Positions 1 through 64,000 of a DNA stretch of 64,000 bases are shown in pieces. Both the position numbers and the translations under genes were made by a program. Source of the DNA: Traorella massiliensis (lineage in GTDB: Bacteria > Bacillota_I > Bacilli_A > Erysipelotrichales > Erysipelotrichaceae); contig NZ_LT629969.1 in the NCBI RefSeq assembly GCF_900104665.1, forward strand, positions 976,917 through 1,040,916, given 5' to 3'. Below the pieces are notes generated by a model that was given only the letters and a program-made list of their open reading frames with translations, made no database searches and was not told the origin of the DNA. Position 1 is the first letter of the stretch; each line of letters starts with the position of its first letter.

Positions 1-13
1 GACCAGTAAAATT

Positions 14-110
14 CTATCAAAGCGAGGTAGTTTTTTTAACCCCATCTAAAATTTAAAGCGAGGAAAGTCTTATCCCACTCAAAATTTAAAGCAGGGGTCA
101 TTTCCCACGA
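14..110. repeat. Three imperfect direct repeats, possible IS end
   Basis: Three imperfect copies of about 32 bases follow one another. Each has a core like AAAGCGAGG (about 19-27, 55-63 and 88-95, the last reading AAAGCAGG), followed by a C-rich tail (ACCCCAT, ATCCCAC, TTCCCAC). Multiple subterminal direct repeats are typical of IS21-type insertion sequence ends, so this could be the right end of an element lying outside the window. No transposase is visible here, so the assignment is inference. Confidence 0.35.
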
Positions 111-128
111 TAATTTAATATACCAAAT

Positions 129-150
129 AAAGTTGGCAATTGCCAACTTT
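129..150. repeat. 22-base perfect palindrome upstream of the exonuclease gene
   Basis: AAAGTTGGCAATTGCCAACTTT is a gapless perfect palindrome that ends 17 bases before the next start codon and is followed by a T-rich stretch. It could terminate transcription entering from the left (folding with a 4-base loop) or be a repressor operator for the downstream gene. The sequence does not decide between these. Confidence 0.5.
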
Positions 151-167
151 TATGTTATTTTAAAAGT

Positions 168-680
168 ATGATTCAAATTAAAGATTATTGTGTATTAGAT
201 ATTGAAACAACAGGGCTTTCACGTTTCAGAGATGATATTTTAGAAATAGGATGTATTAAGATCAGAGATCATAAAATTGTTGATCAGATAAATATTCTTA
301 TCAATCCCCATAAGCCCATTTCCCCTTATATTACATCAATTAATCATATCACAGATGAAATGGTTCAAAAAGAGGGGATTGAACTGGAAGAAGCGTTAAT
401 ATGCTTGTATGACTTTGTTGAAGAAGACTGTCTTGTCGGTCATAATATTTCATTTGATATGGGATTCATAAAACAGAAATCTTTAGAAAGCTCGGGACTG
501 TCTTTTGATCACATTCTATATGATACGATGAAACTTTCAAGAAAAAGAATCAAGTGTCAAAATTATAAACTTTCAACACTATGTGATTATTACAATATTC
601 AAAATAAGATGGCACATCGTGCCTTATCAGATGTCATCGCCACTTATCAGGTATTTGAATGTCTGATGAAAGAGAGCTAA
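168..680 (+). CDS. DnaQ-like 3'-5' exonuclease
   Basis: A 170-residue stand-alone DEDD exonuclease of the DnaQ/PolC-epsilon type, which would trim DNA or RNA 3' ends using two metal ions. The three Exo motifs are visible: DIETTG at residues 11-16, HNISFD at about 92-97, and HRALSDV near 151, the His-x4-Asp form that defines the DEDDh subgroup. There is no polymerase or helicase domain, so this is an accessory nuclease, not part of PolC. No clear Shine-Dalgarno sequence precedes the ATG. A palindrome lies just upstream and a bidirectional terminator follows. The exact substrate cannot be told. Confidence 0.85.
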   Translation: MIQIKDYCVLDIETTGLSRFRDDILEIGCIKIRDHKIVDQINILINPHKPISPYITSINHITDEMVQKEGIELEEALICLYDFVEEDCLVGHNISFDMGFIKQKSLESSGLSFDHILYDTMKLSRKRIKCQNYKLSTLCDYYNIQNKMAHRALSDVIATYQVFECLMKES

Positions 681-684
681 GCAT

Positions 685-714
685 AAAAAAACTCATCATA
701 TGATGAGTTTTTTT
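685..714. terminator. Bidirectional terminator
   Basis: ACTCATCATATGATGAGT forms a stem flanked by an A-run on the left and a T-run on the right. It therefore serves both the exonuclease gene (plus) and the small gene at 728-1027 (minus). Confidence 0.85.
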
Positions 715-727
715 ATTTGTCTTCTAA

Positions 728-1027
728 TTAAAATTCTGGTTCACCAGTATACTTTGCTCTTTCAGGACTTAAGTTATCTGTGTAATAACGAACAGTTAAT
801 GCACCACCACATTTATTTTTAGTTTTAGGTACAACCAATATCCGATCGCCTTCTAACAATGCATCCAGCATTGCCTTACAGCAAACAGTCTGATTTCTTA
901 CCCCTGGTTCACATTCCTCCATTAATTCCTTTGCATTGATTTCAATGAACAGCCACTGCATTTCATGAGCATCTTGCTTTTTGCTGTTGATAATGGAAGC
1001 ATACTGTTCCTGTGTTAGTTTTTCCAT
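728..1027 (-). CDS. Hypothetical protein, 99 aa
   Basis: A small acidic soluble protein that I do not recognise. It starts MEKLTQEQYASI, has no signal peptide or membrane segment, and carries Cys at several positions (CEPG, a CC pair, CGG), which could bind metal. The C-terminal part, with VRYYTDNLSPERAKY, looks like a conserved motif. A ribosome binding site (AAAGGAAAAG) precedes the ATG and the stop lies at a shared terminator, so it is probably a real monocistronic gene. No function is claimed. Confidence 0.6.
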   Translation of the reverse strand: MEKLTQEQYASIINSKKQDAHEMQWLFIEINAKELMEECEPGVRNQTVCCKAMLDALLEGDRILVVPKTKNKCGGALTVRYYTDNLSPERAKYTGEPEF

Positions 1028-1124
1028 ATTCTTTTCCTTTCTCTTATTTCTTTATGTATATATTTTAGCACATTTTATAAATGTTACAAGATTTAATATT
1101 TATGAAAAGAATGGATTGAAATAC

Positions 1125-1154
1125 TTGCATTAAAAAAGGAAAAGAATGTATAAT
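1125..1154 (+). promoter_or_regulatory. Sigma-A promoter of ldh
   Basis: TTGCAT, an 18-base spacer, then TATAAT, followed by AAAGGAG about 9 bases before the ldh ATG. A stray ATGAAATGA at 1172 overlaps the true start but stops after two codons. Confidence 0.75.
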
Positions 1155-1176
1155 AAATTTAAAGGAGAAATATGAA

Positions 1177-2133
1177 ATGAAAACATTAGATAATCGAAAA
1201 ATTGTTTTAGTAGGTACAGGCTTTGTTGGAATGAGTTTTGCCTACTCCCTTCTTTCACAGCCAGGTATTGATGAACTGGTACTGATTGATGTTGCTAAAG
1301 AAAAAGCGGAAGGTGAAGCAATGGACCTTTCACATGGTCTTCCTTATGCTGCCAGCAAGATGAGAATTTATGCTGGTGACTATGCTGACTGTAAAGATGC
1401 CAGTATCATCGTGGTAACGGCAGGAGCTGCACAAAAGCCAGGACAGACACGTTTGGAATTAACTGCTATCAACACAAAGATCATGAAAGGTATCTGTGAA
1501 CAGATCAAAGAGAGTGGCTTTGGAGGCATTATGGTCATTGCCAGCAACCCGGTAGATTTGATGACTTATGTCGCTCAGAAAGTAACAGGTTATCCAAGAA
1601 ATCGAGTTATTGGCAGTGGAACGCTTTTGGATACAGCACGTCTAAGATATATGGTTGCTAAATATCTGGATGTAAATTCAACAAATGTTCATGCTTATAT
1701 TATGGGTGAACATGGAGACTCTTCTTTTGTGCCATGGATGCATGCTTACATCGGTTGTAAATCGCTTTTAGAGCTTTTGGATGAACAGGGAAGAGACATG
1801 GCAGATCTATTACAGATTTATCAGGATGTTCGTAATGCGGCTTATGAAATTATTGAAAAGAAAAAAGCAACTTACTATGGTATCGGACTTTCATTGAATC
1901 GCTTGGTTGGCGCTATATTGAATAACGAAAATGCTATTATGACAGTATCTGCTTATCAGAATGATGAATATGGAAGATCAGGTTTATATATCGGTGTTCC
2001 TGCCATCGTAAACCGTGAAGGAATAAGAGAAATCGTTCATCTTCCATTAAATGAAGTTGATCAAGGTAAATTTGATGCTTCCTGTGATAATCTTACCCAA
2101 ATCATTCGTGAAACGATTGATCCGCTTTTATAA
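1177..2133 (+). CDS. ldh: L-lactate dehydrogenase
   Basis: Cytoplasmic NAD-dependent L-lactate dehydrogenase (318 residues, usual length). It reduces pyruvate to lactate and regenerates NAD in fermentation. The N-terminal Rossmann motif is GTGFVG at about residues 13-18. VTAGAAQKPGQTRLEL contains the active-site loop with substrate-binding Arg, NPVD is present near 125, and the catalytic His lies in GEHGDSSF near 178. The ATG at 1177 is chosen because it sits 9 bases after AAAGGAG. The lactate permease gene faces it from the other strand, suggesting this locus handles lactate formation and transport. Malate dehydrogenase is the related alternative, but the loop sequence favours lactate. Confidence 0.93.
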   Translation: MKTLDNRKIVLVGTGFVGMSFAYSLLSQPGIDELVLIDVAKEKAEGEAMDLSHGLPYAASKMRIYAGDYADCKDASIIVVTAGAAQKPGQTRLELTAINTKIMKGICEQIKESGFGGIMVIASNPVDLMTYVAQKVTGYPRNRVIGSGTLLDTARLRYMVAKYLDVNSTNVHAYIMGEHGDSSFVPWMHAYIGCKSLLELLDEQGRDMADLLQIYQDVRNAAYEIIEKKKATYYGIGLSLNRLVGAILNNENAIMTVSAYQNDEYGRSGLYIGVPAIVNREGIREIVHLPLNEVDQGKFDASCDNLTQIIRETIDPLL

Positions 2134-2136
2134 AAA

Positions 2137-2168
2137 AATAGGTATTCAGCTTGACTGAATACCTATTT
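2137..2168. terminator. Bidirectional terminator between ldh and lctP
   Basis: GGTATTCAG, loop CTTGA, CTGAATACC, with A-run and T-run flanks. It ends both convergent genes and overlaps the last codons of lctP. Confidence 0.9.
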
Positions 2169-3707
2169 TATCATCTGATAAAAGCCTTGTCCAAAATAAA
2201 CGATAAGTGCCATGAAGATTAAAAATACAAGTGCATATTTGAATATCTTTGAAAGGATCTCACCATCTTTACCGCTAATTGAAACAGCTGCACAGCCAAT
2301 GGCAATACTTTGCGGAGAAATCATCTTTCCAGCACCTACACCTAAAGAATTCGCCGCTACGATCCAGTATGGATCAGCCTGGATCGCTTGAGCTGCCTGA
2401 AGCTGCACATTACCAAAAAGAACAGCAGAACTGGTACCGCTGCCAGTAACAAAAGTTCCGATACAGCCAATTAGCGGTGCTACTAATGGATAGAAATTTG
2501 AAAGTGTTGAGACAAAGAATAATGCAATTGCAGAGATCATGCCACTGTATCCCATGACTTTCGCACAACAAAGAACAAAGATCATCGTAATGATTGTTTT
2601 AGACATTTGTTTGACAGTATCTACTAAGACGATCCTAAAATCTTTTATGTGAAGCCCTTGAATCAGTCCACCGATGATGGCAGATATGAAAATTAAAACT
2701 CCTGGAGTATTGATCCATGTAAACGTATATTCCTCATAAAATTTAACTGTTGTTTTGATAGCGCTGAGTGGCTCGCTGATAAAAGGAACAAGCTTGCTGG
2801 TTGCCAGTAATAAAATAAAGATCAAAATGAAAGGTGACCACGCTTTTAATGCGGAAAAAACAGTAATCTTCACTTCTTCTTTTTCTTCAATATTAACTTT
2901 AAATTTACTTGGAGTAACATGTTTTTTCGAAGTGAAGTAAGCATATGCGAAAGTAGCTGTTAGAGAACATACGCTTGCAACAATCACTGGGAGTTCAGCA
3001 CCTACATATTTTGATACAAGAAGTACTGGTATCACATAAGAGAGGGCTGCTATGAGCGTTGTAGGTATCATTCCTTTTAAGGATTTTACGGATTTACCAG
3101 TAACTGCGACCATTAAAAAAGGTGATATAAACATAAATAATGAACACTGCAATGCATAAGCAAAAGCAAGCGTTGGATTGTCTAAGCCAACTAAATTTGC
3201 AAGAGTGACATTGGGGATACCGATAGAGCCAAAAGGTGTCGGTGTACCATTCGCTAAAAGACAGACAAGGATCGAAGTAATAGGATTAAGACCCAAGCCT
3301 GCTAACATGCTTGCAGGAATCGCAATTGCCGTACCAAAACCAGCCATGCCTTCTAAAAAGCCTCCAAAACACCAGCCAATCAGAAGTACCAGGATTCGCA
3401 TATCATCACTTACTCCTGTAAGCATTCTTTTAATGACATTCATAGATTTTGAATAAACTGTTAAGTTATAGGTAAACACAGCTGCAATAATAACAAGTAC
3501 AATGGGCCATAATGCCATCGCAATCCCCTCAAGTGACGCTAAAAATGCATCAGAGGGAGTCATATGAAAAACAAAAAATGCTACGATAAGAGAAACGATA
3601 AAAGCTCCGATACTAGCGGTATGTGCTTGCATCTTTAATGCGATAAGAGCAAAAAACAGCCAGAGAATAGGGCATAAAGCCAATAAAAATAATCCGAAAT
3701 TTTCCAT
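2163..3707 (-). CDS. lctP: L-lactate permease (LctP family)
   Basis: An integral membrane protein of 514 residues that carries lactate, probably with protons, across the cytoplasmic membrane. It has about 12-14 hydrophobic segments and the LctP-type glycine-rich stretches GGFLEGMAGFGTAIAIP and FVTGSGTSSAVLFG. The start is set at 3707 because AAAGGAG lies 6 bases upstream and the protein then begins directly with its first membrane helix (MENFGLFLLAL). A longer frame reaching 3752 has no ribosome binding site. It is convergent with ldh and shares its terminator. Uptake or export cannot be decided from sequence. Confidence 0.9.
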   Translation of the reverse strand: MENFGLFLLALCPILWLFFALIALKMQAHTASIGAFIVSLIVAFFVFHMTPSDAFLASLEGIAMALWPIVLVIIAAVFTYNLTVYSKSMNVIKRMLTGVSDDMRILVLLIGWCFGGFLEGMAGFGTAIAIPASMLAGLGLNPITSILVCLLANGTPTPFGSIGIPNVTLANLVGLDNPTLAFAYALQCSLFMFISPFLMVAVTGKSVKSLKGMIPTTLIAALSYVIPVLLVSKYVGAELPVIVASVCSLTATFAYAYFTSKKHVTPSKFKVNIEEKEEVKITVFSALKAWSPFILIFILLLATSKLVPFISEPLSAIKTTVKFYEEYTFTWINTPGVLIFISAIIGGLIQGLHIKDFRIVLVDTVKQMSKTIITMIFVLCCAKVMGYSGMISAIALFFVSTLSNFYPLVAPLIGCIGTFVTGSGTSSAVLFGNVQLQAAQAIQADPYWIVAANSLGVGAGKMISPQSIAIGCAAVSISGKDGEILSKIFKYALVFLIFMALIVYFGQGFYQMIK

Positions 3708-4007
3708 ATTTATCTCCTTTTGCCTTTCTATTTTAATGTTTTTTGATATCATTGTCTAGAAATCGTGTATTTTTTTTGAAAAAAGGGGTAGATATCTATG
3801 ATAGTAAAGAAAAAATATGACATATAGCGTGCAAAAATCTAATTAAAATCTATTTAATATTTTTAGTTTTCTTCCATATTTATGGCAATCCTGTCATTTT
3901 TAAAATGGAAAATATGATAATATATATGATATATTTTAAAGATAAATATCATTATTATATATAAAAAGATAATATTGCTGTTTCAAATGTGTGAAAATTT
4001 GTGAAAT
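3708..4007. other. AT-rich divergent intergenic region
   Basis: A region of about 300 bases between two divergent genes. It is very AT-rich and has several short near-palindromic runs (for example around 3911-3965) but no open reading frame with a ribosome binding site. It must hold the lctP promoter, although no good -35/-10 pair is obvious on the minus strand. The promoter of the next gene lies at its right edge. Confidence 0.5.
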
Positions 4008-4037
4008 GTGACAAAAATGTAAGTTGTGTGTTATAAT
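4008..4037 (+). promoter_or_regulatory. Promoter of the secreted NlpC/P60 gene
   Basis: GTGACA, an 18-base spacer and TATAAT, 27 bases before the ATG at 4064. The ribosome binding site is TGAGGTGAT. Confidence 0.65.
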
Positions 4038-4063
4038 ATTTATCGTGTAATGAGGTGATAAAC

Positions 4064-5188
4064 ATGGACCATAAGAACTATCTTAGTAATAACATGACTC
4101 TGAATCAACTGATGAAAATTACAGGAAGTGTTTCTTTGGTAACGATGCTGGCACTAACGCAGCGTGGTGTTTTACAAGCTGAGGAAACAACAACTCCTAC
4201 AACAAATCGAGTTAATTTAGAGCCAATCAGTGTGAATTACAATGATACAGATGCAATCGCAAAAATAGCAAAGACGATTTTAAAAGATCATGTGAATTTA
4301 CTTTCAGAATTTAAGATGGTTGAAAGCAGTCAATATAAAACTGTATATTCATTAGAAGATTATATCGTTAGCGTCTACTATGAAGCTAACAGCGGCTTAG
4401 GAGTAAAAGACGTAAAATTAACGATCGAAACTAAATTTACGCATGACCGCCCTGATGATCAGAAAATCATTGCTTTAAACGATCAGAGTAATGCAGAAGT
4501 CATTGATGGAACTGTAAATGTGTACAATGTAAAGATCAATGTCATTGACACTGTTGCTCCAGTTATTTCACTGAGTGAAAGTTCAGTTACGATCGATGAT
4601 ACAGATAGTTTTGATATCAATAATTATATCAGTGTTTCTGATAATGTAGATGGTGTACTGGGTTATACAGTTGATGGTGCACTTGAAACAACAGATGACA
4701 AATATAAAGCAGGAACTTATACATTTACTGTGAGTGCAGTGGATTCAAGTGGCAATACTGCTTCATCTCAGATGAGCGTAACAGTAAACAAGACAGAACC
4801 TGTTGTTGTAAATACTTCCAATCTTTATTATGGATCGAATCCTGATCGCAGCAATTATGCCGGTGCAAGTGTCTTAGTTGATGCAGCTTATGCACAGCTA
4901 GGAAGAAGACAAGACTGTACGATGTTAGTTACAAACGCATTGGCAGCTGCAGGAATCAATTATCACGGATGGCCAGCTGGTTACTTCAGCCTTGGTTATA
5001 CAGTGAGCGGTTCAGAAGCTCAGCCTGGTGATTTGATTTATTATGATAATGCTGGTGCTGGTGTTCCTCACATTGCTCTTTATATCGGAAATGGTATGGC
5101 AATCCATGGAGGATGGCAGGGATCAACAAAGATTGCTCCTGCATATGTAGGAAGCGGTCCGGTGTTTATCCGTGTAACGAAAGGTTAA
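4064..5188 (+). CDS. Secreted Ig-like/NlpC-P60 cell-wall hydrolase
   Basis: A predicted exported peptidoglycan hydrolase of 374 residues. The N-terminus has a positively charged part and a hydrophobic stretch (about 19-36), which reads as a signal sequence. An Ig-like/DUF5011-type domain follows at about 165-245 (DNVDGVLGYTVDG, then DSSGNTAS). The C-terminal 100 residues are an NlpC/P60-type cysteine peptidase: the catalytic Cys is in QDCTMLVTNAL and the His in GVPHIALYIGNG. Such enzymes cut peptide stems in the cell wall. The ATG at 4064 is preferred over an upstream GTG at 4055 because of spacing to TGAGGTG. It is monocistronic, with its own promoter and terminator. Confidence 0.85.
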   Translation: MDHKNYLSNNMTLNQLMKITGSVSLVTMLALTQRGVLQAEETTTPTTNRVNLEPISVNYNDTDAIAKIAKTILKDHVNLLSEFKMVESSQYKTVYSLEDYIVSVYYEANSGLGVKDVKLTIETKFTHDRPDDQKIIALNDQSNAEVIDGTVNVYNVKINVIDTVAPVISLSESSVTIDDTDSFDINNYISVSDNVDGVLGYTVDGALETTDDKYKAGTYTFTVSAVDSSGNTASSQMSVTVNKTEPVVVNTSNLYYGSNPDRSNYAGASVLVDAAYAQLGRRQDCTMLVTNALAAAGINYHGWPAGYFSLGYTVSGSEAQPGDLIYYDNAGAGVPHIALYIGNGMAIHGGWQGSTKIAPAYVGSGPVFIRVTKG

Positions 5189-5210
5189 AGATGGCGATGC
5201 CATCTTTTTT
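5187..5210 (+). terminator. Terminator
   Basis: AAAGATGGC, loop GAT, GCCATCTTTTTT immediately after the NlpC/P60 stop codon. Confidence 0.9.
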
Positions 5211-5242
5211 CTTTTGTGATAGAATATAATCAAGGTGAAAAT

Positions 5243-5686
5243 ATGATACAAAAGATGAGTCAAAAAAGTGCCGAAGAAATTGCTAAGTGGCATTATGAAG
5301 AACCCTACGATTTTTATGATATGAGCAATGATGAAGAAGATTTACATGAACTTCTTTATGAACGTGGTGATCATTATTTTGAAGTGATCGAGAATCATAT
5401 CTGTATCGGTTTTTATTCGATCATGGAAGAAGATGATCATATTGAGATAGGTCTTGGGCTTCGTCCAGACTTCACTGGTAAGGGTCATGGAAAAAAGTTT
5501 CTTGAAGATCTTCTTGATTATATATCTTTAAATTATGAAAAGAAGAAACTTGTTTTAAGTGTCGCATCATTTAATTCAAGAGCGATTCATTTATATGAAA
5601 AATGTGGTTTTAAAAGAATTAGAAGCTTTGTTCAGGCTACGAATGGTTCTTTTTATGAGTTTATTGAAATGGAATTATGTATATAA
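5243..5686 (+). CDS. GNAT family N-acetyltransferase
   Basis: A 147-residue acetyltransferase of the GNAT fold, which transfers an acetyl group from acetyl-CoA to an amine. The acetyl-CoA binding loop is LRPDFTGKGHGKKFLEDLL (the R/Q-x-x-G-x-G/A pattern) at about residues 75-93. The end of the domain shows NSRAIHLYEKCGFKRI, typical of RimI-like members. The substrate is unknown. The start at 5243 follows AAGGTGAAA. An upstream GTG at 5216 is unlikely because it lies on a TATAAT at 5225-5230, which may be this gene's -10 element. Confidence 0.85.
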   Translation: MIQKMSQKSAEEIAKWHYEEPYDFYDMSNDEEDLHELLYERGDHYFEVIENHICIGFYSIMEEDDHIEIGLGLRPDFTGKGHGKKFLEDLLDYISLNYEKKKLVLSVASFNSRAIHLYEKCGFKRIRSFVQATNGSFYEFIEMELCI

Positions 5687-5713
5687 AATTATTTGGGTGT
5701 AGTTAGGGTTGTA

Positions 5714-5742
5714 TTGAACTTTTATGTCAAAAAGATTATAAT
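5714..5742 (+). promoter_or_regulatory. Sigma-A promoter of apt
   Basis: TTGAAC, 17 bases, TATAAT. The start codon of apt lies 23 bases downstream after AATGGAGG. Confidence 0.85.
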
Positions 5743-5765
5743 GAACATGTTAATGGAGGCAAATT

Positions 5766-6278
5766 ATGAATTTAAAAGATTATATCGCGTCTGTACAGGA
5801 TTTTCCAATTGAGGGCATTCTGTTTCGTGACATTACACCTTTGATGGCAAGTGGTGAAGCTTTTCAGGAGGCTTGCAATCATATTCGGGATTTTGCACAA
5901 AGTAAAGGAGCAACTGTTATTGTAGGACCTGAATCTAGAGGATTTATCTTTGGATGTCCGGTTGCGAAAGATATGGGTATTGGTTTCATACCAGTAAGAA
6001 AACCAAATAAGCTGCCTAGAGAAACAGTATCGATCAAATATGATCTGGAATATGGCAGCAATGAATTGCAGATGCATGCTGATTCTATCAAAAAAGGGGA
6101 TAAGGTCGTAATCATTGATGATCTTTTAGCTACTGGCGGTACAGTAGAAGCAACGATCAAATTAGTTGAAAAAATGGGCGGTGAAGTCGTTGGCTGTTCA
6201 TTTTTGATTGAACTATCTGATTTAAATGGACGTGATTTATTGAAAAATTATGATGTTTATTCAGTAATGAAATATTAA
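5766..6278 (+). CDS. apt: Adenine phosphoribosyltransferase
   Basis: Purine salvage enzyme (170 residues, standard length) that joins adenine and PRPP to give AMP in the cytoplasm. The PRPP-binding motif [13 protein letters not shown] is at about residues 117-129. Other typical blocks are [15 protein letters not shown] near the N-terminus and [10 protein letters not shown] around 57-66. It has its own promoter, and a weak hairpin terminator separates it from rel. The apt-rel order is widely conserved in Firmicutes and links purine salvage with (p)ppGpp control. Confidence 0.96.
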
Positions 6279-6296
6279 AAGGCGTAAGCCTTTTTT
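6277..6296 (+). terminator. Short terminator between apt and rel
   Basis: AAAAGGC, loop GTAA, GCCTTTTTT. The stem is short, so read-through into rel is likely. Confidence 0.7.
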
Positions 6297-6316
6297 AGAA
6301 AAGAGGTGAAAAGAAT

Positions 6317-8527
6317 ATGAAACATAAATATGTTAATAAAAACTTTGATGACATCATGGATGAAGTCAAAAAATACATGGTGAAACCTGAAAATTTAGAT
6401 CTGATTAAAAAAGCATATGAATACGCAAATGAAAAGCATGCCGGTCAGTTTCGAAAAAGTGGTGAACCTTATGTAACACATGTTTTAAATGTTGGTTATA
6501 TTCTTGCCGCCTTAAGAAGCAGTCCGCAAACGATTGCTGCAGGGCTTTTACATGATACGATCGAGGACTGTGATGTCGATGAAGAGGAGTTTAAAAAGCT
6601 TTTTGGTGATGAAATTTTTCTGCTTGTACAGGGAGTTACCAAAATCGGTAATCTGAAATTTAAAGATGAAAAAGAGTATCAGGCAGAAAATCATCGTAAG
6701 ATCTTCATTGCGATGGCGAAGGATGTTCGTGTTATTCTGATTAAACTGGTGGATCGTTTGCATAATATGCTGACGCTTCAGTACATGCCTGAAGAAAAAC
6801 AGATGAGGATCGCCGCAGAGACATTAGAGGTTTATGCTCCGATCGCACATCGTCTTGGTATCAGTGAGATTAAGAATGAGCTGGAAGATCTCAGCTTCAT
6901 GTATCTGAATCGAGAGAAATATTTTGAAATTGCTCATCTTGTTGAAAAGAAGAAAGCGGAACGTGATGGTCAGGTTTCGAAGATGATCGAAGAAATTTCA
7001 CAGCTTTTAAATGAACATCATATCAAATTCCGTATATTTGGAAGAAGTAAGCATCTTTATAGTATTTATAAGAAGATGATCAATAAGCATAAACGCTTTG
7101 ATGAGATCCTAGATCTTTTAGCGATTCGTATTATTTGTGATGATGTCGGACAGTGTTATGAGATCTTAGGCTATATTCACGCAACCTATCGACCGATTCC
7201 AGGACGTTTTAAGGATTATATTGCGATGCCAAAGGTTAATATGTATCAATCTTTGCATACGACGATCGTAGCTGAAGAGAACATCTTTGAAGTTCAGATT
7301 CGTACAGAAGAAATGGATCAGATTGCTGAACAAGGTATTGCGGCACACTGGGCTTATAAAGAAAATATTTCTTTAAGTCATGAAAAAGAACAAAAAGAAA
7401 TTGAAGAAAAATTGACATGGCTGAAGGAATTTGCACTGATGAGCGGTGAAGATGGTGTCAGCGATGATGCGAAGGAATATATGAATTTGCTTCAGAAAGA
7501 TATCTTTGAAGCAAACGTTTATGTCATGTCCCCAAAGGGCAGGGTCATTGTTTTACCGAATGGTTCAACACCGATTGATTTTGCTTACCGTATTCATACA
7601 GAAGTTGGTCATAAGATGGTAGGAGCTACGGTCAATGGTGCTATTGTGCCATTGAATACTGTTTTAAAGACAGGGGATGTCGTTAGTATTCGTACAAGCA
7701 ATCAGTCAACGGGTCCTAGTGAGGATTGGCTGAAAATTGTAAAGAGTACTCATGCTCGAAATAAGATTCGTGCATTCTATCAGAAAAAAGAAAATGAAAA
7801 GAAATCGGCGGATATTGAAAAGGGCAAAGATATGCTTGCAGATGAGCTAAAGCGTCGCAGTCTGAATGCCGATGACTATATGGAAAGAAAAAAGATGGAA
7901 GCGGTAGTTGGTGCTTTGACCTATCCTTCATTAAATGATTTTTATTATGCCATTGGTACGAAAGCCATTTCTGCCGGTGCTGTCGTAGATCGTCTTGTGA
8001 ATCATACTTCTAGCAAGAGCATGGATAACGAAGAATTGGTCAAGATGTTCAATCGTAATGAATCTAGACGTAAGCGATCTTCAAAATGTGGCGTTTATGT
8101 AAAGGGCATTGATACGATGATGGTGAATCTTGCAGCTTGCTGTAAGCCAATACCTGGAGATGATATTGTTGGTTATGTGACAAAATCACAGGGAGTAAAA
8201 GTACATCGCTGTGACTGTCCAAATATTGTTAATGAAAAATCAAGGATCATTGATGTTTATTGGGATGATAATCTTGAAGAAAAAGATTATGAAGTAGAGG
8301 TGCTGATCGCTTCTACTGACAGATCTTTCTTGTTGAGCGATATCGTAACGGTTGTTTCACAAAATAAAGCAGGTCTTATTCATGTAGACAGTAAGGTGAT
8401 GGATGATAAGATATCGGTTACGACGATGCTGACGGTATTAGTAAAAAATTCAGAACATTTAAGAACGTTGATGGCTAATCTGAAAAAAGTGAATAGTGTT
8501 ATTTCAGTAGAAAGAATGATTCACTAG
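6317..8527 (+). CDS. rel: Bifunctional (p)ppGpp synthetase/hydrolase Rel
   Basis: A long RelA/SpoT homologue (736 residues) that makes and degrades the stringent alarmone. The HD hydrolase domain is intact: HAGQFRKSGEPYVTH at about 41-55 and HD at 79-80 in LLHDTIEDC, so hydrolysis is expected. The synthetase region includes RFKDYIAMPK and NMYQSLHTT. The C-terminal regulatory half has a TGS domain (VYVMSPKGRVIVLPNGSTP), a Cys-containing block (ACCKPIPGDDIVGY with HRCDCPN) and a final ACT domain. The RBS AAAGAGGTGA precedes the ATG. It is the usual single Rel of Firmicutes. Confidence 0.95.
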   Translation: MKHKYVNKNFDDIMDEVKKYMVKPENLDLIKKAYEYANEKHAGQFRKSGEPYVTHVLNVGYILAALRSSPQTIAAGLLHDTIEDCDVDEEEFKKLFGDEIFLLVQGVTKIGNLKFKDEKEYQAENHRKIFIAMAKDVRVILIKLVDRLHNMLTLQYMPEEKQMRIAAETLEVYAPIAHRLGISEIKNELEDLSFMYLNREKYFEIAHLVEKKKAERDGQVSKMIEEISQLLNEHHIKFRIFGRSKHLYSIYKKMINKHKRFDEILDLLAIRIICDDVGQCYEILGYIHATYRPIPGRFKDYIAMPKVNMYQSLHTTIVAEENIFEVQIRTEEMDQIAEQGIAAHWAYKENISLSHEKEQKEIEEKLTWLKEFALMSGEDGVSDDAKEYMNLLQKDIFEANVYVMSPKGRVIVLPNGSTPIDFAYRIHTEVGHKMVGATVNGAIVPLNTVLKTGDVVSIRTSNQSTGPSEDWLKIVKSTHARNKIRAFYQKKENEKKSADIEKGKDMLADELKRRSLNADDYMERKKMEAVVGALTYPSLNDFYYAIGTKAISAGAVVDRLVNHTSSKSMDNEELVKMFNRNESRRKRSSKCGVYVKGIDTMMVNLAACCKPIPGDDIVGYVTKSQGVKVHRCDCPNIVNEKSRIIDVYWDDNLEEKDYEVEVLIASTDRSFLLSDIVTVVSQNKAGLIHVDSKVMDDKISVTTMLTVLVKNSEHLRTLMANLKKVNSVISVERMIH

Positions 8528-8556
8528 TTGAATTTAGCGTTGAATTGTGCTATATT
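8528..8556 (+). promoter_or_regulatory. Sigma-A promoter of the hisS-aspS leader
   Basis: TTGAAT, 17 bases, TATATT. It begins directly after the rel stop codon and drives the T-box leader. Confidence 0.8.
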
Positions 8557-8562
8557 AAAAAA

Positions 8563-8760
8563 AACTGATGAAGTAGAGAATATTTATGAAATGTTAAAGA
8601 GAGTGGACGTTGGGTGTGAGTCCATACAGGAAGTAAATAGGGACACTATGGAGGTACTGTTTGCAAAGAACAGTCGGGACTCGCCGTTATGAGTTGAGTG
8701 CGCAGTCATGCGAACTAAGGTGGTATCACGTTAAGCGTCCTTAGATGGACGCTTTTTTTT
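8563..8760 (+). promoter_or_regulatory. T-box riboswitch for hisS-aspS
   Basis: A tRNA-sensing leader. An AGTA motif at 8571-8574 and a GGGTG loop motif near 8612 fit Stem I. The specifier region reads GGGACACTATGG, with GAC at 8642-8644 and CAC at 8644-8646. The T-box sequence AAGGTGGTATCACG is at 8717-8730. CTAAGG (8715-8720) can pair with CCTTAG (8739-8744) as antiterminator, competing with the terminator stem AAGCGTCC/GGACGCTT (8733-8754) plus eight T. Uncharged tRNA(Asp) and/or tRNA(His) should allow read-through. Confidence 0.92.
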
Positions 8761-8781
8761 GTTTTTAAAAGGAGAGAAGAC

Positions 8782-10062
8782 ATGACAAATTATCAGATGC
8801 CTCGAGGCACACAGGATATTCTGCCAAATGAAATTGAAAAGTGGCATGCATTAGAAGAATATCTACAGAAATTTACAACTTTGTATCACTATAAAGAAAT
8901 CCGTACACCTATTTTTGAACATACGGAAGTGTTTAAACGTGGTAATGATTCCAGTGATATGGTCAATAAAGAAATGTACACTTTTATGGATAATGGTGCA
9001 CGTTCTTTGACATTACGTCCAGAAGGTACAGCAGGGGTATGCCGCAGTTTTGTGGAAAATAAGCTTTATGGCAGTGCAGACCTGCCTGTTAAGCTTTACT
9101 ATATGGGGCCTATGATGCGCTATGAGCGTCCACAGAAGGGCAGACAGCGTATTTTCAACCAGTTTGGTGTTGAGGTACTAGGTGTCAAGAATCCGTATCT
9201 GGATGTAGAAACGATTGCTTTGGGATATTCGATCCTTAGTGGATTAGGTCTTAAGGATCTTGTTGTTCAGCTGAATACATTAGGAGATGATGAATCACGA
9301 AATAATTATCGTGAAGCCTTGAAAAAACATTTTCAAGGTCACTTAAATGAACTATGTGCCGATTGTCGTCGCCGTTATGAACAAAATCCATTGCGTATCT
9401 TAGATTGTAAGGTGGATCATGATCACCCGGCAATGTTAAGTGCTCCAAAAATCAGTGATTATCTAAATAAAGAAAGCCGTGATTATTTTGAAAAGGTAAA
9501 AGCAGGTTTAGATGCGTTAGAGATTCCTTATACGGTTGAAGACCGCCTTGTCAGAGGACTTGATTATTATACTCATACAGTGTTTGAGATCGTTTCTGTG
9601 AATGAAGAAATGGGTTCTCAGGCAACTCTTTTAGCGGGAGGACGTTATGATGGCCTGATCGAGTATTTTGGTGGACCTGAGATGTCTGGTATTGGCTGGG
9701 CACTCGGAATGGAAAGAATCTTGCTGGCTTTAGAAGCAGAAAATATTGAAATCGCAAAAGATGAAGGAATTGATGCTTATGTGCTTTGTCTTTGTAAGGA
9801 AGCTCAGCTGGAAGCATTTAAGCTGACAACAACCTTGAGAAGCCACGGTTTCATCTGTGATACTGATTATCAGCTGCGTTCTTTTAAGGCACAGTTTAAG
9901 AGCGTTGAACGAATGAAAGCGAAGATAGCCATTCTTATTGGTGAAGATGAGCTGGCATCACATACGCTTTCTTTAAAGAAAATTGATACACAGGAACAGT
10001 TTAAGATCAATGCAGATGAAATTATTGCGAAAATGGATGAATTATTAGAGGAGAGATTTTAA
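8782..10062 (+). CDS. hisS: Histidyl-tRNA synthetase
   Basis: Class II aminoacyl-tRNA synthetase (426 residues) that charges tRNA(His). Class II motif 2 is seen in the region YMGPMMRYERPQKGRQRIF, the two histidine-specific signatures are LVRGLDYYTHTVFE and ASLLAGGRYDGL-like LLAGGRYDGLIEYFGG, and motif 3 is GIGWALGMERILLAL. A C-terminal anticodon-binding domain follows from about residue 325. The RBS is AAAAGGAGAG. It is controlled by the T-box leader and its stop codon directly abuts the aspS start, so the two are co-translated. Confidence 0.97.
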   Translation: MTNYQMPRGTQDILPNEIEKWHALEEYLQKFTTLYHYKEIRTPIFEHTEVFKRGNDSSDMVNKEMYTFMDNGARSLTLRPEGTAGVCRSFVENKLYGSADLPVKLYYMGPMMRYERPQKGRQRIFNQFGVEVLGVKNPYLDVETIALGYSILSGLGLKDLVVQLNTLGDDESRNNYREALKKHFQGHLNELCADCRRRYEQNPLRILDCKVDHDHPAMLSAPKISDYLNKESRDYFEKVKAGLDALEIPYTVEDRLVRGLDYYTHTVFEIVSVNEEMGSQATLLAGGRYDGLIEYFGGPEMSGIGWALGMERILLALEAENIEIAKDEGIDAYVLCLCKEAQLEAFKLTTTLRSHGFICDTDYQLRSFKAQFKSVERMKAKIAILIGEDELASHTLSLKKIDTQEQFKINADEIIAKMDELLEERF

Positions 10063-11814
10063 ATGGAGAGAACACATACATGTGGTGAATTGACACTGGA
10101 TCATGTAAATGAAACGGTTACTTTATGTGGCTGGGTCAATAAAAGAAGAAATTTTGGAGCTTTAGTTTTTATCGATTTAAGAGATCGTGAGGGGATCACA
10201 CAGTGTGTCTTTGATGAAAAGATTTCTGAACAGATCGTCAGCGTTCGAAATGAATACGTACTTCAAGTAACAGGAAAAGTCGTTGAAAGACAAGATAAAA
10301 ACCCTAAGATGAAAACGGGTGATATCGAGATCAGCGTAAGTGATGTAAAGATCATCAATAGTGCTGAAACAACACCTTTGATCATCGCAAATCAGACAGA
10401 TGCCTTAGAAGACACACGTTTAAAATATCGTTATCTTGATTTAAGACGTGAATGTTTACAGAACAATTTAAAACTAAGACATCAGGTAACAATGTGTGCC
10501 CGCAACTATTTATCTGACTTAGGCTTTTTAGAAATCGAAACACCGATTCTTTGTAAATCAACACCTGAAGGAGCTCGTGATTATTTAGTTCCAAGCAGAA
10601 TTTCTAAAGGAAGCTTTTATGCATTACCACAGTCACCACAAATATATAAACAGCTTCTGATGATTGCCGGAATGGATAAATATTTCCAAATTGCCCGTTG
10701 TTTCAGAGATGAAGATCTACGCTCAGACAGACAGCCAGAATTTGATCAGATCGATATTGAAATGTCTTTCGCAAATGAAGATGATATCTTTTCTGTTGTA
10801 GAAGGTTTGATGAGAAAGATATTCAAAGATACGAAAGGTATTGAACTTGATGAATTTAAACGAATTCCTTATGATGAGTGTATGTCTAGATTTGGTTCTG
10901 ATAAACCTGATCTACGCTTTGAAATGGAAATCGTAAATATAACAGACATATTTAAAAATACAGAATTTACGATTTTTCAAAATATCTTAAATGATAAAGG
11001 AATGATCAATTGTATCGTCGCAAGAAATGCTGCAGATAAGTTCTCTCGTAAAGATTGTGATCATTTAACTGAATTTGTGAAAGTATATGGAGCTAAAGCT
11101 TTATCTTTCTTAAAATATACAAATCAAAGCTGGAGCGGTTCAATTCATAAAGTATTGAACGATCATGAAAAAGAACTCTTAAAGGAAACATTACAAATTG
11201 AAGAAAATGATATCGTATTTATCGTTGCCGATAAGCCAAAGATTTCATTAACATCTTTAGGAGCGTTACGTGTTAAGTTAGGAAAAGAGCTGAAATTGAT
11301 TGATGAAAGCAAATATTGCTTCTTATGGGTTACTGATTTTCCAATGTTTGAATATGATGAGACAGAAAACCGCTATGTAGCCGCTCACCATCCTTTTACT
11401 TCTCCTAAGGCTGAAGATGTCGATAAGCTGATCAGCGATCCTGCTCACTGTTATTCAAGAGCTTATGATCTTGTATTAAATGGTTATGAACTGCTTAGTG
11501 GTTCAATTCGTATTCATGATCAAAATCTTCAGGAAAAAGTCTTTGAAGCGATTGGATTGACACAAGAACAGGCAGAAGAAAAGTTTGGATTCTTTTTAGA
11601 AGCCTTTAAGTATGGTACTCCACCTCATGGCGGTGTAGGTATCGGACTGGAAAGACTTGTTATGATCTTAGCTGGTACTGAGAATATTCGTGATGTCGTT
11701 GCTTTCCCAAAAACAGCAAGTGCAAGCGATCTGATGAGCGAAGCACCTTCCGGTGTAGATGAAAATCAGCTTAAAGAGTTAGGATTAATGATTCAAAAGA
11801 ATGATGGAAAATAA
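10063..11814 (+). CDS. aspS: Aspartyl-tRNA synthetase
   Basis: Class II synthetase of the bacterial type (583 residues) that charges tRNA(Asp). It has an N-terminal OB-fold anticodon domain (VTLCGWVNKRRNFG), the catalytic core with FLEIETPIL, RCFRDEDLRSDRQPEFDQID (motif 2), a GAD insertion at about 290-420, and GVGIGLERLVMILAG (motif 3) near the C-terminus. It starts on the base after the hisS stop. The hisS-aspS pair under one T-box is common in Firmicutes. A terminator follows, then a 6S RNA gene, as at the equivalent place in Bacillus subtilis. Confidence 0.97.
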   Translation: MERTHTCGELTLDHVNETVTLCGWVNKRRNFGALVFIDLRDREGITQCVFDEKISEQIVSVRNEYVLQVTGKVVERQDKNPKMKTGDIEISVSDVKIINSAETTPLIIANQTDALEDTRLKYRYLDLRRECLQNNLKLRHQVTMCARNYLSDLGFLEIETPILCKSTPEGARDYLVPSRISKGSFYALPQSPQIYKQLLMIAGMDKYFQIARCFRDEDLRSDRQPEFDQIDIEMSFANEDDIFSVVEGLMRKIFKDTKGIELDEFKRIPYDECMSRFGSDKPDLRFEMEIVNITDIFKNTEFTIFQNILNDKGMINCIVARNAADKFSRKDCDHLTEFVKVYGAKALSFLKYTNQSWSGSIHKVLNDHEKELLKETLQIEENDIVFIVADKPKISLTSLGALRVKLGKELKLIDESKYCFLWVTDFPMFEYDETENRYVAAHHPFTSPKAEDVDKLISDPAHCYSRAYDLVLNGYELLSGSIRIHDQNLQEKVFEAIGLTQEQAEEKFGFFLEAFKYGTPPHGGVGIGLERLVMILAGTENIRDVVAFPKTASASDLMSEAPSGVDENQLKELGLMIQKNDGK

Positions 11815-11844
11815 TTCCGTGGGTCCTATATCAAATTATCTATA

Positions 11845-11874
11845 AAAAATCAAGAGTATACTTTTGATTTTTTT
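11845..11874 (+). terminator. Terminator of hisS-aspS
   Basis: AAAATCAAGAG, loop TATA, CTTTTGATTTTTTT (11-pair stem with one G-T pair). Confidence 0.85.
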
Positions 11875-11888
11875 ATAATATAATGGAA

Positions 11889-12062
11889 TTGTCCAAAAGG
11901 TTCAAATTTTTCCTCAAAGTTGAGATAAGGGAGTCCGGACGTTGAAATTTGGTGTTGAATGCCTGTGTTTCATAGGAATCCTAAAGATTTTCACAGGACA
12001 CCCACCTGTATATACAGGGAAAGATCTCACCTTTTGGGTAAGCGGGTTTAATCCCGCTTTTC
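11889..12062 (+). ncRNA. ssrS: 6S RNA
   Basis: A structured, gene-free transcript of about 170 bases just downstream of aspS, where Bacillus subtilis carries bsrA (6S-1 RNA). The closing stem is CCAAAAGGT (11893-11901) with ACCTTTTGG (12029-12037). The next pairs are TTGAGAT with ATCTCA. A large open central part with inner hairpins CCTGTG/CACAGG and the palindrome CCTGTATATACAGG completes the long-rod, central-bubble shape of 6S RNA, which binds the sigma-A holoenzyme. TATAAT copies at 11874 and 11879 fit transcription from about 11891. The terminator AAGCGGG/CCCGCTTTT is at 12040-12062. Confidence 0.8.
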
Positions 12063-12102
12063 TTTTGTGTAAAAAGTTGGTATAATAGGCGAGAGGTGTT
12101 AT

Positions 12103-12702
12103 ATGGAAACATGGATTGTTGAATTTATCGAACAGTTTGGATACTTAGCAGTATTTCTGCTTATTGCATTGGAAAATGTTTTTCCACCCATTCCAAGTGA
12201 AATCATTTTGACTTTTGCTGGTTTCATGATTACAAAAAGTGATTTAGGATATTTAGGGATGGTCCTTTTTTCAACATTAGGTTCTTATATCGGAGCTATC
12301 ATTTTATATGGGCTTGGTTATTTTCTGCGTCCAGAGAAATTTGAACGTTTTTTAAATTTATTTAAGTTTAATCTTGAGGATGTAGAAAAAGCCGAAAAAT
12401 GGTTCAATAACAAAGGCTCTCTGACTGTTTTCTTTTGCCGGTTTGTGCCAATCATCCGTTCACTGATCAGTATTCCGGCAGGAATGAGCCGTATGAAGAT
12501 GCTTCCTTTTTCTCTGTATACAGTCGTAGGAAGCTTAATTTGGAACTGCGTGCTGATTTATGTTGGAACTGTACTTGGAGATCACTATGGATTGATTTCA
12601 GGTTATATGGATCAGTATGGACTTGTTGTGGGCATCATCGTTGTGATCGTTGCTGCGGCTTGGCTGATCATGAAATTCAAAAAGAAAAAGAAAGATGCTT
12701 AA
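12103..12702 (+). CDS. DedA family membrane protein
   Basis: A 199-residue polytopic membrane protein of the DedA/SNARE-associated family, some of which flip undecaprenyl phosphate or other phospholipids. Family signatures are NVFPPIPSEIILTFAG at about residues 25-40 and FFCRFVPIIRSLISIPAGMS near 108-127, with the conserved Arg residues. The C-terminus is a short lysine-rich cytoplasmic tail. An extended -10 (TTGGTATAAT, 12077-12086) follows the 6S terminator and GAGAGGTG is the RBS. The lipid substrate is not determined. Confidence 0.9.
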   Translation: METWIVEFIEQFGYLAVFLLIALENVFPPIPSEIILTFAGFMITKSDLGYLGMVLFSTLGSYIGAIILYGLGYFLRPEKFERFLNLFKFNLEDVEKAEKWFNNKGSLTVFFCRFVPIIRSLISIPAGMSRMKMLPFSLYTVVGSLIWNCVLIYVGTVLGDHYGLISGYMDQYGLVVGIIVVIVAAAWLIMKFKKKKKDA

Positions 12703-12724
12703 AAGCAGCTTTTAAGGTAAAAAA

Positions 12725-13558
12725 ATGGAAAGTTTTAATGGATTACTGCTTGTGAATAAACCGCAAAATATGACTTCTTTTGATGTTGTTGCCATCATGA
12801 GAAAAAAGCTTCATATCAAAAAAATTGGTCATAGCGGTACATTGGATCCAATGGCTGAAGGTGTATTATTGCTGCTGATCGGGAAAGCAACTAAAATTCT
12901 CCCTTATCTTGAAAATACTGATAAAGAATATATTGCGACTTTTGAGTTAGGCAAGCAGACTGATACTGAAGATATTTGGGGCAAAGTAACTGAAGAAAAA
13001 GAAGTGCATGAAATTTTTGATTTGCAATCCTTATGCAATTCATTTATTGGAAAACAAAAACAGTTGCCACCTATGGTCAGTTCCATTAAAGTAAAAGGAA
13101 AGAAGCTTTATGAATATGCTCGTGAGCAGATTGAAGTAGAACGTCCTTTAAGAGATATTGAGATCTATGATATTGAGGCATTGGATAAAAATAAGATCAG
13201 AGTGAGTTGTTCAAGTGGTACTTATATTCGTTCTTTGATTCGTGATATGGCGATTCAAAGCGGTAATATCGGATGCATGAGCTCGCTTACCAGGACAAGA
13301 GTAGGAAAGTTTACACTGAAGGATTGTTATGACCTGGATGAGGTAGATGCTGATACGGTTCAGCTGCATTCTATCTATGAAGCGTTAAGCTATCTGCCAA
13401 TGATTGAAGTTGAAAATGAATTTGATGTCCTAAACGGTAAAAAGATTCGACTTGATACAAAAGAAGAGCGTGTGCTGATGGTAAAAAATAAAGAAGCTTT
13501 AGCCATCTATAGACGACATCATCAAAATGTTTTTGGCTGTGAAAGAGGTTTATGGTAA
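12725..13558 (+). CDS. truB: tRNA pseudouridine-55 synthase
   Basis: Makes the universal pseudouridine at position 55 in the T-loop of tRNAs. The catalytic Asp lies in GHSGTLDPMAEGVLLL at about residues 37-52. GTYIRSLIRDMA near 168 and the KxxLPPM block (KQKQLPPMVSSIKVKGKKLY) are typical. It has 277 residues with a short C-terminal region, slightly shorter than many homologues. The RBS is weak (AAGG). The stop codon overlaps the ribF start in TAATG, so the pair is translationally coupled, as in many Firmicutes. Confidence 0.95.
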   Translation: MESFNGLLLVNKPQNMTSFDVVAIMRKKLHIKKIGHSGTLDPMAEGVLLLLIGKATKILPYLENTDKEYIATFELGKQTDTEDIWGKVTEEKEVHEIFDLQSLCNSFIGKQKQLPPMVSSIKVKGKKLYEYAREQIEVERPLRDIEIYDIEALDKNKIRVSCSSGTYIRSLIRDMAIQSGNIGCMSSLTRTRVGKFTLKDCYDLDEVDADTVQLHSIYEALSYLPMIEVENEFDVLNGKKIRLDTKEERVLMVKNKEALAIYRRHHQNVFGCERGLW

Positions 13559-14463
13559 TGAAAGTAATATGCATGGATTTAAATAAAATTGAACAGTTAG
13601 AAGGTATAGCTGCCTGCATTGGCTATTTTGACGGAATGCATCTTGGCCATATGCGCCTGATTGAAGAAACACTTAAACAGGCAGAAGCTAAATCCTTAAA
13701 AAGTGCCTGCATTACCTTTGATCCGGATCCTTGGTGCGTCATTAAACAGATGGAAGATATTGCACATATTACTTCAATGGAAGAACGTATCGAAATTGGA
13801 CGTCAATGTGGTTTAGATTACTGGATCATTATTTCTTTCACAAAACAACTGGCTTCCTTATCCTATCAAGATTTTGAAAAGATGTTAGCACAGATGAATA
13901 TCAAGAGTTTGATTTGTGGATTTGATTATTCATATGGGTATAAGGGTGAGGGAAATGTTGAAACCTTGAAAAAGCAATCATATTTTGATGTAGTAGAAGT
14001 GGAAGAAGTAACTTATGAAGATGAGAAAATTTCATCAACCCGTATCGAAAAATCAATTCAAGAAGGTGATATGAAAAAAACACTTCATTTATTAGGAAGA
14101 CCTTATTCCATTAAAGGAACAATCACAGAAGGTCGCTCCTTAGGACATACGATCGGTTTTCCAACCGCTAATCTGAAAATGAAGTATCATTCGATCTTGC
14201 CTCATGTAGGTGTCTATATTGGTTATGCTTATGTGCTAGGCAAACATTATAAATGCATGATCAATGTAGGTCATAATCCTACTTTTAATTATAAGGAAGA
14301 TATTGCTGTCGAAGCTTATCTGGTAGATTTTGAACAAAAGATCTATGGAGATGATATGGAATTGATCTTTATTGAAAGAATCCGTGATGAAAAACGATTT
14401 GATAGTAAAGAAGATTTAGTGGAACAGCTTAAACGTGATGTGTTAAAAGCAAAATCACTTTAG
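13558..14463 (+). CDS. ribF: Bifunctional riboflavin kinase/FAD synthetase
   Basis: Converts riboflavin to FMN and then to FAD (301 residues). The N-terminal adenylyltransferase domain has GYFDGMHLGHMRLIEE, with the nucleotide-binding His pair, and ISSTRIEKSI near 162. The C-terminal kinase domain has GHTIGFPTANLKM and GVYIGYAYV. The ATG at 13558 is preferred to the ATG at 13552 because it is 9 bases rather than 3 from AGAGG, and it overlaps the truB stop. Confidence 0.94.
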   Translation: MKVICMDLNKIEQLEGIAACIGYFDGMHLGHMRLIEETLKQAEAKSLKSACITFDPDPWCVIKQMEDIAHITSMEERIEIGRQCGLDYWIIISFTKQLASLSYQDFEKMLAQMNIKSLICGFDYSYGYKGEGNVETLKKQSYFDVVEVEEVTYEDEKISSTRIEKSIQEGDMKKTLHLLGRPYSIKGTITEGRSLGHTIGFPTANLKMKYHSILPHVGVYIGYAYVLGKHYKCMINVGHNPTFNYKEDIAVEAYLVDFEQKIYGDDMELIFIERIRDEKRFDSKEDLVEQLKRDVLKAKSL

Positions 14464-14510
14464 GTATAAACCTCCTTTTGTTTCATATAATGAAATGCAA
14501 GGAGGTTTTT
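14464..14510 (+). terminator. Composite hairpin: ribF terminator, sigma-E-like promoter and spoIIIAH RBS
   Basis: AAACCTCCTT (14468-14477) pairs with AAGGAGGTTT (14499-14508), followed by more T, so it works as the ribF terminator. The loop carries CATATAAT (14484-14491), matching the sigma-E -10 consensus, with a partial -35 (GTATAAA) 13 bases upstream. The 3' arm AAGGAGG is also the ribosome binding site of the next gene. A transcript starting inside the loop would lack the 5' arm and leave the site free. Confidence 0.6.
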
Positions 14511-14512
14511 TT

Positions 14513-14968
14513 ATGAATAAACAAGCCCTCGCTTTTATCAGCATGTTTACTTTAGTGCTGATGCTTTCGATTTACTATGTATCACTCGAAACGATTCCAC
14601 CTCAAAGTAATACACCTGTCAGTGATATAACAAGTGTCATGGCTGTTTTAAATGAGCAAAATCAGGAAAAGAAAGACACTTTGGTGTTACAGCTAAAAGA
14701 ACAGCTGGCAAGCAGTGAAACAAGCGAAGAAAAGAAAAAAGAAGTTCTTTCTAAAATTGAAACGATTGAAAATAGCAAGCAGACAGAAGAAAAAATCGTT
14801 GCTGCTTTAGAACAAAAAGGGTTTAAAAGTGTTGTGAATATTGAAGATGATATCGTTAAGACAAGTGTTTTTGAAGTTGAAAAAAGTAATGAAAAAGCAG
14901 CTGAGATCATGCGTCTGATTTATCCTTTGATTTCTTCAAATCAGACGATCGAATTAGTTTTTAGTTGA
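14513..14968 (+). CDS. spoIIIAH: Stage III sporulation protein AH (SpoIIIAH)
   Basis: A mother-cell membrane protein (152 residues) that in Bacillus pairs with forespore SpoIIQ to build the feeding channel across the engulfed forespore. One N-terminal membrane segment (ALAFISMFTLVLMLSIYYV) is followed by a charged, helix-rich stretch and a C-terminal ring-forming domain, IVAALEQKGFKSVVNIEDD onward. The rest of the spoIIIA operon, which normally precedes it, is not here: ribF lies directly upstream. The asp23-nusB genes follow, as in clostridial genomes. The start is set by AAGGAGG. Function is inferred from family and place. Confidence 0.82.
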   Translation: MNKQALAFISMFTLVLMLSIYYVSLETIPPQSNTPVSDITSVMAVLNEQNQEKKDTLVLQLKEQLASSETSEEKKKEVLSKIETIENSKQTEEKIVAALEQKGFKSVVNIEDDIVKTSVFEVEKSNEKAAEIMRLIYPLISSNQTIELVFS

Positions 14969-14993
14969 AAGATGCTTCACTTTCAAGTATAAT
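14965..14993 (+). promoter_or_regulatory. Sigma-A promoter of the asp23-like gene
   Basis: TTGAAA, 17 bases, TATAAT, overlapping the spoIIIAH stop. The RBS is AGAAGGTGAT. Confidence 0.8.
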
Positions 14994-15013
14994 AGCAATA
15001 GAAGGTGATAAAA

Positions 15014-15340
15014 GTGGCACAAGAATATATTTGTATAAAAAAATCAAATGATTACGGACAAATTGCAATTAACAAAAAAGTATTTGAATCAATTGCATTG
15101 ATTGAAATTGGTGAAGAAGAAAAAACAGTTTTACCTGATTCTTCAAGATTTAAAAATGCTGTAAGCTGCAGAGTTTCTAAGAATTCATTAGTACTGAATG
15201 TTGATGTGAAAGTAAATTATCAGCAGAATGTGAACGAAATCTGCTCACGTCTTCAGGATAAAATTTATAATTCGATCTTGCATATGACAGGTGTGAAGAT
15301 GGATATGATAGACATCAAGGTGACCGGATTTATTTTCTAG
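15014..15340 (+). CDS. Asp23/Gls24 (YqhY) family protein
   Basis: A small cytoplasmic protein (108 residues) of the Asp23/DUF322 group, often encoded next to nusB; relatives are linked to envelope stress and fatty acid synthesis control. It shows the family layout: ISKKVFESIAL-like INKKVFESIALIEI, then a region of alternating beta strands (SLVLNVDVKVNY) and DKIYNSILHMTGVKMDMIDIKV at the end. The GTG at 15014 is chosen because it is 8 bases after AAGGTGAT; an in-frame GTG at 15005 lies inside that site. Confidence 0.8.
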   Translation: MAQEYICIKKSNDYGQIAINKKVFESIALIEIGEEEKTVLPDSSRFKNAVSCRVSKNSLVLNVDVKVNYQQNVNEICSRLQDKIYNSILHMTGVKMDMIDIKVTGFIF

Positions 15341-15347
15341 CTTAATT

Positions 15348-15367
15348 ACACCCTAACGGGTGTTTTT
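15348..15367 (+). terminator. Terminator
   Basis: ACACCC, loop TAAC, GGGTGTTTTT. The stem is short, so some read-through into nusB is likely. Confidence 0.75.
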
Positions 15368-15406
15368 GAATGGAATATGTGCTAAAATGAAATGATGGAG
15401 GTAACC

Positions 15407-15778
15407 ATGAGCAGACATACATTACGAGAAACTGCAATGACTTGTCTTTATCAGTATTTTCTTTTAAATACAGATATCAAGTCTATTGTTTATGAAAATG
15501 CGGGAAATGAAATTGATCCTTTTCTTTATACTGTAACGATCGATGCTTTAAAACATAAAGATTATTATATAAAGAAAATTAATGATGTACTGAGCGATGA
15601 GTGGGAATTTGACCGCTTAGGCTGTATTGAAAAGGCCATCCTTTTGATGGCTGCAGCAGAGCTTGATTTTGAGACTGCTAATAAGGCAATCGTAATTGAT
15701 GAAGCAGTGACTCTTTCTAAGAAGTACTGTGATAGCGAAACTTATAAACTGATCAATGGAGTGCTAGATAAGCTATGA
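15407..15778 (+). CDS. nusB: Transcription antitermination factor NusB
   Basis: An RNA-binding factor (123 residues) that acts with NusE in antitermination of rRNA operons. It shows the N-terminal HTLRETAMTCLYQY helix (compare S/HxxRexAlqaLyq) and the C-terminal PIVIDEAVxLAKK-like AIVIDEAVTLSKKYCDSETY, with NGVLDKL at the end. The start at 15407 follows TGGAGG; in-frame ATGs at 15392/15395 lie upstream of that site. The stop overlaps the xseA start in ATGA, so they are coupled. Confidence 0.93.
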   Translation: MSRHTLRETAMTCLYQYFLLNTDIKSIVYENAGNEIDPFLYTVTIDALKHKDYYIKKINDVLSDEWEFDRLGCIEKAILLMAAAELDFETANKAIVIDEAVTLSKKYCDSETYKLINGVLDKL

Positions 15779-17109
15779 TGAATCAGATGTGGTCGGTTTC
15801 TGCGCTGGTATCCTATATCAAACGAGGAATCGATCATGATGAAAATTTAAGACAGCTGCTGGTACGTGGTGAAATCAGCAATCTTGTAAAACATCGTTCA
15901 GGTCATTATTATTTTACATTAAAAGATGACAAAGCAAGAATGAGCTGTGTCATGTTTTCAAATTATGCAAGACTTATTCATTTTGATCTTGAAAATGGAA
16001 GCAAGGTTATTGCTCAGTGCAAGGTCAGCGTTTATGAAGCAAGCGGTAGTGTACAGCTTTATGTCAATGGTTTACAGCCGGATGGTATCGGAGAAATGTA
16101 TCTGCAGCTGGAAGCATTGAAAAAGAAAATGATGAGTGAAGGATATTTTGATCCTGCACATAAAAAACAGCTGCCACAATATCCAATGGATATTGCCTTG
16201 ATCAGTGCCAGGGAAGCAGCTGCTGCAAGTGATGTCAGAACGACGATTGCTCGTCGCTGGCCATTAGCGAAAATTACATTTTATCCATCGCTGGTGCAGG
16301 GAAGTGAAGCTAGTCCAATGCTGATTGAAACAATAAAAAAGGCTGATCAGAATCATCACGATGTTATTTTATTAGTACGTGGCGGCGGTAGCATTGAAGA
16401 CTTGTGGGCATTTAATCAGGAAGAACTGGCACGATGTATTTATGATACGTTAACACCAATTGTTACTGGTGTTGGTCATGAGACCGATACAACACTTGTC
16501 GATTATGTGAGTGATGCCAGAGCGGCGACACCAACAGCAGCTGCTGAATTAGTAACACCTGATATTCAGGAAGTCAGCTATCAGCTGCAGCGATATAAAA
16601 AATTGCTGGCCGATCAGATGAAAATTCTTTTAGATCGTTCTTCTCATCATCTTGATAAGGTAAAAGGGCATCCTTATATAAGAAATCCGCTTACATACAT
16701 TGAAAATAGCATGATGAGCCTGGATTTGAAAAGAAATGCTCTTGAAAATCATATTCAAACAAAAATGTATCTGCAAAATGAAATTGATTCAAAACGTATT
16801 CGTTTTGCTCATATAGGAAATATGATGGTACAAAGGATGGAAACACAGCTCCAGCATCAGTATGATAAATTGCTTGGACAAACAAAACAATATCGTACAC
16901 ATAGTGAAAATGAACTTTCAAAAAGGATTCAGCTTTTAGATGCCTATTCACCACTAAAGATATTACTTCGTGGTTATTCATTAACAAGAATGGATGGTCA
17001 TTGTCTTAAAAGTATCAATGATGTTGAAGTAAATGAAATGATTGTGACAACTTTAGGTGATGGTGAATTATATTCGAAAGTGTTGAAAAAGGAGAAAAAC
17101 CATGAGTGA
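15775..17109 (+). CDS. xseA: Exodeoxyribonuclease VII large subunit
   Basis: Catalytic subunit (444 residues) of the single-strand DNA exonuclease VII. An N-terminal OB fold (VRGEISNLVKHRSGHYYFTL) is followed by the nuclease core with AAAASDVRTTIARRWP, LLVRGGGSIEDLWAFN and GVGHETDTTLVDYVSDARA. A long helical region then wraps the small subunits, and the C-terminal strand ILLRGYSLTR closes it. It overlaps nusB by 4 bases and xseB by 8, so subunit synthesis is coupled. Confidence 0.96.
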   Translation: MMNQMWSVSALVSYIKRGIDHDENLRQLLVRGEISNLVKHRSGHYYFTLKDDKARMSCVMFSNYARLIHFDLENGSKVIAQCKVSVYEASGSVQLYVNGLQPDGIGEMYLQLEALKKKMMSEGYFDPAHKKQLPQYPMDIALISAREAAAASDVRTTIARRWPLAKITFYPSLVQGSEASPMLIETIKKADQNHHDVILLVRGGGSIEDLWAFNQEELARCIYDTLTPIVTGVGHETDTTLVDYVSDARAATPTAAAELVTPDIQEVSYQLQRYKKLLADQMKILLDRSSHHLDKVKGHPYIRNPLTYIENSMMSLDLKRNALENHIQTKMYLQNEIDSKRIRFAHIGNMMVQRMETQLQHQYDKLLGQTKQYRTHSENELSKRIQLLDAYSPLKILLRGYSLTRMDGHCLKSINDVEVNEMIVTTLGDGELYSKVLKKEKNHE

Positions 17110-17311
17110 TAAATTATCTTTTAAACAGTCTATGGAGAGAATTGACAAAATACTTGAGCTTTTAGAAAAAAATGAAATTGATCTTGAAGAAGCAATCGCT
17201 CTTTTTGAAGAAGGACTGAAACTTGTACATGACTGTGATCAGCAGCTTGCCGGCTTTAAGGATAAGATGAATGAATTGATCCAAAACTATGAAGGTGAAG
17301 ATCATGCATGA
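17102..17311 (+). CDS. xseB: Exodeoxyribonuclease VII small subunit
   Basis: A 69-residue helical-hairpin subunit that coats the XseA coiled region. Family signature: SFKQSMERIDKILELLE, then LEEAIALFEEGLKLVHDCDQ. It starts within the end of xseA, and its own 3' end contains the RBS and start codon of ispA. Confidence 0.95.
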   Translation: MSDKLSFKQSMERIDKILELLEKNEIDLEEAIALFEEGLKLVHDCDQQLAGFKDKMNELIQNYEGEDHA

Positions 17312-18140
17312 TTTTGAAAATAAATTAGCTCATTCGCTCGATCATCTTGAAGATTCTAAAGTAAAACAAGCCATGCTTTATTCATTATGTGCTCCTGCTA
17401 AGCGGTTGCGTCCTCAATTGCTTTATGGTGTCTTAAAAGCTTATGGAGCGAATGAATCACAAGGAGACCGCTGTGCAATTGCCATTGAAATGATTCATAC
17501 TTATTCGCTCATTCACGATGATCTTCCTTGTATGGATAATGATGATCTAAGAAGAGGGCAGAAAACATGTCATAAACAGTTTGATGAAGCAACAGCCCTT
17601 TTGGCAGGAGATGCTTTGTTAAGTGAAGCTTTTGGTTATGTGGCCAGTGCTACATATCAAAATAGTATCAATAATGATTTGGCTAGTGAGTTTGTGAAAG
17701 CAATCGGTGCTAACGGAATGATCTTAGGTCAGATGATCGATTTATTAAGTGAAAATGTAAAAACGGATCTTGATACGATCAGTAAGATCGATCTGCTTAA
17801 AACGGGCTGCCTCTTCTCTTTAGCACTTGTTTGTGGCTGCTTGATTGCCAATAAGAAGGGAGATATCGAGGTTTGGCGTAACATCGGTTATAAAGCTGGT
17901 TTAGCCTTTCAAATTCAGGATGACTGTTTAGATGTCATCAGCAGTGAAGAAAAGCTTGGGAAAAGCATTAGTGATGAAAAAAATCAAAAAAGTACTTTTG
18001 TTTCTGAGCTTGGATTTGAAAAGGCCCAGAAGCTTTATCTTCAGTATTTTGATGAAATTGAAAATGATCTTAAAAAATGTAATATTCATAGTGAACCTAT
18101 TTTAAAAATCTTTCAGATGATAAAAAATCGTGATCATTAA
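17304..18140 (+). CDS. ispA: Farnesyl diphosphate synthase (polyprenyl synthetase)
   Basis: Short-chain trans-prenyl transferase (278 residues) that builds geranyl/farnesyl diphosphate from IPP and DMAPP. The first Asp-rich motif is DDLPCMDNDD and the second is QIQDDCLDVI; CAPAKRLRPQL has the IPP-binding residues. The ATG at 17304 is 6 bases from AAGGTG; the frame is open to 17289 but without a site. It lies next to dxs, and ispG and ispH are also in the window, so the product feeds undecaprenyl and other prenyl lipids made by the MEP route. Confidence 0.93.
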   Translation: MHDFENKLAHSLDHLEDSKVKQAMLYSLCAPAKRLRPQLLYGVLKAYGANESQGDRCAIAIEMIHTYSLIHDDLPCMDNDDLRRGQKTCHKQFDEATALLAGDALLSEAFGYVASATYQNSINNDLASEFVKAIGANGMILGQMIDLLSENVKTDLDTISKIDLLKTGCLFSLALVCGCLIANKKGDIEVWRNIGYKAGLAFQIQDDCLDVISSEEKLGKSISDEKNQKSTFVSELGFEKAQKLYLQYFDEIENDLKKCNIHSEPILKIFQMIKNRDH

Positions 18141-18148
18141 GGAGTCTT

Positions 18149-20014
18149 ATGAAAATCAATGAATTAAAAAATCCGAGTCAGCTAAAAAATCTAGATATAA
18201 AAGAACTAAACGAATTGTGTGAAGAGATTCGCACTTTTCTCATAGAAAATATATCTCGTACTGGCGGACATCTTGCTAGTAATTTAGGTGTTGTTGAGCT
18301 AAGTGTAGCGATTCATAAGGTTTTTGATTCACCAAGTGATAAGATTATTTTCGATGTTGGTCATCAAAGTTATGTTCATAAAATTTTAACCGGTAGAGCA
18401 AATCGTTTTTATACGCTTCGACAGTATAAAGGGTTATCAGGATTTCAAAAACGTGCTGAAAGTGAGCATGACTGCTATGAAGCAGGTCATTCTTCAACAG
18501 CCCTAAGCAGTGCTTTGGGATTTGCGATGGCTCGAGATTATAATCATGAAGATTATCAGGTCATAGCGGTAGTTGGCGATGCATCACTGATGAGCGGTAT
18601 CTCTTTAGAAGCTTTAAATACTATTGGAGAACGTCAAAGCAAGATGATCATTATTCTGAATGATAATGGCATGTCTATTTCAAAAAATGTTGGTGCATTA
18701 AGCGATACATTAACTAAAATGCGAACATCTGAAGTTTATAATCGTACAAAACAGGTTGTTAGCAGTTCCCTCAGAAAAAATAAAGCTGGTCAGAATCTTT
18801 ATCATACGATTTCAAATATAAAAAATTCAGTTAAACGTAATGTTGTTGAATCAAGTTTTTTTGGTGATTTTGGTCTTGATTATCTTGGACCTATTGATGG
18901 TCATAATCTTCATCAGCTGATACAGACACTTGAAACGGCTAAAAATCATCATGGACCGATCGTTGTCCACGTATGCACTAAAAAAGGCAAGGGTTATAAA
19001 TTTGCGGAAAATGATACAAGCGGCAAATGGCACGGAGTGTCTGCTTTCAATGTACGAACAGGTGAGCTTTTGCATCAGCTTCCCAAAAATGCACTCTCAT
19101 GGAGTCAGCTGATCAGCGATACGGTTATGCAGCTTGCATCCGTGAATAAGGATCTCATTGCCATTACGCCGGCAATGATTACTGGCAGTAAACTTGAGAA
19201 CTTTCAGAAAAAATTTCCAGATCGGCTGATTGATTGCGGAATTGCGGAAGATCATGCCGCTATTTTAGCTGCTGGTCTGGCTTGTGCTGGTAAACGTCCA
19301 TTTTTAGCTATCTATTCAAGCTTTTTACAGCGTGCTTATGATCCAATTAACCACGATATCTGTCGTATGGATCTGCCGGTTGTCATTGGAATCGATCGTG
19401 CAGGTCTTGTAGGAGAGGATGGGGCTACACACCATGGCTGCTTTGATATTCAGCTTTTAAGAAGTTTGCCGAATATGATCCTGGCACAGCCCAAAGATGC
19501 CTCAGAGGCTCGTAATCTGCTTTATACGGCGTTTTCCCAAGATCATCCTTTTGCAATTCGTTATCCACGAGGCAATGTTATCAAAGATGATCAAAAAATG
19601 GAAAATATCGAAATTGGCAGCTGGAGCGAACATCCGGTTACTGATAGATCTGAACTTTATGTTGTTTCTTATGGAAGTGATGTTGATGCGATCATTTCTA
19701 AGGCACAGGCAAATCATTTGCATTTAACTGTTGTCAATGCACGCTTTTTTAAGCCATTGGATACGATCGTACTGGATGAAATGGCTGCGAGTCAATTGCC
19801 TATTATTGTATATGAAACAGATATTCTTGCTGGAGGATTATCAAGCGCTATGCTGGAATATTATAATGATACAAAGCAGACAGTATCGTTGATTCGTATA
19901 GGAATCGATGATCATTATGTTGCTCAGGGAAGTATCAGTGAATTAAGAAAATCGGAAAAAATTGATTTAAATTCACTTTTTGAAAAAATTGGAGAGTTGC
20001 TTCATGAGGCTTGA
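18149..20014 (+). CDS. dxs: 1-deoxy-D-xylulose-5-phosphate synthase
   Basis: First enzyme of the MEP pathway (621 residues). It is thiamine diphosphate-dependent and joins pyruvate to glyceraldehyde 3-phosphate. The N-terminal domain has DVGHQSYVHKILTG and the TPP motif from GDASLMSG to ILNDNGMSIS. The middle pyrimidine-binding domain has CGIAEDHAAILAAGLA and DRAGLVGEDGATHHGCFDI, with IRYPRGN following. The C-terminal transketolase domain is complete. RBS: AAGGAG. It overlaps the tlyA start. Confidence 0.96.
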   Translation: MKINELKNPSQLKNLDIKELNELCEEIRTFLIENISRTGGHLASNLGVVELSVAIHKVFDSPSDKIIFDVGHQSYVHKILTGRANRFYTLRQYKGLSGFQKRAESEHDCYEAGHSSTALSSALGFAMARDYNHEDYQVIAVVGDASLMSGISLEALNTIGERQSKMIIILNDNGMSISKNVGALSDTLTKMRTSEVYNRTKQVVSSSLRKNKAGQNLYHTISNIKNSVKRNVVESSFFGDFGLDYLGPIDGHNLHQLIQTLETAKNHHGPIVVHVCTKKGKGYKFAENDTSGKWHGVSAFNVRTGELLHQLPKNALSWSQLISDTVMQLASVNKDLIAITPAMITGSKLENFQKKFPDRLIDCGIAEDHAAILAAGLACAGKRPFLAIYSSFLQRAYDPINHDICRMDLPVVIGIDRAGLVGEDGATHHGCFDIQLLRSLPNMILAQPKDASEARNLLYTAFSQDHPFAIRYPRGNVIKDDQKMENIEIGSWSEHPVTDRSELYVVSYGSDVDAIISKAQANHLHLTVVNARFFKPLDTIVLDEMAASQLPIIVYETDILAGGLSSAMLEYYNDTKQTVSLIRIGIDDHYVAQGSISELRKSEKIDLNSLFEKIGELLHEA

Positions 20015-20768
20015 TGTTTATTTAAGTGAGAAAAGTATTGTTAAGTCACGTACCTATGCTCAGGAAGCAATTCGTGAGGGAAGAGTCAGTGTCAATGGTC
20101 AAATCATACTCAAACCTTCTTATGAAGTTAGCGATGAAACGATTCTGTTACATTCAAAAGAGATTGAATTTGTTTCTCGTGGAGGCTATAAGCTTTATGA
20201 GGCCTTGCGTGATTTTGGCATTGATCTAAAAAATCAGAATGTAGCTGATATCGGAGCAAGTACTGGAGGATTTAGTGATGTTGCTCTTCAAAGCGGAGCC
20301 AGTCATGTTTATGCGATTGATGTAGGGACATTGCAGCTGGATGAGTCTTTAAGAGAGAATCCACGTCTAACAAGCATGGAAAATACAAATGCCCTTGATC
20401 TTAAAATAGAGGATTTTAAACATGAAATCCATTTTGTCGTCATGGATGTTTCTTTTGTGTCTATTAAGACATTACTGCCTCATTTGATTTCTTTGTTTCC
20501 TAAAGCCCGCTTTGTAGTGCTTATTAAGCCACAATTTGAAGCAGGGAAAAAATATATTGGAAAAAATGGTATTATAAAAGATAAAAAAGTACTTGAAAAG
20601 GTCTTAGAGGATATTTATTATTTTCTGTTATCTCATCAATGTTCGCCTCTTCATATGAGCAAATCAAAGACAAAAGGAAAAGATGGAAATCAGGAATATT
20701 TCATTGATTTTGTGATTCACTCCTCTTCTACATTTCCTGTCTCAGAAATTAAAAAGCTAGTCCGATAG
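20004..20768 (+). CDS. tlyA: TlyA-family rRNA 2'-O-methyltransferase
   Basis: A 254-residue protein with an N-terminal S4 RNA-binding domain (RLDVYLSEKSIVKSRTYAQ) and an FtsJ-like SAM methyltransferase domain (VADIGASTGGFSDVALQ, then VVMDVSFVSIKTLLP). In other bacteria TlyA methylates 16S and/or 23S rRNA riboses. The start at 20004 follows GGAGAG and lies inside the end of dxs. In many genomes argR/ahrC stands between tlyA and recN; it is missing here. The older name haemolysin A does not describe the function. Confidence 0.9.
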   Translation: MRLDVYLSEKSIVKSRTYAQEAIREGRVSVNGQIILKPSYEVSDETILLHSKEIEFVSRGGYKLYEALRDFGIDLKNQNVADIGASTGGFSDVALQSGASHVYAIDVGTLQLDESLRENPRLTSMENTNALDLKIEDFKHEIHFVVMDVSFVSIKTLLPHLISLFPKARFVVLIKPQFEAGKKYIGKNGIIKDKKVLEKVLEDIYYFLLSHQCSPLHMSKSKTKGKDGNQEYFIDFVIHSSSTFPVSEIKKLVR

Positions 20769-20777
20769 CTTTTTTTC
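20751..20777 (+). terminator. Terminator at the tlyA stop
   Basis: AAAAAGCTA, loop GTCCGA, TAGCTTTTTTT. The stem overlaps the last codons and stop of tlyA. Confidence 0.85.
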
Positions 20778-20846
20778 TTTTTACTTTCTGTTTCCATTGG
20801 CAGTAAAAAATGATAAAATAAATAAGGATAAGTAGAAAGGAATCTC

Positions 20847-22493
20847 ATGTTTAAAGAAATATATGTTAAAAATTTTGTATTGATCGATGATTTGCATCTT
20901 GAATTTTCAAAAGGCCTTTCCGCTTTTACCGGTGAAACAGGGGCTGGTAAAAGTCTTTTGATTGATGCGATTTCTTTATTATGTGGTGCAAGAGCCAGCA
21001 GCGAATATGTCGCTATGAATCAGGAATATGCATTAATCGAAGGTGTTTTCGAATTAGAAAAGCAGCATCCGGCAGCTTTGTTATGTAATGAGATGGGTAT
21101 TGAACTGGAAGATGAAATGATCATTACTCGAAAAATATCCAGTGATGGCAAGAGCAGCATCAAAATTAATCAGCGAAGCATTCCTTTGTCATCATTGAAA
21201 ACGATCATGTCTCAGATGATTGATATTCATTCTCAGCATGATACACAGTATCTTTTAAATAAACAGTATCATATCACGTTGCTTGATGAATATTGTCATA
21301 TGGAAGAAAAACTTAATGAATGTAAACATAACTATCAGGTCTATCAGAAAGCATTACATACATATGAAGAATTTCAAAATAATGAATTGAATGATGATTT
21401 AGATTTTCTTAAATATCAGGTTAATGAAATTGATCAAGCTGAGTTGAGCGAAGAAAAAATTACGGATATGAATGAAGAACTGAATCAGTTAAATAATTTT
21501 GAAAAGCTGAGCGAACATCTAAATCATGCTTATGAGCATCTTTCAGGAACGGGTAAGACGCTTGAAAGTCTTTATGAAAGCATTCATTCATTGGAAGCAT
21601 TAAAAGAATTTGAATGGGTTGAAAAGCTTGTAGAGAAATTGAATGATTGTTACTATGAAACTGAAGAGGCTGCTTCACAAATAAATGATCATTTACAAAA
21701 TCTTGACTATGATGAAAATCGTGTCAATGAGATCAATGAATATCTTTTTCTTTACAATAATTTAAAACGTAAACATGGTAATAGCGTAAAGGAAATATTA
21801 GCAAAACGTGATTCGCTTATGCAACGAATTGAAATGATTGAAAATCGTGCAGAAGTACTTGATAAATTAAAAATTCAGGTTGATGAAGCCTATAAGAATT
21901 TTGAAAAAACTGCTTTAGAGATTTCTTCAATACGTAAAGAAAAAGCAAAAATGCTAGAAAATGAGATCATGAAGGAATGTCGTGATCTATATCTTGAAAA
22001 AGCACGTTTTGAGGTTCGTTTCGATGCTTGTGAGCCAAATTCAAAAGGACTTGATAAAGTAGAGTTCTATGTTTCAATGAACCCTGGAGAGCCTTTAAGA
22101 CCGCTCTGCAACGTTGCTAGCGGCGGAGAACTATCACGTTTAATGTTAGGACTAAAAACGATCTTTACAGATCTGACTTCTATAGAAACACTTATCTTTG
22201 ATGAAATTGATACAGGTGTTTCTGGAAAGGTTGCTTTAGCGATCGGTAGAAAAATGCGTCAGATCGCACAAAGACATCAATTGTTTTCAATCACTCATCT
22301 TTCAAGTGTAGCTGCCTGTGCACATCATCATTATGTAGTTGAAAAAACACAAACAGATGATTCTACAAAGACTCATATTCGTGAGCTGAATAAGGAAGAA
22401 ATTATTGCCTCATTAGCGATCATGTCTACGAATTCTGTGAGTGAGAGTGCACTTATGGCCGCTAGAGAGCTTTATGAAAATGGCCAGGCATAA
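20847..22493 (+). CDS. recN: DNA repair protein RecN
   Basis: An SMC-like ATPase (548 residues) recruited to double-strand breaks. The Walker A motif GETGAGKS is at about residues 31-38, two long coiled-coil arms fill about 150-370, the signature ASGGELSRLMLGLK comes near 425, and Walker B LIFDEIDTGVSG follows. A possible extended -10 (TGATAAAAT, 20811-20819) precedes it, with RBS AGAAAGGAA. It is followed by the composite spoIVB hairpin. Confidence 0.95.
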   Translation: MFKEIYVKNFVLIDDLHLEFSKGLSAFTGETGAGKSLLIDAISLLCGARASSEYVAMNQEYALIEGVFELEKQHPAALLCNEMGIELEDEMIITRKISSDGKSSIKINQRSIPLSSLKTIMSQMIDIHSQHDTQYLLNKQYHITLLDEYCHMEEKLNECKHNYQVYQKALHTYEEFQNNELNDDLDFLKYQVNEIDQAELSEEKITDMNEELNQLNNFEKLSEHLNHAYEHLSGTGKTLESLYESIHSLEALKEFEWVEKLVEKLNDCYYETEEAASQINDHLQNLDYDENRVNEINEYLFLYNNLKRKHGNSVKEILAKRDSLMQRIEMIENRAEVLDKLKIQVDEAYKNFEKTALEISSIRKEKAKMLENEIMKECRDLYLEKARFEVRFDACEPNSKGLDKVEFYVSMNPGEPLRPLCNVASGGELSRLMLGLKTIFTDLTSIETLIFDEIDTGVSGKVALAIGRKMRQIAQRHQLFSITHLSSVAACAHHHYVVEKTQTDDSTKTHIRELNKEEIIASLAIMSTNSVSESALMAARELYENGQA

Positions 22494-22496
22494 TAA

Positions 22497-22541
22497 AGAA
22501 TAAATAATACATCCCCCTCCCATACTATATGTGGGAGGTTT
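22497..22541 (+). promoter_or_regulatory. Sigma-G promoter of spoIVB inside the recN terminator
   Basis: AGAATA (22497-22502), 18 bases, CATACTA (22521-22527): one mismatch from the sigma-G -35 (TGAATA) and an exact -10. The -10 is inside a hairpin, CCTCCCA (22515-22521) with TGTGGGAGG (22530-22538), followed by T5, which ends recN transcription. GGGAGG in the 3' arm is also the spoIVB ribosome binding site. Sigma-G control of spoIVB is established in Bacillus. Confidence 0.75.
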
Positions 22542-22545
22542 TTAT

Positions 22546-23520
22546 ATGAAAAGAAAATATGCCATATTTCTACTTCTTATCGGACTCTTTACAATTCCCA
22601 TTCAGTCCAGAGAAGTTTATTTAGGCGGTGAAAGTATTGGCATTCAGCTTCAATATGAAGGCGTACTTATTAGCGCAACTTATCAGGTGGATACAAAATA
22701 TTTTTCATATAATCCATCAGAAAGTGATATTCAAAGCGGTGATACACTAAAAGAAATCGATGGTAGAAAAATCGATACACTGGAACAGCTCAATGAAATT
22801 CTATTAGAAAAAAAGAACCAGACAGTTGTGTGTACTTTAAAAAGAAAAGATGAAATTATTTATCGTCATTTAAAAGTCATAGAAGATAATGGTAAGATCA
22901 AGACAGGATTATTTGTTAAAGATGAAATTATGGGTATTGGAACATTGACTTATATTGATCCAACTAACTCGACTTATGGTTCATTGGGTCATGAAATCAT
23001 TGATCAGGATACGAAACAAACTATTCGCTTTGATCAGGGTCTTCTTTATACATCAAGTGTTAAAGATATTCAAAAGGCTCAGATATCACGTGTTGGTGAA
23101 AAACAGGCTCTTATTCATTTTGATGATTCGATTGGTAATATTTTAAAAATCAGTCGTTTTGGTGTTTTCGGGAATAGTTATGAACGATTATCTGATCGTC
23201 TGATCGAAACAGCTTCTCAGGATGAAATAGCTTTAGGGAAAGCAACCATGTATACTGTTTTAAATGGTGAAAAGGTAGAAGCTATCGAAGTTGAAATTAC
23301 AAAAAAATATAAACAAAGTGAAGCAGATATTAAAAGTTTTGAATTTCAAATAACAGATCTGCAAGCATTAGAAAAAACAGGTGGTATCATTCAGGGAATG
23401 AGTGGTTCACCAATCGTACAAAATGGGAAATTGATTGGCGCTGTTACTCATGTTTCTGCTCAAAATCCTTCGAGCGGATTTGGTATTTATATTGAATGGA
23501 TGTTGAAAGAAAGCGACTAA
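22546..23520 (+). CDS. spoIVB: SpoIVB peptidase
   Basis: A forespore-secreted serine peptidase (324 residues) that signals across the intermembrane space to activate pro-sigma-K processing. The order is: an N-terminal signal/anchor segment (KYAIFLLLIGLFTI), a PDZ domain at about 40-115 (IQSGDTLKEIDGRKI), and the S55 peptidase domain with His149 in GSLGHE and Ser288 in GMSGSPIVQNGKLIGAVTHV. The start at 22546 follows GGGAGG; a longer frame from 22531 would begin inside the hairpin. The neighbours recN and spo0A match the classic Firmicutes order. Confidence 0.94.
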   Translation: MKRKYAIFLLLIGLFTIPIQSREVYLGGESIGIQLQYEGVLISATYQVDTKYFSYNPSESDIQSGDTLKEIDGRKIDTLEQLNEILLEKKNQTVVCTLKRKDEIIYRHLKVIEDNGKIKTGLFVKDEIMGIGTLTYIDPTNSTYGSLGHEIIDQDTKQTIRFDQGLLYTSSVKDIQKAQISRVGEKQALIHFDDSIGNILKISRFGVFGNSYERLSDRLIETASQDEIALGKATMYTVLNGEKVEAIEVEITKKYKQSEADIKSFEFQITDLQALEKTGGIIQGMSGSPIVQNGKLIGAVTHVSAQNPSSGFGIYIEWMLKESD

Positions 23521-23544
23521 AACCGACAAACTGTCGCTTTTTTT
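23510..23544 (+). terminator. Terminator of spoIVB
   Basis: AAAGCGAC with GTCGCTTT, or the inner CGACA-AAC-TGTCG, followed by T7. It overlaps the spoIVB stop. Confidence 0.8.
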
Positions 23545-23570
23545 CCATAAATCGTCAGCATTTTCAATTT

Positions 23571-23646
23571 TGAAAGCGTTCACGCTTCTTTAATTGACGA
23601 ATTTCGACATAAAATTCCACCATTAATGCTTTTTATCGGATATAAT
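23571..23646 (+). promoter_or_regulatory. spo0A control region: cre-like site, two 0A boxes, -10
   Basis: TTGAAAGCGTTCACG (23570-23584) matches the CcpA cre consensus except for the last base. TGACGAA (23595-23601) and TTCGACA (23603-23609) are two inverted 0A boxes (TGNCGAA) one base apart. TATAAT (23641-23646) is a -10 without a good -35, which would suit activator-dependent transcription. This fits Spo0A self-regulation plus carbon control; that link is inference. Confidence 0.6.
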
Positions 23647-23666
23647 GAAGATAGGAGGACATAACA

Positions 23667-24473
23667 ATGACCAATAAAATGAGTGTTTATGTCGTAGATG
23701 ATAATAACGAAGGCTGTAATCGCATGAAGGATGAATTAAGAAAATCTGATCGTTTTGAAGTGGCAGGAAGCGCAAGCAATGGGGAGCAGTGCTTAAAAGA
23801 ACTTACCAATCGGAGTATTGATTTTCTTATATTAGATTTGATCATGCCAATAAAAGATGGATTTCAAGTACTCAGTGAATTAAAGCAGCATCGTATCAGC
23901 ATCAAGCATATTATCGCCACCACTCCTCTTATTAATGATGCCATGATCGTTGATCTTCAAAAATATTCAATTGCTTATCTGCTGATGAAACCATTTGAGG
24001 TAAAACAGATTATCAATAAAATGATCGCTATTAGTGGCGTCGAGACCAATGGTAATGTCATATCATTAAATGTATCAGAACGTGATAAATTATTACATCT
24101 TGAATTAGAAAAAGATGTGACAGAAATCTTACATGAAATTGGCATTCCTGCACATATCAAGGGATATCTCTACTTAAGAACCGCTATTCTTGAAACCTAT
24201 GAAAATATTGATTTCTTAGGACAAATTACAAAAGTTCTTTATCCGGAAATAGCCAGAGTGTATGCAACCACTTCTTCACGTGTTGAAAGAGCTATTCGAC
24301 ATGCGATCGAAGTAGCATGGAATAGGGGTAACGTTGATGCGATTGATGAGATTTTTGGATATACGATATCTGCAAGCAAGGCAAAACCAACCAATTCAGA
24401 ATTTATTGCGATGATTTCTGATAAATTACGTTTAGATAACAGAATTAGAAGTAACGATAGATATTATCGTTGA
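23667..24473 (+). CDS. spo0A: Sporulation master regulator Spo0A
   Basis: A response regulator (268 residues) that commits the cell to sporulation. The receiver domain has acidic residues D11-D12, the phosphorylation site D57 in FLILDLIMP and the conserved Lys in LLMKPF near 107. The C-terminal DNA-binding domain from about 150 has [15 protein letters not shown] and the recognition region [20 protein letters not shown], highly conserved in Spo0A. RBS: TAGGAGGA. A terminator follows. Presence of spo0A with spoIVB, spoIIM, spoIVA and spoIIIAH supports a genuine spore former. Confidence 0.97.
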
Positions 24474-24495
24474 GCCGTTTATGAACGGCTTTTTT
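24473..24495 (+). terminator. Terminator of spo0A
   Basis: AGCCGTT, loop TATG, AACGGCTTTTTTT. Confidence 0.9.
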
Positions 24496-24690
24496 TCATT
24501 TTTAAATAAATATTAGAATATATTTCAAATTTATAAATAAATAATATCATATTATAATATTATGTGATATAATTTATTCGAATTAGTGAAATTATTGCTA
24601 TTTCATAGGTAACATCAACAATAACTCTATATATTTAAATAAATAATGTGTTATAATTCATAGGATCGTTATTCAAAAGCAGGAGGATTT

Positions 24691-25875
24691 ATGGCAAGGG
24701 TCTTATTTCATATTGATTTAAATGCATTCTATGCAAATGCCGAAATATTACGAAATAGTGCTTATGAAGGGGTACCGCTAGTCGTCAGCGGACTTTCCAG
24801 AAGAGGCGTTGTCTGTACTGCCAGCTATAGTGCCAGGGAACTGGGGATTCATTCTGCAATGCCTATTCAACAGGCATTACAAATATGTCCGCATTTAATT
24901 GTGGTACCTGTTGATTTTGACTGGTATGAAACACTTTCACAACGATTTTTTGATTTTATTCGTGATTTTTCACCCTATGTTGAACCGGTCAGCATTGATG
25001 AGTGCTTTGTTGATGTAACTAGGATCATCCAAAACTATAAGCGTCCTTTAGACCTCGCCTGGCAGATTCAGCAAGGCTTAAAAGATAAAATTGGACTTAG
25101 CTGTTCGATTGGTGTAGCTCCAAATCGTTTTCTAGCAAAAATGGCCAGTGATATGCGAAAACCAATGGGAATCACCGTTTTAAGAAAACATGAAGTTGCG
25201 AAAAAGCTTTGGCCATTGCCTATTGAAAGTATGTGGGGAATTGGCAAGAAAACAGCACCGATTCTGCGACAGAATGGAATTGAAACGATTGGTGATCTGG
25301 CTGATGTAAACAATGAGGCAGCAGCCTTAAGAATCTTAGGAAAAAACGGGTATCATCGGATTGAAAATGCTCGTGGAAATGATTCGAATAAATTATGTTT
25401 TACTACGAGTGTTCAGTCACTTTCTCAAAGTACGACCATGAATCGTGATGTGGAAGATTACGATGAAATCAAAAACGTTTTTAGAAAACTGGCACACGAT
25501 CTTTCACTTCGTGCATTAGAAGAAAAAGTACAGGGGAAAACAATTTCAATCAGCATTCGTTATGCAGATTTTTCAACGATCGTACGTAGTTATACGATGG
25601 ATCATACAACTGCAGATATGAATACATTATTGGAATATGCACTTTATCTTTTTGATAAAAATCATATTAATAATCAGCCAATTCGTCATCTAGGCATATC
25701 TCTTGGTTCATTAATTGACCAAAATCATTCAATTGAACAGATTTCAATTTTTGAACCAGCTATTATCACGCATGAAGATATCTTAAATGAATTAAATAAA
25801 AACTTTGATTCGCCGCTTTTAGTATATGCCAGTGATCTTTTAGATAAGAAGCAATCCTCAAAAAACATTAAATAG
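24691..25875 (+). CDS. dinB: DNA polymerase IV (DinB)
   Basis: Y-family translesion polymerase (394 residues). The catalytic acids are in FHIDLNAFYANAE (residue 8) and SIDECFVDV (about 104-106). The steric/fingers region is TASYSARELGIHSAMP. A helix-hairpin-helix (GIGKKTAPILRQNGI) and the little-finger domain follow. RBS GCAGGAGGA. No LexA-type operator was seen upstream. The preceding 195 bases are AT-rich and gene-free, with a TATAAT at 24652-24657. Confidence 0.95.
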   Translation: MARVLFHIDLNAFYANAEILRNSAYEGVPLVVSGLSRRGVVCTASYSARELGIHSAMPIQQALQICPHLIVVPVDFDWYETLSQRFFDFIRDFSPYVEPVSIDECFVDVTRIIQNYKRPLDLAWQIQQGLKDKIGLSCSIGVAPNRFLAKMASDMRKPMGITVLRKHEVAKKLWPLPIESMWGIGKKTAPILRQNGIETIGDLADVNNEAAALRILGKNGYHRIENARGNDSNKLCFTTSVQSLSQSTTMNRDVEDYDEIKNVFRKLAHDLSLRALEEKVQGKTISISIRYADFSTIVRSYTMDHTTADMNTLLEYALYLFDKNHINNQPIRHLGISLGSLIDQNHSIEQISIFEPAIITHEDILNELNKNFDSPLLVYASDLLDKKQSSKNIK

Positions 25876-25884
25876 AAGAAAAAC

Positions 25885-25913
25885 AGAACTGATCCTCAGC
25901 AGTTCTTTTTTTT
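25885..25913 (+). terminator. Terminator of dinB
   Basis: AGAACTG, loop ATCCTCAG, CAGTTCTTTTTTTT. Confidence 0.9.
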
Positions 25914-25935
25914 GTATAACCGCATAAACTGAAAT

Positions 25936-26514
25936 ATGAAAAAAATACATAAAAACCAGCTGCTTTTCATATTGATTGTTTTATTTGGCGGAATTCTTGT
26001 AGGTATCATCGGATCTACTTTTTTAGAAATGGAAAATTTGAATCAGTTAGATGTTATCCTGCTTCCCATGAATGATGCCTTTGATCTTTATCCAACCTTT
26101 CTTTTTCAGTTTGCATTACAAATGTTATATATTATAGGAATCGTTATTTTAGGGACTTCCATATTAGGTACTTTTCTAATTGCTTTCTTATTATTTACTA
26201 AAGGGTTTCAAATTGGTCTGACATGTATGATGTTTATTTACACTTATGAGTTAAAAGGACTTTTAGGAATCGTATTGACTCTTTTACCACAAGTGGCTTT
26301 AGAAATGATACCAATTGTCATCATTGCCATTTATTCAATAGAATCAAGTAATCATATCTTATATTCCTGTTTAAATCTTCATAAATTGAAATTAACATCT
26401 GAAGTAAATAAAGGATTAAATTATCTTTTACTTTCAATTGCAAGCGTATTTGTTGCTAGTTATTTAAAATCTACTTTAATTATCATGCTTATCCGTTTCT
26501 TTAATCAATTTTAA
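25936..26514 (+). CDS. spoIIM: Stage II sporulation protein M (SpoIIM)
   Basis: A polytopic membrane protein (192 residues, five or so hydrophobic segments) of the SpoIIM family. In Bacillus it scaffolds SpoIID and SpoIIP for septal peptidoglycan removal during engulfment. The conserved core is LLFTKGFQIGLT near residue 95. Its place directly before xerD and deoB matches Bacillus. There is no Shine-Dalgarno sequence: the ATG lies 6 bases after CATAAACT, a weak sigma-E-like -10, so the mRNA may be leaderless. Confidence 0.85.
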   Translation: MKKIHKNQLLFILIVLFGGILVGIIGSTFLEMENLNQLDVILLPMNDAFDLYPTFLFQFALQMLYIIGIVILGTSILGTFLIAFLLFTKGFQIGLTCMMFIYTYELKGLLGIVLTLLPQVALEMIPIVIIAIYSIESSNHILYSCLNLHKLKLTSEVNKGLNYLLLSIASVFVASYLKSTLIIMLIRFFNQF

Positions 26515-26515
26515 G

Positions 26516-26524
26516 TGATATAAT
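26516..26524 (+). promoter_or_regulatory. Extended -10 promoter of xerD
   Basis: TGATATAAT right after the spoIIM stop codon and 15 bases before the xerD ATG; it has no clear -35. RBS AAGGAGG. Confidence 0.6.
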
Positions 26525-26539
26525 AGACAAGGAGGTTTT

Positions 26540-27430
26540 ATGAAACTAAAGGAAGCTTTGGAAAACTATCTTCATTATATTACATCTGTCGATCAGAAAA
26601 GTCTTGCAACAATTTCTTCTTATCGACAAGATCTTGAAAGATATCTTCATTATATGGAATCAAATATGATTTTAGCTATCGAAGACATTTCATATGAGAT
26701 GATTCATGAATACATATTAAATATGAATCAGAATTATGCAGCATCAAGTGTGAACCATGCAATTACATCTATTCGTATGTTTCACGAATATAGTGCGATT
26801 ACCTATCACATTCCAAATCCTGCAGTTTTCATCAAAACTAAAAAAAAGGAGCGAAAACTACCACGTTATTTAAGCGTAGAAGAAGTTGATAAGCTATTAA
26901 CTTATCAGAATGAGAGCGATCAGGAAATCTGCAATGTTGCTATTTTAGAGACGATTTATGGCTGTGGTTTGAGAGTAAGTGAATGTGTTTCTTTAAAGAT
27001 CAGTCAATTATCCATGAATCAGGGAATTATAAGAGTTATGGGTAAAGGAAATAAAGAGCGATTGATTCCTTTAAATAGCAGAAATATTGCAGCCATAAAA
27101 AAATATGTGGACATAGTACGTAAGAAAAGAAATGTTCACAAAAGTCCGTATTTATTCTTAAACCAGCATGGAAATCCGTATACAAGACAACAGATACATA
27201 TTATGTTGAAGAATAGATGTCATAGCTGTCAGATTGATGAACGTATCAGTGCTCACTCTCTTCGTCATTCTTTTGCCACTCATCTTTTGGACGGCGGAGC
27301 TGATTTGCGAAGCGTTCAGGAGCTTTTAGGTCATAGCGATATTTCTACGACTCAGATATATACGCATGTCCAAAATAAACGTTTAAAAGATGCTTATGCA
27401 TCGTTTCATCCACGAAACAGAAAGGAATAA
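26540..27430 (+). CDS. xerD: Tyrosine recombinase XerD
   Basis: Chromosome dimer-resolution recombinase (296 residues) acting at dif. An N-terminal SAM-like core-binding domain is followed by the catalytic domain, with Arg in [47 protein letters not shown] and the Tyr nucleophile in QIYTHV near residue 280. The usual XerD neighbours spoIIM and deoB identify it as XerD rather than XerC or a phage integrase. Confidence 0.9.
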
Positions 27431-27431
27431 C

Positions 27432-28613
27432 ATGAAATATAATCGTATATTTACCATTATTATTGATTCACTGGGTGTAGGAGAAATGCCCGACTGTAAA
27501 AATTTTGGTGATGAAAATGTCGATACGCTTTATCATCTTTCAAAAGCAGTCGATAGTTTTCATATCCCAAATATGCAGAAATTAGGTTTTGCTAATTTGC
27601 ATCCGATCGAACATGTAGCACCTGTTGATGAACCATTGGGTTATTATACAAGAATGATGGAAATCAGCAATGGAAAAGATACTATGACGGGACATTGGGA
27701 ATTAATGGGATTAAAGATTACAACTCCATTTAAGACATTCACGGAAACAGGATTTCCAAAGAGTCTTCTTGATGAACTTGAAAAAAGAACAGGTCATAAG
27801 ATTGTTGGTAATAAAAGTGCTAGCGGAACTGAGATTTTAGATGAGCTTGGTGAACATCAAATGAAAACAAATGATATGATCGTTTATACATCAGCAGATT
27901 CTGTATTACAGATTTGTGGCCATGAAGAAACTTTTGGATTAGAAGAACTTTATCGTTGCTGTGAAATTGCTCGTGAGCTTACGATGCAAGATGAATATAA
28001 AGTAGGACGTGTCATTGCTCGCCCTTATATCGGTGATGGTAAAGGACATTTTACACGTACAAGCAATCGTCATGATTACGCATTGAAACCATTTGGACGT
28101 ACTGTTTTAAATGAATTAAAAGATCATGGTTATGATGTCATTTCTGTTGGCAAGATCAATGATATTTTTGATGGAGAAGGAATTACAGAAGCTCATAAAT
28201 CAAAAAGTTCTGTTCATGGTATGGAACAGACGATTGAAATCAGTGAGAAGAGTTTTAAAGGTCTCTGCTTTGTCAATCTTGTTGATTTTGATGCCTTATG
28301 GGGACATCGACGTAATCCACAAGGATATGCACAGGAACTTGAAAAATTTGATGTCAAACTTGGTGAACTATTAGGAAAGCTTAAAGAAGATGATCTGTTG
28401 ATCATTAGTGCTGATCACGGCAATGATCCAACAGCAAAGGGAACTGATCATACACGTGAAATGGTACCTTTTGTATGTTATTCACCATCATTTAAAGGAC
28501 ACGGCAAGATGCCGCTTAGTCAAACATTTGCATCATTAGGATGTACGATAGCTGATAACTTTGGGGTTAAGCTTCCAGATATTGGAGAGTCATATTTAGA
28601 ATATTTAAAATAA
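27432..28613 (+). CDS. deoB: Phosphopentomutase
   Basis: Interconverts ribose/deoxyribose 1-phosphate and 5-phosphate in nucleoside breakdown (393 residues). It is an alkaline phosphatase superfamily enzyme: metal ligands in [12 protein letters not shown] and TADHGNDP-like [18 protein letters not shown], and the phosphorylated Thr in [10 protein letters not shown]. The ATG at 27432 is used because of the RBS AAAGGAA; it begins right after the xerD stop. Co-expression with xerD is likely. Confidence 0.96.
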
Positions 28614-28634
28614 GCAAAGGGGAGGAAGTCATTT

Positions 28635-29465
28635 ATGTCAAATTGTGAAGGATGCCCAAGCCAGGGCAGTTGTAATAAAAATCAGGATGAATGTGGTGTA
28701 AAGATTAATCCAAACAATCATATTAAAAAAGTGATTGCTGTAATGTCAGGTAAAGGTGGTGTCGGAAAATCAAGCATGACGACCTTATTGGCAAAAGCAG
28801 CAAATGCAAAAGGACTTGCAGTCGGTGTTTTAGATGCTGATATTACAGGTCCATCTATCCCTCGTCTTTTTAATCTTCAGCATGAAAAGGCTTATGGGGA
28901 TGGTCAAAATCAGATTTATCCAGTTGTAGATGAAGATGGCATCAAAACAATGTCAATCAATTATCTAATTGAAGAAGAAAATACACCAGTTATATGGAGA
29001 GGGCCTATTATCAATAGTGCTATCCAACAATTTTGGAATGATGTGTTATGGGAAGATTTGGATGTACTATTTATAGATATGCCTCCAGGAACAGGTGATA
29101 TTGCTTTAACGATCATGCAGACACTGCCAGTAAGTGGTGTTATCATGGTATCTACACCACAGCCAATGGTATCAATGATCGTATCAAAAGCTATTAATAT
29201 GTTGAATCAGATGGAAATACCCGTTTTGGGAGTTATTGAAAATATGGCGTATGTTGAATGTCCAGACTGTGGCAGGAAGATAGAACTATATGAAAATAAT
29301 GTTGAGGAATTCATTAAAGAAAATCATGTTCCGTTATTAGCAGAACTTCCATTTAATAATGGTATCTCACGTCTAAACCATGAAGATAAAATTAGTGATT
29401 TAGATATTGAAGCAATTAAGAAATGGATTTATCCAATTATTGATCAGCTTTTTATCAATCAATAA
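28635..29465 (+). CDS. Mrp/NBP35-type Fe-S carrier ATPase
   Basis: A P-loop ATPase (276 residues) of the Mrp/ApbC/NBP35 group, which carries [4Fe-4S] clusters to target enzymes. The N-terminus holds a four-Cys stretch (CEGCPSQGSC and a later Cys pair region). The deviant Walker A is GKGGVGKSS near residue 40, Walker B is DVLFIDMPPGTGD, and C-terminal CPDCGRK gives a further CxxC. RBS GGGGAGGA. A terminator follows. Confidence 0.9.
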   Translation: MSNCEGCPSQGSCNKNQDECGVKINPNNHIKKVIAVMSGKGGVGKSSMTTLLAKAANAKGLAVGVLDADITGPSIPRLFNLQHEKAYGDGQNQIYPVVDEDGIKTMSINYLIEEENTPVIWRGPIINSAIQQFWNDVLWEDLDVLFIDMPPGTGDIALTIMQTLPVSGVIMVSTPQPMVSMIVSKAINMLNQMEIPVLGVIENMAYVECPDCGRKIELYENNVEEFIKENHVPLLAELPFNNGISRLNHEDKISDLDIEAIKKWIYPIIDQLFINQ

Positions 29466-29474
29466 ATATAGTTT

Positions 29475-29504
29475 AAAGGTACTGTTATATGCAGTGCCTT
29501 TTTT
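29475..29504 (+). terminator. Terminator
   Basis: AAAGGTACTG, loop TTATATG, CAGTGCCTTTTTT (one T-G pair). Confidence 0.85.
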
Positions 29505-29572
29505 AATATAAAATCAAAATAGTTATATAACATAATATAGATTATGCGAAGTAATATATGCCTCAATTGAGG

Positions 29573-31057
29573 CTATAGCTGAATGCGTTCTTTTATGAAT
29601 TCTTTAGGGGATTGCAATTGTTCTATTAAATATTGAATGGAGCCTGTCCAGTTAATAGGAATTGCTTCTTTATAAAAGAGCAGATCCTCTTTTGTAGAGA
29701 TGTAACGTAGCTTTTCTTTAGGATTTCGTATGACTTGTACTACTATAGTTTTAGATGTATAAAGGTTTTTGCTATCGTGAGCAGTATATGTTACTTCGTA
29801 TTGACCTAATTTAGATGTGTTGACAACTCCCTGATATGTCAGTGTGCTTGAAACATCTCCATCCTGTTTATCATAGGCAGAGACATTAGTAAGATAATTA
29901 AACTCATCGTACTGGTAGAGTGTAACATCTTCTGCACTGATTACTGGTGGCGTATTCCCTTCTACAACTGTAACATGAAGTGTATTTTCTGCTTTCTTTC
30001 CATCCTGATCTTTCACTTGAAGCAATAAATCATATTCTCCTGGTTTAGATATATCAACCTGCTGTACAAGCGTTACTTTATTAGTAAGCAGACCATCTTC
30101 AGGATCACTGGCTTTTATGTAATTTTTGAAATTAAAATCATCTGTCTGTAATGTTGTTATGGTTGGATGTTCTAGAATATCGATAACGGGTGGCTGATTT
30201 GTATCTATCACCTTGATTTTCAAGGCCTCTCCAGAAAAATCTACCCAGTTCCCGGCAATCCATGAATCATATGTAGTTCCTTCAGAAACAACATTCCTTC
30301 CTAATTTACATACAGTTGCAGCTCCAGTTTTTACTTTATAGTATACCGTTGATTCATTGACATATCGATCATAAACATGAGTATATACACTTCCCTCATC
30401 AAAAAATCGATTATAACCATATATCGCATTACACAAAGTAGACGTCTGTCTGATTTTAGAATTTTTTGCTGGCTGTATACGTTCAAAAACTGCATAATCA
30501 GCTATGGTAAGCTGTGTTTCATATAAATTTGAAGAAACTTGATATTCAATCTTTCCTTTTTTTTGTATAACAGGTGTAAGTATCGGATAGAATACATCAG
30601 TATATTTAGTAAATCCTAAAATATTTGAATGTACTGCTAATTTTGCTTCATAGATTTCATCGATCTTTAAATTTCTTAATGGAATTTCAAATGAGAAGCC
30701 AACATAATCATAATTGTAGTAACAGGTTCCTCCCTGTTTATAAAATTCATTTGCATTACATTTTCTTACATTTAAAACTCTCATTGTATTTGTTTGTGAA
30801 TTGTATAATGGCTCTGAATGAAAAGTAACCTGATCGTGATCTGAAGTTAAAATCAATGAATAGTCATGTGTTGTTGTTGAATTGTAATGGTGACTATTTA
30901 CAGCCATACCCCACCCTTCGATTTTAATAGAAGTGTTCGTAATCTTAACTGATGTAATTTCAAAAGGAAAATTCTTTTTATCAGTTGAAGATGCCTTGAC
31001 AGGTAAAGAAAATAAGATCATGAATGTAAATAAAAATAGTAGAAAAGTTTTTTTCAT
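29573..31057 (-). CDS. Secreted protein with two Ig-like/cadherin-like domains
   Basis: A 494-residue exported protein of unknown function. It has a clear signal peptide (KTFLLFLFTFMILFSLPVKAS), an unrecognised beta-rich N-terminal region with a Cys pair (CNANEFYKQGGTC), a middle region with further Cys, and two tandem DUF5011-like Ig folds at about 295-385 (SDPEDGLLTNKV) and 386-465 (YDKQDGDVSSTL). There is no LPXTG anchor or C-terminal membrane segment, so it is released or held by other contacts. Its promoter and leader nearly copy those of the comG operon, suggesting expression during competence. Confidence 0.75.
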   Translation of the reverse strand: MKKTFLLFLFTFMILFSLPVKASSTDKKNFPFEITSVKITNTSIKIEGWGMAVNSHHYNSTTTHDYSLILTSDHDQVTFHSEPLYNSQTNTMRVLNVRKCNANEFYKQGGTCYYNYDYVGFSFEIPLRNLKIDEIYEAKLAVHSNILGFTKYTDVFYPILTPVIQKKGKIEYQVSSNLYETQLTIADYAVFERIQPAKNSKIRQTSTLCNAIYGYNRFFDEGSVYTHVYDRYVNESTVYYKVKTGAATVCKLGRNVVSEGTTYDSWIAGNWVDFSGEALKIKVIDTNQPPVIDILEHPTITTLQTDDFNFKNYIKASDPEDGLLTNKVTLVQQVDISKPGEYDLLLQVKDQDGKKAENTLHVTVVEGNTPPVISAEDVTLYQYDEFNYLTNVSAYDKQDGDVSSTLTYQGVVNTSKLGQYEVTYTAHDSKNLYTSKTIVVQVIRNPKEKLRYISTKEDLLFYKEAIPINWTGSIQYLIEQLQSPKEFIKERIQL

Positions 31058-31062
31058 AAAAT

Positions 31063-31107
31063 CCCTCCTACTATTTTATATGCATCAAATTTTAAAATTT
31101 CCCAAAA
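31063..31107 (-). promoter_or_regulatory. comG-like promoter of the secreted Ig-like gene
   Basis: Read on the minus strand: TTTTGGGAAA, 11 bases, GATGCATATA, then AAATAGTAGGAGGGATT up to the start codon. The GGGAAA box is at 31098-31103 and GATGCATATA at 31077-31086. Spacing and both boxes are identical to those before comGA (45127-45171). No sigma-A -35 is present. Confidence 0.7.
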
Positions 31108-31782
31108 TTAATCACGATTTCTATTTCCACGAATAAGTAAAATTCTTAAAATATTAAGAATAGTTGAAATCAGTGCTGCTACATAAGTAAATGCAGCCGC
31201 CTGGAGCATCTTTTTTGAAGAAGCAACCTCACTGTCTTCGATGATGCCATTTGATCTTAGCTGTACAATAGCACGGCTTGAGGCATTGAATTCAATTGGC
31301 AAGGTTACTAATTGAAATAACATGATCAGTATCAAAGCAAATATTCCAAACATCAGTAAAAAATCAATATTTGAAATAAGTCCAATAAAAATAGAAACCC
31401 ATCCAAGCTGAGAAGCAATTTGAGTTGCCGGAAGCAACTTATTACGTAAGGCAATAAAACCATATCCTTCAGCATGCTGGAGGGCATGCCCTACTTCATG
31501 TGCCGCTACTGAAACACTGGCAATTGATGAATTGTAATATATATCACTTGATAGATTAACTATTTTTCTTGTTGGATCATAATAATCTGAAAGAGTTCCC
31601 CCTTTGCTTGGAACAATTGTTACATCATAAACCCCATTTCTTTCAAGAATAAGCTTTGCAACATCACATCCACGCATTTGATGAATTGTCTGCATTCTAC
31701 GATACTTTTGATAAGAACCAGAAAGAAAAGACTGTGATATCATCATAACGACAATAATAAGTATCCAAATCAAATAGTCCAT
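31108..31782 (-). CDS. YugP-type membrane zinc metallopeptidase
   Basis: A 224-residue membrane protein of the Zn_peptidase_2/YugP family. It has an N-terminal membrane helix, then the zinc motif HEVGH in AAHEVGHALQHAEGY near residue 95, and three further hydrophobic segments. Family members are putative membrane proteases; the substrate is unknown. The RBS CAGGAGAT precedes the ATG. It is transcribed on the minus strand from the region bordering the IS110 element and may be co-transcribed into the next gene, although that gene has its own promoter. Confidence 0.85.
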   Translation of the reverse strand: MDYLIWILIIVVMMISQSFLSGSYQKYRRMQTIHQMRGCDVAKLILERNGVYDVTIVPSKGGTLSDYYDPTRKIVNLSSDIYYNSSIASVSVAAHEVGHALQHAEGYGFIALRNKLLPATQIASQLGWVSIFIGLISNIDFLLMFGIFALILIMLFQLVTLPIEFNASSRAIVQLRSNGIIEDSEVASSKKMLQAAAFTYVAALISTILNILRILLIRGNRNRD

Positions 31783-31913
31783 TTCTAATCTCCTGGTATA
31801 TATAAATTAGCTCATTCAACTGAGTAATCTGCATATACCTTTTCCTTTCTACCTGATCTAGTATTCATCAGGATTTTGTTTATCTGTTAGAATTGAAATT
31901 GTGGATGTGTACT
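31783..31913. other. Gene-free stretch left of the IS110 element
   Basis: About 130 bases with no reading frame of note. It should contain the minus-strand promoter of the YugP-type gene. An 8-base word GTACTTGA at 31909-31916 recurs at 33381-33388 and may mark the element ends. Confidence 0.4.
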
Positions 31914-32081
31914 TGAGTGATCTCCTAGAGGCTTTGACTTCATAAGAAAGAATCTTGCCACTTCCTAATATTCAGAACTGCGATCAGTTGGATGAGCCTT
32001 TGAGTTCGTATTACCAGGATCAGTCGAATACTTTGCAAGTGGTTCATCCATTCACGCATATATAGAAAGGACGGTGCTTCT
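31914..32081 (+). ncRNA. Candidate IS110 bridge RNA
   Basis: The non-coding 168 bases before the transposase can fold. There is a small hairpin AACTG-CGAT-CAGTT (31976-31989), followed directly by a stem GGATGAGCC (31990-31998) with GGTTCATCC (32041-32049), nine pairs with one G-T. The latter encloses an inner GTATT/AATAC stem separated by an internal loop. Upstream, GAGTG/CACTT and GGC/GCC could form another looped stem. IS110 elements are known to encode a bridge RNA of this size, with loops that pair to donor and target DNA. The loop assignment is inference. Confidence 0.5.
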
Positions 32082-33248
32082 ATGCGCTATTTTATCGGTA
32101 TCGATATCAGTAAATTCAAACATACGGCTGCTGTAATTGATCAGGATGGTGTCGTTCATATCGAACCTTTTGACTTTGACAATGACATCATCGGGTTCAA
32201 TTCTTTTTTTACTTCTGTTTCTTCCTTTATTCAGGATGATTTCATCATCGGCATGGAAGATACTGGGCACTATGCCGACAATCTTCAAAAGTTTCTCTTA
32301 TCCAAGAATCTTAAGGTTGCCATGTTCAATCCATTGGCTACCAATCACATCCGTTTAGCCTTCAATCTGGCTAAGAATGATAGGCTGGATTCTCTTACAA
32401 TTGCTTCGGCTTTAGCTATGCCTAGACTTTATAGAATCATCGAAGATGAGCATTTTACCTATCATGAGATCCGTGAACTGTCGCGTTATCATCAAAGCCT
32501 TTCGAAAACAATGAATCGCTATAAGAATCGTCTTCAGAAGTTTATTGATATCGCTTTCCCTGAATTCAATAAACTTTTTGATACAAAATACTCAAAAACT
32601 TATTTAAAGATTCTTAAAGATTTCCAAAGTGCTCAGAATATTGCCAATACAGATATACGGACACTTAGAAAAGCTCTTTTATCAAAAGGAAGATGCGTTT
32701 CCATTACGGCTGAGGAACTGAAATCTGCTGCCAGGGATTCTATTGGTCATTCCCATATAGCACTTGATCTGGAGATACAGCAGACAGTTGAAATGATCGA
32801 AAAGATTGATTCCAATCTGAATATAGTGGATAAAAAAATAGAAGAATTCAGTCTGCAGCTAAACTCTCCTATCCTTGCCATCCCTGGTATCTCACACATA
32901 TCAGCGATGTCCATCCTGTCCGAACTTGGTGACTTCACCCAGTATGAAAGTGCTAAGAAGATCATCAAGCTGTCAGGAACCAATCCATATATCTATGAAT
33001 CTGGTACCTATAGTATGCCACGAACAAGGCTAGAAAAAAAGGGATCAAAATACTTAAGATGCACTTTATACAACATCATCCAGACCGTCATCAACAACAA
33101 TCCAGTATTCAAGGATTATTATGACAGAAAGATATCTCAAGGAAAATCGCATCGATGTGCACAGGGGCATTGCGTGAGAAAACTACTCAGAGTCATCTAT
33201 CATATCCTGACAACTGGATGTGAATTTGATCCGTCTCTTTTACGATAA
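32082..33248 (+). CDS. IS110 family transposase
   Basis: A 388-residue DEDD recombinase. The N-terminal RuvC-like domain starts IGIDISKFKHTAAVID (first Asp at residue 8), has GMEDTG near 60 and NDRLDS near 108. The C-terminal Tnp20 domain has IPGISHISAMSILSELGD and SGTNPYIYESGTY, with the Ser region typical of the family. RBS AGAAAGGA. The gene is intact, so the element may still be mobile. Confidence 0.93.
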   Translation: MRYFIGIDISKFKHTAAVIDQDGVVHIEPFDFDNDIIGFNSFFTSVSSFIQDDFIIGMEDTGHYADNLQKFLLSKNLKVAMFNPLATNHIRLAFNLAKNDRLDSLTIASALAMPRLYRIIEDEHFTYHEIRELSRYHQSLSKTMNRYKNRLQKFIDIAFPEFNKLFDTKYSKTYLKILKDFQSAQNIANTDIRTLRKALLSKGRCVSITAEELKSAARDSIGHSHIALDLEIQQTVEMIEKIDSNLNIVDKKIEEFSLQLNSPILAIPGISHISAMSILSELGDFTQYESAKKIIKLSGTNPYIYESGTYSMPRTRLEKKGSKYLRCTLYNIIQTVINNNPVFKDYYDRKISQGKSHRCAQGHCVRKLLRVIYHILTTGCEFDPSLLR

Positions 33249-33574
33249 CCCGTCTATACAATCAATCGTATAAAAAGGCTATTTTCCGATAGTTCTTTTT
33301 AGTGTACACATATTTACAATTTCAAAGATCAATACAACCTTTAAAGTCTAGTTTTATATTTCATACTTTTTCATCGCTTAGTACTTGACTTTATATATAG
33401 TTGTCTTTCTTTAATTAAATTTATTATATCATAGTAATGAAATGTTTGTATGACAAAATCGTAACTACAGAATCATACAAGAAAATGATTTTGTAACCAA
33501 AATCATATGCAAATAAGCGACTCCCTATCTGCATACCCACCTGCCTTTCTAGCGGCGTGGTTCCACCGGCACCT
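33249..33574. other. Right flank of IS110 and hairpin-containing intergenic DNA
   Basis: No intact gene. The left part is AT-rich and probably contains the right end of the IS. A perfect hairpin ATGATTTTG-TAAC-CAAAATCAT lies at 33485-33506. From about 33510 the base composition rises sharply in G+C, and this continues through the gene fragment at 33575-33685. The stretch looks like debris of transferred DNA. Confidence 0.45.
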
Positions 33575-33685
33575 TCACATCTCCTTCTTTTGCTCCTCTC
33601 TGAAGCGTAAGGCATTGGCGAAATGTTCCAGTGTCAGCTTATTATTTTTTTCCAGCAGGATTCCATCCCTTTGCCATGCTTCCAT
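33575..33685 (-). pseudogene. 36-codon gene fragment of foreign composition
   Basis: An open frame beginning MEAWQRDGILLEKNNK and ending FREEQKKEM, with protein-like composition (amphipathic, charged) but no ribosome binding site. It sits against the hup terminator. Codons are rich in CTG, GCC and CGC, unlike neighbouring genes that prefer A/T-ending codons. It is best read as the tail or internal piece of a transferred gene. The original function is unknown. Confidence 0.4.
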
Positions 33686-33694
33686 CAATATATA

Positions 33695-33716
33695 AAAAAG
33701 AAGCAAACGCTTCTTA
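33695..33716 (-). terminator. Terminator of hup
   Basis: AAGAAGC-GTTT-GCTTCTT on the minus strand, followed by T-run; it overlaps the hup stop. Confidence 0.85.
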
Positions 33717-33998
33717 TTTAACTGCTTCCTTTAATGCTTTGGCAGCCTTAAAACCAGGAGCCTTTGTTTCAGGAATCTGGATTGTTTCTTTTGTTGCAGG
33801 ATTGATTCCTGTACGTGCAGCACGAGTCTTAACCTCAAATTTTCCAAATCCACTGATATCTACTTTATTTCCTTCTACTAATGAAGCAGTAATTGTATCA
33901 AATACTGTTTCAACGGCTACAGTAGCATCTTTTTTAGTCATATCCAATTTATTTGCTACTACATCAATCAAACTTTTTTTGTTTAAAACTTCACTCAT
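33714..33998 (-). CDS. hup: HU-type nucleoid protein
   Basis: A 94-residue histone-like DNA-binding protein (HU/IHF fold) that compacts and bends DNA. It begins MSEVLNKKSLIDVV, has GFGKFEVKTRAARTGINPAT, which is the DNA-binding arm with the conserved Gly-Phe-Gly and Arg-x-Gly-x-Asn-Pro block, and ends ALKEAVK. RBS GGAGGTAA and its own sigma-A promoter. It lies beside spoIVA, as hbs does in Bacillus subtilis. Confidence 0.96.
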   Translation of the reverse strand: MSEVLNKKSLIDVVANKLDMTKKDATVAVETVFDTITASLVEGNKVDISGFGKFEVKTRAARTGINPATKETIQIPETKAPGFKAAKALKEAVK

Positions 33999-34022
33999 TT
34001 AAATTACCTCCGTGACAGGGGT

Positions 34023-34051
34023 ATCATACCATTATCACAAACATTATTCAA
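34023..34051 (-). promoter_or_regulatory. Sigma-A promoter of hup
   Basis: On the minus strand TTGAAT, 17 bases, TATGAT. Confidence 0.75.
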
Positions 34052-34083
34052 TCATTTTTAAGAATTTTCATAAAATTTTCACA

Positions 34084-35559
34084 TTAAAGAACTATTGCGA
34101 TAACATTGCCTTTTCCTTTATTAACAAGTTTTGTCAAAATATCCTGAAGACGAACCCGAGCAGTCTCTGGAATCATAGATAATTTCACATTTAAACCGTC
34201 TTTGATCAAGTCGGAGAGCTTGCGTCCAAAAATGTCTGATTCCCAAATCGTTTGCGAATTTTCACTATCTCTTGTAAGATAGCTGATTAATTCCTCACTT
34301 TGTAGTTTAGATCCTATGATTGGTTCAAAGCTGCTTTCTACATCTACTTTGATCATATGAATACTTGGGGCAACCGCTTTAAGTTTGACACCATATCGAT
34401 TTCCCTGCTTGATAATTTCAGGCTGTGAAAGTTCAATATCATCTAAAGAAGCACTGGCAAAACCATAACCGGTTAATTTGACCATTTTTAGGGCATTGGA
34501 AACAGCATCATATTCTTTTTTGGCTTTTGAGAAATCCTGCATCATTGAAAGCAATGAAGCTTTATCTACCACATCTATTTGAATGATTTCCTTCAATATT
34601 TGACTGTATAATCCCTTTAATACTTGTATTTCAACATTTACATTACCACTTCCAGGATCAATGCTTGCTAAATGAGACGATTCTATATATTCATTCTGAT
34701 TTAAAGCTAATGTTAATGTTTCAACTTCTTTTAGTTTTTCGATAATTGACATTCCCTGCTGGATTGAATCATTAATTGTTTTTTTCAGCCAATGATTTTT
34801 ATCAAGTACATCGACCCAAGCTGGAAGCTGAATACTGATCTGTGCAACCGGAAATTCATATAACGCTTCTTTTAGAAGGTGCAAGATATCGCTTTCTTCC
34901 AAACGATTGACAGCTAAAGCAAGTACTGGTGCATGTACTTTTTCTTTTAACTTTGCTACAACATTTTCGCATTGCACAGATGATGGATTTTTTGAATTAA
35001 CGATGATAATAAAAGGTTTGCCTATTTGATCTAATTCTTCAATGACTTCCATTTCAGCTTGAAGATAGGCTTCTCTTGGTATATCGGTAATAGAACCATC
35101 ACTTGTTATAACGATACCAATCGTTGAATGATCCTGAATTACTTTCTGAGTACCTGCTTTGGCAGCTTCGTCAAATGGAATTGCATCATCAAACCAGGGA
35201 GTTCGTACCATTCGTATTCCATTTTCATCTTTATAACCTTTTGCTTCTTCGATTACATAACCTACACAGTCTACAAGACGTACATTTACCTTAAAGCCAT
35301 CATCAAATTCAATCTGGGCAGCACTGTTGGGTACAAATTTGGGTTCTGCTGTTAAAATGGTTCTTCCTTCTCCAGATTGTGGCAATTCATCAGTCATACG
35401 AGCTTTTTCATATTCATCATGTACGTATGGAAGAACAGCTTTTTCCATAAATTTCTTAATAAAGGTGCTTTTACCTACACGCACGGGTCCAACAACTCCT
35501 AGATATATGTCACCGCCACACCTTTGCGCAATATTTTTATAGACGTCAAGTGTATTCAT
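34084..35559 (-). CDS. spoIVA: Stage IV sporulation protein A (SpoIVA)
   Basis: A cytoskeletal ATPase (491 residues) that polymerises on the forespore surface as the base layer of the spore coat. The Walker A motif is GPVRVGKSTFIKKF near residue 20. DCVGYVI and the conserved block TSDGSITDIPREAY follow, and the C-terminus ends GKGNVIAIVL, close to the Bacillus end that anchors to SpoVM. The start at 35559 follows AGGAGGATTGAT; a longer frame to 35577 runs through that site. A sigma-E-like promoter precedes it. Confidence 0.95.
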   Translation of the reverse strand: MNTLDVYKNIAQRCGGDIYLGVVGPVRVGKSTFIKKFMEKAVLPYVHDEYEKARMTDELPQSGEGRTILTAEPKFVPNSAAQIEFDDGFKVNVRLVDCVGYVIEEAKGYKDENGIRMVRTPWFDDAIPFDEAAKAGTQKVIQDHSTIGIVITSDGSITDIPREAYLQAEMEVIEELDQIGKPFIIIVNSKNPSSVQCENVVAKLKEKVHAPVLALAVNRLEESDILHLLKEALYEFPVAQISIQLPAWVDVLDKNHWLKKTINDSIQQGMSIIEKLKEVETLTLALNQNEYIESSHLASIDPGSGNVNVEIQVLKGLYSQILKEIIQIDVVDKASLLSMMQDFSKAKKEYDAVSNALKMVKLTGYGFASASLDDIELSQPEIIKQGNRYGVKLKAVAPSIHMIKVDVESSFEPIIGSKLQSEELISYLTRDSENSQTIWESDIFGRKLSDLIKDGLNVKLSMIPETARVRLQDILTKLVNKGKGNVIAIVL

Positions 35560-35580
35560 ATCAATCCTCCTAGTCACTAA

Positions 35581-35610
35581 ACTTTATGAGGATTAGGTGT
35601 CCTTTATTAC
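35581..35610 (-). promoter_or_regulatory. Candidate sigma-E promoter of spoIVA
   Basis: On the minus strand GTAATAA, 15 bases, CATAAAGT. This is close to the sigma-E pattern (-35 with ATA, -10 CATAYAHT) though not exact. spoIVA is a known sigma-E gene in Bacillus. Confidence 0.5.
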
Positions 35611-35614
35611 AATA

Positions 35615-35636
35615 AAAAGCAGATTACTCTGCTTTT
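35615..35636 (-). terminator. Terminator of gpsA
   Basis: AAAAGCAGA, loop, TCTGCTTTT followed by T-rich sequence on the minus strand; it overlaps the gpsA stop. Confidence 0.85.
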
Positions 35637-36616
35637 AGTTCTCTTAACATTAAATCTTTAGCACTTTGCGAAGGTTTTTTATTTTCATAAAGCACTTGAT
35701 AGATCTCATCAACGATTGGCATTTCAACATGAAGATCTTTTTTTAGCTTATAAAGAACCTGTGTAGTACGAATACCTTCGACTGTCTTATGGTTATTATC
35801 CCAATAAACTTGTGACGTATCTGCTTTTCCAATCTGATAACCAGCCTCAAAATTACGGGAATGAGTACTTGTACAGGTTACGATGAGGTCTCCCATACCT
35901 GTCAGCCCCATAAAAGTCTTCTCCTGGCCGCCACTGGCAACCCCAAAGCGGATCATCTCAGCAAGTCCACGAGTGATCAGAGCAGCCCTAGTGTTGTCCC
36001 CATAGCCAAGCCCAGCAAGCATGCCGCTAGCTAATGCAATTGAATTTTTGGTAGCAACACCTAATTCGCTGCCGATTTCATCACTTCCGGTATAAACTCT
36101 AAAATAATTGTTAGAAAATACATTCTGCACTGTTTTCGCATCTTCTTCATTTAAGGAAACAGCACAAACGCTCGTAAGCATGCGAATCACAACTTCTTCT
36201 GCATGTGAAGGACCAATCAGCGAAACGACACTACTTAATTTTTCTTTATCAAAAGCAGCACGAATTGCTTCCGACATCCGTTTTCCTGTAGCCGGATCAA
36301 ATCCTTTAGAAGTATTTACCAGAATAACTTTTTTAGTCAGATACGGTTGTATCTGTGTACAAACCTGGGCAGTTACAGCACTTGGTACAGACATAACGAC
36401 AAGATCCGCATCGCTAACTTTTGAAATATCTAAAGTTCCTTTTAAATGTTCATTTAAAATAACATTTTCAAAATATTTAGAATTTGTATGTGAATCATTG
36501 ATTTCATTAATTTCATCTGCATTATTACCATAAATCAAAACATCATGTCCGTTATCCACACAAATCTGTGCAAGAGCACTTCCCCAGCTTCCACTTCCAA
36601 TTACAAATACTTTCAT
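35624..36616 (-). CDS. gpsA: Glycerol-3-phosphate dehydrogenase [NAD(P)+]
   Basis: Reduces dihydroxyacetone phosphate to sn-glycerol 3-phosphate for phospholipid synthesis (330 residues). The N-terminal Rossmann motif is VIGSGSWGSALA, then SVPSAVT and NTSKGFD. The catalytic Lys lies in VATKNSIALASGM, and GLTGMGDLIVTCTSTHSRN is the family signature. The start at 36616 lies one base after the der stop (TAAGATG), so translation is coupled; a longer frame from 36640 lies inside der. Confidence 0.95.
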   Translation of the reverse strand: MKVFVIGSGSWGSALAQICVDNGHDVLIYGNNADEINEINDSHTNSKYFENVILNEHLKGTLDISKVSDADLVVMSVPSAVTAQVCTQIQPYLTKKVILVNTSKGFDPATGKRMSEAIRAAFDKEKLSSVVSLIGPSHAEEVVIRMLTSVCAVSLNEEDAKTVQNVFSNNYFRVYTGSDEIGSELGVATKNSIALASGMLAGLGYGDNTRAALITRGLAEMIRFGVASGGQEKTFMGLTGMGDLIVTCTSTHSRNFEAGYQIGKADTSQVYWDNNHKTVEGIRTTQVLYKLKKDLHVEMPIVDEIYQVLYENKKPSQSAKDLMLRELKAE

Positions 36617-36617
36617 C

Positions 36618-37928
36618 TTATTTCTCTCTTTCTCTAGCAATGATACGTAATGTCGTACCAGTAAAATTAAAGGCTTCCCGAAGCTTATTTTCTAAGAATC
36701 TCTTATAAGAGAAATGCAAAAGCTCCGGATCATTGACAAACAAAATAAACGTTGGCGGTGCAATACCAACCTGTGAAGCATAATAAATACGCAATCGCTT
36801 GCCGTTATGTGTCGGTGGCGGAGTCATCAATTGGGCATCCATGATGACCTCATTTAATACGTTTGTCTGGATACGCATCAGCGAATAATCATGAACCTCA
36901 TCGATTAATGGCAATATCTGATGAACACGCTGTTTAGTCAGAGCACTGACAAATAAAATTGGAGCATATCCTAAATAGATAAATTCATTTCTGATTTTCT
37001 TTTCTATTTCAATTTGTGTATAGCTGTCTTTTTCCACACTATCCCATTTGTTGTATAAAATGATGATTCCCTTACCTGCCTCATGAGCATATCCGGCAAC
37101 ATGTTTATCTTGCTCACGGATACCGGTCTCACCATCTAAAACAACACAGACCACATCGCTTCTTTCAATAGCACTCATCGCACGCAATACAGAATATTTT
37201 TCAATATTTTCGTAAATCTTGCCTCTTTTTCGGATTCCTGCTGTATCAATGACAACATATTCCTTGCCTTCATATTTAAAAGGTGTATCAATAGCATCTC
37301 GAGTAGTGCCTTCAATATTTGAAACGATCGTTCTTTCTTCATTTAAAATAGCATTAACCAATGAACTTTTACCGACATTAGGACGACCAATGAAAGCAAA
37401 GGAAGTAATTCCTTCATAATCCCTTCGATTTTTTTCAGGAAAAGTCTTAACAAGAGCATCTAGCATATCACCAATACCAATGCCATGAACTCCACTTACC
37501 GCAATTGGATCACCCAATCCAAGGCTATAAAATTCATAAATATTTGAAAGAAGATGGTTATCATCAATTTTATTCACCGCTAAAATAACCGGTTTTTTAG
37601 AACGTATCAGCATTTTCGCAATATGTTCATCATCACGAGTAACACCTTCTATTCCATTTACGATAAAGATAATTGAATCAGCTTCTTCAATCGCAATTTC
37701 TACCTGCATTTCAATTTCTTTTTGAAATGGCTGATCTGCTAATTGAATACCGCCTGTATCGATAACTCTAAACTCCTTCGTCAGCCATTCTACTTTCCCA
37801 TAGATACGGTCACGGGTCACACCCGGCGTATCCTCAACAATACTTTTTCTTTCCCCAATGATTCGATTAAAGATCGTACTTTTTCCGACATTAGGTCTTC
37901 CTACAATTGCACATACACCATTAATCAT
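36618..37928 (-). CDS. der: Ribosome-assembly GTPase Der (EngA)
   Basis: A double-GTPase protein (436 residues) needed for 50S subunit maturation. The first G domain has [14 protein letters not shown] near residue 9, the second [16 protein letters not shown] near 183; NKID and NKWD motifs follow each. A C-terminal KH-like domain closes it ([18 protein letters not shown]). It overlaps the end of cmk by 8 bases and is followed at once by gpsA. Confidence 0.96.
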
Positions 37929-38589
37929 ATACGACTCCTAAACGATCCAATTCGTTTTTGATTTTTGAAACAACTTCATCAATGGTTAGATCAGAGCTAT
38001 CTATTTCAATGGCATCTTCCGCTTTTTTCAAAGGAGAATGTTCACGATGCATATCCTGATAATCTCTTCTTTCAATATCTTTGATGATTTCATCCCTGTC
38101 AAAATCAATTCCTTTTTCTATGTATTCTTTTATCCTTCGTTCAGCTCTGGCACTAGCCGATGCAACAAGATAAATTTTTAACTCTGCATCCTTTAAAACA
38201 ACGGTTCCAATATCTCTGCCATCAAGAATATACCCTTTATTTTTAGCAATCTGCTGCTGAAGCTCAACCAGGCATTCACGCACTTTAAGATGTCTGCTAA
38301 CACTGCTGGCACCCATGGAAATATCATTAGTACGGATCTTTTGAGAAACATCTTCATGATCCAAATAAACATTGCCATTTTTATCAAAGTCAATTTTCAT
38401 GTTTTTGATCATTTCTGCCAGTTTTTCTTCATCATTCCAGTCAATGCCTTCTTTTTTTGCCTTATACGCTACACAGCGATACATGGCACCAGTATCTAGA
38501 TGAGAGTAACCTAATAATTTAGCACATTTTTTAGCGATGGTACTTTTCCCAGCCGCACTCGGACCATCAATTGCAATATTAATTCGCAT
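37921..38589 (-). CDS. cmk: Cytidylate kinase
   Basis: Phosphorylates CMP/dCMP (222 residues). The P-loop is [15 protein letters not shown] at about residues 6-20, with [13 protein letters not shown] and [10 protein letters not shown] as the substrate blocks. RBS AGAGGAGG. First gene of the cmk-der-gpsA run that also exists in Bacillus. Confidence 0.95.
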
Positions 38590-38600
38590 GCAACCTCCTC

Positions 38601-39350
38601 TTAAATTCTTCCACTGTTACGAAGAATCATAAACACAGTAAATCCGATCACCGCAAATAATGCGATGACTAGAATTAACAAGATGATATTTAAAAGACGA
38701 TTGGTCTTATCGATATCGCTGCTTAATTCATTCATTTCTTCTTCCTGCTGTTCGATTTTGATTTTCATTTGCTGTGTCTGTTCATTCAACATCTGGATAT
38801 GCTGAGCAGCTACAAGATCTTCGGCCGTTTCTTTTTCTTGTTCTTCAGTCTTTTCGTCCTCAATTGTTTCTGAAATTGGGGTTTCTTCTGCAGGTTCAAC
38901 TTTAGTCACATTCATGCCTGATGTATTTTCTTCTTTAAGCAATTCCTGGATTTGCATGGCAATTTCTTTTTTTGACTGAGCAAGCGTATTTTCAGCCACT
39001 TTTGGTTCCTCTTCAATAGGCTTGATATAATCTTCTCTTCTTAAACGAGCCGGATTTTTCAGCTGATTTAAAATATCAATCTCAGTAATATCACTTTGCA
39101 AGAGTCCTTTTTCACGATTATACTGCTTTACATCTCGAATCAGATCATCCATATATTCATTTACAAAGGTATCTGAATCTTTTTTTGGCAATGAAAATTC
39201 CCTCTCTCTGCGTGGAGGTGTATCTTCAGAAAGCTCCATCTTCTTGAACAGAACAGGATTACTTTTTTCTGTACTATTTTCATCAATTGTATTAGTATCG
39301 ATCTGACGACGCAGATTTTCATATTTTTTCACTCTGGATAATTTTTCCAT
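38601..39350 (-). CDS. Unknown tail-anchored coiled-coil protein
   Basis: A 249-residue protein that I do not recognise. It is very rich in Glu and Lys. It has a conserved-looking part near 60-110 (YMDDLIRDVKQYNREKG, then DILNQLKNPARLRREDY), a low-complexity acidic middle, a coiled coil at about 183-215, and a single C-terminal membrane segment (about 218-242) with only a few residues after it. It would face the cytoplasm, tethered by its tail. RBS GAGGAGG; a TATAAT lies upstream on the minus strand. Only 11 bases separate it from cmk, so they are probably one operon. Confidence 0.75.
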   Translation of the reverse strand: MEKLSRVKKYENLRRQIDTNTIDENSTEKSNPVLFKKMELSEDTPPRREREFSLPKKDSDTFVNEYMDDLIRDVKQYNREKGLLQSDITEIDILNQLKNPARLRREDYIKPIEEEPKVAENTLAQSKKEIAMQIQELLKEENTSGMNVTKVEPAEETPISETIEDEKTEEQEKETAEDLVAAQHIQMLNEQTQQMKIKIEQQEEEMNELSSDIDKTNRLLNIILLILVIALFAVIGFTVFMILRNSGRI

Positions 39351-39419
39351 AATGGCCTCCTCAACTCTCTTTATTATAACAAATTTCAGTCTCTATTGAT
39401 ATGAATTTTTATTTTTATT

Positions 39420-40655
39420 TCAATATAACTGCTGATAACTTCTTTTGTCCCACTTCTGATAAAAATAGAAAATGATTAAAAATAAGATACCTAAAAGTAA
39501 AATTAAGATCCATACGAAATGAATCGAATAAGCATCTACTAAAGAGCCGACAGTTACATTGCCTAATGAACCAATCACCATAGATGTAATATTTTGAAGA
39601 GAGAGGATACGTCCCCGATGGGTTGATGGAATTCTTTTGGTAAGATAAGGTGCCGATGAAATCGTACATATAATCTCTCCGAAAGTAAATAAGATCATTG
39701 AAATCACACATAAATAGAACTGATCATAAATAAAGATATAAAAAGAAAGAGCAAAAATTTCTAAAAAGTTCCCCAAATATAAACGAAAAATATCTTTCCA
39801 GTTCAGAAATATCCTTGTTAAGACAGGTGTGCCAAAAATTACCACAATTGCATTGATACTTGTCAGAAAGCCAAAATATAAGGCACCTTTTTTTAAAAAG
39901 GCATCTTCTAAATGAAGGGGTATCAAAAAATTAAATTGTGCATAGATCAAACCACTGATACTTGCAATCAAAAAATAAAAAAGCAGGATCTTTCTTTTTA
40001 AAAGTACTTTCCATAAAGCACCGCTTTCTTTTTTCTCATAAATTCCTTCTTCGTCATTGGTTTCTTTTTTAATATCTTTTACAAGGAAGAAGATAAGGAT
40101 CGTTGAAGAAAAATCAGCTAACCCGCTAATTATAAACGCAAGACCAAGATGATTTTCAAATAGCAGACCACCCATAGTCGGTGCTAATACAAGTCCTAAA
40201 TTCATTGAAAGATAACTTAATGAATATGCCTTTTCACGCTCATCAGCACTTGTCAGATCAGCAATCAAAGAATCAAAGCTTGGACCTTCCATCTGCTGAA
40301 AAATACTTCCTAGTGCATAAATCAGAATCGTCATGATAGATAATTCCATGAATCCACATACAAGAAAACATGCAACACCTAAAAGATCCAATATTACGAT
40401 CATCGTTTTTTTATTATATCGATCTGCGAGTTTTCCACCTAACAGATTACAAGGAATCATGATGAATGAAAGTACCATCATATAGAGTCCAATCTGGGAA
40501 GCATCAAAGCCAAGTTTATTTTTTAATATCAAAGTAAGCATTGGCCATATCAGTGATCCCATCGATGTAACAATTCTTCCAAAACATAAAATATAGATTT
40601 CTTTTTTTAATCCGCCATACATAGCAAAAAGCTGTTTTACTGCATTCATATGCAT
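39420..40655 (-). CDS. MFS transporter
   Basis: A major facilitator superfamily permease (411 residues, about 12 membrane segments). The loop between helices 2 and 3 has GGKLADRYNKK, the MFS motif A. It resembles drug-efflux or MdtH-like members, but the substrate is unknown. There is no Shine-Dalgarno sequence: ATGs at 40655 and 40649 follow within a few bases of TGATAGAAT, an extended -10, itself directly after the efp terminator. The transcript is probably leaderless, and 40649 may be the real start. Confidence 0.8.
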   Translation of the reverse strand: MHMNAVKQLFAMYGGLKKEIYILCFGRIVTSMGSLIWPMLTLILKNKLGFDASQIGLYMMVLSFIMIPCNLLGGKLADRYNKKTMIVILDLLGVACFLVCGFMELSIMTILIYALGSIFQQMEGPSFDSLIADLTSADEREKAYSLSYLSMNLGLVLAPTMGGLLFENHLGLAFIISGLADFSSTILIFFLVKDIKKETNDEEGIYEKKESGALWKVLLKRKILLFYFLIASISGLIYAQFNFLIPLHLEDAFLKKGALYFGFLTSINAIVVIFGTPVLTRIFLNWKDIFRLYLGNFLEIFALSFYIFIYDQFYLCVISMILFTFGEIICTISSAPYLTKRIPSTHRGRILSLQNITSMVIGSLGNVTVGSLVDAYSIHFVWILILLLGILFLIIFYFYQKWDKRSYQQLY

Positions 40656-40671
40656 ATTCTATCATAATGCA

Positions 40672-40695
40672 CAAAAAAAAGGAATCTAACGATTC
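40672..40695 (-). terminator. Terminator of efp
   Basis: GGAATC-GTTA-GATTCC followed by eight T on the minus strand. Confidence 0.9.
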
Positions 40696-40696
40696 C

Positions 40697-41260
40697 CTAG
40701 TCTTTAGCCCTTCCAGAATATTTTCCATCTATTGTTGTTACTAACACTGTTTCACCTTCATTGATGAAAAGAGGCACACGAATATTTAATCCTGTTTCTA
40801 AAACAGCATTTTTCTGAGCACTTGTTGCCGTATCACCTTTAACTGCCTGCTCTGCTTCTGTAATCGTTAAAGCCACCTTATCAGGTAAGATGACTCCTAA
40901 TACTTCTCCCTCATATAAAGAAATATTCACATTTGTATTTGGTTTGATGAAATTTAATTCCCAAGTCAGTCTTTCCATTGGAATTTCAAGCTGTTCATAT
41001 GTTTCATTATCCATAAAGATGCAGTTGGTTCCATCATCATATAGGAATTGCATCTCTCTTTTATCGATATGAGCCTGTTCTACTTTATCGCCCCCTGTAA
41101 AAGTCAGATCAGAAATCGTCCCTGTACGAAGATTTTTACTCTTGACCTTCACAATCATTTGGCGCATAGCTGTCTTGTTATGAGAAACTTCAAGAACCGT
41201 ATAAATATTATTTTCATACTCAATTGCAGTACCTGGTTTCAAATCATTTACAATAATCAT
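40697..41260 (-). CDS. efp: Elongation factor P with an unusual tip loop
   Basis: A translation factor (187 residues) that relieves ribosome stalling at polyproline. It has the three domains of EF-P: an N-terminal KOW-like domain (MIIVNDLKPG), then two OB domains ending NIRVPLFINEGE and SGRAKD. Aligned without gaps to the usual sequence, the tip reads HNKTAMRQMIVK: Met32 stands where the modified Lys or Arg normally is, with Arg33 next, and the PGKG turn is missing. The start at 41260 is chosen by homology; the RBS is weak (AAAGAAGAAA). It has its own promoter at the end of the comG operon. Confidence 0.9.
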   Translation of the reverse strand: MIIVNDLKPGTAIEYENNIYTVLEVSHNKTAMRQMIVKVKSKNLRTGTISDLTFTGGDKVEQAHIDKREMQFLYDDGTNCIFMDNETYEQLEIPMERLTWELNFIKPNTNVNISLYEGEVLGVILPDKVALTITEAEQAVKGDTATSAQKNAVLETGLNIRVPLFINEGETVLVTTIDGKYSGRAKD

Positions 41261-41289
41261 AGTTTTTCTTCTTTTCAATATCTTCTTTT

Positions 41290-41317
41290 ATTGTAATGAA
41301 TTTATGCCTTTTGTCAA
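41290..41317 (-). promoter_or_regulatory. Sigma-A promoter of efp
   Basis: On the minus strand TTGACA, 16 bases, TACAAT, overlapping the stop codon of the upstream membrane gene. Confidence 0.75.
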
Positions 41318-41673
41318 TCTTTTTGAAAGGATTTGATCTGAATTCTTTGAGAACATCCAACATTAACAGCAGCGATAAAAATAGCACTAAATAAGATCAT
41401 GAGCTGATCCGAGTTCAATGCAATATGAAACAAAAGACACAATAAATAAAAGATAAACATAAAACATATCGAAAACATCAGATCTTTGAATTCAAGCATC
41501 CGGCCATTTATTTCATAATATTGAATGATCATCATCTGATACAATGAAAATAAAAGAATGATCAATAAGATAGAGATCTCAAAAAAGCCAGCCATAATAA
41601 AAGGTATCAAGATAAGCGATAATAAAATAGAGGCAGCAATATTTTTCCACATACTGATAGTATGTTCATTCAT
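41314..41673 (-). CDS. Small membrane protein at the end of the comG operon
   Basis: A hydrophobic protein of about 119 residues with four predicted membrane segments; not recognised. Its start overlaps the end of the comGG-like gene (ATGs at 41682, 41676 and 41673 are all possible; no clear ribosome binding site). It is therefore probably translated by coupling and expressed with the competence pilus genes. A role in pilus assembly is possible but not shown. Confidence 0.65.
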   Translation of the reverse strand: MNEHTISMWKNIAASILLSLILIPFIMAGFFEISILLIILLFSLYQMMIIQYYEINGRMLEFKDLMFSICFMFIFYLLCLLFHIALNSDQLMILFSAIFIAAVNVGCSQRIQIKSFQKD

Positions 41674-42052
41674 CATAAACATATTCTATTGAAGCGATAC
41701 ATAAATAAACTTCATCATATTGAATGATCATCTGAAAATGAACTTTTCCACTAAAATCAAGCGTACACTGGCTATCCTCATAAACTGCATTCACTGTAAT
41801 TCCTTTTTCCTCAAAAACAAAATCTTCACAACACTGATCATAAAATTCGTTTTTGATGCGTCGAATTACTTTGATCTTAACCACTTCAAGATCAGCATCC
41901 ATATTATTTAAGGCCGTAAGATGAGCTAATTGTAGAGAAAAATAAATACCTAAGGCTGCTAATAGATTGAAAAGACCTAGAGTGAGTATCAACGCATTCC
42001 CTTTTTCAGTTGCAGCCAAGAAAGCGTTCTTTTCTTTTATTATTCTTTTCAT
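41666..42052 (-). CDS. comGG: ComGG-like minor pilin component
   Basis: A 128-residue protein in the comGG position. The N-terminus KNAFLAATEKGNALILTLGLF, with a long hydrophobic helix after it, resembles the Glu-containing pilin-like start of ComGG, and the remainder is a short globular part. The start at 42052 lies inside the end of comGF. Sequence similarity in this family is low, so the name rests on position and layout. Confidence 0.7.
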   Translation of the reverse strand: MKRIIKEKNAFLAATEKGNALILTLGLFNLLAALGIYFSLQLAHLTALNNMDADLEVVKIKVIRRIKNEFYDQCCEDFVFEEKGITVNAVYEDSQCTLDFSGKVHFQMIIQYDEVYLCIASIEYVYDE

Positions 42053-42404
42053 AACTGATATAAAAGCAGTCTTTTTTCTGCGTAAAATAACTCTTTTCAA
42101 TATCTTCCATATAGATTACATAACCATCTTTACGTACAATTCTATTTTTCTCTAAAACAAGACTTGCTTCTTTTTCAAAATAAAAGAAATTTAATTCATC
42201 TTCATTATATTGAATCTCACTGGCATAAAGAAGAAGCTGACGAAGCTGATATAAGGCAATCTCATCTTCAATATCCACATGAATATCTTGAAGACGATGG
42301 ATAAGAGGGATAGACATAGTTAAAAGAGCCATTGAAAGTGAGAAGATAAAAAGGCTTAAAAGCATTTCAATCATCGTATATCCTTTACTGGTGGGCTTCT
42401 TCAT
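42006..42404 (-). CDS. comGF: ComGF-like minor pseudopilin
   Basis: A 132-residue pseudopilin. The N-terminus KKPTSKGYTMIEMLLSLFIF has the class III prepilin pattern: a basic leader, Gly-Tyr-Thr, Glu at +5, then a hydrophobic helix. The C-terminal part is beta-rich. The start at 42404 is assigned from the leader; the frame overlaps comGE. It is part of the DNA-uptake pilus. Confidence 0.8.
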   Translation of the reverse strand: MKKPTSKGYTMIEMLLSLFIFSLSMALLTMSIPLIHRLQDIHVDIEDEIALYQLRQLLLYASEIQYNEDELNFFYFEKEASLVLEKNRIVRKDGYVIYMEDIEKSYFTQKKDCFYISYEKNNKRKERFLGCN

Positions 42405-42540
42405 ATATCTGATCTTGATTGATCTCATACTGTTCGATCCTTTCAATATAACCGGTAATGATCAATAAATAATTGATGATAAGTAAGACGGCACTAAAAA
42501 AAAGTAAATTTTCTAGTAAGCTATGACCTTTTTCATTCAT
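42385..42540 (-). CDS. comGE: ComGE-like minor pseudopilin (short)
   Basis: Only 51 residues: NEKGHSLLENLLFFSAVLL gives the prepilin-type leader (Gly then His-Ser, Glu at +5) and hydrophobic helix, with a short tail. It is shorter than typical ComGE proteins. RBS GGTGGA at 9 bases. It overlaps comGD and comGF. Confidence 0.65.
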   Translation of the reverse strand: MNEKGHSLLENLLFFSAVLLIINYLLIITGYIERIEQYEINQDQIYEEAHQ

Positions 42541-42907
42541 CGCTGATCCACCCGCTTCCAAGCTGAAAAACCGCTTCATATTCACCGCATCTCATCGTAA
42601 AAGCTTTTGAGATATTTCCTTGTTCATTGTAGTGAAAAATTATTGGATCACAGATAAGAGGTGAAATTACATACTCTTTATCATTAATGGTTACTTTGTT
42701 TTTATCGATTTGAATGTCATGCCTTTGCTGAAGGCGAATACTGTCAAGCTGACTTTGACGTAACAGTGCTTTTAATGCTTTAAAACGCAGATAAGAAGCG
42801 TCGGGGATATGTTTGATCGATAATAATGTCATGACGCTCACACATGAAAGCACCAATATCATTTCAATGAGCGTATATCCTTTATTCCTGAACACTTGCC
42901 TGACCAT
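42533..42907 (-). CDS. comGD: ComGD-like minor pseudopilin
   Basis: A 124-residue pseudopilin. The leader and helix RNKGYTLIEMILVLSCVSVM fit prepilin peptidase cleavage after Gly, with Glu at +5. A GspH-like globular part follows with two Cys (LICDP, MRCGE). It overlaps comGC by 26 bases, so translation is coupled. Confidence 0.8.
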   Translation of the reverse strand: MVRQVFRNKGYTLIEMILVLSCVSVMTLLSIKHIPDASYLRFKALKALLRQSQLDSIRLQQRHDIQIDKNKVTINDKEYVISPLICDPIIFHYNEQGNISKAFTMRCGEYEAVFQLGSGWISDE

Positions 42908-43178
42908 TGACGATTTCGATCATAGAACCATTGGGGCAACGATTCTGCCCTTCCTTTAAATAACCCCCTTCAATGAGATCACTAATCGAATCAGGAGTCA
43001 CGAGATTTTCAACTTCATAAAGTAATATCTGTGAATCTACAACGCTAGTAAGAGCTTCGCATCCTTTTGTTTGGATGATCTTATTTTTTTGCTGGATATT
43101 AGGTAGGGTAATTAGAAAAATCAAAGAAATGACAGATAAAACAAGAATCATTTCTAACACAGTAAAGCCTTTTTTCAT
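42882..43178 (-). CDS. comGC: ComGC major pseudopilin
   Basis: Main subunit of the competence pilus (98 residues). Leader MKKGFTVLEMILVLSVISLI shows the cleavage site Gly-Phe-Thr and Glu at +5. The C-terminal YEVENLVTPDSISDLIEGGYL is typical of ComGC, as is the QNRCPNGS end. RBS AAAGGAGGA. Confidence 0.92.
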   Translation of the reverse strand: MKKGFTVLEMILVLSVISLIFLITLPNIQQKNKIIQTKGCEALTSVVDSQILLYEVENLVTPDSISDLIEGGYLKEGQNRCPNGSMIEIVNGQASVQE

Positions 43179-43193
43179 ATCATTTTCCTCCTT

Positions 43194-44165
43194 TTACATT
43201 TGATGAATCATATCTAATGGCAGTAATAATAACTGATAAATAGATATAACAAGAATTGCAATTAACATATAAGCCATTCCACTGACAATTTTTGATGATA
43301 TCTTTAATAATTTCTTAAATTCATTTCTTTGAAATTCACAGTAATCATTTAAGATGTTTTCTAAATTTTGGGTATAATACCCCATTTTAAAAAACTGTTT
43401 AAAAGTTGAATCAAGATAAGACTGATTTTCAATTACACGCAGCATTTCTTCTCCCTGTTTTAATTTGAGCATCATATCTTGGATATTGATCTGAAGGAAG
43501 GTATTGTTTTTTAGTTTTGTCAGAGATTCTAGAATCTGCTTGGTCGAATAGCCTCTTTTCATGAGAATCAGTGCATGAAGTGCAAAATCATAAGAGATGA
43601 TTTTTTTAATCAGAAAAAAATGTCCAAGATAGTTAAGATAAAACTGCTGATAATTTTCTTTCTTGCATTTTTTCATGATCAGAAGAAATATCAATAAAAA
43701 TGATCCAATCACAAATAAAGCTACAACGATGCTTAAAATGAAATATAAAAGCTGATGAAGCTGAAATCCCTTTTGAGCATCGATCATCATGCTTAATTGA
43801 GGATAGATTTGTATTTCAAAGAAAATAAAGACCATTAATGAAAAAAATAATACAAATAATGGATAAGTAGTTTCTTTTAACCAATTTTCACGCATTTGCT
43901 TTTTGACTTTATGATATTCGTAAGCAGAGAGAATTGCCTGATCTAAGGAAGAGATTTCCATAAAAAACCGGAGGGATGTGTAAAAAGGATCCTTCGAATG
44001 AAAATCAATGAATTGTTGAAAATCATTTCCTTGTTCTAATTGCTTCTCAATTTCTTCATAACGTCCTAGAATCATAAGTGATGATGAAAGGGAATATCCT
44101 TTATGTAGAAGAAGTGAAATTTGAATGAGATCTTCTTTAGAAATCGTTGAGGTCGATCTTCGCAT
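43194..44165 (-). CDS. comGB: ComGB pilus assembly membrane protein
   Basis: A PilC/GspF-family inner-membrane platform protein (about 323 residues) with two GspF domains and three or so membrane segments (WLKETTYPLFVLFFSLMVFI, then FILSIVVALFVIGSFLLIFL). The C-terminal half has MKRGYSTKQILESL and MGYYTQNLENILNDYCEFQ. The start is uncertain: Met at 44165 gives a short overlap with comGA, Met at 44210 a longer one; neither has a clear ribosome binding site. Confidence 0.85.
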   Translation of the reverse strand: MRRSTSTISKEDLIQISLLLHKGYSLSSSLMILGRYEEIEKQLEQGNDFQQFIDFHSKDPFYTSLRFFMEISSLDQAILSAYEYHKVKKQMRENWLKETTYPLFVLFFSLMVFIFFEIQIYPQLSMMIDAQKGFQLHQLLYFILSIVVALFVIGSFLLIFLLIMKKCKKENYQQFYLNYLGHFFLIKKIISYDFALHALILMKRGYSTKQILESLTKLKNNTFLQINIQDMMLKLKQGEEMLRVIENQSYLDSTFKQFFKMGYYTQNLENILNDYCEFQRNEFKKLLKISSKIVSGMAYMLIAILVISIYQLLLLPLDMIHQM

Positions 44166-45123
44166 CACTTGGACGAATGATTTTCTTTCTGATGGCTTCT
44201 CTGATTTCATCTTGAATCGTTTTATGATTTTCATTTTTGCCATATTCAAGGTAATTCTGAAGCTCTTGCCGGTCAAGAATTTCATAAATGCAAATTCGCT
44301 CCTTTCTTTTGATATCAGGATAAAGACGCTGATTGACAACTGCTGTAAGCGTCTCTTTTAAATTGGAAGTAGAAAGTCCTAATTCTGAGAGTCTTTTTAT
44401 AGCTTCTGTAGCACTTTTCGCATGGATCGTAGAAAATACCAAATGACCACTCAAAGCAGCTCTATAAACCATTTCTGCACATTTTGGATCTCTAATCTCA
44501 CCGATCATGATCACATCCGGATCATGGCGTAATAACTGTTTGATACCTTCCTCATATGTAAAGTTCATTTTCTCATTGACTTGCAGCTGAAGATAATTAG
44601 AATTCACGATTTCGATAGGATCTTCCAAAGTAATGATTTTTAATTTCTTTTGTCTGGCAATTTCTTCAAGCAAGGCATGTAAGGTTGTAGTTTTACCACT
44701 TCCAGTTGGTCCACTGAATAGAATCAGACCACTCCTTAAAGAGCACCAGCGCTTAAATTGAGCATTCTGTGTTTTCTTTGTAGAACATTGGTGAATGGAT
44801 ATCGGCGGATGATTATTTAAAATACGTAAAACTCCTGTTTGACTCTGATAAGAAGAAATACAAGAAAAACGAAAATAATAATTTTTATCTTGAAAGTTCA
44901 TCTGAAAGGTACCAGATTGTGGAATCGCTAAATTACCTAAATCAAGATTTGCACAATATTTTAGATACTGAAATAATGCCTCAATTTGTTCATCCTCAAA
45001 TGATTTAAAACCACTAATGCCACGCATCTCACAAGAATTTCTCCTATTTGAAATCAAAAAATGAATATCTGTAGCCTTTACTTTTTGTGATTCAAAAATC
45101 AAACGATACAATATCTTCTTCAT
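44137..45123 (-). CDS. comGA: ComGA pilus assembly ATPase
   Basis: A GspE/PilB-type hexameric ATPase (328 residues) that drives assembly of the DNA-uptake pilus. Walker A is FSGPTGSGKTTTLHALL near residue 140, the Asp box ITLEDPIEI follows, Walker B is MIGEIRDPKCAEM and the His box is STIHAKSATEAI. The N-terminal domain has KATDIHFL. It is the first gene of the comG operon and is preceded by an unusual promoter shared with a distant gene. RBS AGTAGGAGGG. Confidence 0.95.
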   Translation of the reverse strand: MKKILYRLIFESQKVKATDIHFLISNRRNSCEMRGISGFKSFEDEQIEALFQYLKYCANLDLGNLAIPQSGTFQMNFQDKNYYFRFSCISSYQSQTGVLRILNNHPPISIHQCSTKKTQNAQFKRWCSLRSGLILFSGPTGSGKTTTLHALLEEIARQKKLKIITLEDPIEIVNSNYLQLQVNEKMNFTYEEGIKQLLRHDPDVIMIGEIRDPKCAEMVYRAALSGHLVFSTIHAKSATEAIKRLSELGLSTSNLKETLTAVVNQRLYPDIKRKERICIYEILDRQELQNYLEYGKNENHKTIQDEIREAIRKKIIRPSDAKIDLNDF

Positions 45124-45126
45124 AAT

Positions 45127-45171
45127 CCCTCCTACTATTATATATGCATCAAAATCTCATTTTTCCCAAAA
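45127..45171 (-). promoter_or_regulatory. Unusual promoter of the comG operon
   Basis: On the minus strand TTTTGGGAAA, 11 bases, GATGCATATA (45141-45150), then TAATAGTAGGAGGGATT to the start. It copies the layout before the gene at 29573-31057. GATGCATA agrees with the streptococcal com-box TACGAATA at five of eight positions, so a competence sigma factor is a candidate reader. Confidence 0.7.
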
Positions 45172-45199
45172 AAAAAGACAGTATTTTAATTACCGTCTT
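45168..45199 (-). terminator. Terminator of the MBL hydrolase gene
   Basis: AAGACGGTA, loop, TACTGTCTT followed by a T-run on the minus strand. The T-run abuts the comG promoter box. Confidence 0.8.
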
Positions 45200-45803
45200 A
45201 AAGTTCCTTTAAATAGGGATTATTCTTAAATTCATCATAAAGAGTCGTATTCTCGCCATGACCGCAATAAATTTTATAATCTTTATTAATTTTTGAAATC
45301 TTTTTTAATGTTGCCTTCATCTGAGAAAAACTTCCTCCATAAAGATCACATCGACCGATACCTTCCTTAAACAAAACATCACCACAGAACATTAAATCAT
45401 CGATCATCAATAAAACGCTTCCTTTGGTATGACCGCTAGCTTCCATCACCTCAAACTCAAAGTTACCTATTTTTGTTATCGGCTGATAATGATGCACGGG
45501 TGTCTCTATGGTAAAAGGCTCTATCATGATACTCGCATTCTTTTTGCTATCTCTTAGCATTTCTTCATCTGCTTCTGAAATATAGACATCACAATGCAAC
45601 TGTTTAACTAATGCATCCACTGCTTGAATGTGATCAAAATGACCATGTGTCAGACAGATTGCATCAACATGACAACTGCCAACTTCTTTTAATATCCGTT
45701 TTGGATTTGCAGCTGGATCAAAAATAATACAATGTTCCTTTTCTTTTAAGATATAAGTATTGGTAGATACGTTTCCCAATACAAGACATATTACTTCTTT
45801 CAT
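45198..45803 (-). CDS. Metallo-beta-lactamase fold hydrolase (YqgX/GloB-like)
   Basis: A 201-residue zinc hydrolase. The metal-binding motif is LTHGHFDHIQAV near residue 55, followed by SGHTKGSVLL, FCGDVLF and the final CGHGENT. It resembles glyoxalase II-like proteins such as YqgX, a comG neighbour in Bacillus; the physiological substrate is unknown. There is no Shine-Dalgarno sequence: a TATTAT lies 5 bases before the ATG, after the rpmG terminator, suggesting either a leaderless start or read-through. Confidence 0.85.
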   Translation of the reverse strand: MKEVICLVLGNVSTNTYILKEKEHCIIFDPAANPKRILKEVGSCHVDAICLTHGHFDHIQAVDALVKQLHCDVYISEADEEMLRDSKKNASIMIEPFTIETPVHHYQPITKIGNFEFEVMEASGHTKGSVLLMIDDLMFCGDVLFKEGIGRCDLYGGSFSQMKATLKKISKINKDYKIYCGHGENTTLYDEFKNNPYLKEL

Positions 45804-45814
45804 AGCTCATAATA

Positions 45815-45837
45815 TAAAAAAAGCCAATAAAGGCTTT
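45815..45837 (-). terminator. Terminator of rpmG
   Basis: AAAGCC, loop of six, GGCTTTTTTT on the minus strand. Confidence 0.85.
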
Positions 45838-45839
45838 CT

Positions 45840-45989
45840 TTATTTCTTCTCCTTATGTTCAGTTTTTTTATTACATCTTGGGCAATATTTGTTTACTACC
45901 ATACGGTCAGGATTTTTCTTTTTATTTCTTGTTGAGATGTAGTTTTCTTCTCCACAGACTGAACATTTTAATGTTAAACGATCTCTCAT
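45840..45989 (-). CDS. rpmG: Ribosomal protein bL33
   Basis: A 49-residue ribosomal protein of the large subunit. The translation begins MRDRLTLKCSVCGEENY and ends NKYCPRCNKKTEHKEKK. It is the zinc-binding form, with CxxC at 9-12 and 36-39, so it can serve in zinc storage. RBS TAGGAGGA. A TATAAT (minus strand, about 46019-46024) gives it a likely own promoter. It lies between the PBP and MBL genes. Confidence 0.93.
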   Translation of the reverse strand: MRDRLTLKCSVCGEENYISTRNKKKNPDRMVVNKYCPRCNKKTEHKEKK

Positions 45990-46052
45990 ATTTCCTCCTA
46001 TTTATTAATTTGCCTACAAATTATAACACAGTATTTATTAAAATACCAGTGT

Positions 46053-48146
46053 TTATTTATAGGTTTTATAGTATTCAACCAACGCATCATATACAATAGA
46101 CATGCAGACATTTGATTCCAGATTACCTGTAGACGAGGTTGGTGCTACACATGCAAAGGCAACAGTAGGATTTTCACTAGGTGCAAAACCGATCATGATC
46201 GAGTTAGAAGTATCATCACTGACTGTTCCCACTTCGGCAGTACCTGTCTTTGCAGCAATATCTTTATTTAATGATGCAAAGCCGGCACCACATGCACCCG
46301 AACTGATACATTGACGCATTCCCTCTTTGACACGTTCCAAATATTCTTCATTACCATTCAAAGTATCAATAACCTGTGTACCAAACTGTTCAACGATCGT
46401 TTCCTCATCATTGATTTCATAGATTTGTTTCATGAAATGTGGTTTTACCTTTACACCAGTACCAACAGTTGATACGTATTGTAAAAGCTGAATAGGTGTA
46501 TAACTTTCATACTGGCCAATTGAATAGTCAAGCAAATGTCCGGATGTATCATCACTTCCTGGATAACCACTCTCTTCATACGGAACATCTAATTGTGTTT
46601 CTGTACCTAAGCCAAACATACTGAAATATTTACGATAAAGTTCATATGCATTTTCTACATCAGGAAGATTTAATGCCCCATATGGTGTATAGTAACCGCC
46701 GCCAAGACGAATTGCGATATGGAACATATAAACGTTACTTGATTGACGAATTGCTTCAATATCGTTGATAAGACCTTTATTGTTATAACTTCCCTTTACA
46801 AGTCCGCCTGCAAAATACATCGTCGTATCGTTGATGACTTCTCCAGGTTCTACGACACCTTCATTTAGACCCATATATAAAACTGCTGGTTTTACTGAAG
46901 AACCTGGCAGAAAGCTTTGCAGATAGTTACCGCTGGCAAAAGGAATGAAGGATCCGTCATTCTGGATCTGTTGACCACTCATAGCTAGAATTTCACCATT
47001 CTGCGGATTCATCATCACTAAGAAGGCTTGTTTAAAGTCTTTTCGATATACATTACTACGTGCTTCCGTAAGATGTTCCTGTAGAATCGCATCAAACTTC
47101 TGTTGTAAATCAATATCAATCGTCAGCTGAATGTTATATCCTTTTTTACCTTCCTGAATAGTCGTAAAGATAGGACTTCCTGTATCTTCATCATAGGTAA
47201 TCTGTTTAACTGTTTTTGTTCCGCTAAGATAATCTTCATACTGTTTTTCCAGTCCGCTTGTCCCAAAGCGATCATTCAATGCATAATCATTAGCCAGATA
47301 ATAATCTTTACTTCCCTCTTCAAGACCTGTTGTAGAAACACGCCCAAAAACATCACGTAAAACACTGCCATAAGGGTAAACTCGTTGAGAATCCGTAGAA
47401 ATATCAAACCCAACAAATTCTTCTTTATGTTCAATCAAATATGCCGTATTCTCTTCCGAAGCATTCTCCACTATAACAGCACTGCTGATCAGTGTTGCCT
47501 GTTCCATCTTATACATGACCGGCCAGGCAATATATTTTTGTTCATTTGTTAAATATCCTTTATTAGCGTCTTCTTCGCTTTGTTCTACATTTCTCAGCTC
47601 TTCGATCATATCCTGTGTGATCTTAGATATCTTGATAGAATACTGCTCGCTATCAGATAATGTTTTTTGTTCATCAGTTAATAAAGAAGCACCTTGATCA
47701 TCAGCGACCATGATATAAAAATCTTTCCATTCTCTTTCTGTAATAGAATCGCTTTGAATATCAAACTGTTCTGCGAACTTATAAGCCAGCTGCCATTTGC
47801 TTTCACTATAAGAACTCAAATCCTTTTGAGGATAATACGTAATATTGACAATTTCCTCGCTTGTTACTAAAACATTGCCGTTTCGATCGATCATATCACC
47901 TCTTGGAGGCGAGGAAACCTGATTTTTTTGTGTGAAAGCAGCCAGCTTCACAGTATATTCATCCTGGGAGAAATACTGAATTTGAATCAGTCTTGCTGCA
48001 ATCACAACAAAACAGGCAAACACTGATAAAATCAAAATCTTTGCCCTTTTATTAACGACTTTATTAAAATCCATATTGGACTTTAATAAATCTGAACTTC
48101 TTTTTCTGTTTCTTGCATCTAATTCTTTAAATGGATTTCTTAACAT
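46053..48146 (-). CDS. Class B penicillin-binding protein (PBP2 type)
   Basis: A cell-wall transpeptidase of about 697 residues. One N-terminal membrane anchor (ILILSVFACFVVIAARLI) is followed by the PBP dimer domain (SPPRGDMIDRNGNVLVTSEE) and the transpeptidase domain with SSVK (GSSVKPAVLY), SSN (RQSSNVYMFH) and KTG (AAKTGTAEVG). It probably acts in elongation (PbpA/MrdA group) or in sporulation. The start is uncertain: ATG 48146 lies 6 bases after a TATAAT (leaderless), and in-frame ATGs at 48161, 48164 and 48173 exist. It is divergent from ispG. Confidence 0.88.
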   Translation of the reverse strand: MLRNPFKELDARNRKRSSDLLKSNMDFNKVVNKRAKILILSVFACFVVIAARLIQIQYFSQDEYTVKLAAFTQKNQVSSPPRGDMIDRNGNVLVTSEEIVNITYYPQKDLSSYSESKWQLAYKFAEQFDIQSDSITEREWKDFYIMVADDQGASLLTDEQKTLSDSEQYSIKISKITQDMIEELRNVEQSEEDANKGYLTNEQKYIAWPVMYKMEQATLISSAVIVENASEENTAYLIEHKEEFVGFDISTDSQRVYPYGSVLRDVFGRVSTTGLEEGSKDYYLANDYALNDRFGTSGLEKQYEDYLSGTKTVKQITYDEDTGSPIFTTIQEGKKGYNIQLTIDIDLQQKFDAILQEHLTEARSNVYRKDFKQAFLVMMNPQNGEILAMSGQQIQNDGSFIPFASGNYLQSFLPGSSVKPAVLYMGLNEGVVEPGEVINDTTMYFAGGLVKGSYNNKGLINDIEAIRQSSNVYMFHIAIRLGGGYYTPYGALNLPDVENAYELYRKYFSMFGLGTETQLDVPYEESGYPGSDDTSGHLLDYSIGQYESYTPIQLLQYVSTVGTGVKVKPHFMKQIYEINDEETIVEQFGTQVIDTLNGNEEYLERVKEGMRQCISSGACGAGFASLNKDIAAKTGTAEVGTVSDDTSNSIMIGFAPSENPTVAFACVAPTSSTGNLESNVCMSIVYDALVEYYKTYK

Positions 48147-48221
48147 GAAAATATTATACATCATTCTTTTCATTCTTGCATCTAAAAAATTATGTGATAT
48201 TCTATAAGTGAGGTGAAAATA

Positions 48222-49292
48222 ATGACAAAACGTACAGATACAAGAGCTATTATGGTTAAAGACTTGCAAATTGGTCATCAAAATAAAATCATTATTCAAT
48301 CTATGTGTAATACTAAGACAAGCGATATCGAAGCAACCGTTAATCAAATTCTTGCTTTGGAAAAAGCAGGCTGTCAGCTTGTTCGATTAGCTGTTGTCAG
48401 CATTGATGAAGCAAAGGCTATTTCTGAAATAAAGAAAAGGGTTCATATCCCTTTAGTGGCTGATATTCATTATGATTATCGTATTGCAATTGAATGTATT
48501 CATCAGGGTATCGACAAGATTCGTCTAAATCCGGGAAATATTGGATCTAAAAAAAATGTGCGCAAAGTAGTCGAGGAATGTAAAAAATATCATATTCCGA
48601 TACGTATCGGAATTAATTCAGGATCATTGGAAAAAGATATTCATGATAAATATGGTAAGCCAACTGCCCAAGGAATGATTGAAAGTGCTCAAAGACATGT
48701 TGATATATTAGAAGAACTTGATTTTCATGATATTGCTCTTTCATTTAAATCAAGTGATGTTAATCTTTGCATCGAAACTTATGAATTAGCCTCTAAGACT
48801 TTCCCTTACCCTCTTCATTTAGGCGTAACCGAAGCAGGAACACTTTTTACTAGCTCCATCAAATCAAGCGCTGCCCTTTCTGTATTGCTTCATCAGGGAA
48901 TCGGTGATACGATTCGTATCAGTGTCAATGGTGATCCTGTTCAGGAAATCATGATTGCTAAACAGCTTTTAAAATGTTTACATCTGATCGATCATGTTCC
49001 AAATCTAATCGCTTGTCCGATGTGTGGCAGAACAAGTTATGATATTGAAAGCGTCATAAAAGAAATTGAACCGTTTTTAATGAATATCAATGCAGATATT
49101 ACGGTAGCTATCATGGGCTGTGCCGTGAATGGTCCAGGAGAAGCTAGACATGCGGATATTGCTATTGCAGGTGGCAAAGATGAAGGATTGCTTATAAAAA
49201 AGGGGCAAATTATCGAAAAATTACCAACCGAAAAAATGGTAGATCGTTTAAAAGAAGAAATTCTTAAAATGGAAAATGATTTAAATCATTAG
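48222..49292 (+). CDS. ispG: HMBPP synthase (IspG/GcpE)
   Basis: Penultimate enzyme of the MEP pathway (356 residues), a [4Fe-4S] protein that reduces MEcPP to HMBPP. The N-terminal TIM barrel has QSMCNTKTSDIEATVNQI and LVADIHYDYRIA. The cluster ligands are in ACPMCGRT and IMGCAVNGPGEA near the C-terminus. The start at 48222 follows GTGAGGTGA. With dxs and ispH also here, the pathway is well represented. Confidence 0.96.
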   Translation: MTKRTDTRAIMVKDLQIGHQNKIIIQSMCNTKTSDIEATVNQILALEKAGCQLVRLAVVSIDEAKAISEIKKRVHIPLVADIHYDYRIAIECIHQGIDKIRLNPGNIGSKKNVRKVVEECKKYHIPIRIGINSGSLEKDIHDKYGKPTAQGMIESAQRHVDILEELDFHDIALSFKSSDVNLCIETYELASKTFPYPLHLGVTEAGTLFTSSIKSSAALSVLLHQGIGDTIRISVNGDPVQEIMIAKQLLKCLHLIDHVPNLIACPMCGRTSYDIESVIKEIEPFLMNINADITVAIMGCAVNGPGEARHADIAIAGGKDEGLLIKKGQIIEKLPTEKMVDRLKEEILKMENDLNH

Positions 49293-49427
49293 TTAAAGAC
49301 TGATAAAAGAGTTATAACTTTTTGTTAAATTCTAGTATCAGGTAATTTGTTATTCAACAATTAGATGATTTAGACAAATTCAGTTTTTATTCATCTAATT
49401 TCAATATTTATACTTTGTTATATCATA

Positions 49428-49476
49428 AAAGAGATGATACTTCTATGAATATTCCATTCATAGCTATCATCTCTTT
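49428..49476. terminator. Long nested terminator hairpin after ispG
   Basis: AAAGAGATGATA with TATCATCTCTTT encloses a second stem CTATGAAT/ATTCATAG; a T-rich run follows and an A-run precedes, so it may work in both directions. A separate inverted repeat AATTAGATGA (49359-49368)/TCATCTAATT (49391-49400) lies upstream. Confidence 0.85.
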
Positions 49477-49541
49477 ATTTTTTTCCTTAAAACAGTCTAT
49501 AATTTAATGATGTATTTCATATATTCATCTAAACTAAACTT

Positions 49542-49839
49542 TTAGTTACGAATTAAAACTATAAATACAATTATATTGGGAATCACAGCACATAAATACA
49601 TTAAATATGTAAATAAAGGATATATACTGTTATTTGAAATATTAAAAACGGCTAAAAGTGCAAACAATAAAACAGCCGGTAACTGATATTTTACTTGTAT
49701 TGAACGTAATTTATCATAGACTTCTCTTTTTTTTTCTTCCTGCAATAAAACAAGAAACAAGGGAAATTACAAAGAGAATAACAAATAATGAATGTAAAGT
49801 AAAATTCAATGAACCTATATGAAAAATAATCTTGTTCAT
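49542..49839 (-). pseudogene. Small membrane protein gene with a frameshift in an A9 run
   Basis: A ribosome binding site (AAAGGAGGC) and ATG at 49839 start a frame (MNKIIFHIGSLNFTLHS) with one hydrophobic segment. At a run of nine A (minus strand, forward 49727-49735) it goes out of frame and stops shortly after. The next frame continues smoothly (REVYDKLRSIQVKYQLPAV, then two membrane helices to IVLIRN at 49542). With eight A the two halves join into a protein of about 98 residues with three membrane segments. It may be a broken gene, or one rescued by slippage at the A-run. Not recognised. Confidence 0.6.
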
Positions 49840-50230
49840 AAGAATATACAGCCTCCTTTCTATCAGTCATTTTTGCTTATTCATAAATTTGCTGAAATTC
49901 TGCATATTTGATAGATACTCTAGTAAAAAGAATAAACATATTAACTGCCATGCATAGAAGTAAATGCATTTTCAGAAAACAGATAGTTTATCAATTTTTC
50001 TTTGAATTATATAAAAATTATATAGAATCTTATTCAACAAATTATCTCACAATTTTAATTGTTAACTTTATAAAATAAATTTCACCATATCAATCATTCC
50101 CCTTTCATTTTTCATCATAATTTTATCATATTGCAATTTATTTTGTAAACACTACCACGCGAAATGTCGAGGAATGGAAAACATACTATTCTATGCTGAA
50201 ATTTAAAAATATTGAGAGAAGTTCATTTAA
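49840..50230. other. AT-rich intergenic region without genes
   Basis: About 390 bases, very AT-rich. No reading frame with a ribosome binding site was found. It probably carries the promoter of the small membrane gene to its left. TGTCGAG at 50167-50173 resembles a 0A box with one mismatch; this may be chance. Confidence 0.4.
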
Positions 50231-50265
50231 AAATTCAACGGAGTTAAATATACTCCGTTGAATTT
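50231..50265 (-). terminator. Terminator of cshB-nfo
   Basis: AAATTCAACGGAGT, a 7-base loop and ACTCCGTTGAATTT: 14 perfect pairs, with T-rich sequence on the minus strand. Confidence 0.85.
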
Positions 50266-50285
50266 CGTTATTCTTTATGTTCTTT

Positions 50286-51140
50286 TTACTTGATATTAAT
50301 AAATTGTTTATTTCTTAACATCGAAATTTCTTCCTTATATGGAGGTTTTTTTTCAATATAAGGAGTTTCTAAGATAATAGGTATGTTTTCCAATAAAGGG
50401 TGATGGGCAATCTGACAGAGCTTTTCAAAGCCTATGGCACCATGTCCTAAGTTTTCATGGCGATCTTTACGAGCACCGCAACTGTTTTTAGAATCGTTTA
50501 AATGGATCACCTTTAAATATTTTAAACCGATGATATCATCAAACATTTTTAATATATGATCAAAATCACTTAAATCATAACCAGCATCATGAATATGACA
50601 GGTATCTAAGCATACTCCTATCTTGCTAGAATGTACACCATCGATCATTTCTTTAATTTCTTCAAACGAACGTCCACATTCACTTCCCTTGCCAGCCATT
50701 GTTTCTAAGCATAACGTACATTGTTGCGTATCGTCAAGAGCTTCATTCAATCCTTGAATGATACTTTGAATACCAATATCACTTCCTGCATTTACATGAC
50801 TTCCCGGATGTAAGATCAAATATGGTGAACCAATCGCATCTGTACGTATGATTTCATTTTTTAAAAGTTCTATACTATTGGCAAAGGTTTGCGGATTGAG
50901 CGTATTTGCCAGATTGATCAGATAAGGAGCATGCACCACGACATGATCCATTGAAAGATGATTTTCCTTTAATAGAGCTTTCGCTTCATCGATCTTTAAT
51001 TTTTCAATAGGAACCCTTCGGCCATTTTGGGGCGGTCCAGTATAGATCATACAGGCATTCGCTCCATAGCTAAGCATTTCTTGAATGCTTCCTAAAACAT
51101 AATGAGGCGATGACATCGATACATGAGAACCAAGAATCAT
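50286..51140 (-). CDS. nfo: Endonuclease IV (AP endonuclease)
   Basis: A zinc-dependent AP endonuclease (284 residues) of base excision repair. Metal ligands appear in HPGSHV, CLETMAGKGSECGRSFEE, GVCLDTCHIHDAGYD and VIHLNDSKNSCGARKDRHENLGHG. It overlaps the upstream helicase gene by 4 bases, so the two are coupled, as in other Firmicutes with cshB-nfo. Confidence 0.96.
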   Translation of the reverse strand: MILGSHVSMSSPHYVLGSIQEMLSYGANACMIYTGPPQNGRRVPIEKLKIDEAKALLKENHLSMDHVVVHAPYLINLANTLNPQTFANSIELLKNEIIRTDAIGSPYLILHPGSHVNAGSDIGIQSIIQGLNEALDDTQQCTLCLETMAGKGSECGRSFEEIKEMIDGVHSSKIGVCLDTCHIHDAGYDLSDFDHILKMFDDIIGLKYLKVIHLNDSKNSCGARKDRHENLGHGAIGFEKLCQIAHHPLLENIPIILETPYIEKKPPYKEEISMLRNKQFINIK

Positions 51141-52504
51141 TCTTCACTACCTCTTTTTTGAATCTGTAAAGCAATCGCTCTTTCTTTCTTTTGTTTTCTG
51201 ATGTCCTCTTGAATCATGGCTCGTTTTGCCTTGCGCTTCAGTTTTTCAACTTCCTGCTTACGTTTTTTCTTATATCCGGGTTTTACTACTTTCTTCTTGC
51301 GATGAACGATCATGCTGACTTTTTTATCAAGCTCCGTTTGCTTACGCTCTTTAGGCTGATTTTTATCTTTTAAAGTGATCCATTGACCATCTTTGATATT
51401 CATATACTGAAAATGAATACCTTTATTCGTCAGCTGACGGATGGCAGGTTCATCTTCTTTTTTATAAAGAGAGTAACATACACCGCTCATTCCTGCTCTT
51501 CCACATCTTCCGGCACGATGAATATAGAAGTCGATTTCACTTGGAAATCCTAATGAGATAACATGGGAAATCCCTTTAATATCAATACCTCTGGCAGCGA
51601 TATCACTGGCAACGATATAAGTCTTATCCAGGTTCATAAGATTTTTCATGGCATTCTTACGAGCTCGAGAAGGCATATCACCATGAAGCTCAATTAAATC
51701 ATAGCCATGATCACGCATTTCCTGAGCCACCTTGGCAGCTTCACTTCGTGTATTCGCAAAAATAAGACATACATATGGTTTAAATCCCTTTAATACTTCT
51801 AAAAGTTTCTCATGATATTCCTGATGCTTACATGGAATGCAGATATGATCAATTTTTGGGGCGCTGATATGCGTATCATTTTCGATTTTTACAGTAACAG
51901 GATTATGCATATATTTCTTTAAAAATAACTGCAAAGCCTGAGGTACCGTAGCACTGAATGAAAGCATCTGCAAGTCTTTACGCATTTTAGATGCAAAAGC
52001 ATCAATATCCTCAAGGAAGCCAAATTCAAGTGTCATATCTGCTTCATCAATGACCAGAAGCGAAGCCTTTTCAATACGAAGTGTTTTTTCTTCCAGGAAA
52101 AGATCTTTGATTCTTCCAGGAGTACCGATCACTACATGTGGCTGTACCTTTAATGTACTGTTTTGTTTATTTTTATCAATCCCGCCACTGATCAGACGTA
52201 CCCGGCAGCCTTCTAATGCATCAGAAAGATCAGCAGCACGCATATATAGCTGCAAAGCCAACTCACGAGTAGGCGCCGTAATGACCACCTGAACTTCGTT
52301 TTTAGAAGGATCGATTCTTTCGATGATCGGAATTAGAAAAGCATGAGTCTTTCCGGTTCCGGTATCACTGATGCCGATGACGTCCTTTCCTTTGCATACC
52401 AGAGGAATGACTTTCTGCTGGATGGGGGTTGGAGCTATGAATCCGTTATGTTCGATAAAATCTTTAGTTGTTTGTTTAAATGTATAATCTGAAAATTTAC
52501 TCAT
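51137..52504 (-). CDS. cshB: DEAD-box RNA helicase (CshB-like)
   Basis: An ATP-dependent RNA helicase (455 residues). Motif I DTGTGKTHAF, Ia PTRELALQL, II DEAD in VIDEADMTLEFG, III SAT in FSATVPQA, and VI HRAGRCGRAG are all present. The C-terminal tail from about 375 is strongly basic (KKRKQEVEKLKRKAKRA), for RNA contact. It resembles cold-shock helicase CshB by length, tail and the nfo neighbour. RBS AAAAGGAGAAAAG. Confidence 0.92.
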   Translation of the reverse strand: MSKFSDYTFKQTTKDFIEHNGFIAPTPIQQKVIPLVCKGKDVIGISDTGTGKTHAFLIPIIERIDPSKNEVQVVITAPTRELALQLYMRAADLSDALEGCRVRLISGGIDKNKQNSTLKVQPHVVIGTPGRIKDLFLEEKTLRIEKASLLVIDEADMTLEFGFLEDIDAFASKMRKDLQMLSFSATVPQALQLFLKKYMHNPVTVKIENDTHISAPKIDHICIPCKHQEYHEKLLEVLKGFKPYVCLIFANTRSEAAKVAQEMRDHGYDLIELHGDMPSRARKNAMKNLMNLDKTYIVASDIAARGIDIKGISHVISLGFPSEIDFYIHRAGRCGRAGMSGVCYSLYKKEDEPAIRQLTNKGIHFQYMNIKDGQWITLKDKNQPKERKQTELDKKVSMIVHRKKKVVKPGYKKKRKQEVEKLKRKAKRAMIQEDIRKQKKERAIALQIQKRGSEE

Positions 52505-52580
52505 AACTTTTCTCCTTTTTATCGTTTCTAATTATAACATAATTTGTCAAGATATGATATGATGATGACGAGGTGAAATC

Positions 52581-53462
52581 ATGGAAGTAATTACGCTTAC
52601 CCCAAGAGGCTACTGCAAAGGTGTTGTAAATGCAATCGAAACTGCGAAAAGAACTAGAAAACAGCATCCCAATGAACCCATTACGATTTTAGGTATGCTG
52701 GTTCATAATCGTTTTGTCGTAGAAGCTCTTCAAAAATATCAAATCAAAAGTGTAGATACTGCTGGAAAGACACGTTATGAGCTTTTAGATGAAATAAATG
52801 AAGGATTTGTCATCTTTACAGCTCATGGTGTTAGTGATCGTGTTCGTGAAAAAGCAAATGCCAAAGGATTAAAGATCATTGATGCAACATGTGAATATGT
52901 TTCCTTTATTCATTCTTTGATCAAAGATAAATTAAGCGAAGGATATACCATTGGTTACATTGGAAAAAAGAATCATCCTGAAAGTGAAGCAGTGCTTGAA
53001 ATCAGTGATAAAGTTCATCTGATTGAAACTGAAGCCGATTTAATATTCAATGATGAAAAACTTTTTTTCACGAACCAGACGACCCTTTCATCCTATCAGA
53101 CGGCAGCCCTTTATGAAACGATTGTTAAAAAGTATCCTAATGCAGTTATCAGCAATGAAATCTGCAATGCTACCCGATGCCGTCAGCAGGCAGTCATGGA
53201 GCTTGAAAAAGTAGATGCTTTGGTCGTTGTCGGTGATCCTAAAAGCCACAACACTCAAAAGCTTGCTCAATTAGCTCAACAAAAAGCAGCACATGTCTTT
53301 TGTGTTGAAAATCTAGATGATTTATTAAAAGAAGATCTGCATTCATTTCAAAAAGTAGCTGTTACAAGTGGTGCTTCAACACCTACTAAAATTACTCAGC
53401 AGATCATCCATTATTTACAAACAAAAGAAATCATTCCTTTGAAAACAGAAGATATCATTTAA
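52581..53462 (+). CDS. ispH: HMBPP reductase (IspH/LytB)
   Basis: Last enzyme of the MEP pathway (293 residues), an Fe-S protein that yields IPP and DMAPP. The three cluster Cys are in RGYCKGVVNAI (13), DATCEYV (about 99) and NEICNATRCRQQAV (about 195). AHGVSD and SGASTPT also fit. RBS CGAGGTGA. The stop codon lies right at the left end of the IS1182-type element, which leaves the protein intact. Confidence 0.96.
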   Translation: MEVITLTPRGYCKGVVNAIETAKRTRKQHPNEPITILGMLVHNRFVVEALQKYQIKSVDTAGKTRYELLDEINEGFVIFTAHGVSDRVREKANAKGLKIIDATCEYVSFIHSLIKDKLSEGYTIGYIGKKNHPESEAVLEISDKVHLIETEADLIFNDEKLFFTNQTTLSSYQTAALYETIVKKYPNAVISNEICNATRCRQQAVMELEKVDALVVVGDPKSHNTQKLAQLAQQKAAHVFCVENLDDLLKEDLHSFQKVAVTSGASTPTKITQQIIHYLQTKEIIPLKTEDII

Positions 53463-55343
53463 AGGGGCTGTAACGAGAAATGATTGATTTCTCGATTATT
53501 AAAAAGTCCTAAATATCAAAAAAAGAACCGTAATATTTGGATAAAATCTCCTCATATTACGGTCTTTTTGGTATAATTGTTTGTGTACCAATACCTAGTT
53601 AATTGTAACGCAATTCAGCCATCTTTGCAATTCCCTTTGAGTTTTGTTTATGAAGATTCTATCGCTAAAGATGATATCTCCAGAACAGTGAAAGAAGTCG
53701 TAGAAGGAGTGAATATTTTAAAGTATGTCGATTTCTCTCATCGCAACTCTTATGGATATGATGGTATGAAAATGCTTGAATGTGTTTTGCTCGCTTTCGC
53801 TTTGAAAGGCTATGCCTCTGTGCGCGAGCTTGAAGATTTATGTAAGTATGATATCCGTTTCCAGTTCATCATGAACGGACAGACACCTTCCCATATGGCT
53901 TTTCATCGTTTTATCCACGATGATCTTCTTATGCCTGTTGAGGATCTGTTCGTCGAATTCAATAAATATTTTGAATCTCATGATGATATTGATACGGATG
54001 TTTTATATATTGATGGAACAAAATTTGAAGCCAACGCTAATAAAATGACTTTTGTCTGGATGAAGGCAACCAGGAAATTCAGAGAAAAGCGCTGGAAGAA
54101 GATCATGAAGAGAATCATATCTTTTAATATCTATTGTAAGAATGAATCTATTCCTGTGCAGCTGTCCGTATTGAAAGAATTCTCTTTTGAATATATTTGT
54201 GAAATTACCAAAACGATTGAGAAGATCATGAATCAGAAAAATATAGAACTAAAAAGCGGCAAGGGGCAGCGCAAGCATCCTCTTCAAAGATTCAAAGAAG
54301 AATTTGAGGAAGATGCCGAGAAGATTTTAAAATATGCCGTATATTATACGATTGCGGACGGACGAAACAGCTTTTCTAAAACAGATCATGATGCCACATT
54401 TATGCATATGAAATATGATTACTACAATCATACCAATGTGTTCAAGCCTGGATATAATGTACAGATGGGAAGCAGTGAAGGATATATCCGCCATATCTAT
54501 GTATCGAGTGATGCCAATGATGTCAACACATATATTCCTTTTATGGAAGGATATCATATGGCCTACGGGAAATATCCATGCAAGACACCCGCTGACGCTG
54601 GATATGGAAGTTTTGAAAATTATTCATACTGTAAGGAACATGAGATCGATCTGTATATGAAGTACAGCACATTAAGAAAACAGCAGGAGGAGCTGAATGA
54701 TAAGAATCGGTTTAAAAGTTATCGGATGCAGCCTGATGAAAATGGACAGATCCTGTGTCCTGAAGGGAAGGAATTTACTTTAGAAAAAGAAACCATAGAT
54801 ACAGCAGGACAATACAGAAAGAAACTTAAACATTACAGGAATGAACATTGCGCAGATTGTCCATTCCGATCAAAATGCACCAAATCAAAACAGGGACGAA
54901 CGCTAACGATCAATGAAGAACTCATAGAATATCAGAATGAGGTACTGACTAATCTTTCTAGCGATGAAGGGAAAGAATTGATGAAACAGCGAAGCATACA
55001 GGCAGAAGGAATTTTCGGTCAGATCAAGCAGGACAATAATTATGCAAGACTATGCCGTCGAGGCAATCCCGGGGTAAAATTAGAACTTCTACTGGTATCC
55101 ATGGGCCATAATTTACGCAGATATCATACACGGAAAAAGCAGAATGAGCATAAACTGATGGCTTAAGACGAAAAACAGATCAAAAAAAATACGAAAAAAC
55201 AAAGAGTTGTTTTTAGTGCGCCCAAAAAACCTCTCAAAAATCAAAATAGTCAGGGAAAATAATGAAACTGGACTACAAATACGAAAAAAGAGCTATAACG
55301 CTCTCAGTAATCTTAAAAAGTTACTTATTCGTTACAGCCCCTT
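53462..55343 (+). mobile_element. IS1182-family insertion sequence
   Basis: About 1.88 kb with terminal inverted repeats AAGGGGCTGTAACGA (53462-53476 and complement 55329-55343) around one transposase gene. No clear target duplication is seen. An inverted repeat ACCGTAATAT (53527-53536)/ATATTACGGT (53553-53562) followed by T5 lies just inside the left end and would stop transcription entering from ispH. The element sits between convergent ispH and trmK and touches the ends of both. Confidence 0.85.
53577..55166 (+). CDS. IS1182-family transposase
   Basis: A DDE transposase of up to 529 residues. The N-terminal DUF772-like part has LLAFALKGYASVRELEDLC and GQTPSHMAFHRF. The catalytic region starts VLYIDGTKFEANANKMTF, with TPADAGYGSFENYSYC further on. 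A Cys-rich CADCPFRSKC block and the C-terminal SIQAEGIFGQIKQDNNYARL are typical of IS1182 members. It is intact. There is no ribosome binding site. TATAAT at 53572-53577 covers the first base of the longest frame, so the true start may be GTG at 53583 on a leaderless mRNA. Confidence 0.92.
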   Translation: MFVYQYLVNCNAIQPSLQFPLSFVYEDSIAKDDISRTVKEVVEGVNILKYVDFSHRNSYGYDGMKMLECVLLAFALKGYASVRELEDLCKYDIRFQFIMNGQTPSHMAFHRFIHDDLLMPVEDLFVEFNKYFESHDDIDTDVLYIDGTKFEANANKMTFVWMKATRKFREKRWKKIMKRIISFNIYCKNESIPVQLSVLKEFSFEYICEITKTIEKIMNQKNIELKSGKGQRKHPLQRFKEEFEEDAEKILKYAVYYTIADGRNSFSKTDHDATFMHMKYDYYNHTNVFKPGYNVQMGSSEGYIRHIYVSSDANDVNTYIPFMEGYHMAYGKYPCKTPADAGYGSFENYSYCKEHEIDLYMKYSTLRKQQEELNDKNRFKSYRMQPDENGQILCPEGKEFTLEKETIDTAGQYRKKLKHYRNEHCADCPFRSKCTKSKQGRTLTINEELIEYQNEVLTNLSSDEGKELMKQRSIQAEGIFGQIKQDNNYARLCRRGNPGVKLELLLVSMGHNLRRYHTRKKQNEHKLMA

Positions 55344-55973
55344 CCTTTGAATCATTTTGAGAAGCTGGGTAAGCTCATCCATTTGTTTCTGATCATGTAT
55401 ATTCTGAAGGATTTCTTGAATTTTTTGTTTACGAAACTGCCAATATTCTTTAAAAACAGATCCCTGTAAATACTTTCCAAAAATATAATCTTCTTCGCTA
55501 TAATCATCATGTCCATGCTGAACAACTAATATTGTATAAAAATGTCCTTCATGAATGATTCTTTCATCTGTGATCTTCATATCATGAGCAATGAGCCATT
55601 TTCTCAGATCATAGACATCACCATTAATTTGCAGGATAAAAGACTTAAACTGACTTAAATCACGATCTTCAAGAATTGCTTTGAGTGTTTCAAAGCCCAT
55701 GCCGCTAATAACACATACATCAGCATCTTGAGGTACTTTTTCCAGTCCATTTGAAAGCACAGGAAAAACACGATCTTCACAATTCATGTCACGAATCGTT
55801 TTCTTCGCATTTTCTAATGGACCTTGAGCAATATCACAGGCATAACATTTTATAGCTTTGCCGTGAAGAACCGCTAAGGTACTTAAATAGGCATGATCAC
55901 AGCCAATATCTGCGACAATGCTGCCTTCTGGTATCAGCTTTTCTATTTCCCGAATTCTTTTTGAGATTCTCAT
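55332..55973 (-). CDS. trmK: tRNA m1A22 methyltransferase TrmK, 3' end altered by IS
   Basis: A SAM-dependent methyltransferase (213 residues) that modifies A22 in tRNAs (TrmK/YqfN/COG2384). The SAM-binding motif is [16 protein letters not shown] near residue 20, with [12 protein letters not shown] around 92. The last residues KGL and the stop codon come from the IS1182 terminal repeat (AAGGGGCTGTAA), so the original C-terminus has been replaced. The Bacillus protein is about 25 residues longer, in a C-terminal coiled coil. The catalytic part is complete. It overlaps rpoD by 4 bases. Confidence 0.88.
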
Positions 55974-57172
55974 TGAGCTTTATCAACAAAATCCTTTAAA
56001 CGTTTAGAACGTGTAGGATGTTTTAACTTACGCAAAGCTTTTGCTTCGATCTGACGAATACGTTCACGGGTCACATTAAATTCTCGTCCCACTTCTTCCA
56101 GTGTTCTCGTACGGCCGTCATAAAGACCGAAACGAAGACGCAGAACCTTTTCCTCACGATCGGTCAAACCCTGCAGCACAAGATTAATTTCATCCTTTAA
56201 AAGCTGATTGTTGGCATATTCATCAGGAGACATCGCATTTTCATCCTCAAGGAAGTCACCTAAATGAGAATCATCCTCTTCACCGATAGGTGTTTCAAGA
56301 GATACCGGTTCAAGAGCGATCTTTTGAATTTCACGAACTTTTTCTGGTGTGATACCTTCCATTTTTTCAGCAATTTCTTCAGCTGTAGGATCTCTTCCCA
56401 GATCTTGTACTAACTGACGCTGAATACGAGTTAATTTATTGATCGTTTCAACCATATGTACAGGAATACGGATCGTTCTAGCCTGATCGGCAATCGCACG
56501 GGTGATTGCCTGACGAATCCACCATGTCGCATAAGTTGAAAATTTAAAACCCTTTGTATAGTCAAACTTTTCAACAGCCTTAACAAGTCCCATATTTCCT
56601 TCCTGGATCAAATCAAGGAAAAGCATACCACGACCAACATATTTCTTGGCAATGCTAACTACTAAACGAAGGTTTGCGGCAATCAGGATCTTTTTAGCTT
56701 CCTCATCGCCTTCCTGAATACGACGAGCTATTTCTGGTTCATCTTCCGGATTTAAAAGATCCACACGTCCGATTTCCTTTAAATACATTTTGACAGGATC
56801 ATTGATCTTAGCTTGAGAAGAATTCGCAAAAGACTGTTCAAGAGATTCAATATCACTCGCTAATGTATCATCCTCATCAAAATCATCATCAAGATCTAAA
56901 TCATCAAAATCACCAATATCATCAGTTTCATCAAGAACGATTGACGGATCGTTCAAATTTATATCTTCATCATCAGAAACTTCGATGTCATTTTTAGTCA
57001 GCCAGTCGAATAGTTCATCTGTATCTTCATCACTCAGATCTAAATGTTCTGTTGCACTGGCAATATCTTTCTGATATAAAACCTGATCTTTTTGATACTT
57101 TTCTAAAAGATCTTCTTTAATTTCATCCAAGGTCTTCAAACTTTTGATTTCTTTTATTTTTTCTTGCTTCAT
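55970..57172 (-). CDS. rpoD: Primary sigma factor RpoD (SigA)
   Basis: The housekeeping sigma factor (400 residues). Region 1 is acidic (residues about 65-115), region 1.2 starts [16 protein letters not shown], regions 2.1-2.4 include [20 protein letters not shown] and [17 protein letters not shown], region 3 has [12 protein letters not shown], and region 4 has [20 protein letters not shown]. It recognises the TTGACA/TATAAT promoters seen in this window. It belongs to the dnaG-rpoD-trmK operon, with 23 bases between dnaG and rpoD. Confidence 0.97.
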
Positions 57173-57195
57173 AATTTCTCCTAACTGACTTTATG

Positions 57196-58914
57196 CTAAC
57201 CGCTTTTTCTACGCAATTCTATAATCTCATTTATCAGTCTGGCCTTATCTAATGGATTAGACATTTTTTTGGCCAGATCTGACATTTCTTTAATTTTAGC
57301 TTCAATGCATTTATCATGAATTTTTCGAATAGCATCTTTTAGAACCTCTAGATTAAAAGATTTAGGTGCCAGTTCCCATTCACACAAATCGACCAGTAGT
57401 TTTTTGACTTCCTCCTCTTTGATCTGGTTCAACAGATCTGCAGCCTGGATCGTATCTGAAAGACGATATTCATTGATCAGATACAAGGCTAGCTGATTGC
57501 AAACAGGATGAATCAGAAAACCAAGATCATTTTTAAATACATTGACCGCCTGACGTGAAAGAAGCATTTGACCTAAAATTTCATATTCAGCCGCTTCTCC
57601 ATATCTAAATTGAATATTTTTAGATATTTCTCGCAAAACAGGTTTTTTCTTAACAGCTCTTTGACTCATATCGAAGCCTGTTATCTCATAAAGCTTCTTT
57701 AAATAGTTTTCTCTTAAAAAAACTTCTTTGACCCGTTCAATTTCAATGCTCATCTCTTTGGCATATTCCACTTTTTGAGAATAATTCTCTAAGTGATATT
57801 TACTTTGCAGATATCCAAAACAGAAATCAATCCAGGAAATTGTCTTATAAGATAAAGATTTTAATTCATCAATACCATATTTCTCAATAATTTCATCAGG
57901 ATCAAGTCCTGTCTTGTTATCTACTACTTCAAATACAAGTGAACTTTCACTTGCCATCTTGCCAAATTTATAGATCGCATTGATACCTGCAGCATCACCG
58001 TCGTAACAAACATCCACTTTAACATGCATTTGTTTCAACAGTTTCAGCTGCTCCTTGGTGCAGGCTGTACCAAGAGTTGCCACCACATCTTCAATACCTG
58101 CCTTATAAAAGGCAATCGTATCCATGGCTCCTTCTACTAAAAGTACCCGTTGTGTCTTTTTGCAAGCATCAATGGCACGATGATAATTGAAAAGAACATT
58201 TCCCTTCACATAACATGGCGTCTCTGTCGTATTGATATACTTCGCTTCATCACTTTCATTAAATCTTCTTGCAGTAAAAGCAATCGGATTTCCATAGCGG
58301 TCATGGATAGGAATGGTGATCCTTGATGAAAAGACATCATGGATTCCCTGACTGGTCAAACGTACAAGATTGGCTTCAATCATCTCTTCATCTTTAAATT
58401 TTTTCGCTTTCAAATAATGATAAAGCGCATCTTCATTAGGATTGTAGCCAATTTCAAACTTTTTAATCAAATCATCATGAATTTGCCGTTTATGCAAATA
58501 ATCCAGGACGTCATTATGACCTCCAGATAAAAGCATGTAGTGCGTATAATCGATAAACGCCTGATTCAGCTTATAATAAGGTGCCAGATGAGTATTGACA
58601 GGATTCGAAACAATTTCTATATCACCAACATCAATATTACAGATCTTAGCAACCTCAACGACACTTTCAGCAAAAGATATATTTTCATAGCGTGATACAA
58701 AGTTAAAGACATTACCTCCTGCTCCACATGCAAAACACTTAAAAATCTGTTTATCCTGTGAAACGCTCATCGAAGGGTCATGATCATCATGAAAAGGACA
58801 CATCCCTACATAACTTTTTCCCTTGCGTGAAAGAGGGATGTATTTTGAGATGACCTCAACAATATCGCTGTGAGAACGGATCTCATTGATTTTGTCTTCA
58901 CTTAATCTAGCCAT
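57196..58914 (-). CDS. dnaG: DNA primase
   Basis: Makes RNA primers at the replication fork (572 residues). The N-terminal zinc finger is MCPFHDDHDPS with FKCFACGAGGNV (CHCC type). The Toprim catalytic part has LLVEGAMDTIAFYKAG and VCYDGDAAG. The C-terminal domain binds DnaB helicase. RBS AAGGAAGG. It is 12 bases downstream of glyQS and probably reads on from that gene. Confidence 0.95.
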   Translation of the reverse strand: MARLSEDKINEIRSHSDIVEVISKYIPLSRKGKSYVGMCPFHDDHDPSMSVSQDKQIFKCFACGAGGNVFNFVSRYENISFAESVVEVAKICNIDVGDIEIVSNPVNTHLAPYYKLNQAFIDYTHYMLLSGGHNDVLDYLHKRQIHDDLIKKFEIGYNPNEDALYHYLKAKKFKDEEMIEANLVRLTSQGIHDVFSSRITIPIHDRYGNPIAFTARRFNESDEAKYINTTETPCYVKGNVLFNYHRAIDACKKTQRVLLVEGAMDTIAFYKAGIEDVVATLGTACTKEQLKLLKQMHVKVDVCYDGDAAGINAIYKFGKMASESSLVFEVVDNKTGLDPDEIIEKYGIDELKSLSYKTISWIDFCFGYLQSKYHLENYSQKVEYAKEMSIEIERVKEVFLRENYLKKLYEITGFDMSQRAVKKKPVLREISKNIQFRYGEAAEYEILGQMLLSRQAVNVFKNDLGFLIHPVCNQLALYLINEYRLSDTIQAADLLNQIKEEEVKKLLVDLCEWELAPKSFNLEVLKDAIRKIHDKCIEAKIKEMSDLAKKMSNPLDKARLINEIIELRRKSG

Positions 58915-58926
58915 TAGCCTTCCTTT

Positions 58927-60303
58927 CTAAAATGCGATTTTTGAAGAAATATATTCATTTAAATCTTCGATTTTGATTCTTACCTGTTCCATGGAATCAC
59001 GATCACGTACAGTTACACAGCCATCATTTTCACTATCAAAATCAGGTGTGATACAGAAAGGTGTACCAATTGCATCTGCTCTGCGATAACGTTTACCGAT
59101 ACTTCCTGCATCATCAAAATCAACTGAAAAGTCAACACATAACTGCTCAAAAAGCTGCATTGCAAGATCATTTTGCTTTTTGCTCAGCGGTGTGATACAA
59201 GCTTTGACTGGTGCTAGAGCCGGATGCAGATGCATGACGATACGAGTATCTTTTTCATTGATGACTTCTTCATCATAAGCATCGGCAAATACGCTTAGGA
59301 ATACTCTTTCAACACCTACTGCCGGTTCAATACAATAAGGTACATATTTTTCATGTGTCATTGGATCCATATATTCTAAATTTTCTTTTGAATGTTCCAT
59401 ATGACGTTTTAAATCATAATCGGTACGATCCGCAATGCCCCATAGTTCACCCCATCCAAATGGGAATTTATATTCAATATCACAGGTCGCTACTGAATAG
59501 AAAGAAAGTTCTTCTTTCGCATGGTCACGGAAACGCAGATTTTCAGGTTTGATACCATAGTGTGTTAAAAAATCCATGCATGTCTGTTTCCAGTAGTCAT
59601 ACCACTTAAGATCTTCACCCGGCTGACAGAAAAATTCCATTTCCATCTGTTCGAATTCACGTGTTCTAAATATAAAATTTCCAGGTGTAATTTCATTTCT
59701 AAAAGATTTACCTACCTGACAAATACCAAAAGGCAGTTTTTTACGCATCGTTCTTTGTACATTTTTAAAGTTTACGAACATTCCCTGTGCGGTTTCCGGA
59801 CGTAAATAAATCGTGCTCTTTGCATCCTCCAGCGTTCCCTGAAATGTTTTAAACATCAAATTAAACTGACGAATATCTGTGAAATCATGAGCTCCACAGT
59901 TTGGACAGCCAATATGGTTATCCTTGATATACTGCATCATTTGCTCATTGCTCCATCCTTCTGGATTTACTTGTCCATTAGAAAATTCTTCAATCAGATG
60001 ATCAGCACGATGACGTGTCTTACACACTTTACAGTCCATCAAAGGATCTGAAAAGCCTTGTAAATGTCCCGTTGCTTCCCATACTTTTGGATTCATTAAA
60101 ATAGCGCTTTGAATACCCACATTGTAGGGTGATGTCTGGACGAATCTTCTCCACCAAGCCGTTTTAATATTGTTTTTTAATTCTACCCCTAACGGTCCGA
60201 AATCCCATGTGTTGCTTAAACCACCGTATATCTCGGAACCCTGATATACAAATCCTGAATTTTTCGCATGATTGACGATTTTTTCAAAACTAAAATCACC
60301 CAT
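58927..60303 (-). CDS. glyQS: Glycyl-tRNA synthetase, homodimeric type
   Basis: A single-chain class II synthetase (458 residues) that charges tRNA(Gly). Signature stretches are [20 protein letters not shown] at the N-terminus, [32 protein letters not shown] (motif 2 region) and [18 protein letters not shown] (motif 3), then the anticodon-binding domain. RBS TTAGGAGG and a strong sigma-A promoter. The leader is only about 40 bases, so no T-box controls it, unlike hisS. Confidence 0.95.
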
Positions 60304-60349
60304 ATGTTATGCCTCCTAAATTTCGATTGTGCAAACAAACTCATCCTAT

Positions 60350-60379
60350 TTTATAACACAAAAACCACTTGATTGTCAA
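60350..60379 (-). promoter_or_regulatory. Sigma-A promoter of glyQS-dnaG-rpoD-trmK
   Basis: On the minus strand TTGACA, 18 bases, TATAAA(AT). The -35 lies inside the loop of the recO terminator. Confidence 0.8.
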
Positions 60380-60392
60380 ATTAAGCAAGTGG
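60361..60392 (-). terminator. Terminator of recO
   Basis: CCACTTG with CAAGTGG then T5 on the minus strand; the 14-base loop contains the glyQS -35. Confidence 0.7.
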
Positions 60393-61100
60393 CTGTAAAA
60401 CTTCTAAAAATGAATGGCTGCGAATCGTGATTTCTCCATAGCGATGCAAAAGCTCAACAAGATAACTCACAGACTCATAAGAAAGCGAAGAAGCCTCTTC
60501 TAAAGCAGGATAGTTTTCAAGTGAAGCATGTACAACATAACGCAAATTCTTTAGCTCATCCACACTTAAATGATGGTGACGCATCTTATCAAAACAATGC
60601 ACGCAGACAAATCCACCATCCGGAATCGATAAAGCACATAATCCTTTTGACGAAGAACAAAGCACACACTCATCTACAACAAGCGAAACACCGCTTGAAT
60701 GCATTACTTGACATAAAAGCAGTGCATAGATACAGTATGGGTTAATACAACGATTTAATATTTCAATATACTGAATCGCTTCATCAAAAGTTATATCGAT
60801 CTTATTCATGATCTCAAGAAAACATGAATAAATACTTTTACGTATCAAATCATTTTCAATATTTAAAAAACGTTTCACCATTTCTGCGTTTTTTAATAAC
60901 AATACTTTAGAATTATTTTTATCAATCGTATGAAACAGACTATAACATCCTATTTCTGTATAATTACGATTTTTCGAATGCGTCTTTAAGACACCCTTCG
61001 CCTTCATGCTCACTTTTCCAGAAGGTGTCAGTACATTCATGATTACATCATGATCATGAATGATCGTATTACTTAAAACAATTCCTTTAAAATCACTCAT
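60381..61100 (-). CDS. recO: DNA repair protein RecO
   Basis: A recombination mediator (239 residues) that loads RecA with RecR and anneals strands. It has the N-terminal OB fold (FKGIVLSNTIIHDHDVIMNV) and a four-Cys zinc site (CVLCSSSKGLC and CVHC) near 140-170. The start at 61100 overlaps the era stop by 8 bases and follows GGTGAG; a longer frame to 61118 is less likely. Confidence 0.9.
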   Translation of the reverse strand: MSDFKGIVLSNTIIHDHDVIMNVLTPSGKVSMKAKGVLKTHSKNRNYTEIGCYSLFHTIDKNNSKVLLLKNAEMVKRFLNIENDLIRKSIYSCFLEIMNKIDITFDEAIQYIEILNRCINPYCIYALLLCQVMHSSGVSLVVDECVLCSSSKGLCALSIPDGGFVCVHCFDKMRHHHLSVDELKNLRYVVHASLENYPALEEASSLSYESVSYLVELLHRYGEITIRSHSFLEVLQPLA

Positions 61101-61980
61101 CCAGCTCACCAATTCCAAACTGATGAATCTTGCTCTCCTTGTTGCGCCAGTTCTCTTCTACACGCACATATAATTCTAATTCAACTCTTTTACCAAGAAT
61201 AAAACGTAATTCCTTTTGAGCATCTAAACGTATGGAAGCAATCATTTTTCCCTGCTTACCGATCAATATTCCCTTCTGGCTTGCACGTTCAACGATAACT
61301 AATGCTTGAATATAAACTTTATTTTCACTTTCCTCTTTATTTTCGATAACAACAGCTACCGAATGAGGAATTTCTTCCTGTGTCCGATAAATGATTTTTT
61401 CACGAATTAATTCACTGATCAAAAAATTCTGATCATGATCACAAACCGTTTCACTGTCAAAATACATAGGCCCTTCTGAAAGATATTTCTTTGTCGTTGT
61501 AATCAATTCATCAACATTACGTCTTTCAAGTGCACTTAATGGAAATATTTCTTTAAAATCAGCACGTTTTTGCCACTGTAAAATTAACTGCATGACTTTA
61601 TCACGTGATAAAAGATCTGCTTTATTTAAAATAAGAAAGATGTTCTCAGATTTTCCTTTGATTTGATTGAGCACAAATTCTTCACCATGTCCAAAAGGCA
61701 CCGAAGCATCCACCATATAATAAATGACATCGACATCCTGTAAAGAGGCATATGCACTTTTATTCAGTGTACGTCCTAATTCATGATGCGGTTTATGTAT
61801 TCCTGGCGTGTCAATAAAGATCATCTGTGAATCATGATCGCTTAAGATACCCTGAATATTATTACGCGTAGTCTGCGGTTTACTTGAGATAATAGCCAGT
61901 TTTTGGTTCATGATACTATTTAACAGGGTACTTTTACCGGCATTCGGTCTGCCTACGATCGCAATAAATCCGCTCTTCAT
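61093..61980 (-). CDS. era: GTPase Era
   Basis: A ribosome assembly GTPase that binds the 16S rRNA 3' end (295 residues). G1 is GRPNAGKSTLLNSI near residue 9, G3 DTPGIHKP, G4 NKAD, and the KH domain includes GILIGKQGKMIASIRLDA. It lies directly after cdd (one base) and overlaps recO, the usual ybeY-dgkA-cdd-era-recO order. Confidence 0.97.
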   Translation of the reverse strand: MKSGFIAIVGRPNAGKSTLLNSIMNQKLAIISSKPQTTRNNIQGILSDHDSQMIFIDTPGIHKPHHELGRTLNKSAYASLQDVDVIYYMVDASVPFGHGEEFVLNQIKGKSENIFLILNKADLLSRDKVMQLILQWQKRADFKEIFPLSALERRNVDELITTTKKYLSEGPMYFDSETVCDHDQNFLISELIREKIIYRTQEEIPHSVAVVIENKEESENKVYIQALVIVERASQKGILIGKQGKMIASIRLDAQKELRFILGKRVELELYVRVEENWRNKESKIHQFGIGELDE

Positions 61981-61981
61981 C

Positions 61982-62377
61982 TTACAGATCCTCTTGGGTA
62001 AAGCTCATTGGGAGGAGCTCTTCAATCGTTGTTTCAGTCTGCGAAGTACGGTTAGCCAGATAAATAGGCGTATCTTTGTTTAACAGTTCAACTAAGACCT
62101 GACGGCAGGCACCACATGGAGCAGCGATCGTCTTCCCTTCACAAACGATGGCTAACGCCTTGATATCGTCTTTTCGAACACCATTCGAATATGCTGCGAA
62201 AACAGCATTTCTTTCAGCACAGTTAGATAAGCCATAAGAGGCATTTTCTATATTTGCCCCGTCATAATAATCACCATTGAAGGTTTCAACACATGCTCCT
62301 ACCCGGTAATTAGAATAAGGTGCATAAGCATTTTCTAAATTCTTAAAAGCTCTTTCTACCAATTTTTGATCAATCAT
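61982..62377 (-). CDS. cdd: Cytidine deaminase
   Basis: Deaminates cytidine and deoxycytidine to uridine forms in pyrimidine salvage (131 residues). The zinc-binding motif is CAERNAVFAA (Cys53, catalytic Glu55) with PCGACRQVL. The start at 62377 is used because of AAAGGAG and because it overlaps the dgkA stop in ATGA; the frame is open to 62443 inside dgkA. Confidence 0.95.
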   Translation of the reverse strand: MIDQKLVERAFKNLENAYAPYSNYRVGACVETFNGDYYDGANIENASYGLSNCAERNAVFAAYSNGVRKDDIKALAIVCEGKTIAAPCGACRQVLVELLNKDTPIYLANRTSQTETTIEELLPMSFTQEDL

Positions 62378-62718
62378 CGCAATACTCCTTTCAGGATCAT
62401 ACATCCTATCACAACTGCATAGAAACTGGCAAGCAGGACACATCCGGCACTGAGATCTTTGATATACTTAATTTTTGGATTGATGCGCAAATCAACAAGA
62501 TCACAAAGACGTTCAATGGCCGTATTTACCATTTCACATAAAACAACGATAAAGATACAGCTGATGATCCAAAGCCATTCTTCGCCATTAAACCCATAGA
62601 TCCAGCCAAAAATAAGCACACAAACAGCAAATACCAGCTGAATCTGAATACTTTTATCTTTGCATGCGCTGACAAGCCCGCTAAAGGCCACCGCAAATTT
62701 CTTAAAAAGTGAAATCAT
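62374..62718 (-). CDS. dgkA: Diacylglycerol/undecaprenol kinase
   Basis: A small membrane kinase (114 residues, three membrane helices). In Gram-positive bacteria this family phosphorylates undecaprenol. The signature CEMVNTAIERLCDLVDL near residue 60 includes the catalytic Glu. It overlaps the end of ybeY by 17 bases and the start of cdd by 4. Confidence 0.94.
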   Translation of the reverse strand: MISLFKKFAVAFSGLVSACKDKSIQIQLVFAVCVLIFGWIYGFNGEEWLWIISCIFIVVLCEMVNTAIERLCDLVDLRINPKIKYIKDLSAGCVLLASFYAVVIGCMILKGVLR

Positions 62719-63151
62719 CTAAAATCACATCCTGCAAAGCAAACATTTCTTTTTCATCTTCATCATTCATGTGATCATATCCTAGAAGATGCAGAAGACC
62801 ATGAGTACATAAAAAGCTGATTTCACGGCACTCGCTGTGACCATATTCTTTTGCCTGTTCACACACGGCATCCACACTGATAAAAATATCTCCCAGTTCC
62901 GCTTCGATCTCTTCCAGCATCATTTCATCTTCACTATCTTTCAATGCAAAACTGATCACATCTGTAGGACGATCGATATTTCGATATGTTTTATTGATGT
63001 TGTGAATTTCACAAGCATCTACTAAAATGATCGATACGTCATAGTCACGATCTATCTTACATACTTCTTTTATTTTTTCAAAAATACTTTGAAATCTTTC
63101 TTCATATACATTCCATTTTTCATCATTTGTCTGATTGATGAGCGTTATCAT
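62702..63151 (-). CDS. ybeY: Endoribonuclease YbeY
   Basis: A zinc endoribonuclease used in 16S rRNA 3' maturation and ribosome quality control (149 residues). The metal motif HGLLHLLGYDH is near residue 115, and NKTYRNIDRPTDVISFAL is the conserved middle part. The start at 63151 follows GAGGTGGA; a longer frame to 63208 overlaps the upstream gene and lacks a site. Confidence 0.95.
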   Translation of the reverse strand: MITLINQTNDEKWNVYEERFQSIFEKIKEVCKIDRDYDVSIILVDACEIHNINKTYRNIDRPTDVISFALKDSEDEMMLEEIEAELGDIFISVDAVCEQAKEYGHSECREISFLCTHGLLHLLGYDHMNDEDEKEMFALQDVILDDFTF

Positions 63152-63174
63152 AGTCCACCTCGAATTCTTTTCTA

Positions 63175-63525
63175 TTATAGCATAAAAATGATAGCTTTCT
63201 TGCTCCAAATCATATAAAAATGTAATTTTGTCATTGTTATATAACCTTTTGCCGGATCAAAAAGCTTTACTTTCTTTTGAATATCTTCAACTAATACATA
63301 ATGACCCTTATGATCAAAACCAATAAATGCGATATAGGGTGTGTTTTTTATGAGATGAAGCGAAGCTACTGCCTGACAAGGCAGCACTTGATTTAACTCT
63401 TCAAACATTACTAACATATTTAAACCATGTTCATCTACCTTTTGTTCACAGTTATCAATCACTTCTTTTAGATCCTGATCTAACAATTCATTTAATCGTT
63501 TTAATACTTCAATACCACAATTCAT
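63175..63525 (-). CDS. Small stand-alone C39-peptidase-like protein
   Basis: A 116-residue protein that resembles the core of a C39 cysteine peptidase, the domain that trims double-glycine leaders from peptides. NCGIEVLKRL at the very N-terminus fits the DCGxACLxM active-site Cys region, GHYVLVEDI carries the His, and KLFDPAKGYITM carries the Asp. The usual upstream Gln part is missing, and there is no ABC transporter part or membrane segment. Start at 63525 from AGTAGGAGGT. Its leader resembles those of comG and the Ig-like gene. It sits between phoH and ybeY, which are normally adjacent, so it looks inserted. Activity is not certain. Confidence 0.6.
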   Translation of the reverse strand: MNCGIEVLKRLNELLDQDLKEVIDNCEQKVDEHGLNMLVMFEELNQVLPCQAVASLHLIKNTPYIAFIGFDHKGHYVLVEDIQKKVKLFDPAKGYITMTKLHFYMIWSKKAIIFML

Positions 63526-63530
63526 AAAAT

Positions 63531-63555
63531 ACCTCCTACTTTTATATATCCATCT
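63531..63555 (-). promoter_or_regulatory. Partial copy of the comG-type promoter
   Basis: On the minus strand GAGATGGATATATAAAAGTAGGAGGT: the -10-like part and leader match those before comGA and the Ig-like gene (one base changed in GATGSATATA), but the GGGAAA box at 11 bases is absent. Confidence 0.45.
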
Positions 63556-63560
63556 CAAAT

Positions 63561-63588
63561 AAAAAAAAGAAACTTTTTGTTTCTTTTT
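63561..63588 (-). terminator. Terminator of phoH
   Basis: AAAAAGAAAC with GTTTCTTTTT, loop of five, and T-run on the minus strand. Confidence 0.8.
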
Positions 63589-64000
63589 TAAGAATTTTCA
63601 TATTTTTCGTAACATTCAAGTATCTTTTGAACCATCGGATGACGCACGACATCATGACTTGTCAGTTCCACACAGCTGATACCTTCTACATCATGCAGAT
63701 ATTCGATAGCCTGTGTCAGCCCACACTCTTTTGGCTTTACAAGATCGATCTGACTCGTATCCCCTGTAATAACGATCTTTGAATTAAATCCCATACGTGT
63801 TAAAAACATCTTCATCTGAGAGCGTGTCGTATTCTGTGCTTCGTCAAGAATGATAAAAGCATTATCTAATGTCCTGCCACGCATATAAGCCAAAGGGGCG
63901 ATCTCAATGACATCCTTTTCCATGAGCTTTGTTACCTGCTCATTTCCCAGCATATCATATAAAGCATCATATAGAGGACGCAGATATGGATCTACTTTCT
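63588..64000 (-). CDS. phoH: PhoH-like ATPase (partial, C-terminal part)
   Basis: The C-terminal 136 residues of a PhoH-family P-loop protein, cut by the window edge; the frame is open to base 64000. Visible are EIAPLAYMRGRTLDNAFIIL with Walker B DEAQN, then ITGDTSQIDL (sensor region) and the GISCVELTSHDVVRHP end. PhoH-like proteins probably act on RNA and are usually next to ybeY. The N-terminus and Walker A lie outside. Confidence 0.93.
   Translation of the reverse strand, partial: KVDPYLRPLYDALYDMLGNEQVTKLMEKDVIEIAPLAYMRGRTLDNAFIILDEAQNTTRSQMKMFLTRMGFNSKIVITGDTSQIDLVKPKECGLTQAIEYLHDVEGISCVELTSHDVVRHPMVQKILECYEKYENS

Follow-up and report, generated by a model that had tools for sequence, protein, structure and literature searches.

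The window (the whole stretch of 64,000 nucleotides of Traorella massiliensis DNA analysed here) carries on its minus strand the comG operon and a gene for a secreted surface protein, and the same promoter-like element precedes both (Table 1). The two open reading frames lie where the first-pass annotation had placed them (29573-31057 and, for comGA, 44137-45123, both minus strand), and the product of the latter matched the NCBIfam ComGA model with an E-value of 1.4e-28 over its first 150 aa, under the model cut-off. The pattern described for both genes, GGGAAA followed by exactly 11 bases and GATGCATATA, was observed as described at 45141-45167 and 31077-31103 (both minus strand), and these were the only two copies in the window, with a chance expectation of 0 (100 dinucleotide shuffles). 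As had also been noted, the leaders of the two genes agree, with AATAGTAGGAGGGATT preceding either start codon, and the 11 bases between the boxes differ. Alignment of 18 sites showed that the full conserved unit exceeds that description, extending to TTTTGGGAAA-N11-GRTGCATATAWAAKAGTAGGAGG, with TGGGAA, TG.ATAT, AA and AGTAGG invariant in all 18. A partial candidate in the window has the -10 part, with no recognisable GGGAAA box at the correct spacing.

Table 1. Features of the window (positions without prefix) and related features located by contig or locus.
Feature	Position	Strand	Remarks
Putative SigH-type promoter of comG operon	45128..45171	-	47.2 bits, E 4.9e-12, 44-base model
comG promoter, -35	45162-45167 (GGGAAA)	-	TTTTGGGAAA, then 11-base spacer
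comG promoter, -10	45141-45150	-	GATGCATATA; conserved start/leader element AATAGTAGGAGG also in promoter
Second promoter copy, upstream of surface-protein gene	31064..31107	-	49.1 bits
Boxes of surface-protein promoter	31098-31103; 31077-31086	-	GGGAAA; GATGCATATA
Partial candidate site, -10 only	63532-63554	-	GATGGATATATAAAAGTAGGAGG, 20.3 bits; present in G058 too
comGA, heads comG operon	44137..45123	-	Competence pilus ATPase; ATG 45123; Pfam T2SSE 233 bits
Remaining comG operon	41314..44339	-	
comGB	43194-44339	-	T2SSF
comGC	42882-43178	-	Pseudopilin
comGD	42533-42907	-	Pseudopilin
ComGF-like gene	42006-42446	-	Pseudopilin
Two small ORFs in comG operon	41666-42100, 41314-41682	-	
Secreted surface protein	29573..31057	-	494 aa, bacterial Ig-like domains; Pfam Bact_surface_Ig-like 67 bits
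Genes behind partial site	60381..63525	-	C39-peptidase-like (116 aa), ybeY, dgkA, cdd, era, recO
Candidate sigma factor	G000 C7:24332-24934	-	201 aa
Full-length ComK homologue	G000 C8:545821-546099 (L281)		40.9 bits, ~164 aa from ATG
Tad/Flp pilus operon	L039 3524-7657	-	
Site before PemK-like gene and spoIIE	G000 C7:91839 (L041)		
Small sigma-like clusters	G000 C7:43699-44916, C8:169631-170483, C8:354379-354926, C9:774763-775457		
Rpn-like multicopy genes, homology from -35 box	C9:355248, C8:257015, C8:131557, C9:34791; C7:488154, C8:330244, C9:29183, C9:410095; C8:279449, C8:498765		Several of the ten copies truncated
Small RNA family one	G000 C8:216549 (L031), C9:229917 (L117), C9:187215 (L120), C9:632019 (L109), C7:288332 (L045), C7:297010 (L118), C9:444439 (L108)		
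Small RNA family two	G000 C7:140229 (L043), C9:149225 (L116), G058 C74:8231 (L274)		

The element had been likened to the streptococcal com-box, and direct counting gave the same match of five of eight positions between GATGCATA and TACGAATA. The com-box goes with a weak -35, whereas the -35 is invariant here, and 'SigH-type' (-35 AGGA/GGGA) is the more fitting description of the promoter. Measured against the published sigma-H consensus, RMAGGRWWW-N11-12-RRMGAAW (PMC4754846), GGGAAAW agreed with the AGGRWWW portion at 6 of 7 positions and the AGGAAAA of dprA at all 7, while other genera carry TTTAGG. The -10 departs further, with TGCATAT agreeing with RRMGAAW at 5 of 7 positions (two off) and a spacing of 10, one short of N11-12. 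Judged from these sequences, the combination of TGCATAT and a spacing of 10 is a derived variant of the classical sigma-H promoter.

The motif was not confined to the two window copies. Allowing up to two mismatches, the core pattern occurred 53 times in the 2.6-Mb genome versus 11 times for a reversed control, and a 44-base sequence model found 39 sites scoring from 49 to 18.9 bits, with the next best match in the whole genome at 12.7 bits. Twenty-six of the 39 sites ran within ~13 nt into an ORF of the same orientation (our own count), including the partial window site, where the C39-like gene lies ahead of ybeY-dgkA-cdd-era-recO (dgkA, cdd and era were named by reading the sequence). Genes directly behind sites included comGA, comFA, comEA, dprA and recA, with comFC, comEC and radC reached through operons. 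The expectation of competence targets raised by the first-pass annotation was thus borne out for comEA(-comEC), comFA(-comFC), dprA and recA but not for ssbB; neither coiA nor ssbB was seen as a target among the genome-wide sites.

The predicted regulon is much broader than competence. Surface proteins were represented by the window gene and a second large surface protein, and a 121-aa protein behind another site heads a Tad-pilus operon, in which Pfam recognised RcpC/CpaB and T2SSE. This Tad/Flp operon lies under a competence-type promoter, besides the comG pilus, and the sister species (G058) retains its site. A further site precedes a 57-aa ORF upstream of radC-mreC-mreD; a bacteriocin function of the peptide was considered and rejected, as the radC-mreC-mreD operon argues against it and the peptide had no Pfam match. 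Another site lies before a PemK-like gene (weak match), followed by a gene reading as spoIIE. G058, G134 and G114 have retained this promoter, with the spoIIE neighbour checked in G058 only among the three, and it is possible that the site links the SigH-like factor to sporulation. Other targets were ORFs of 74 aa (before an ABC transporter) and 27 aa (before murF), a 180-aa protein, and 12 Rpn/PDDEXK-like nuclease genes, some of them truncated. Three sites were found 64-84 nt upstream of AbiEi-like, RelE/ParE-like (weak) and possibly RelE-like (by eye) genes, nine preceded small structured RNAs with short ORFs, and one (C8:81359) led to nothing recognisable; small toxin-like or toxin-antitoxin cassettes behind sites numbered ~12.

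Rpn proteins are toxin-antitoxin and anti-phage nucleases with C-terminal four-residue repeats (PMC10327210). The PF12784 domain gave three matches in the whole genome, one of them over the cut-off, and all three were at motif sites. A second Rpn-like subfamily was related to the first (BLASTP E 2e-45, 34% identity), with C-terminal four-residue repeats (EQGI) in one member, so that both the domain and the repeats of the Rpn/PDDEXK_2 group are represented; for the Rpn-like proteins, PADLOC gave nothing beyond a weak match to a 'putative invertase'. The small RNAs include one family of seven copies, each having a short hydrophobic ORF (e.g. MTPAFICLGGLQLNFLFIILFQLYYENRLAVKECLRLTVLYIRTAKR), a 5'-3' stem over GGAGGGAG and a terminator, and all seven stand behind the SigH-type promoter. 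A second family behind the promoter has the form AATTGGGCWTTACTT..GTATGTAAGTCCC with a 5'-3' stem and an ORF of 28-32 aa (MVDLIKEIRLLIHSIRRLLEIIIKLSCNKKER). Folding gave 5'-3' closing stems covering GGAGGGAG, and the cassettes resemble type I toxin mRNAs; among the copies scanned, Rfam held no family for these orphan small RNAs.

Within each Rpn-like subfamily the copies are alike from the -35 box on and different upstream, and the promoter therefore appears to travel with the gene. This abrupt start of homology, together with the many sites before multicopy families (12 Rpn-like; 7 and 2 small RNA/ORF cassettes), is what would be expected if the copies were mainly a dispersed repeat or mobile cassette and not a regulatory signal. 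However, the single-copy genes comGA, comFA, comEA, dprA and recA carry the element amid unrelated surroundings, orthologous genes of the sister species have retained it, and a repeat gives no reason to expect the competence set, making this explanation extremely unlikely.

An alternative, competence-type sigma factor with its own regulon had been proposed, with a SigH/ComX-like gene predicted to accompany it, and both gained support from the sites at com genes, dprA and recA and from the presence of a SigH-like gene at the canonical sigH locus. The candidate is a diverged sigma-70 protein, and its gene order, cysS-mrnC-rlmB-[sigma]-secE-nusG, corresponds to the sigH position of Bacillota. The protein has the ~200-aa length and the regions 2 and 4 of the sigma-70 family; TIGR02937 aligned from end to end (E 1.4e-10, with 41.1 bits slightly under the cut-off of 42.9), the Pfam sigma domains stayed below threshold, and the closest relative of solved structure was the sigma-H factor 3mzy (E 0.002). 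A search with PF04542 alone missed the protein, while the full-length SigH model recovered it, aligning along the whole model with 23.4 bits. Against the SigH equivalog model TIGR02859 it scored 22.9 bits, far from the cut-off of 294.8. The sigH gene of Lactobacillus sakei sits at a locus called cysS-nusG, and SigH-like proteins share only 20-30% identity across genera (PMC3364868), so weak similarity together with synteny is how a SigH orthologue would be expected to look. For the same reason, the failed equivalog test lowers the confidence that the protein is SigH, not that it works like SigH. Orthologues were present in 84 of 101 good Erysipelotrichaceae genomes, and 29 of the 30 loci inspected had RlmB and NusG as neighbours. 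The region upstream of the sigma gene contained no copy of the motif, which would have pointed to autoregulation.

The genome also encodes SigA, four sporulation-like factors (SigF/SigE/SigG/SigK-like), two ECF factors and SigI, and the matches to PF08281 were mostly small sigma-like proteins resembling parts of mobile elements. Adjacent pairs or triples of such proteins (140-194 aa) were also observed, probably on integrative elements. With several such factors encoded, an ECF factor, SigI or a mobile-element sigma could in principle read the motif, but SigH-family synteny and a precedent in competence are found only for the sigH-locus protein and the -35 fits the SigH consensus, and we regard another sigma as an unlikely reader.

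The sister genome contained 31 sites, mostly before the same targets, and its sigma is 78% identical. Across 12 orthologous promoters shared with the sister species, identity was 0.92 in the -35, 0.95 in the -10 and 0.78 in the spacer, and 0.49 in the region 30-60 bases upstream. The promoter of the window's surface-protein gene is kept in the sister species and partially in G114. Outside the genus, TTAGG was observed in 19 of 40 upstream regions of comGA, comFA and dprA (1.8 in shuffles, 3 reversed), mostly 44-48 nt from the start codons, and a bipartite score gave a combined p of 1e-7 for these genomes, which had been selected for carrying the sigma. The number of sites fell with sigma identity, from 31 at 78% to 1-2 at ~50% and essentially none below 35%, a trend confounded with relatedness. 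Since TTAGG stands upstream of com genes in other genera, TTTAGGA appears to be the older, ancestral -35, with the Traorella TTTTGGGAAA as a derived form; dprA of Traorella carries TTTTAGGAAA, coexisting with TTTTGGGAAA at other sites.

The element might instead be read by sigma-A, its -35 being unusual. GGGAAA and a TATAWA taken as -10 are separated by exactly 17 bases (by direct count on the alignment), in a region rich in A+T, but there is no TTGACA, the final base of this -10 is invariantly A and not T, and other genera show the upstream TTTAGG with CATA/GTATA. Transcription would moreover begin inside the Shine-Dalgarno, and the invariant TGGGAA and AGTAG blocks and the common competence target set would be left unexplained, so a sigma-A origin seems very unlikely. 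AGTAGG is retained at sites without a directly following ORF, where it does not serve as Shine-Dalgarno, and at dprA and the 74-aa ORF the Shine-Dalgarno is displaced while AGTAG is retained. Because it is kept under both circumstances, we infer that AGTAG belongs to the start region and is not merely a ribosome site.

In Bacillus, com promoters have a site for the activator ComK and are transcribed by sigma-A, and the genome analysed here encodes a full-length ComK homologue over the model cut-off (Table 1), as do 94 of 146 Erysipelotrichaceae genomes for ComK-like proteins. The core could accordingly be a ComK-type activator site with sigma-A transcribing, and the spacer does resemble AAAA-N5-TTTT, perfectly in 4 of 33 cores and with at most one mismatch in 9 of 33 versus 1.5 in shuffles. 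However, about half of the cores, recA included, lack AAAA-N5-TTTT even at two mismatches, conservation falls on the two flanking boxes and not on the spacer, and the element keeps a set orientation and distance relative to the gene, as a core promoter does. Two genomes with no ComK match (G129 and G036) keep TTAGG upstream of comGA, comFA or dprA (3 of 3 and 1 of 2, respectively). In the ComK regulon such K-boxes occur in pairs. As the AAAA-N5-TTTT box is not conserved inside the core, to which this comparison is confined, and the two genomes without ComK keep TTAGG, ComK is not favoured and we consider it an improbable reader. Its presence nevertheless means that sigma-H is not proven to be the sole regulator; S. 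aureus and Listeria possess both SigH and ComK, the Listeria genome having a ComK homologue, and ComK may act in parallel with or upstream of the SigH-like factor.

On balance, the element probably serves as a core promoter in this Traorella-like Erysipelotrichaceae genome, recognised by a diverged sigma of the SigH/ComX type, namely the 201-aa protein of the sigH locus. The motif, its spread over the genome, its targets and conservation, and the sigma gene with its synteny are direct observations, from which we infer this protein as the reader of the motif, the start sites and transformable cells. In the proposed model the sigma gene would have kept the ancestral sigH position, with rlmB on one side and secE-nusG on the other, and RNA polymerase carrying this sigma would recognise TTTTGGGAAA as -35 and TGCATAT as -10 and start within the conserved AATAGTAG. 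The 5' leader of the mRNA would then measure ~12-20 nt, its first base lying close to the Shine-Dalgarno. Once active, the sigma would turn on the competence pilus (comG), the DNA receptor and channel (comEA-comEC) and the uptake helicase (comFA-comFC), together with DprA, RecA, the RadC operon, the Tad pilus operon, surface proteins and the PemK-like gene ahead of spoIIE. Rpn/PDDEXK-like nucleases, toxin-antitoxin operons and small toxin-like RNAs would respond as well, as a large accessory set. More tentatively, the competence sigma might command the 12 Rpn-like genes, ~9 type-I-toxin-like mRNAs and the toxin-antitoxin operons as cassettes spread from the -35 on, either because toxin-antitoxin elements evolved to switch on at DNA uptake or because the competent state uses them in recombination, defence or kin killing; we hold this to be possible but doubtful.

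If the model is true, a family of abundant gut Bacillota possesses a competence programme driven by SigH, for which the genes can be listed by prediction, and the sigma of the sigH locus is tied to competence in a lineage equipped with sporulation sigma factors as well. It would also illustrate clearly how a promoter can change together with a fast-evolving sigma, and would link competence to Rpn nucleases and toxin-like cassettes. We found no description of natural competence in Erysipelotrichaceae in open-access papers. Competence regulons of the SigH/ComX kind are already known, and what is unusual here is most likely the predicted nuclease- and toxin-rich regulon.

The com-gene promoters carry the signature attributed to the sigma, as expected of a SigH/ComX system. 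Like streptococcal ComX (SigX), the factor proposed here would be a competence sigma with a diverged -10-type signature. The streptococcal ComX regulon includes recA, dprA, radC and com operons. ComX is encoded at a different locus, and the strongly conserved -35 and the limited com-box match set the promoter described here apart.

The sigma-H regulon of Listeria monocytogenes (PMC4754846) is alike in its -35 (AGGA/GGGA), in boxes more conserved than the spacer, and in promoters close to the genes, 19 and 22 nt upstream of comGA and comEA compared with 14-24 nt here. It comprises six promoters versus ~39, its -10 is GAAT in place of TGCATAT, and comF, dprA, recA and the nuclease and toxin-like targets are absent from its list (PMC4754846). 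The SigH proteins of Staphylococcus aureus (PMC3486894) and Lactobacillus sakei (PMC3364868) are also diverged SigH-like factors (~20-30% identity between genera) that drive com genes, and L. sakei shares the cysS-nusG locus. Unlike these, the host here encodes SigF/SigE/SigG/SigK-like factors, has a site before the PemK-like gene and spoIIE, uses a different promoter sequence, and adds Tad-pilus, Rpn-like and toxin-like targets. With the described Rpn (PDDEXK_2) nucleases (PMC10327210, PMC5350276) the Rpn-like proteins have in common an E-x-Q motif and the C-terminal four-residue repeats, but here they are multicopy and stand behind a competence-type promoter, with a nuclease role predicted from sequence.
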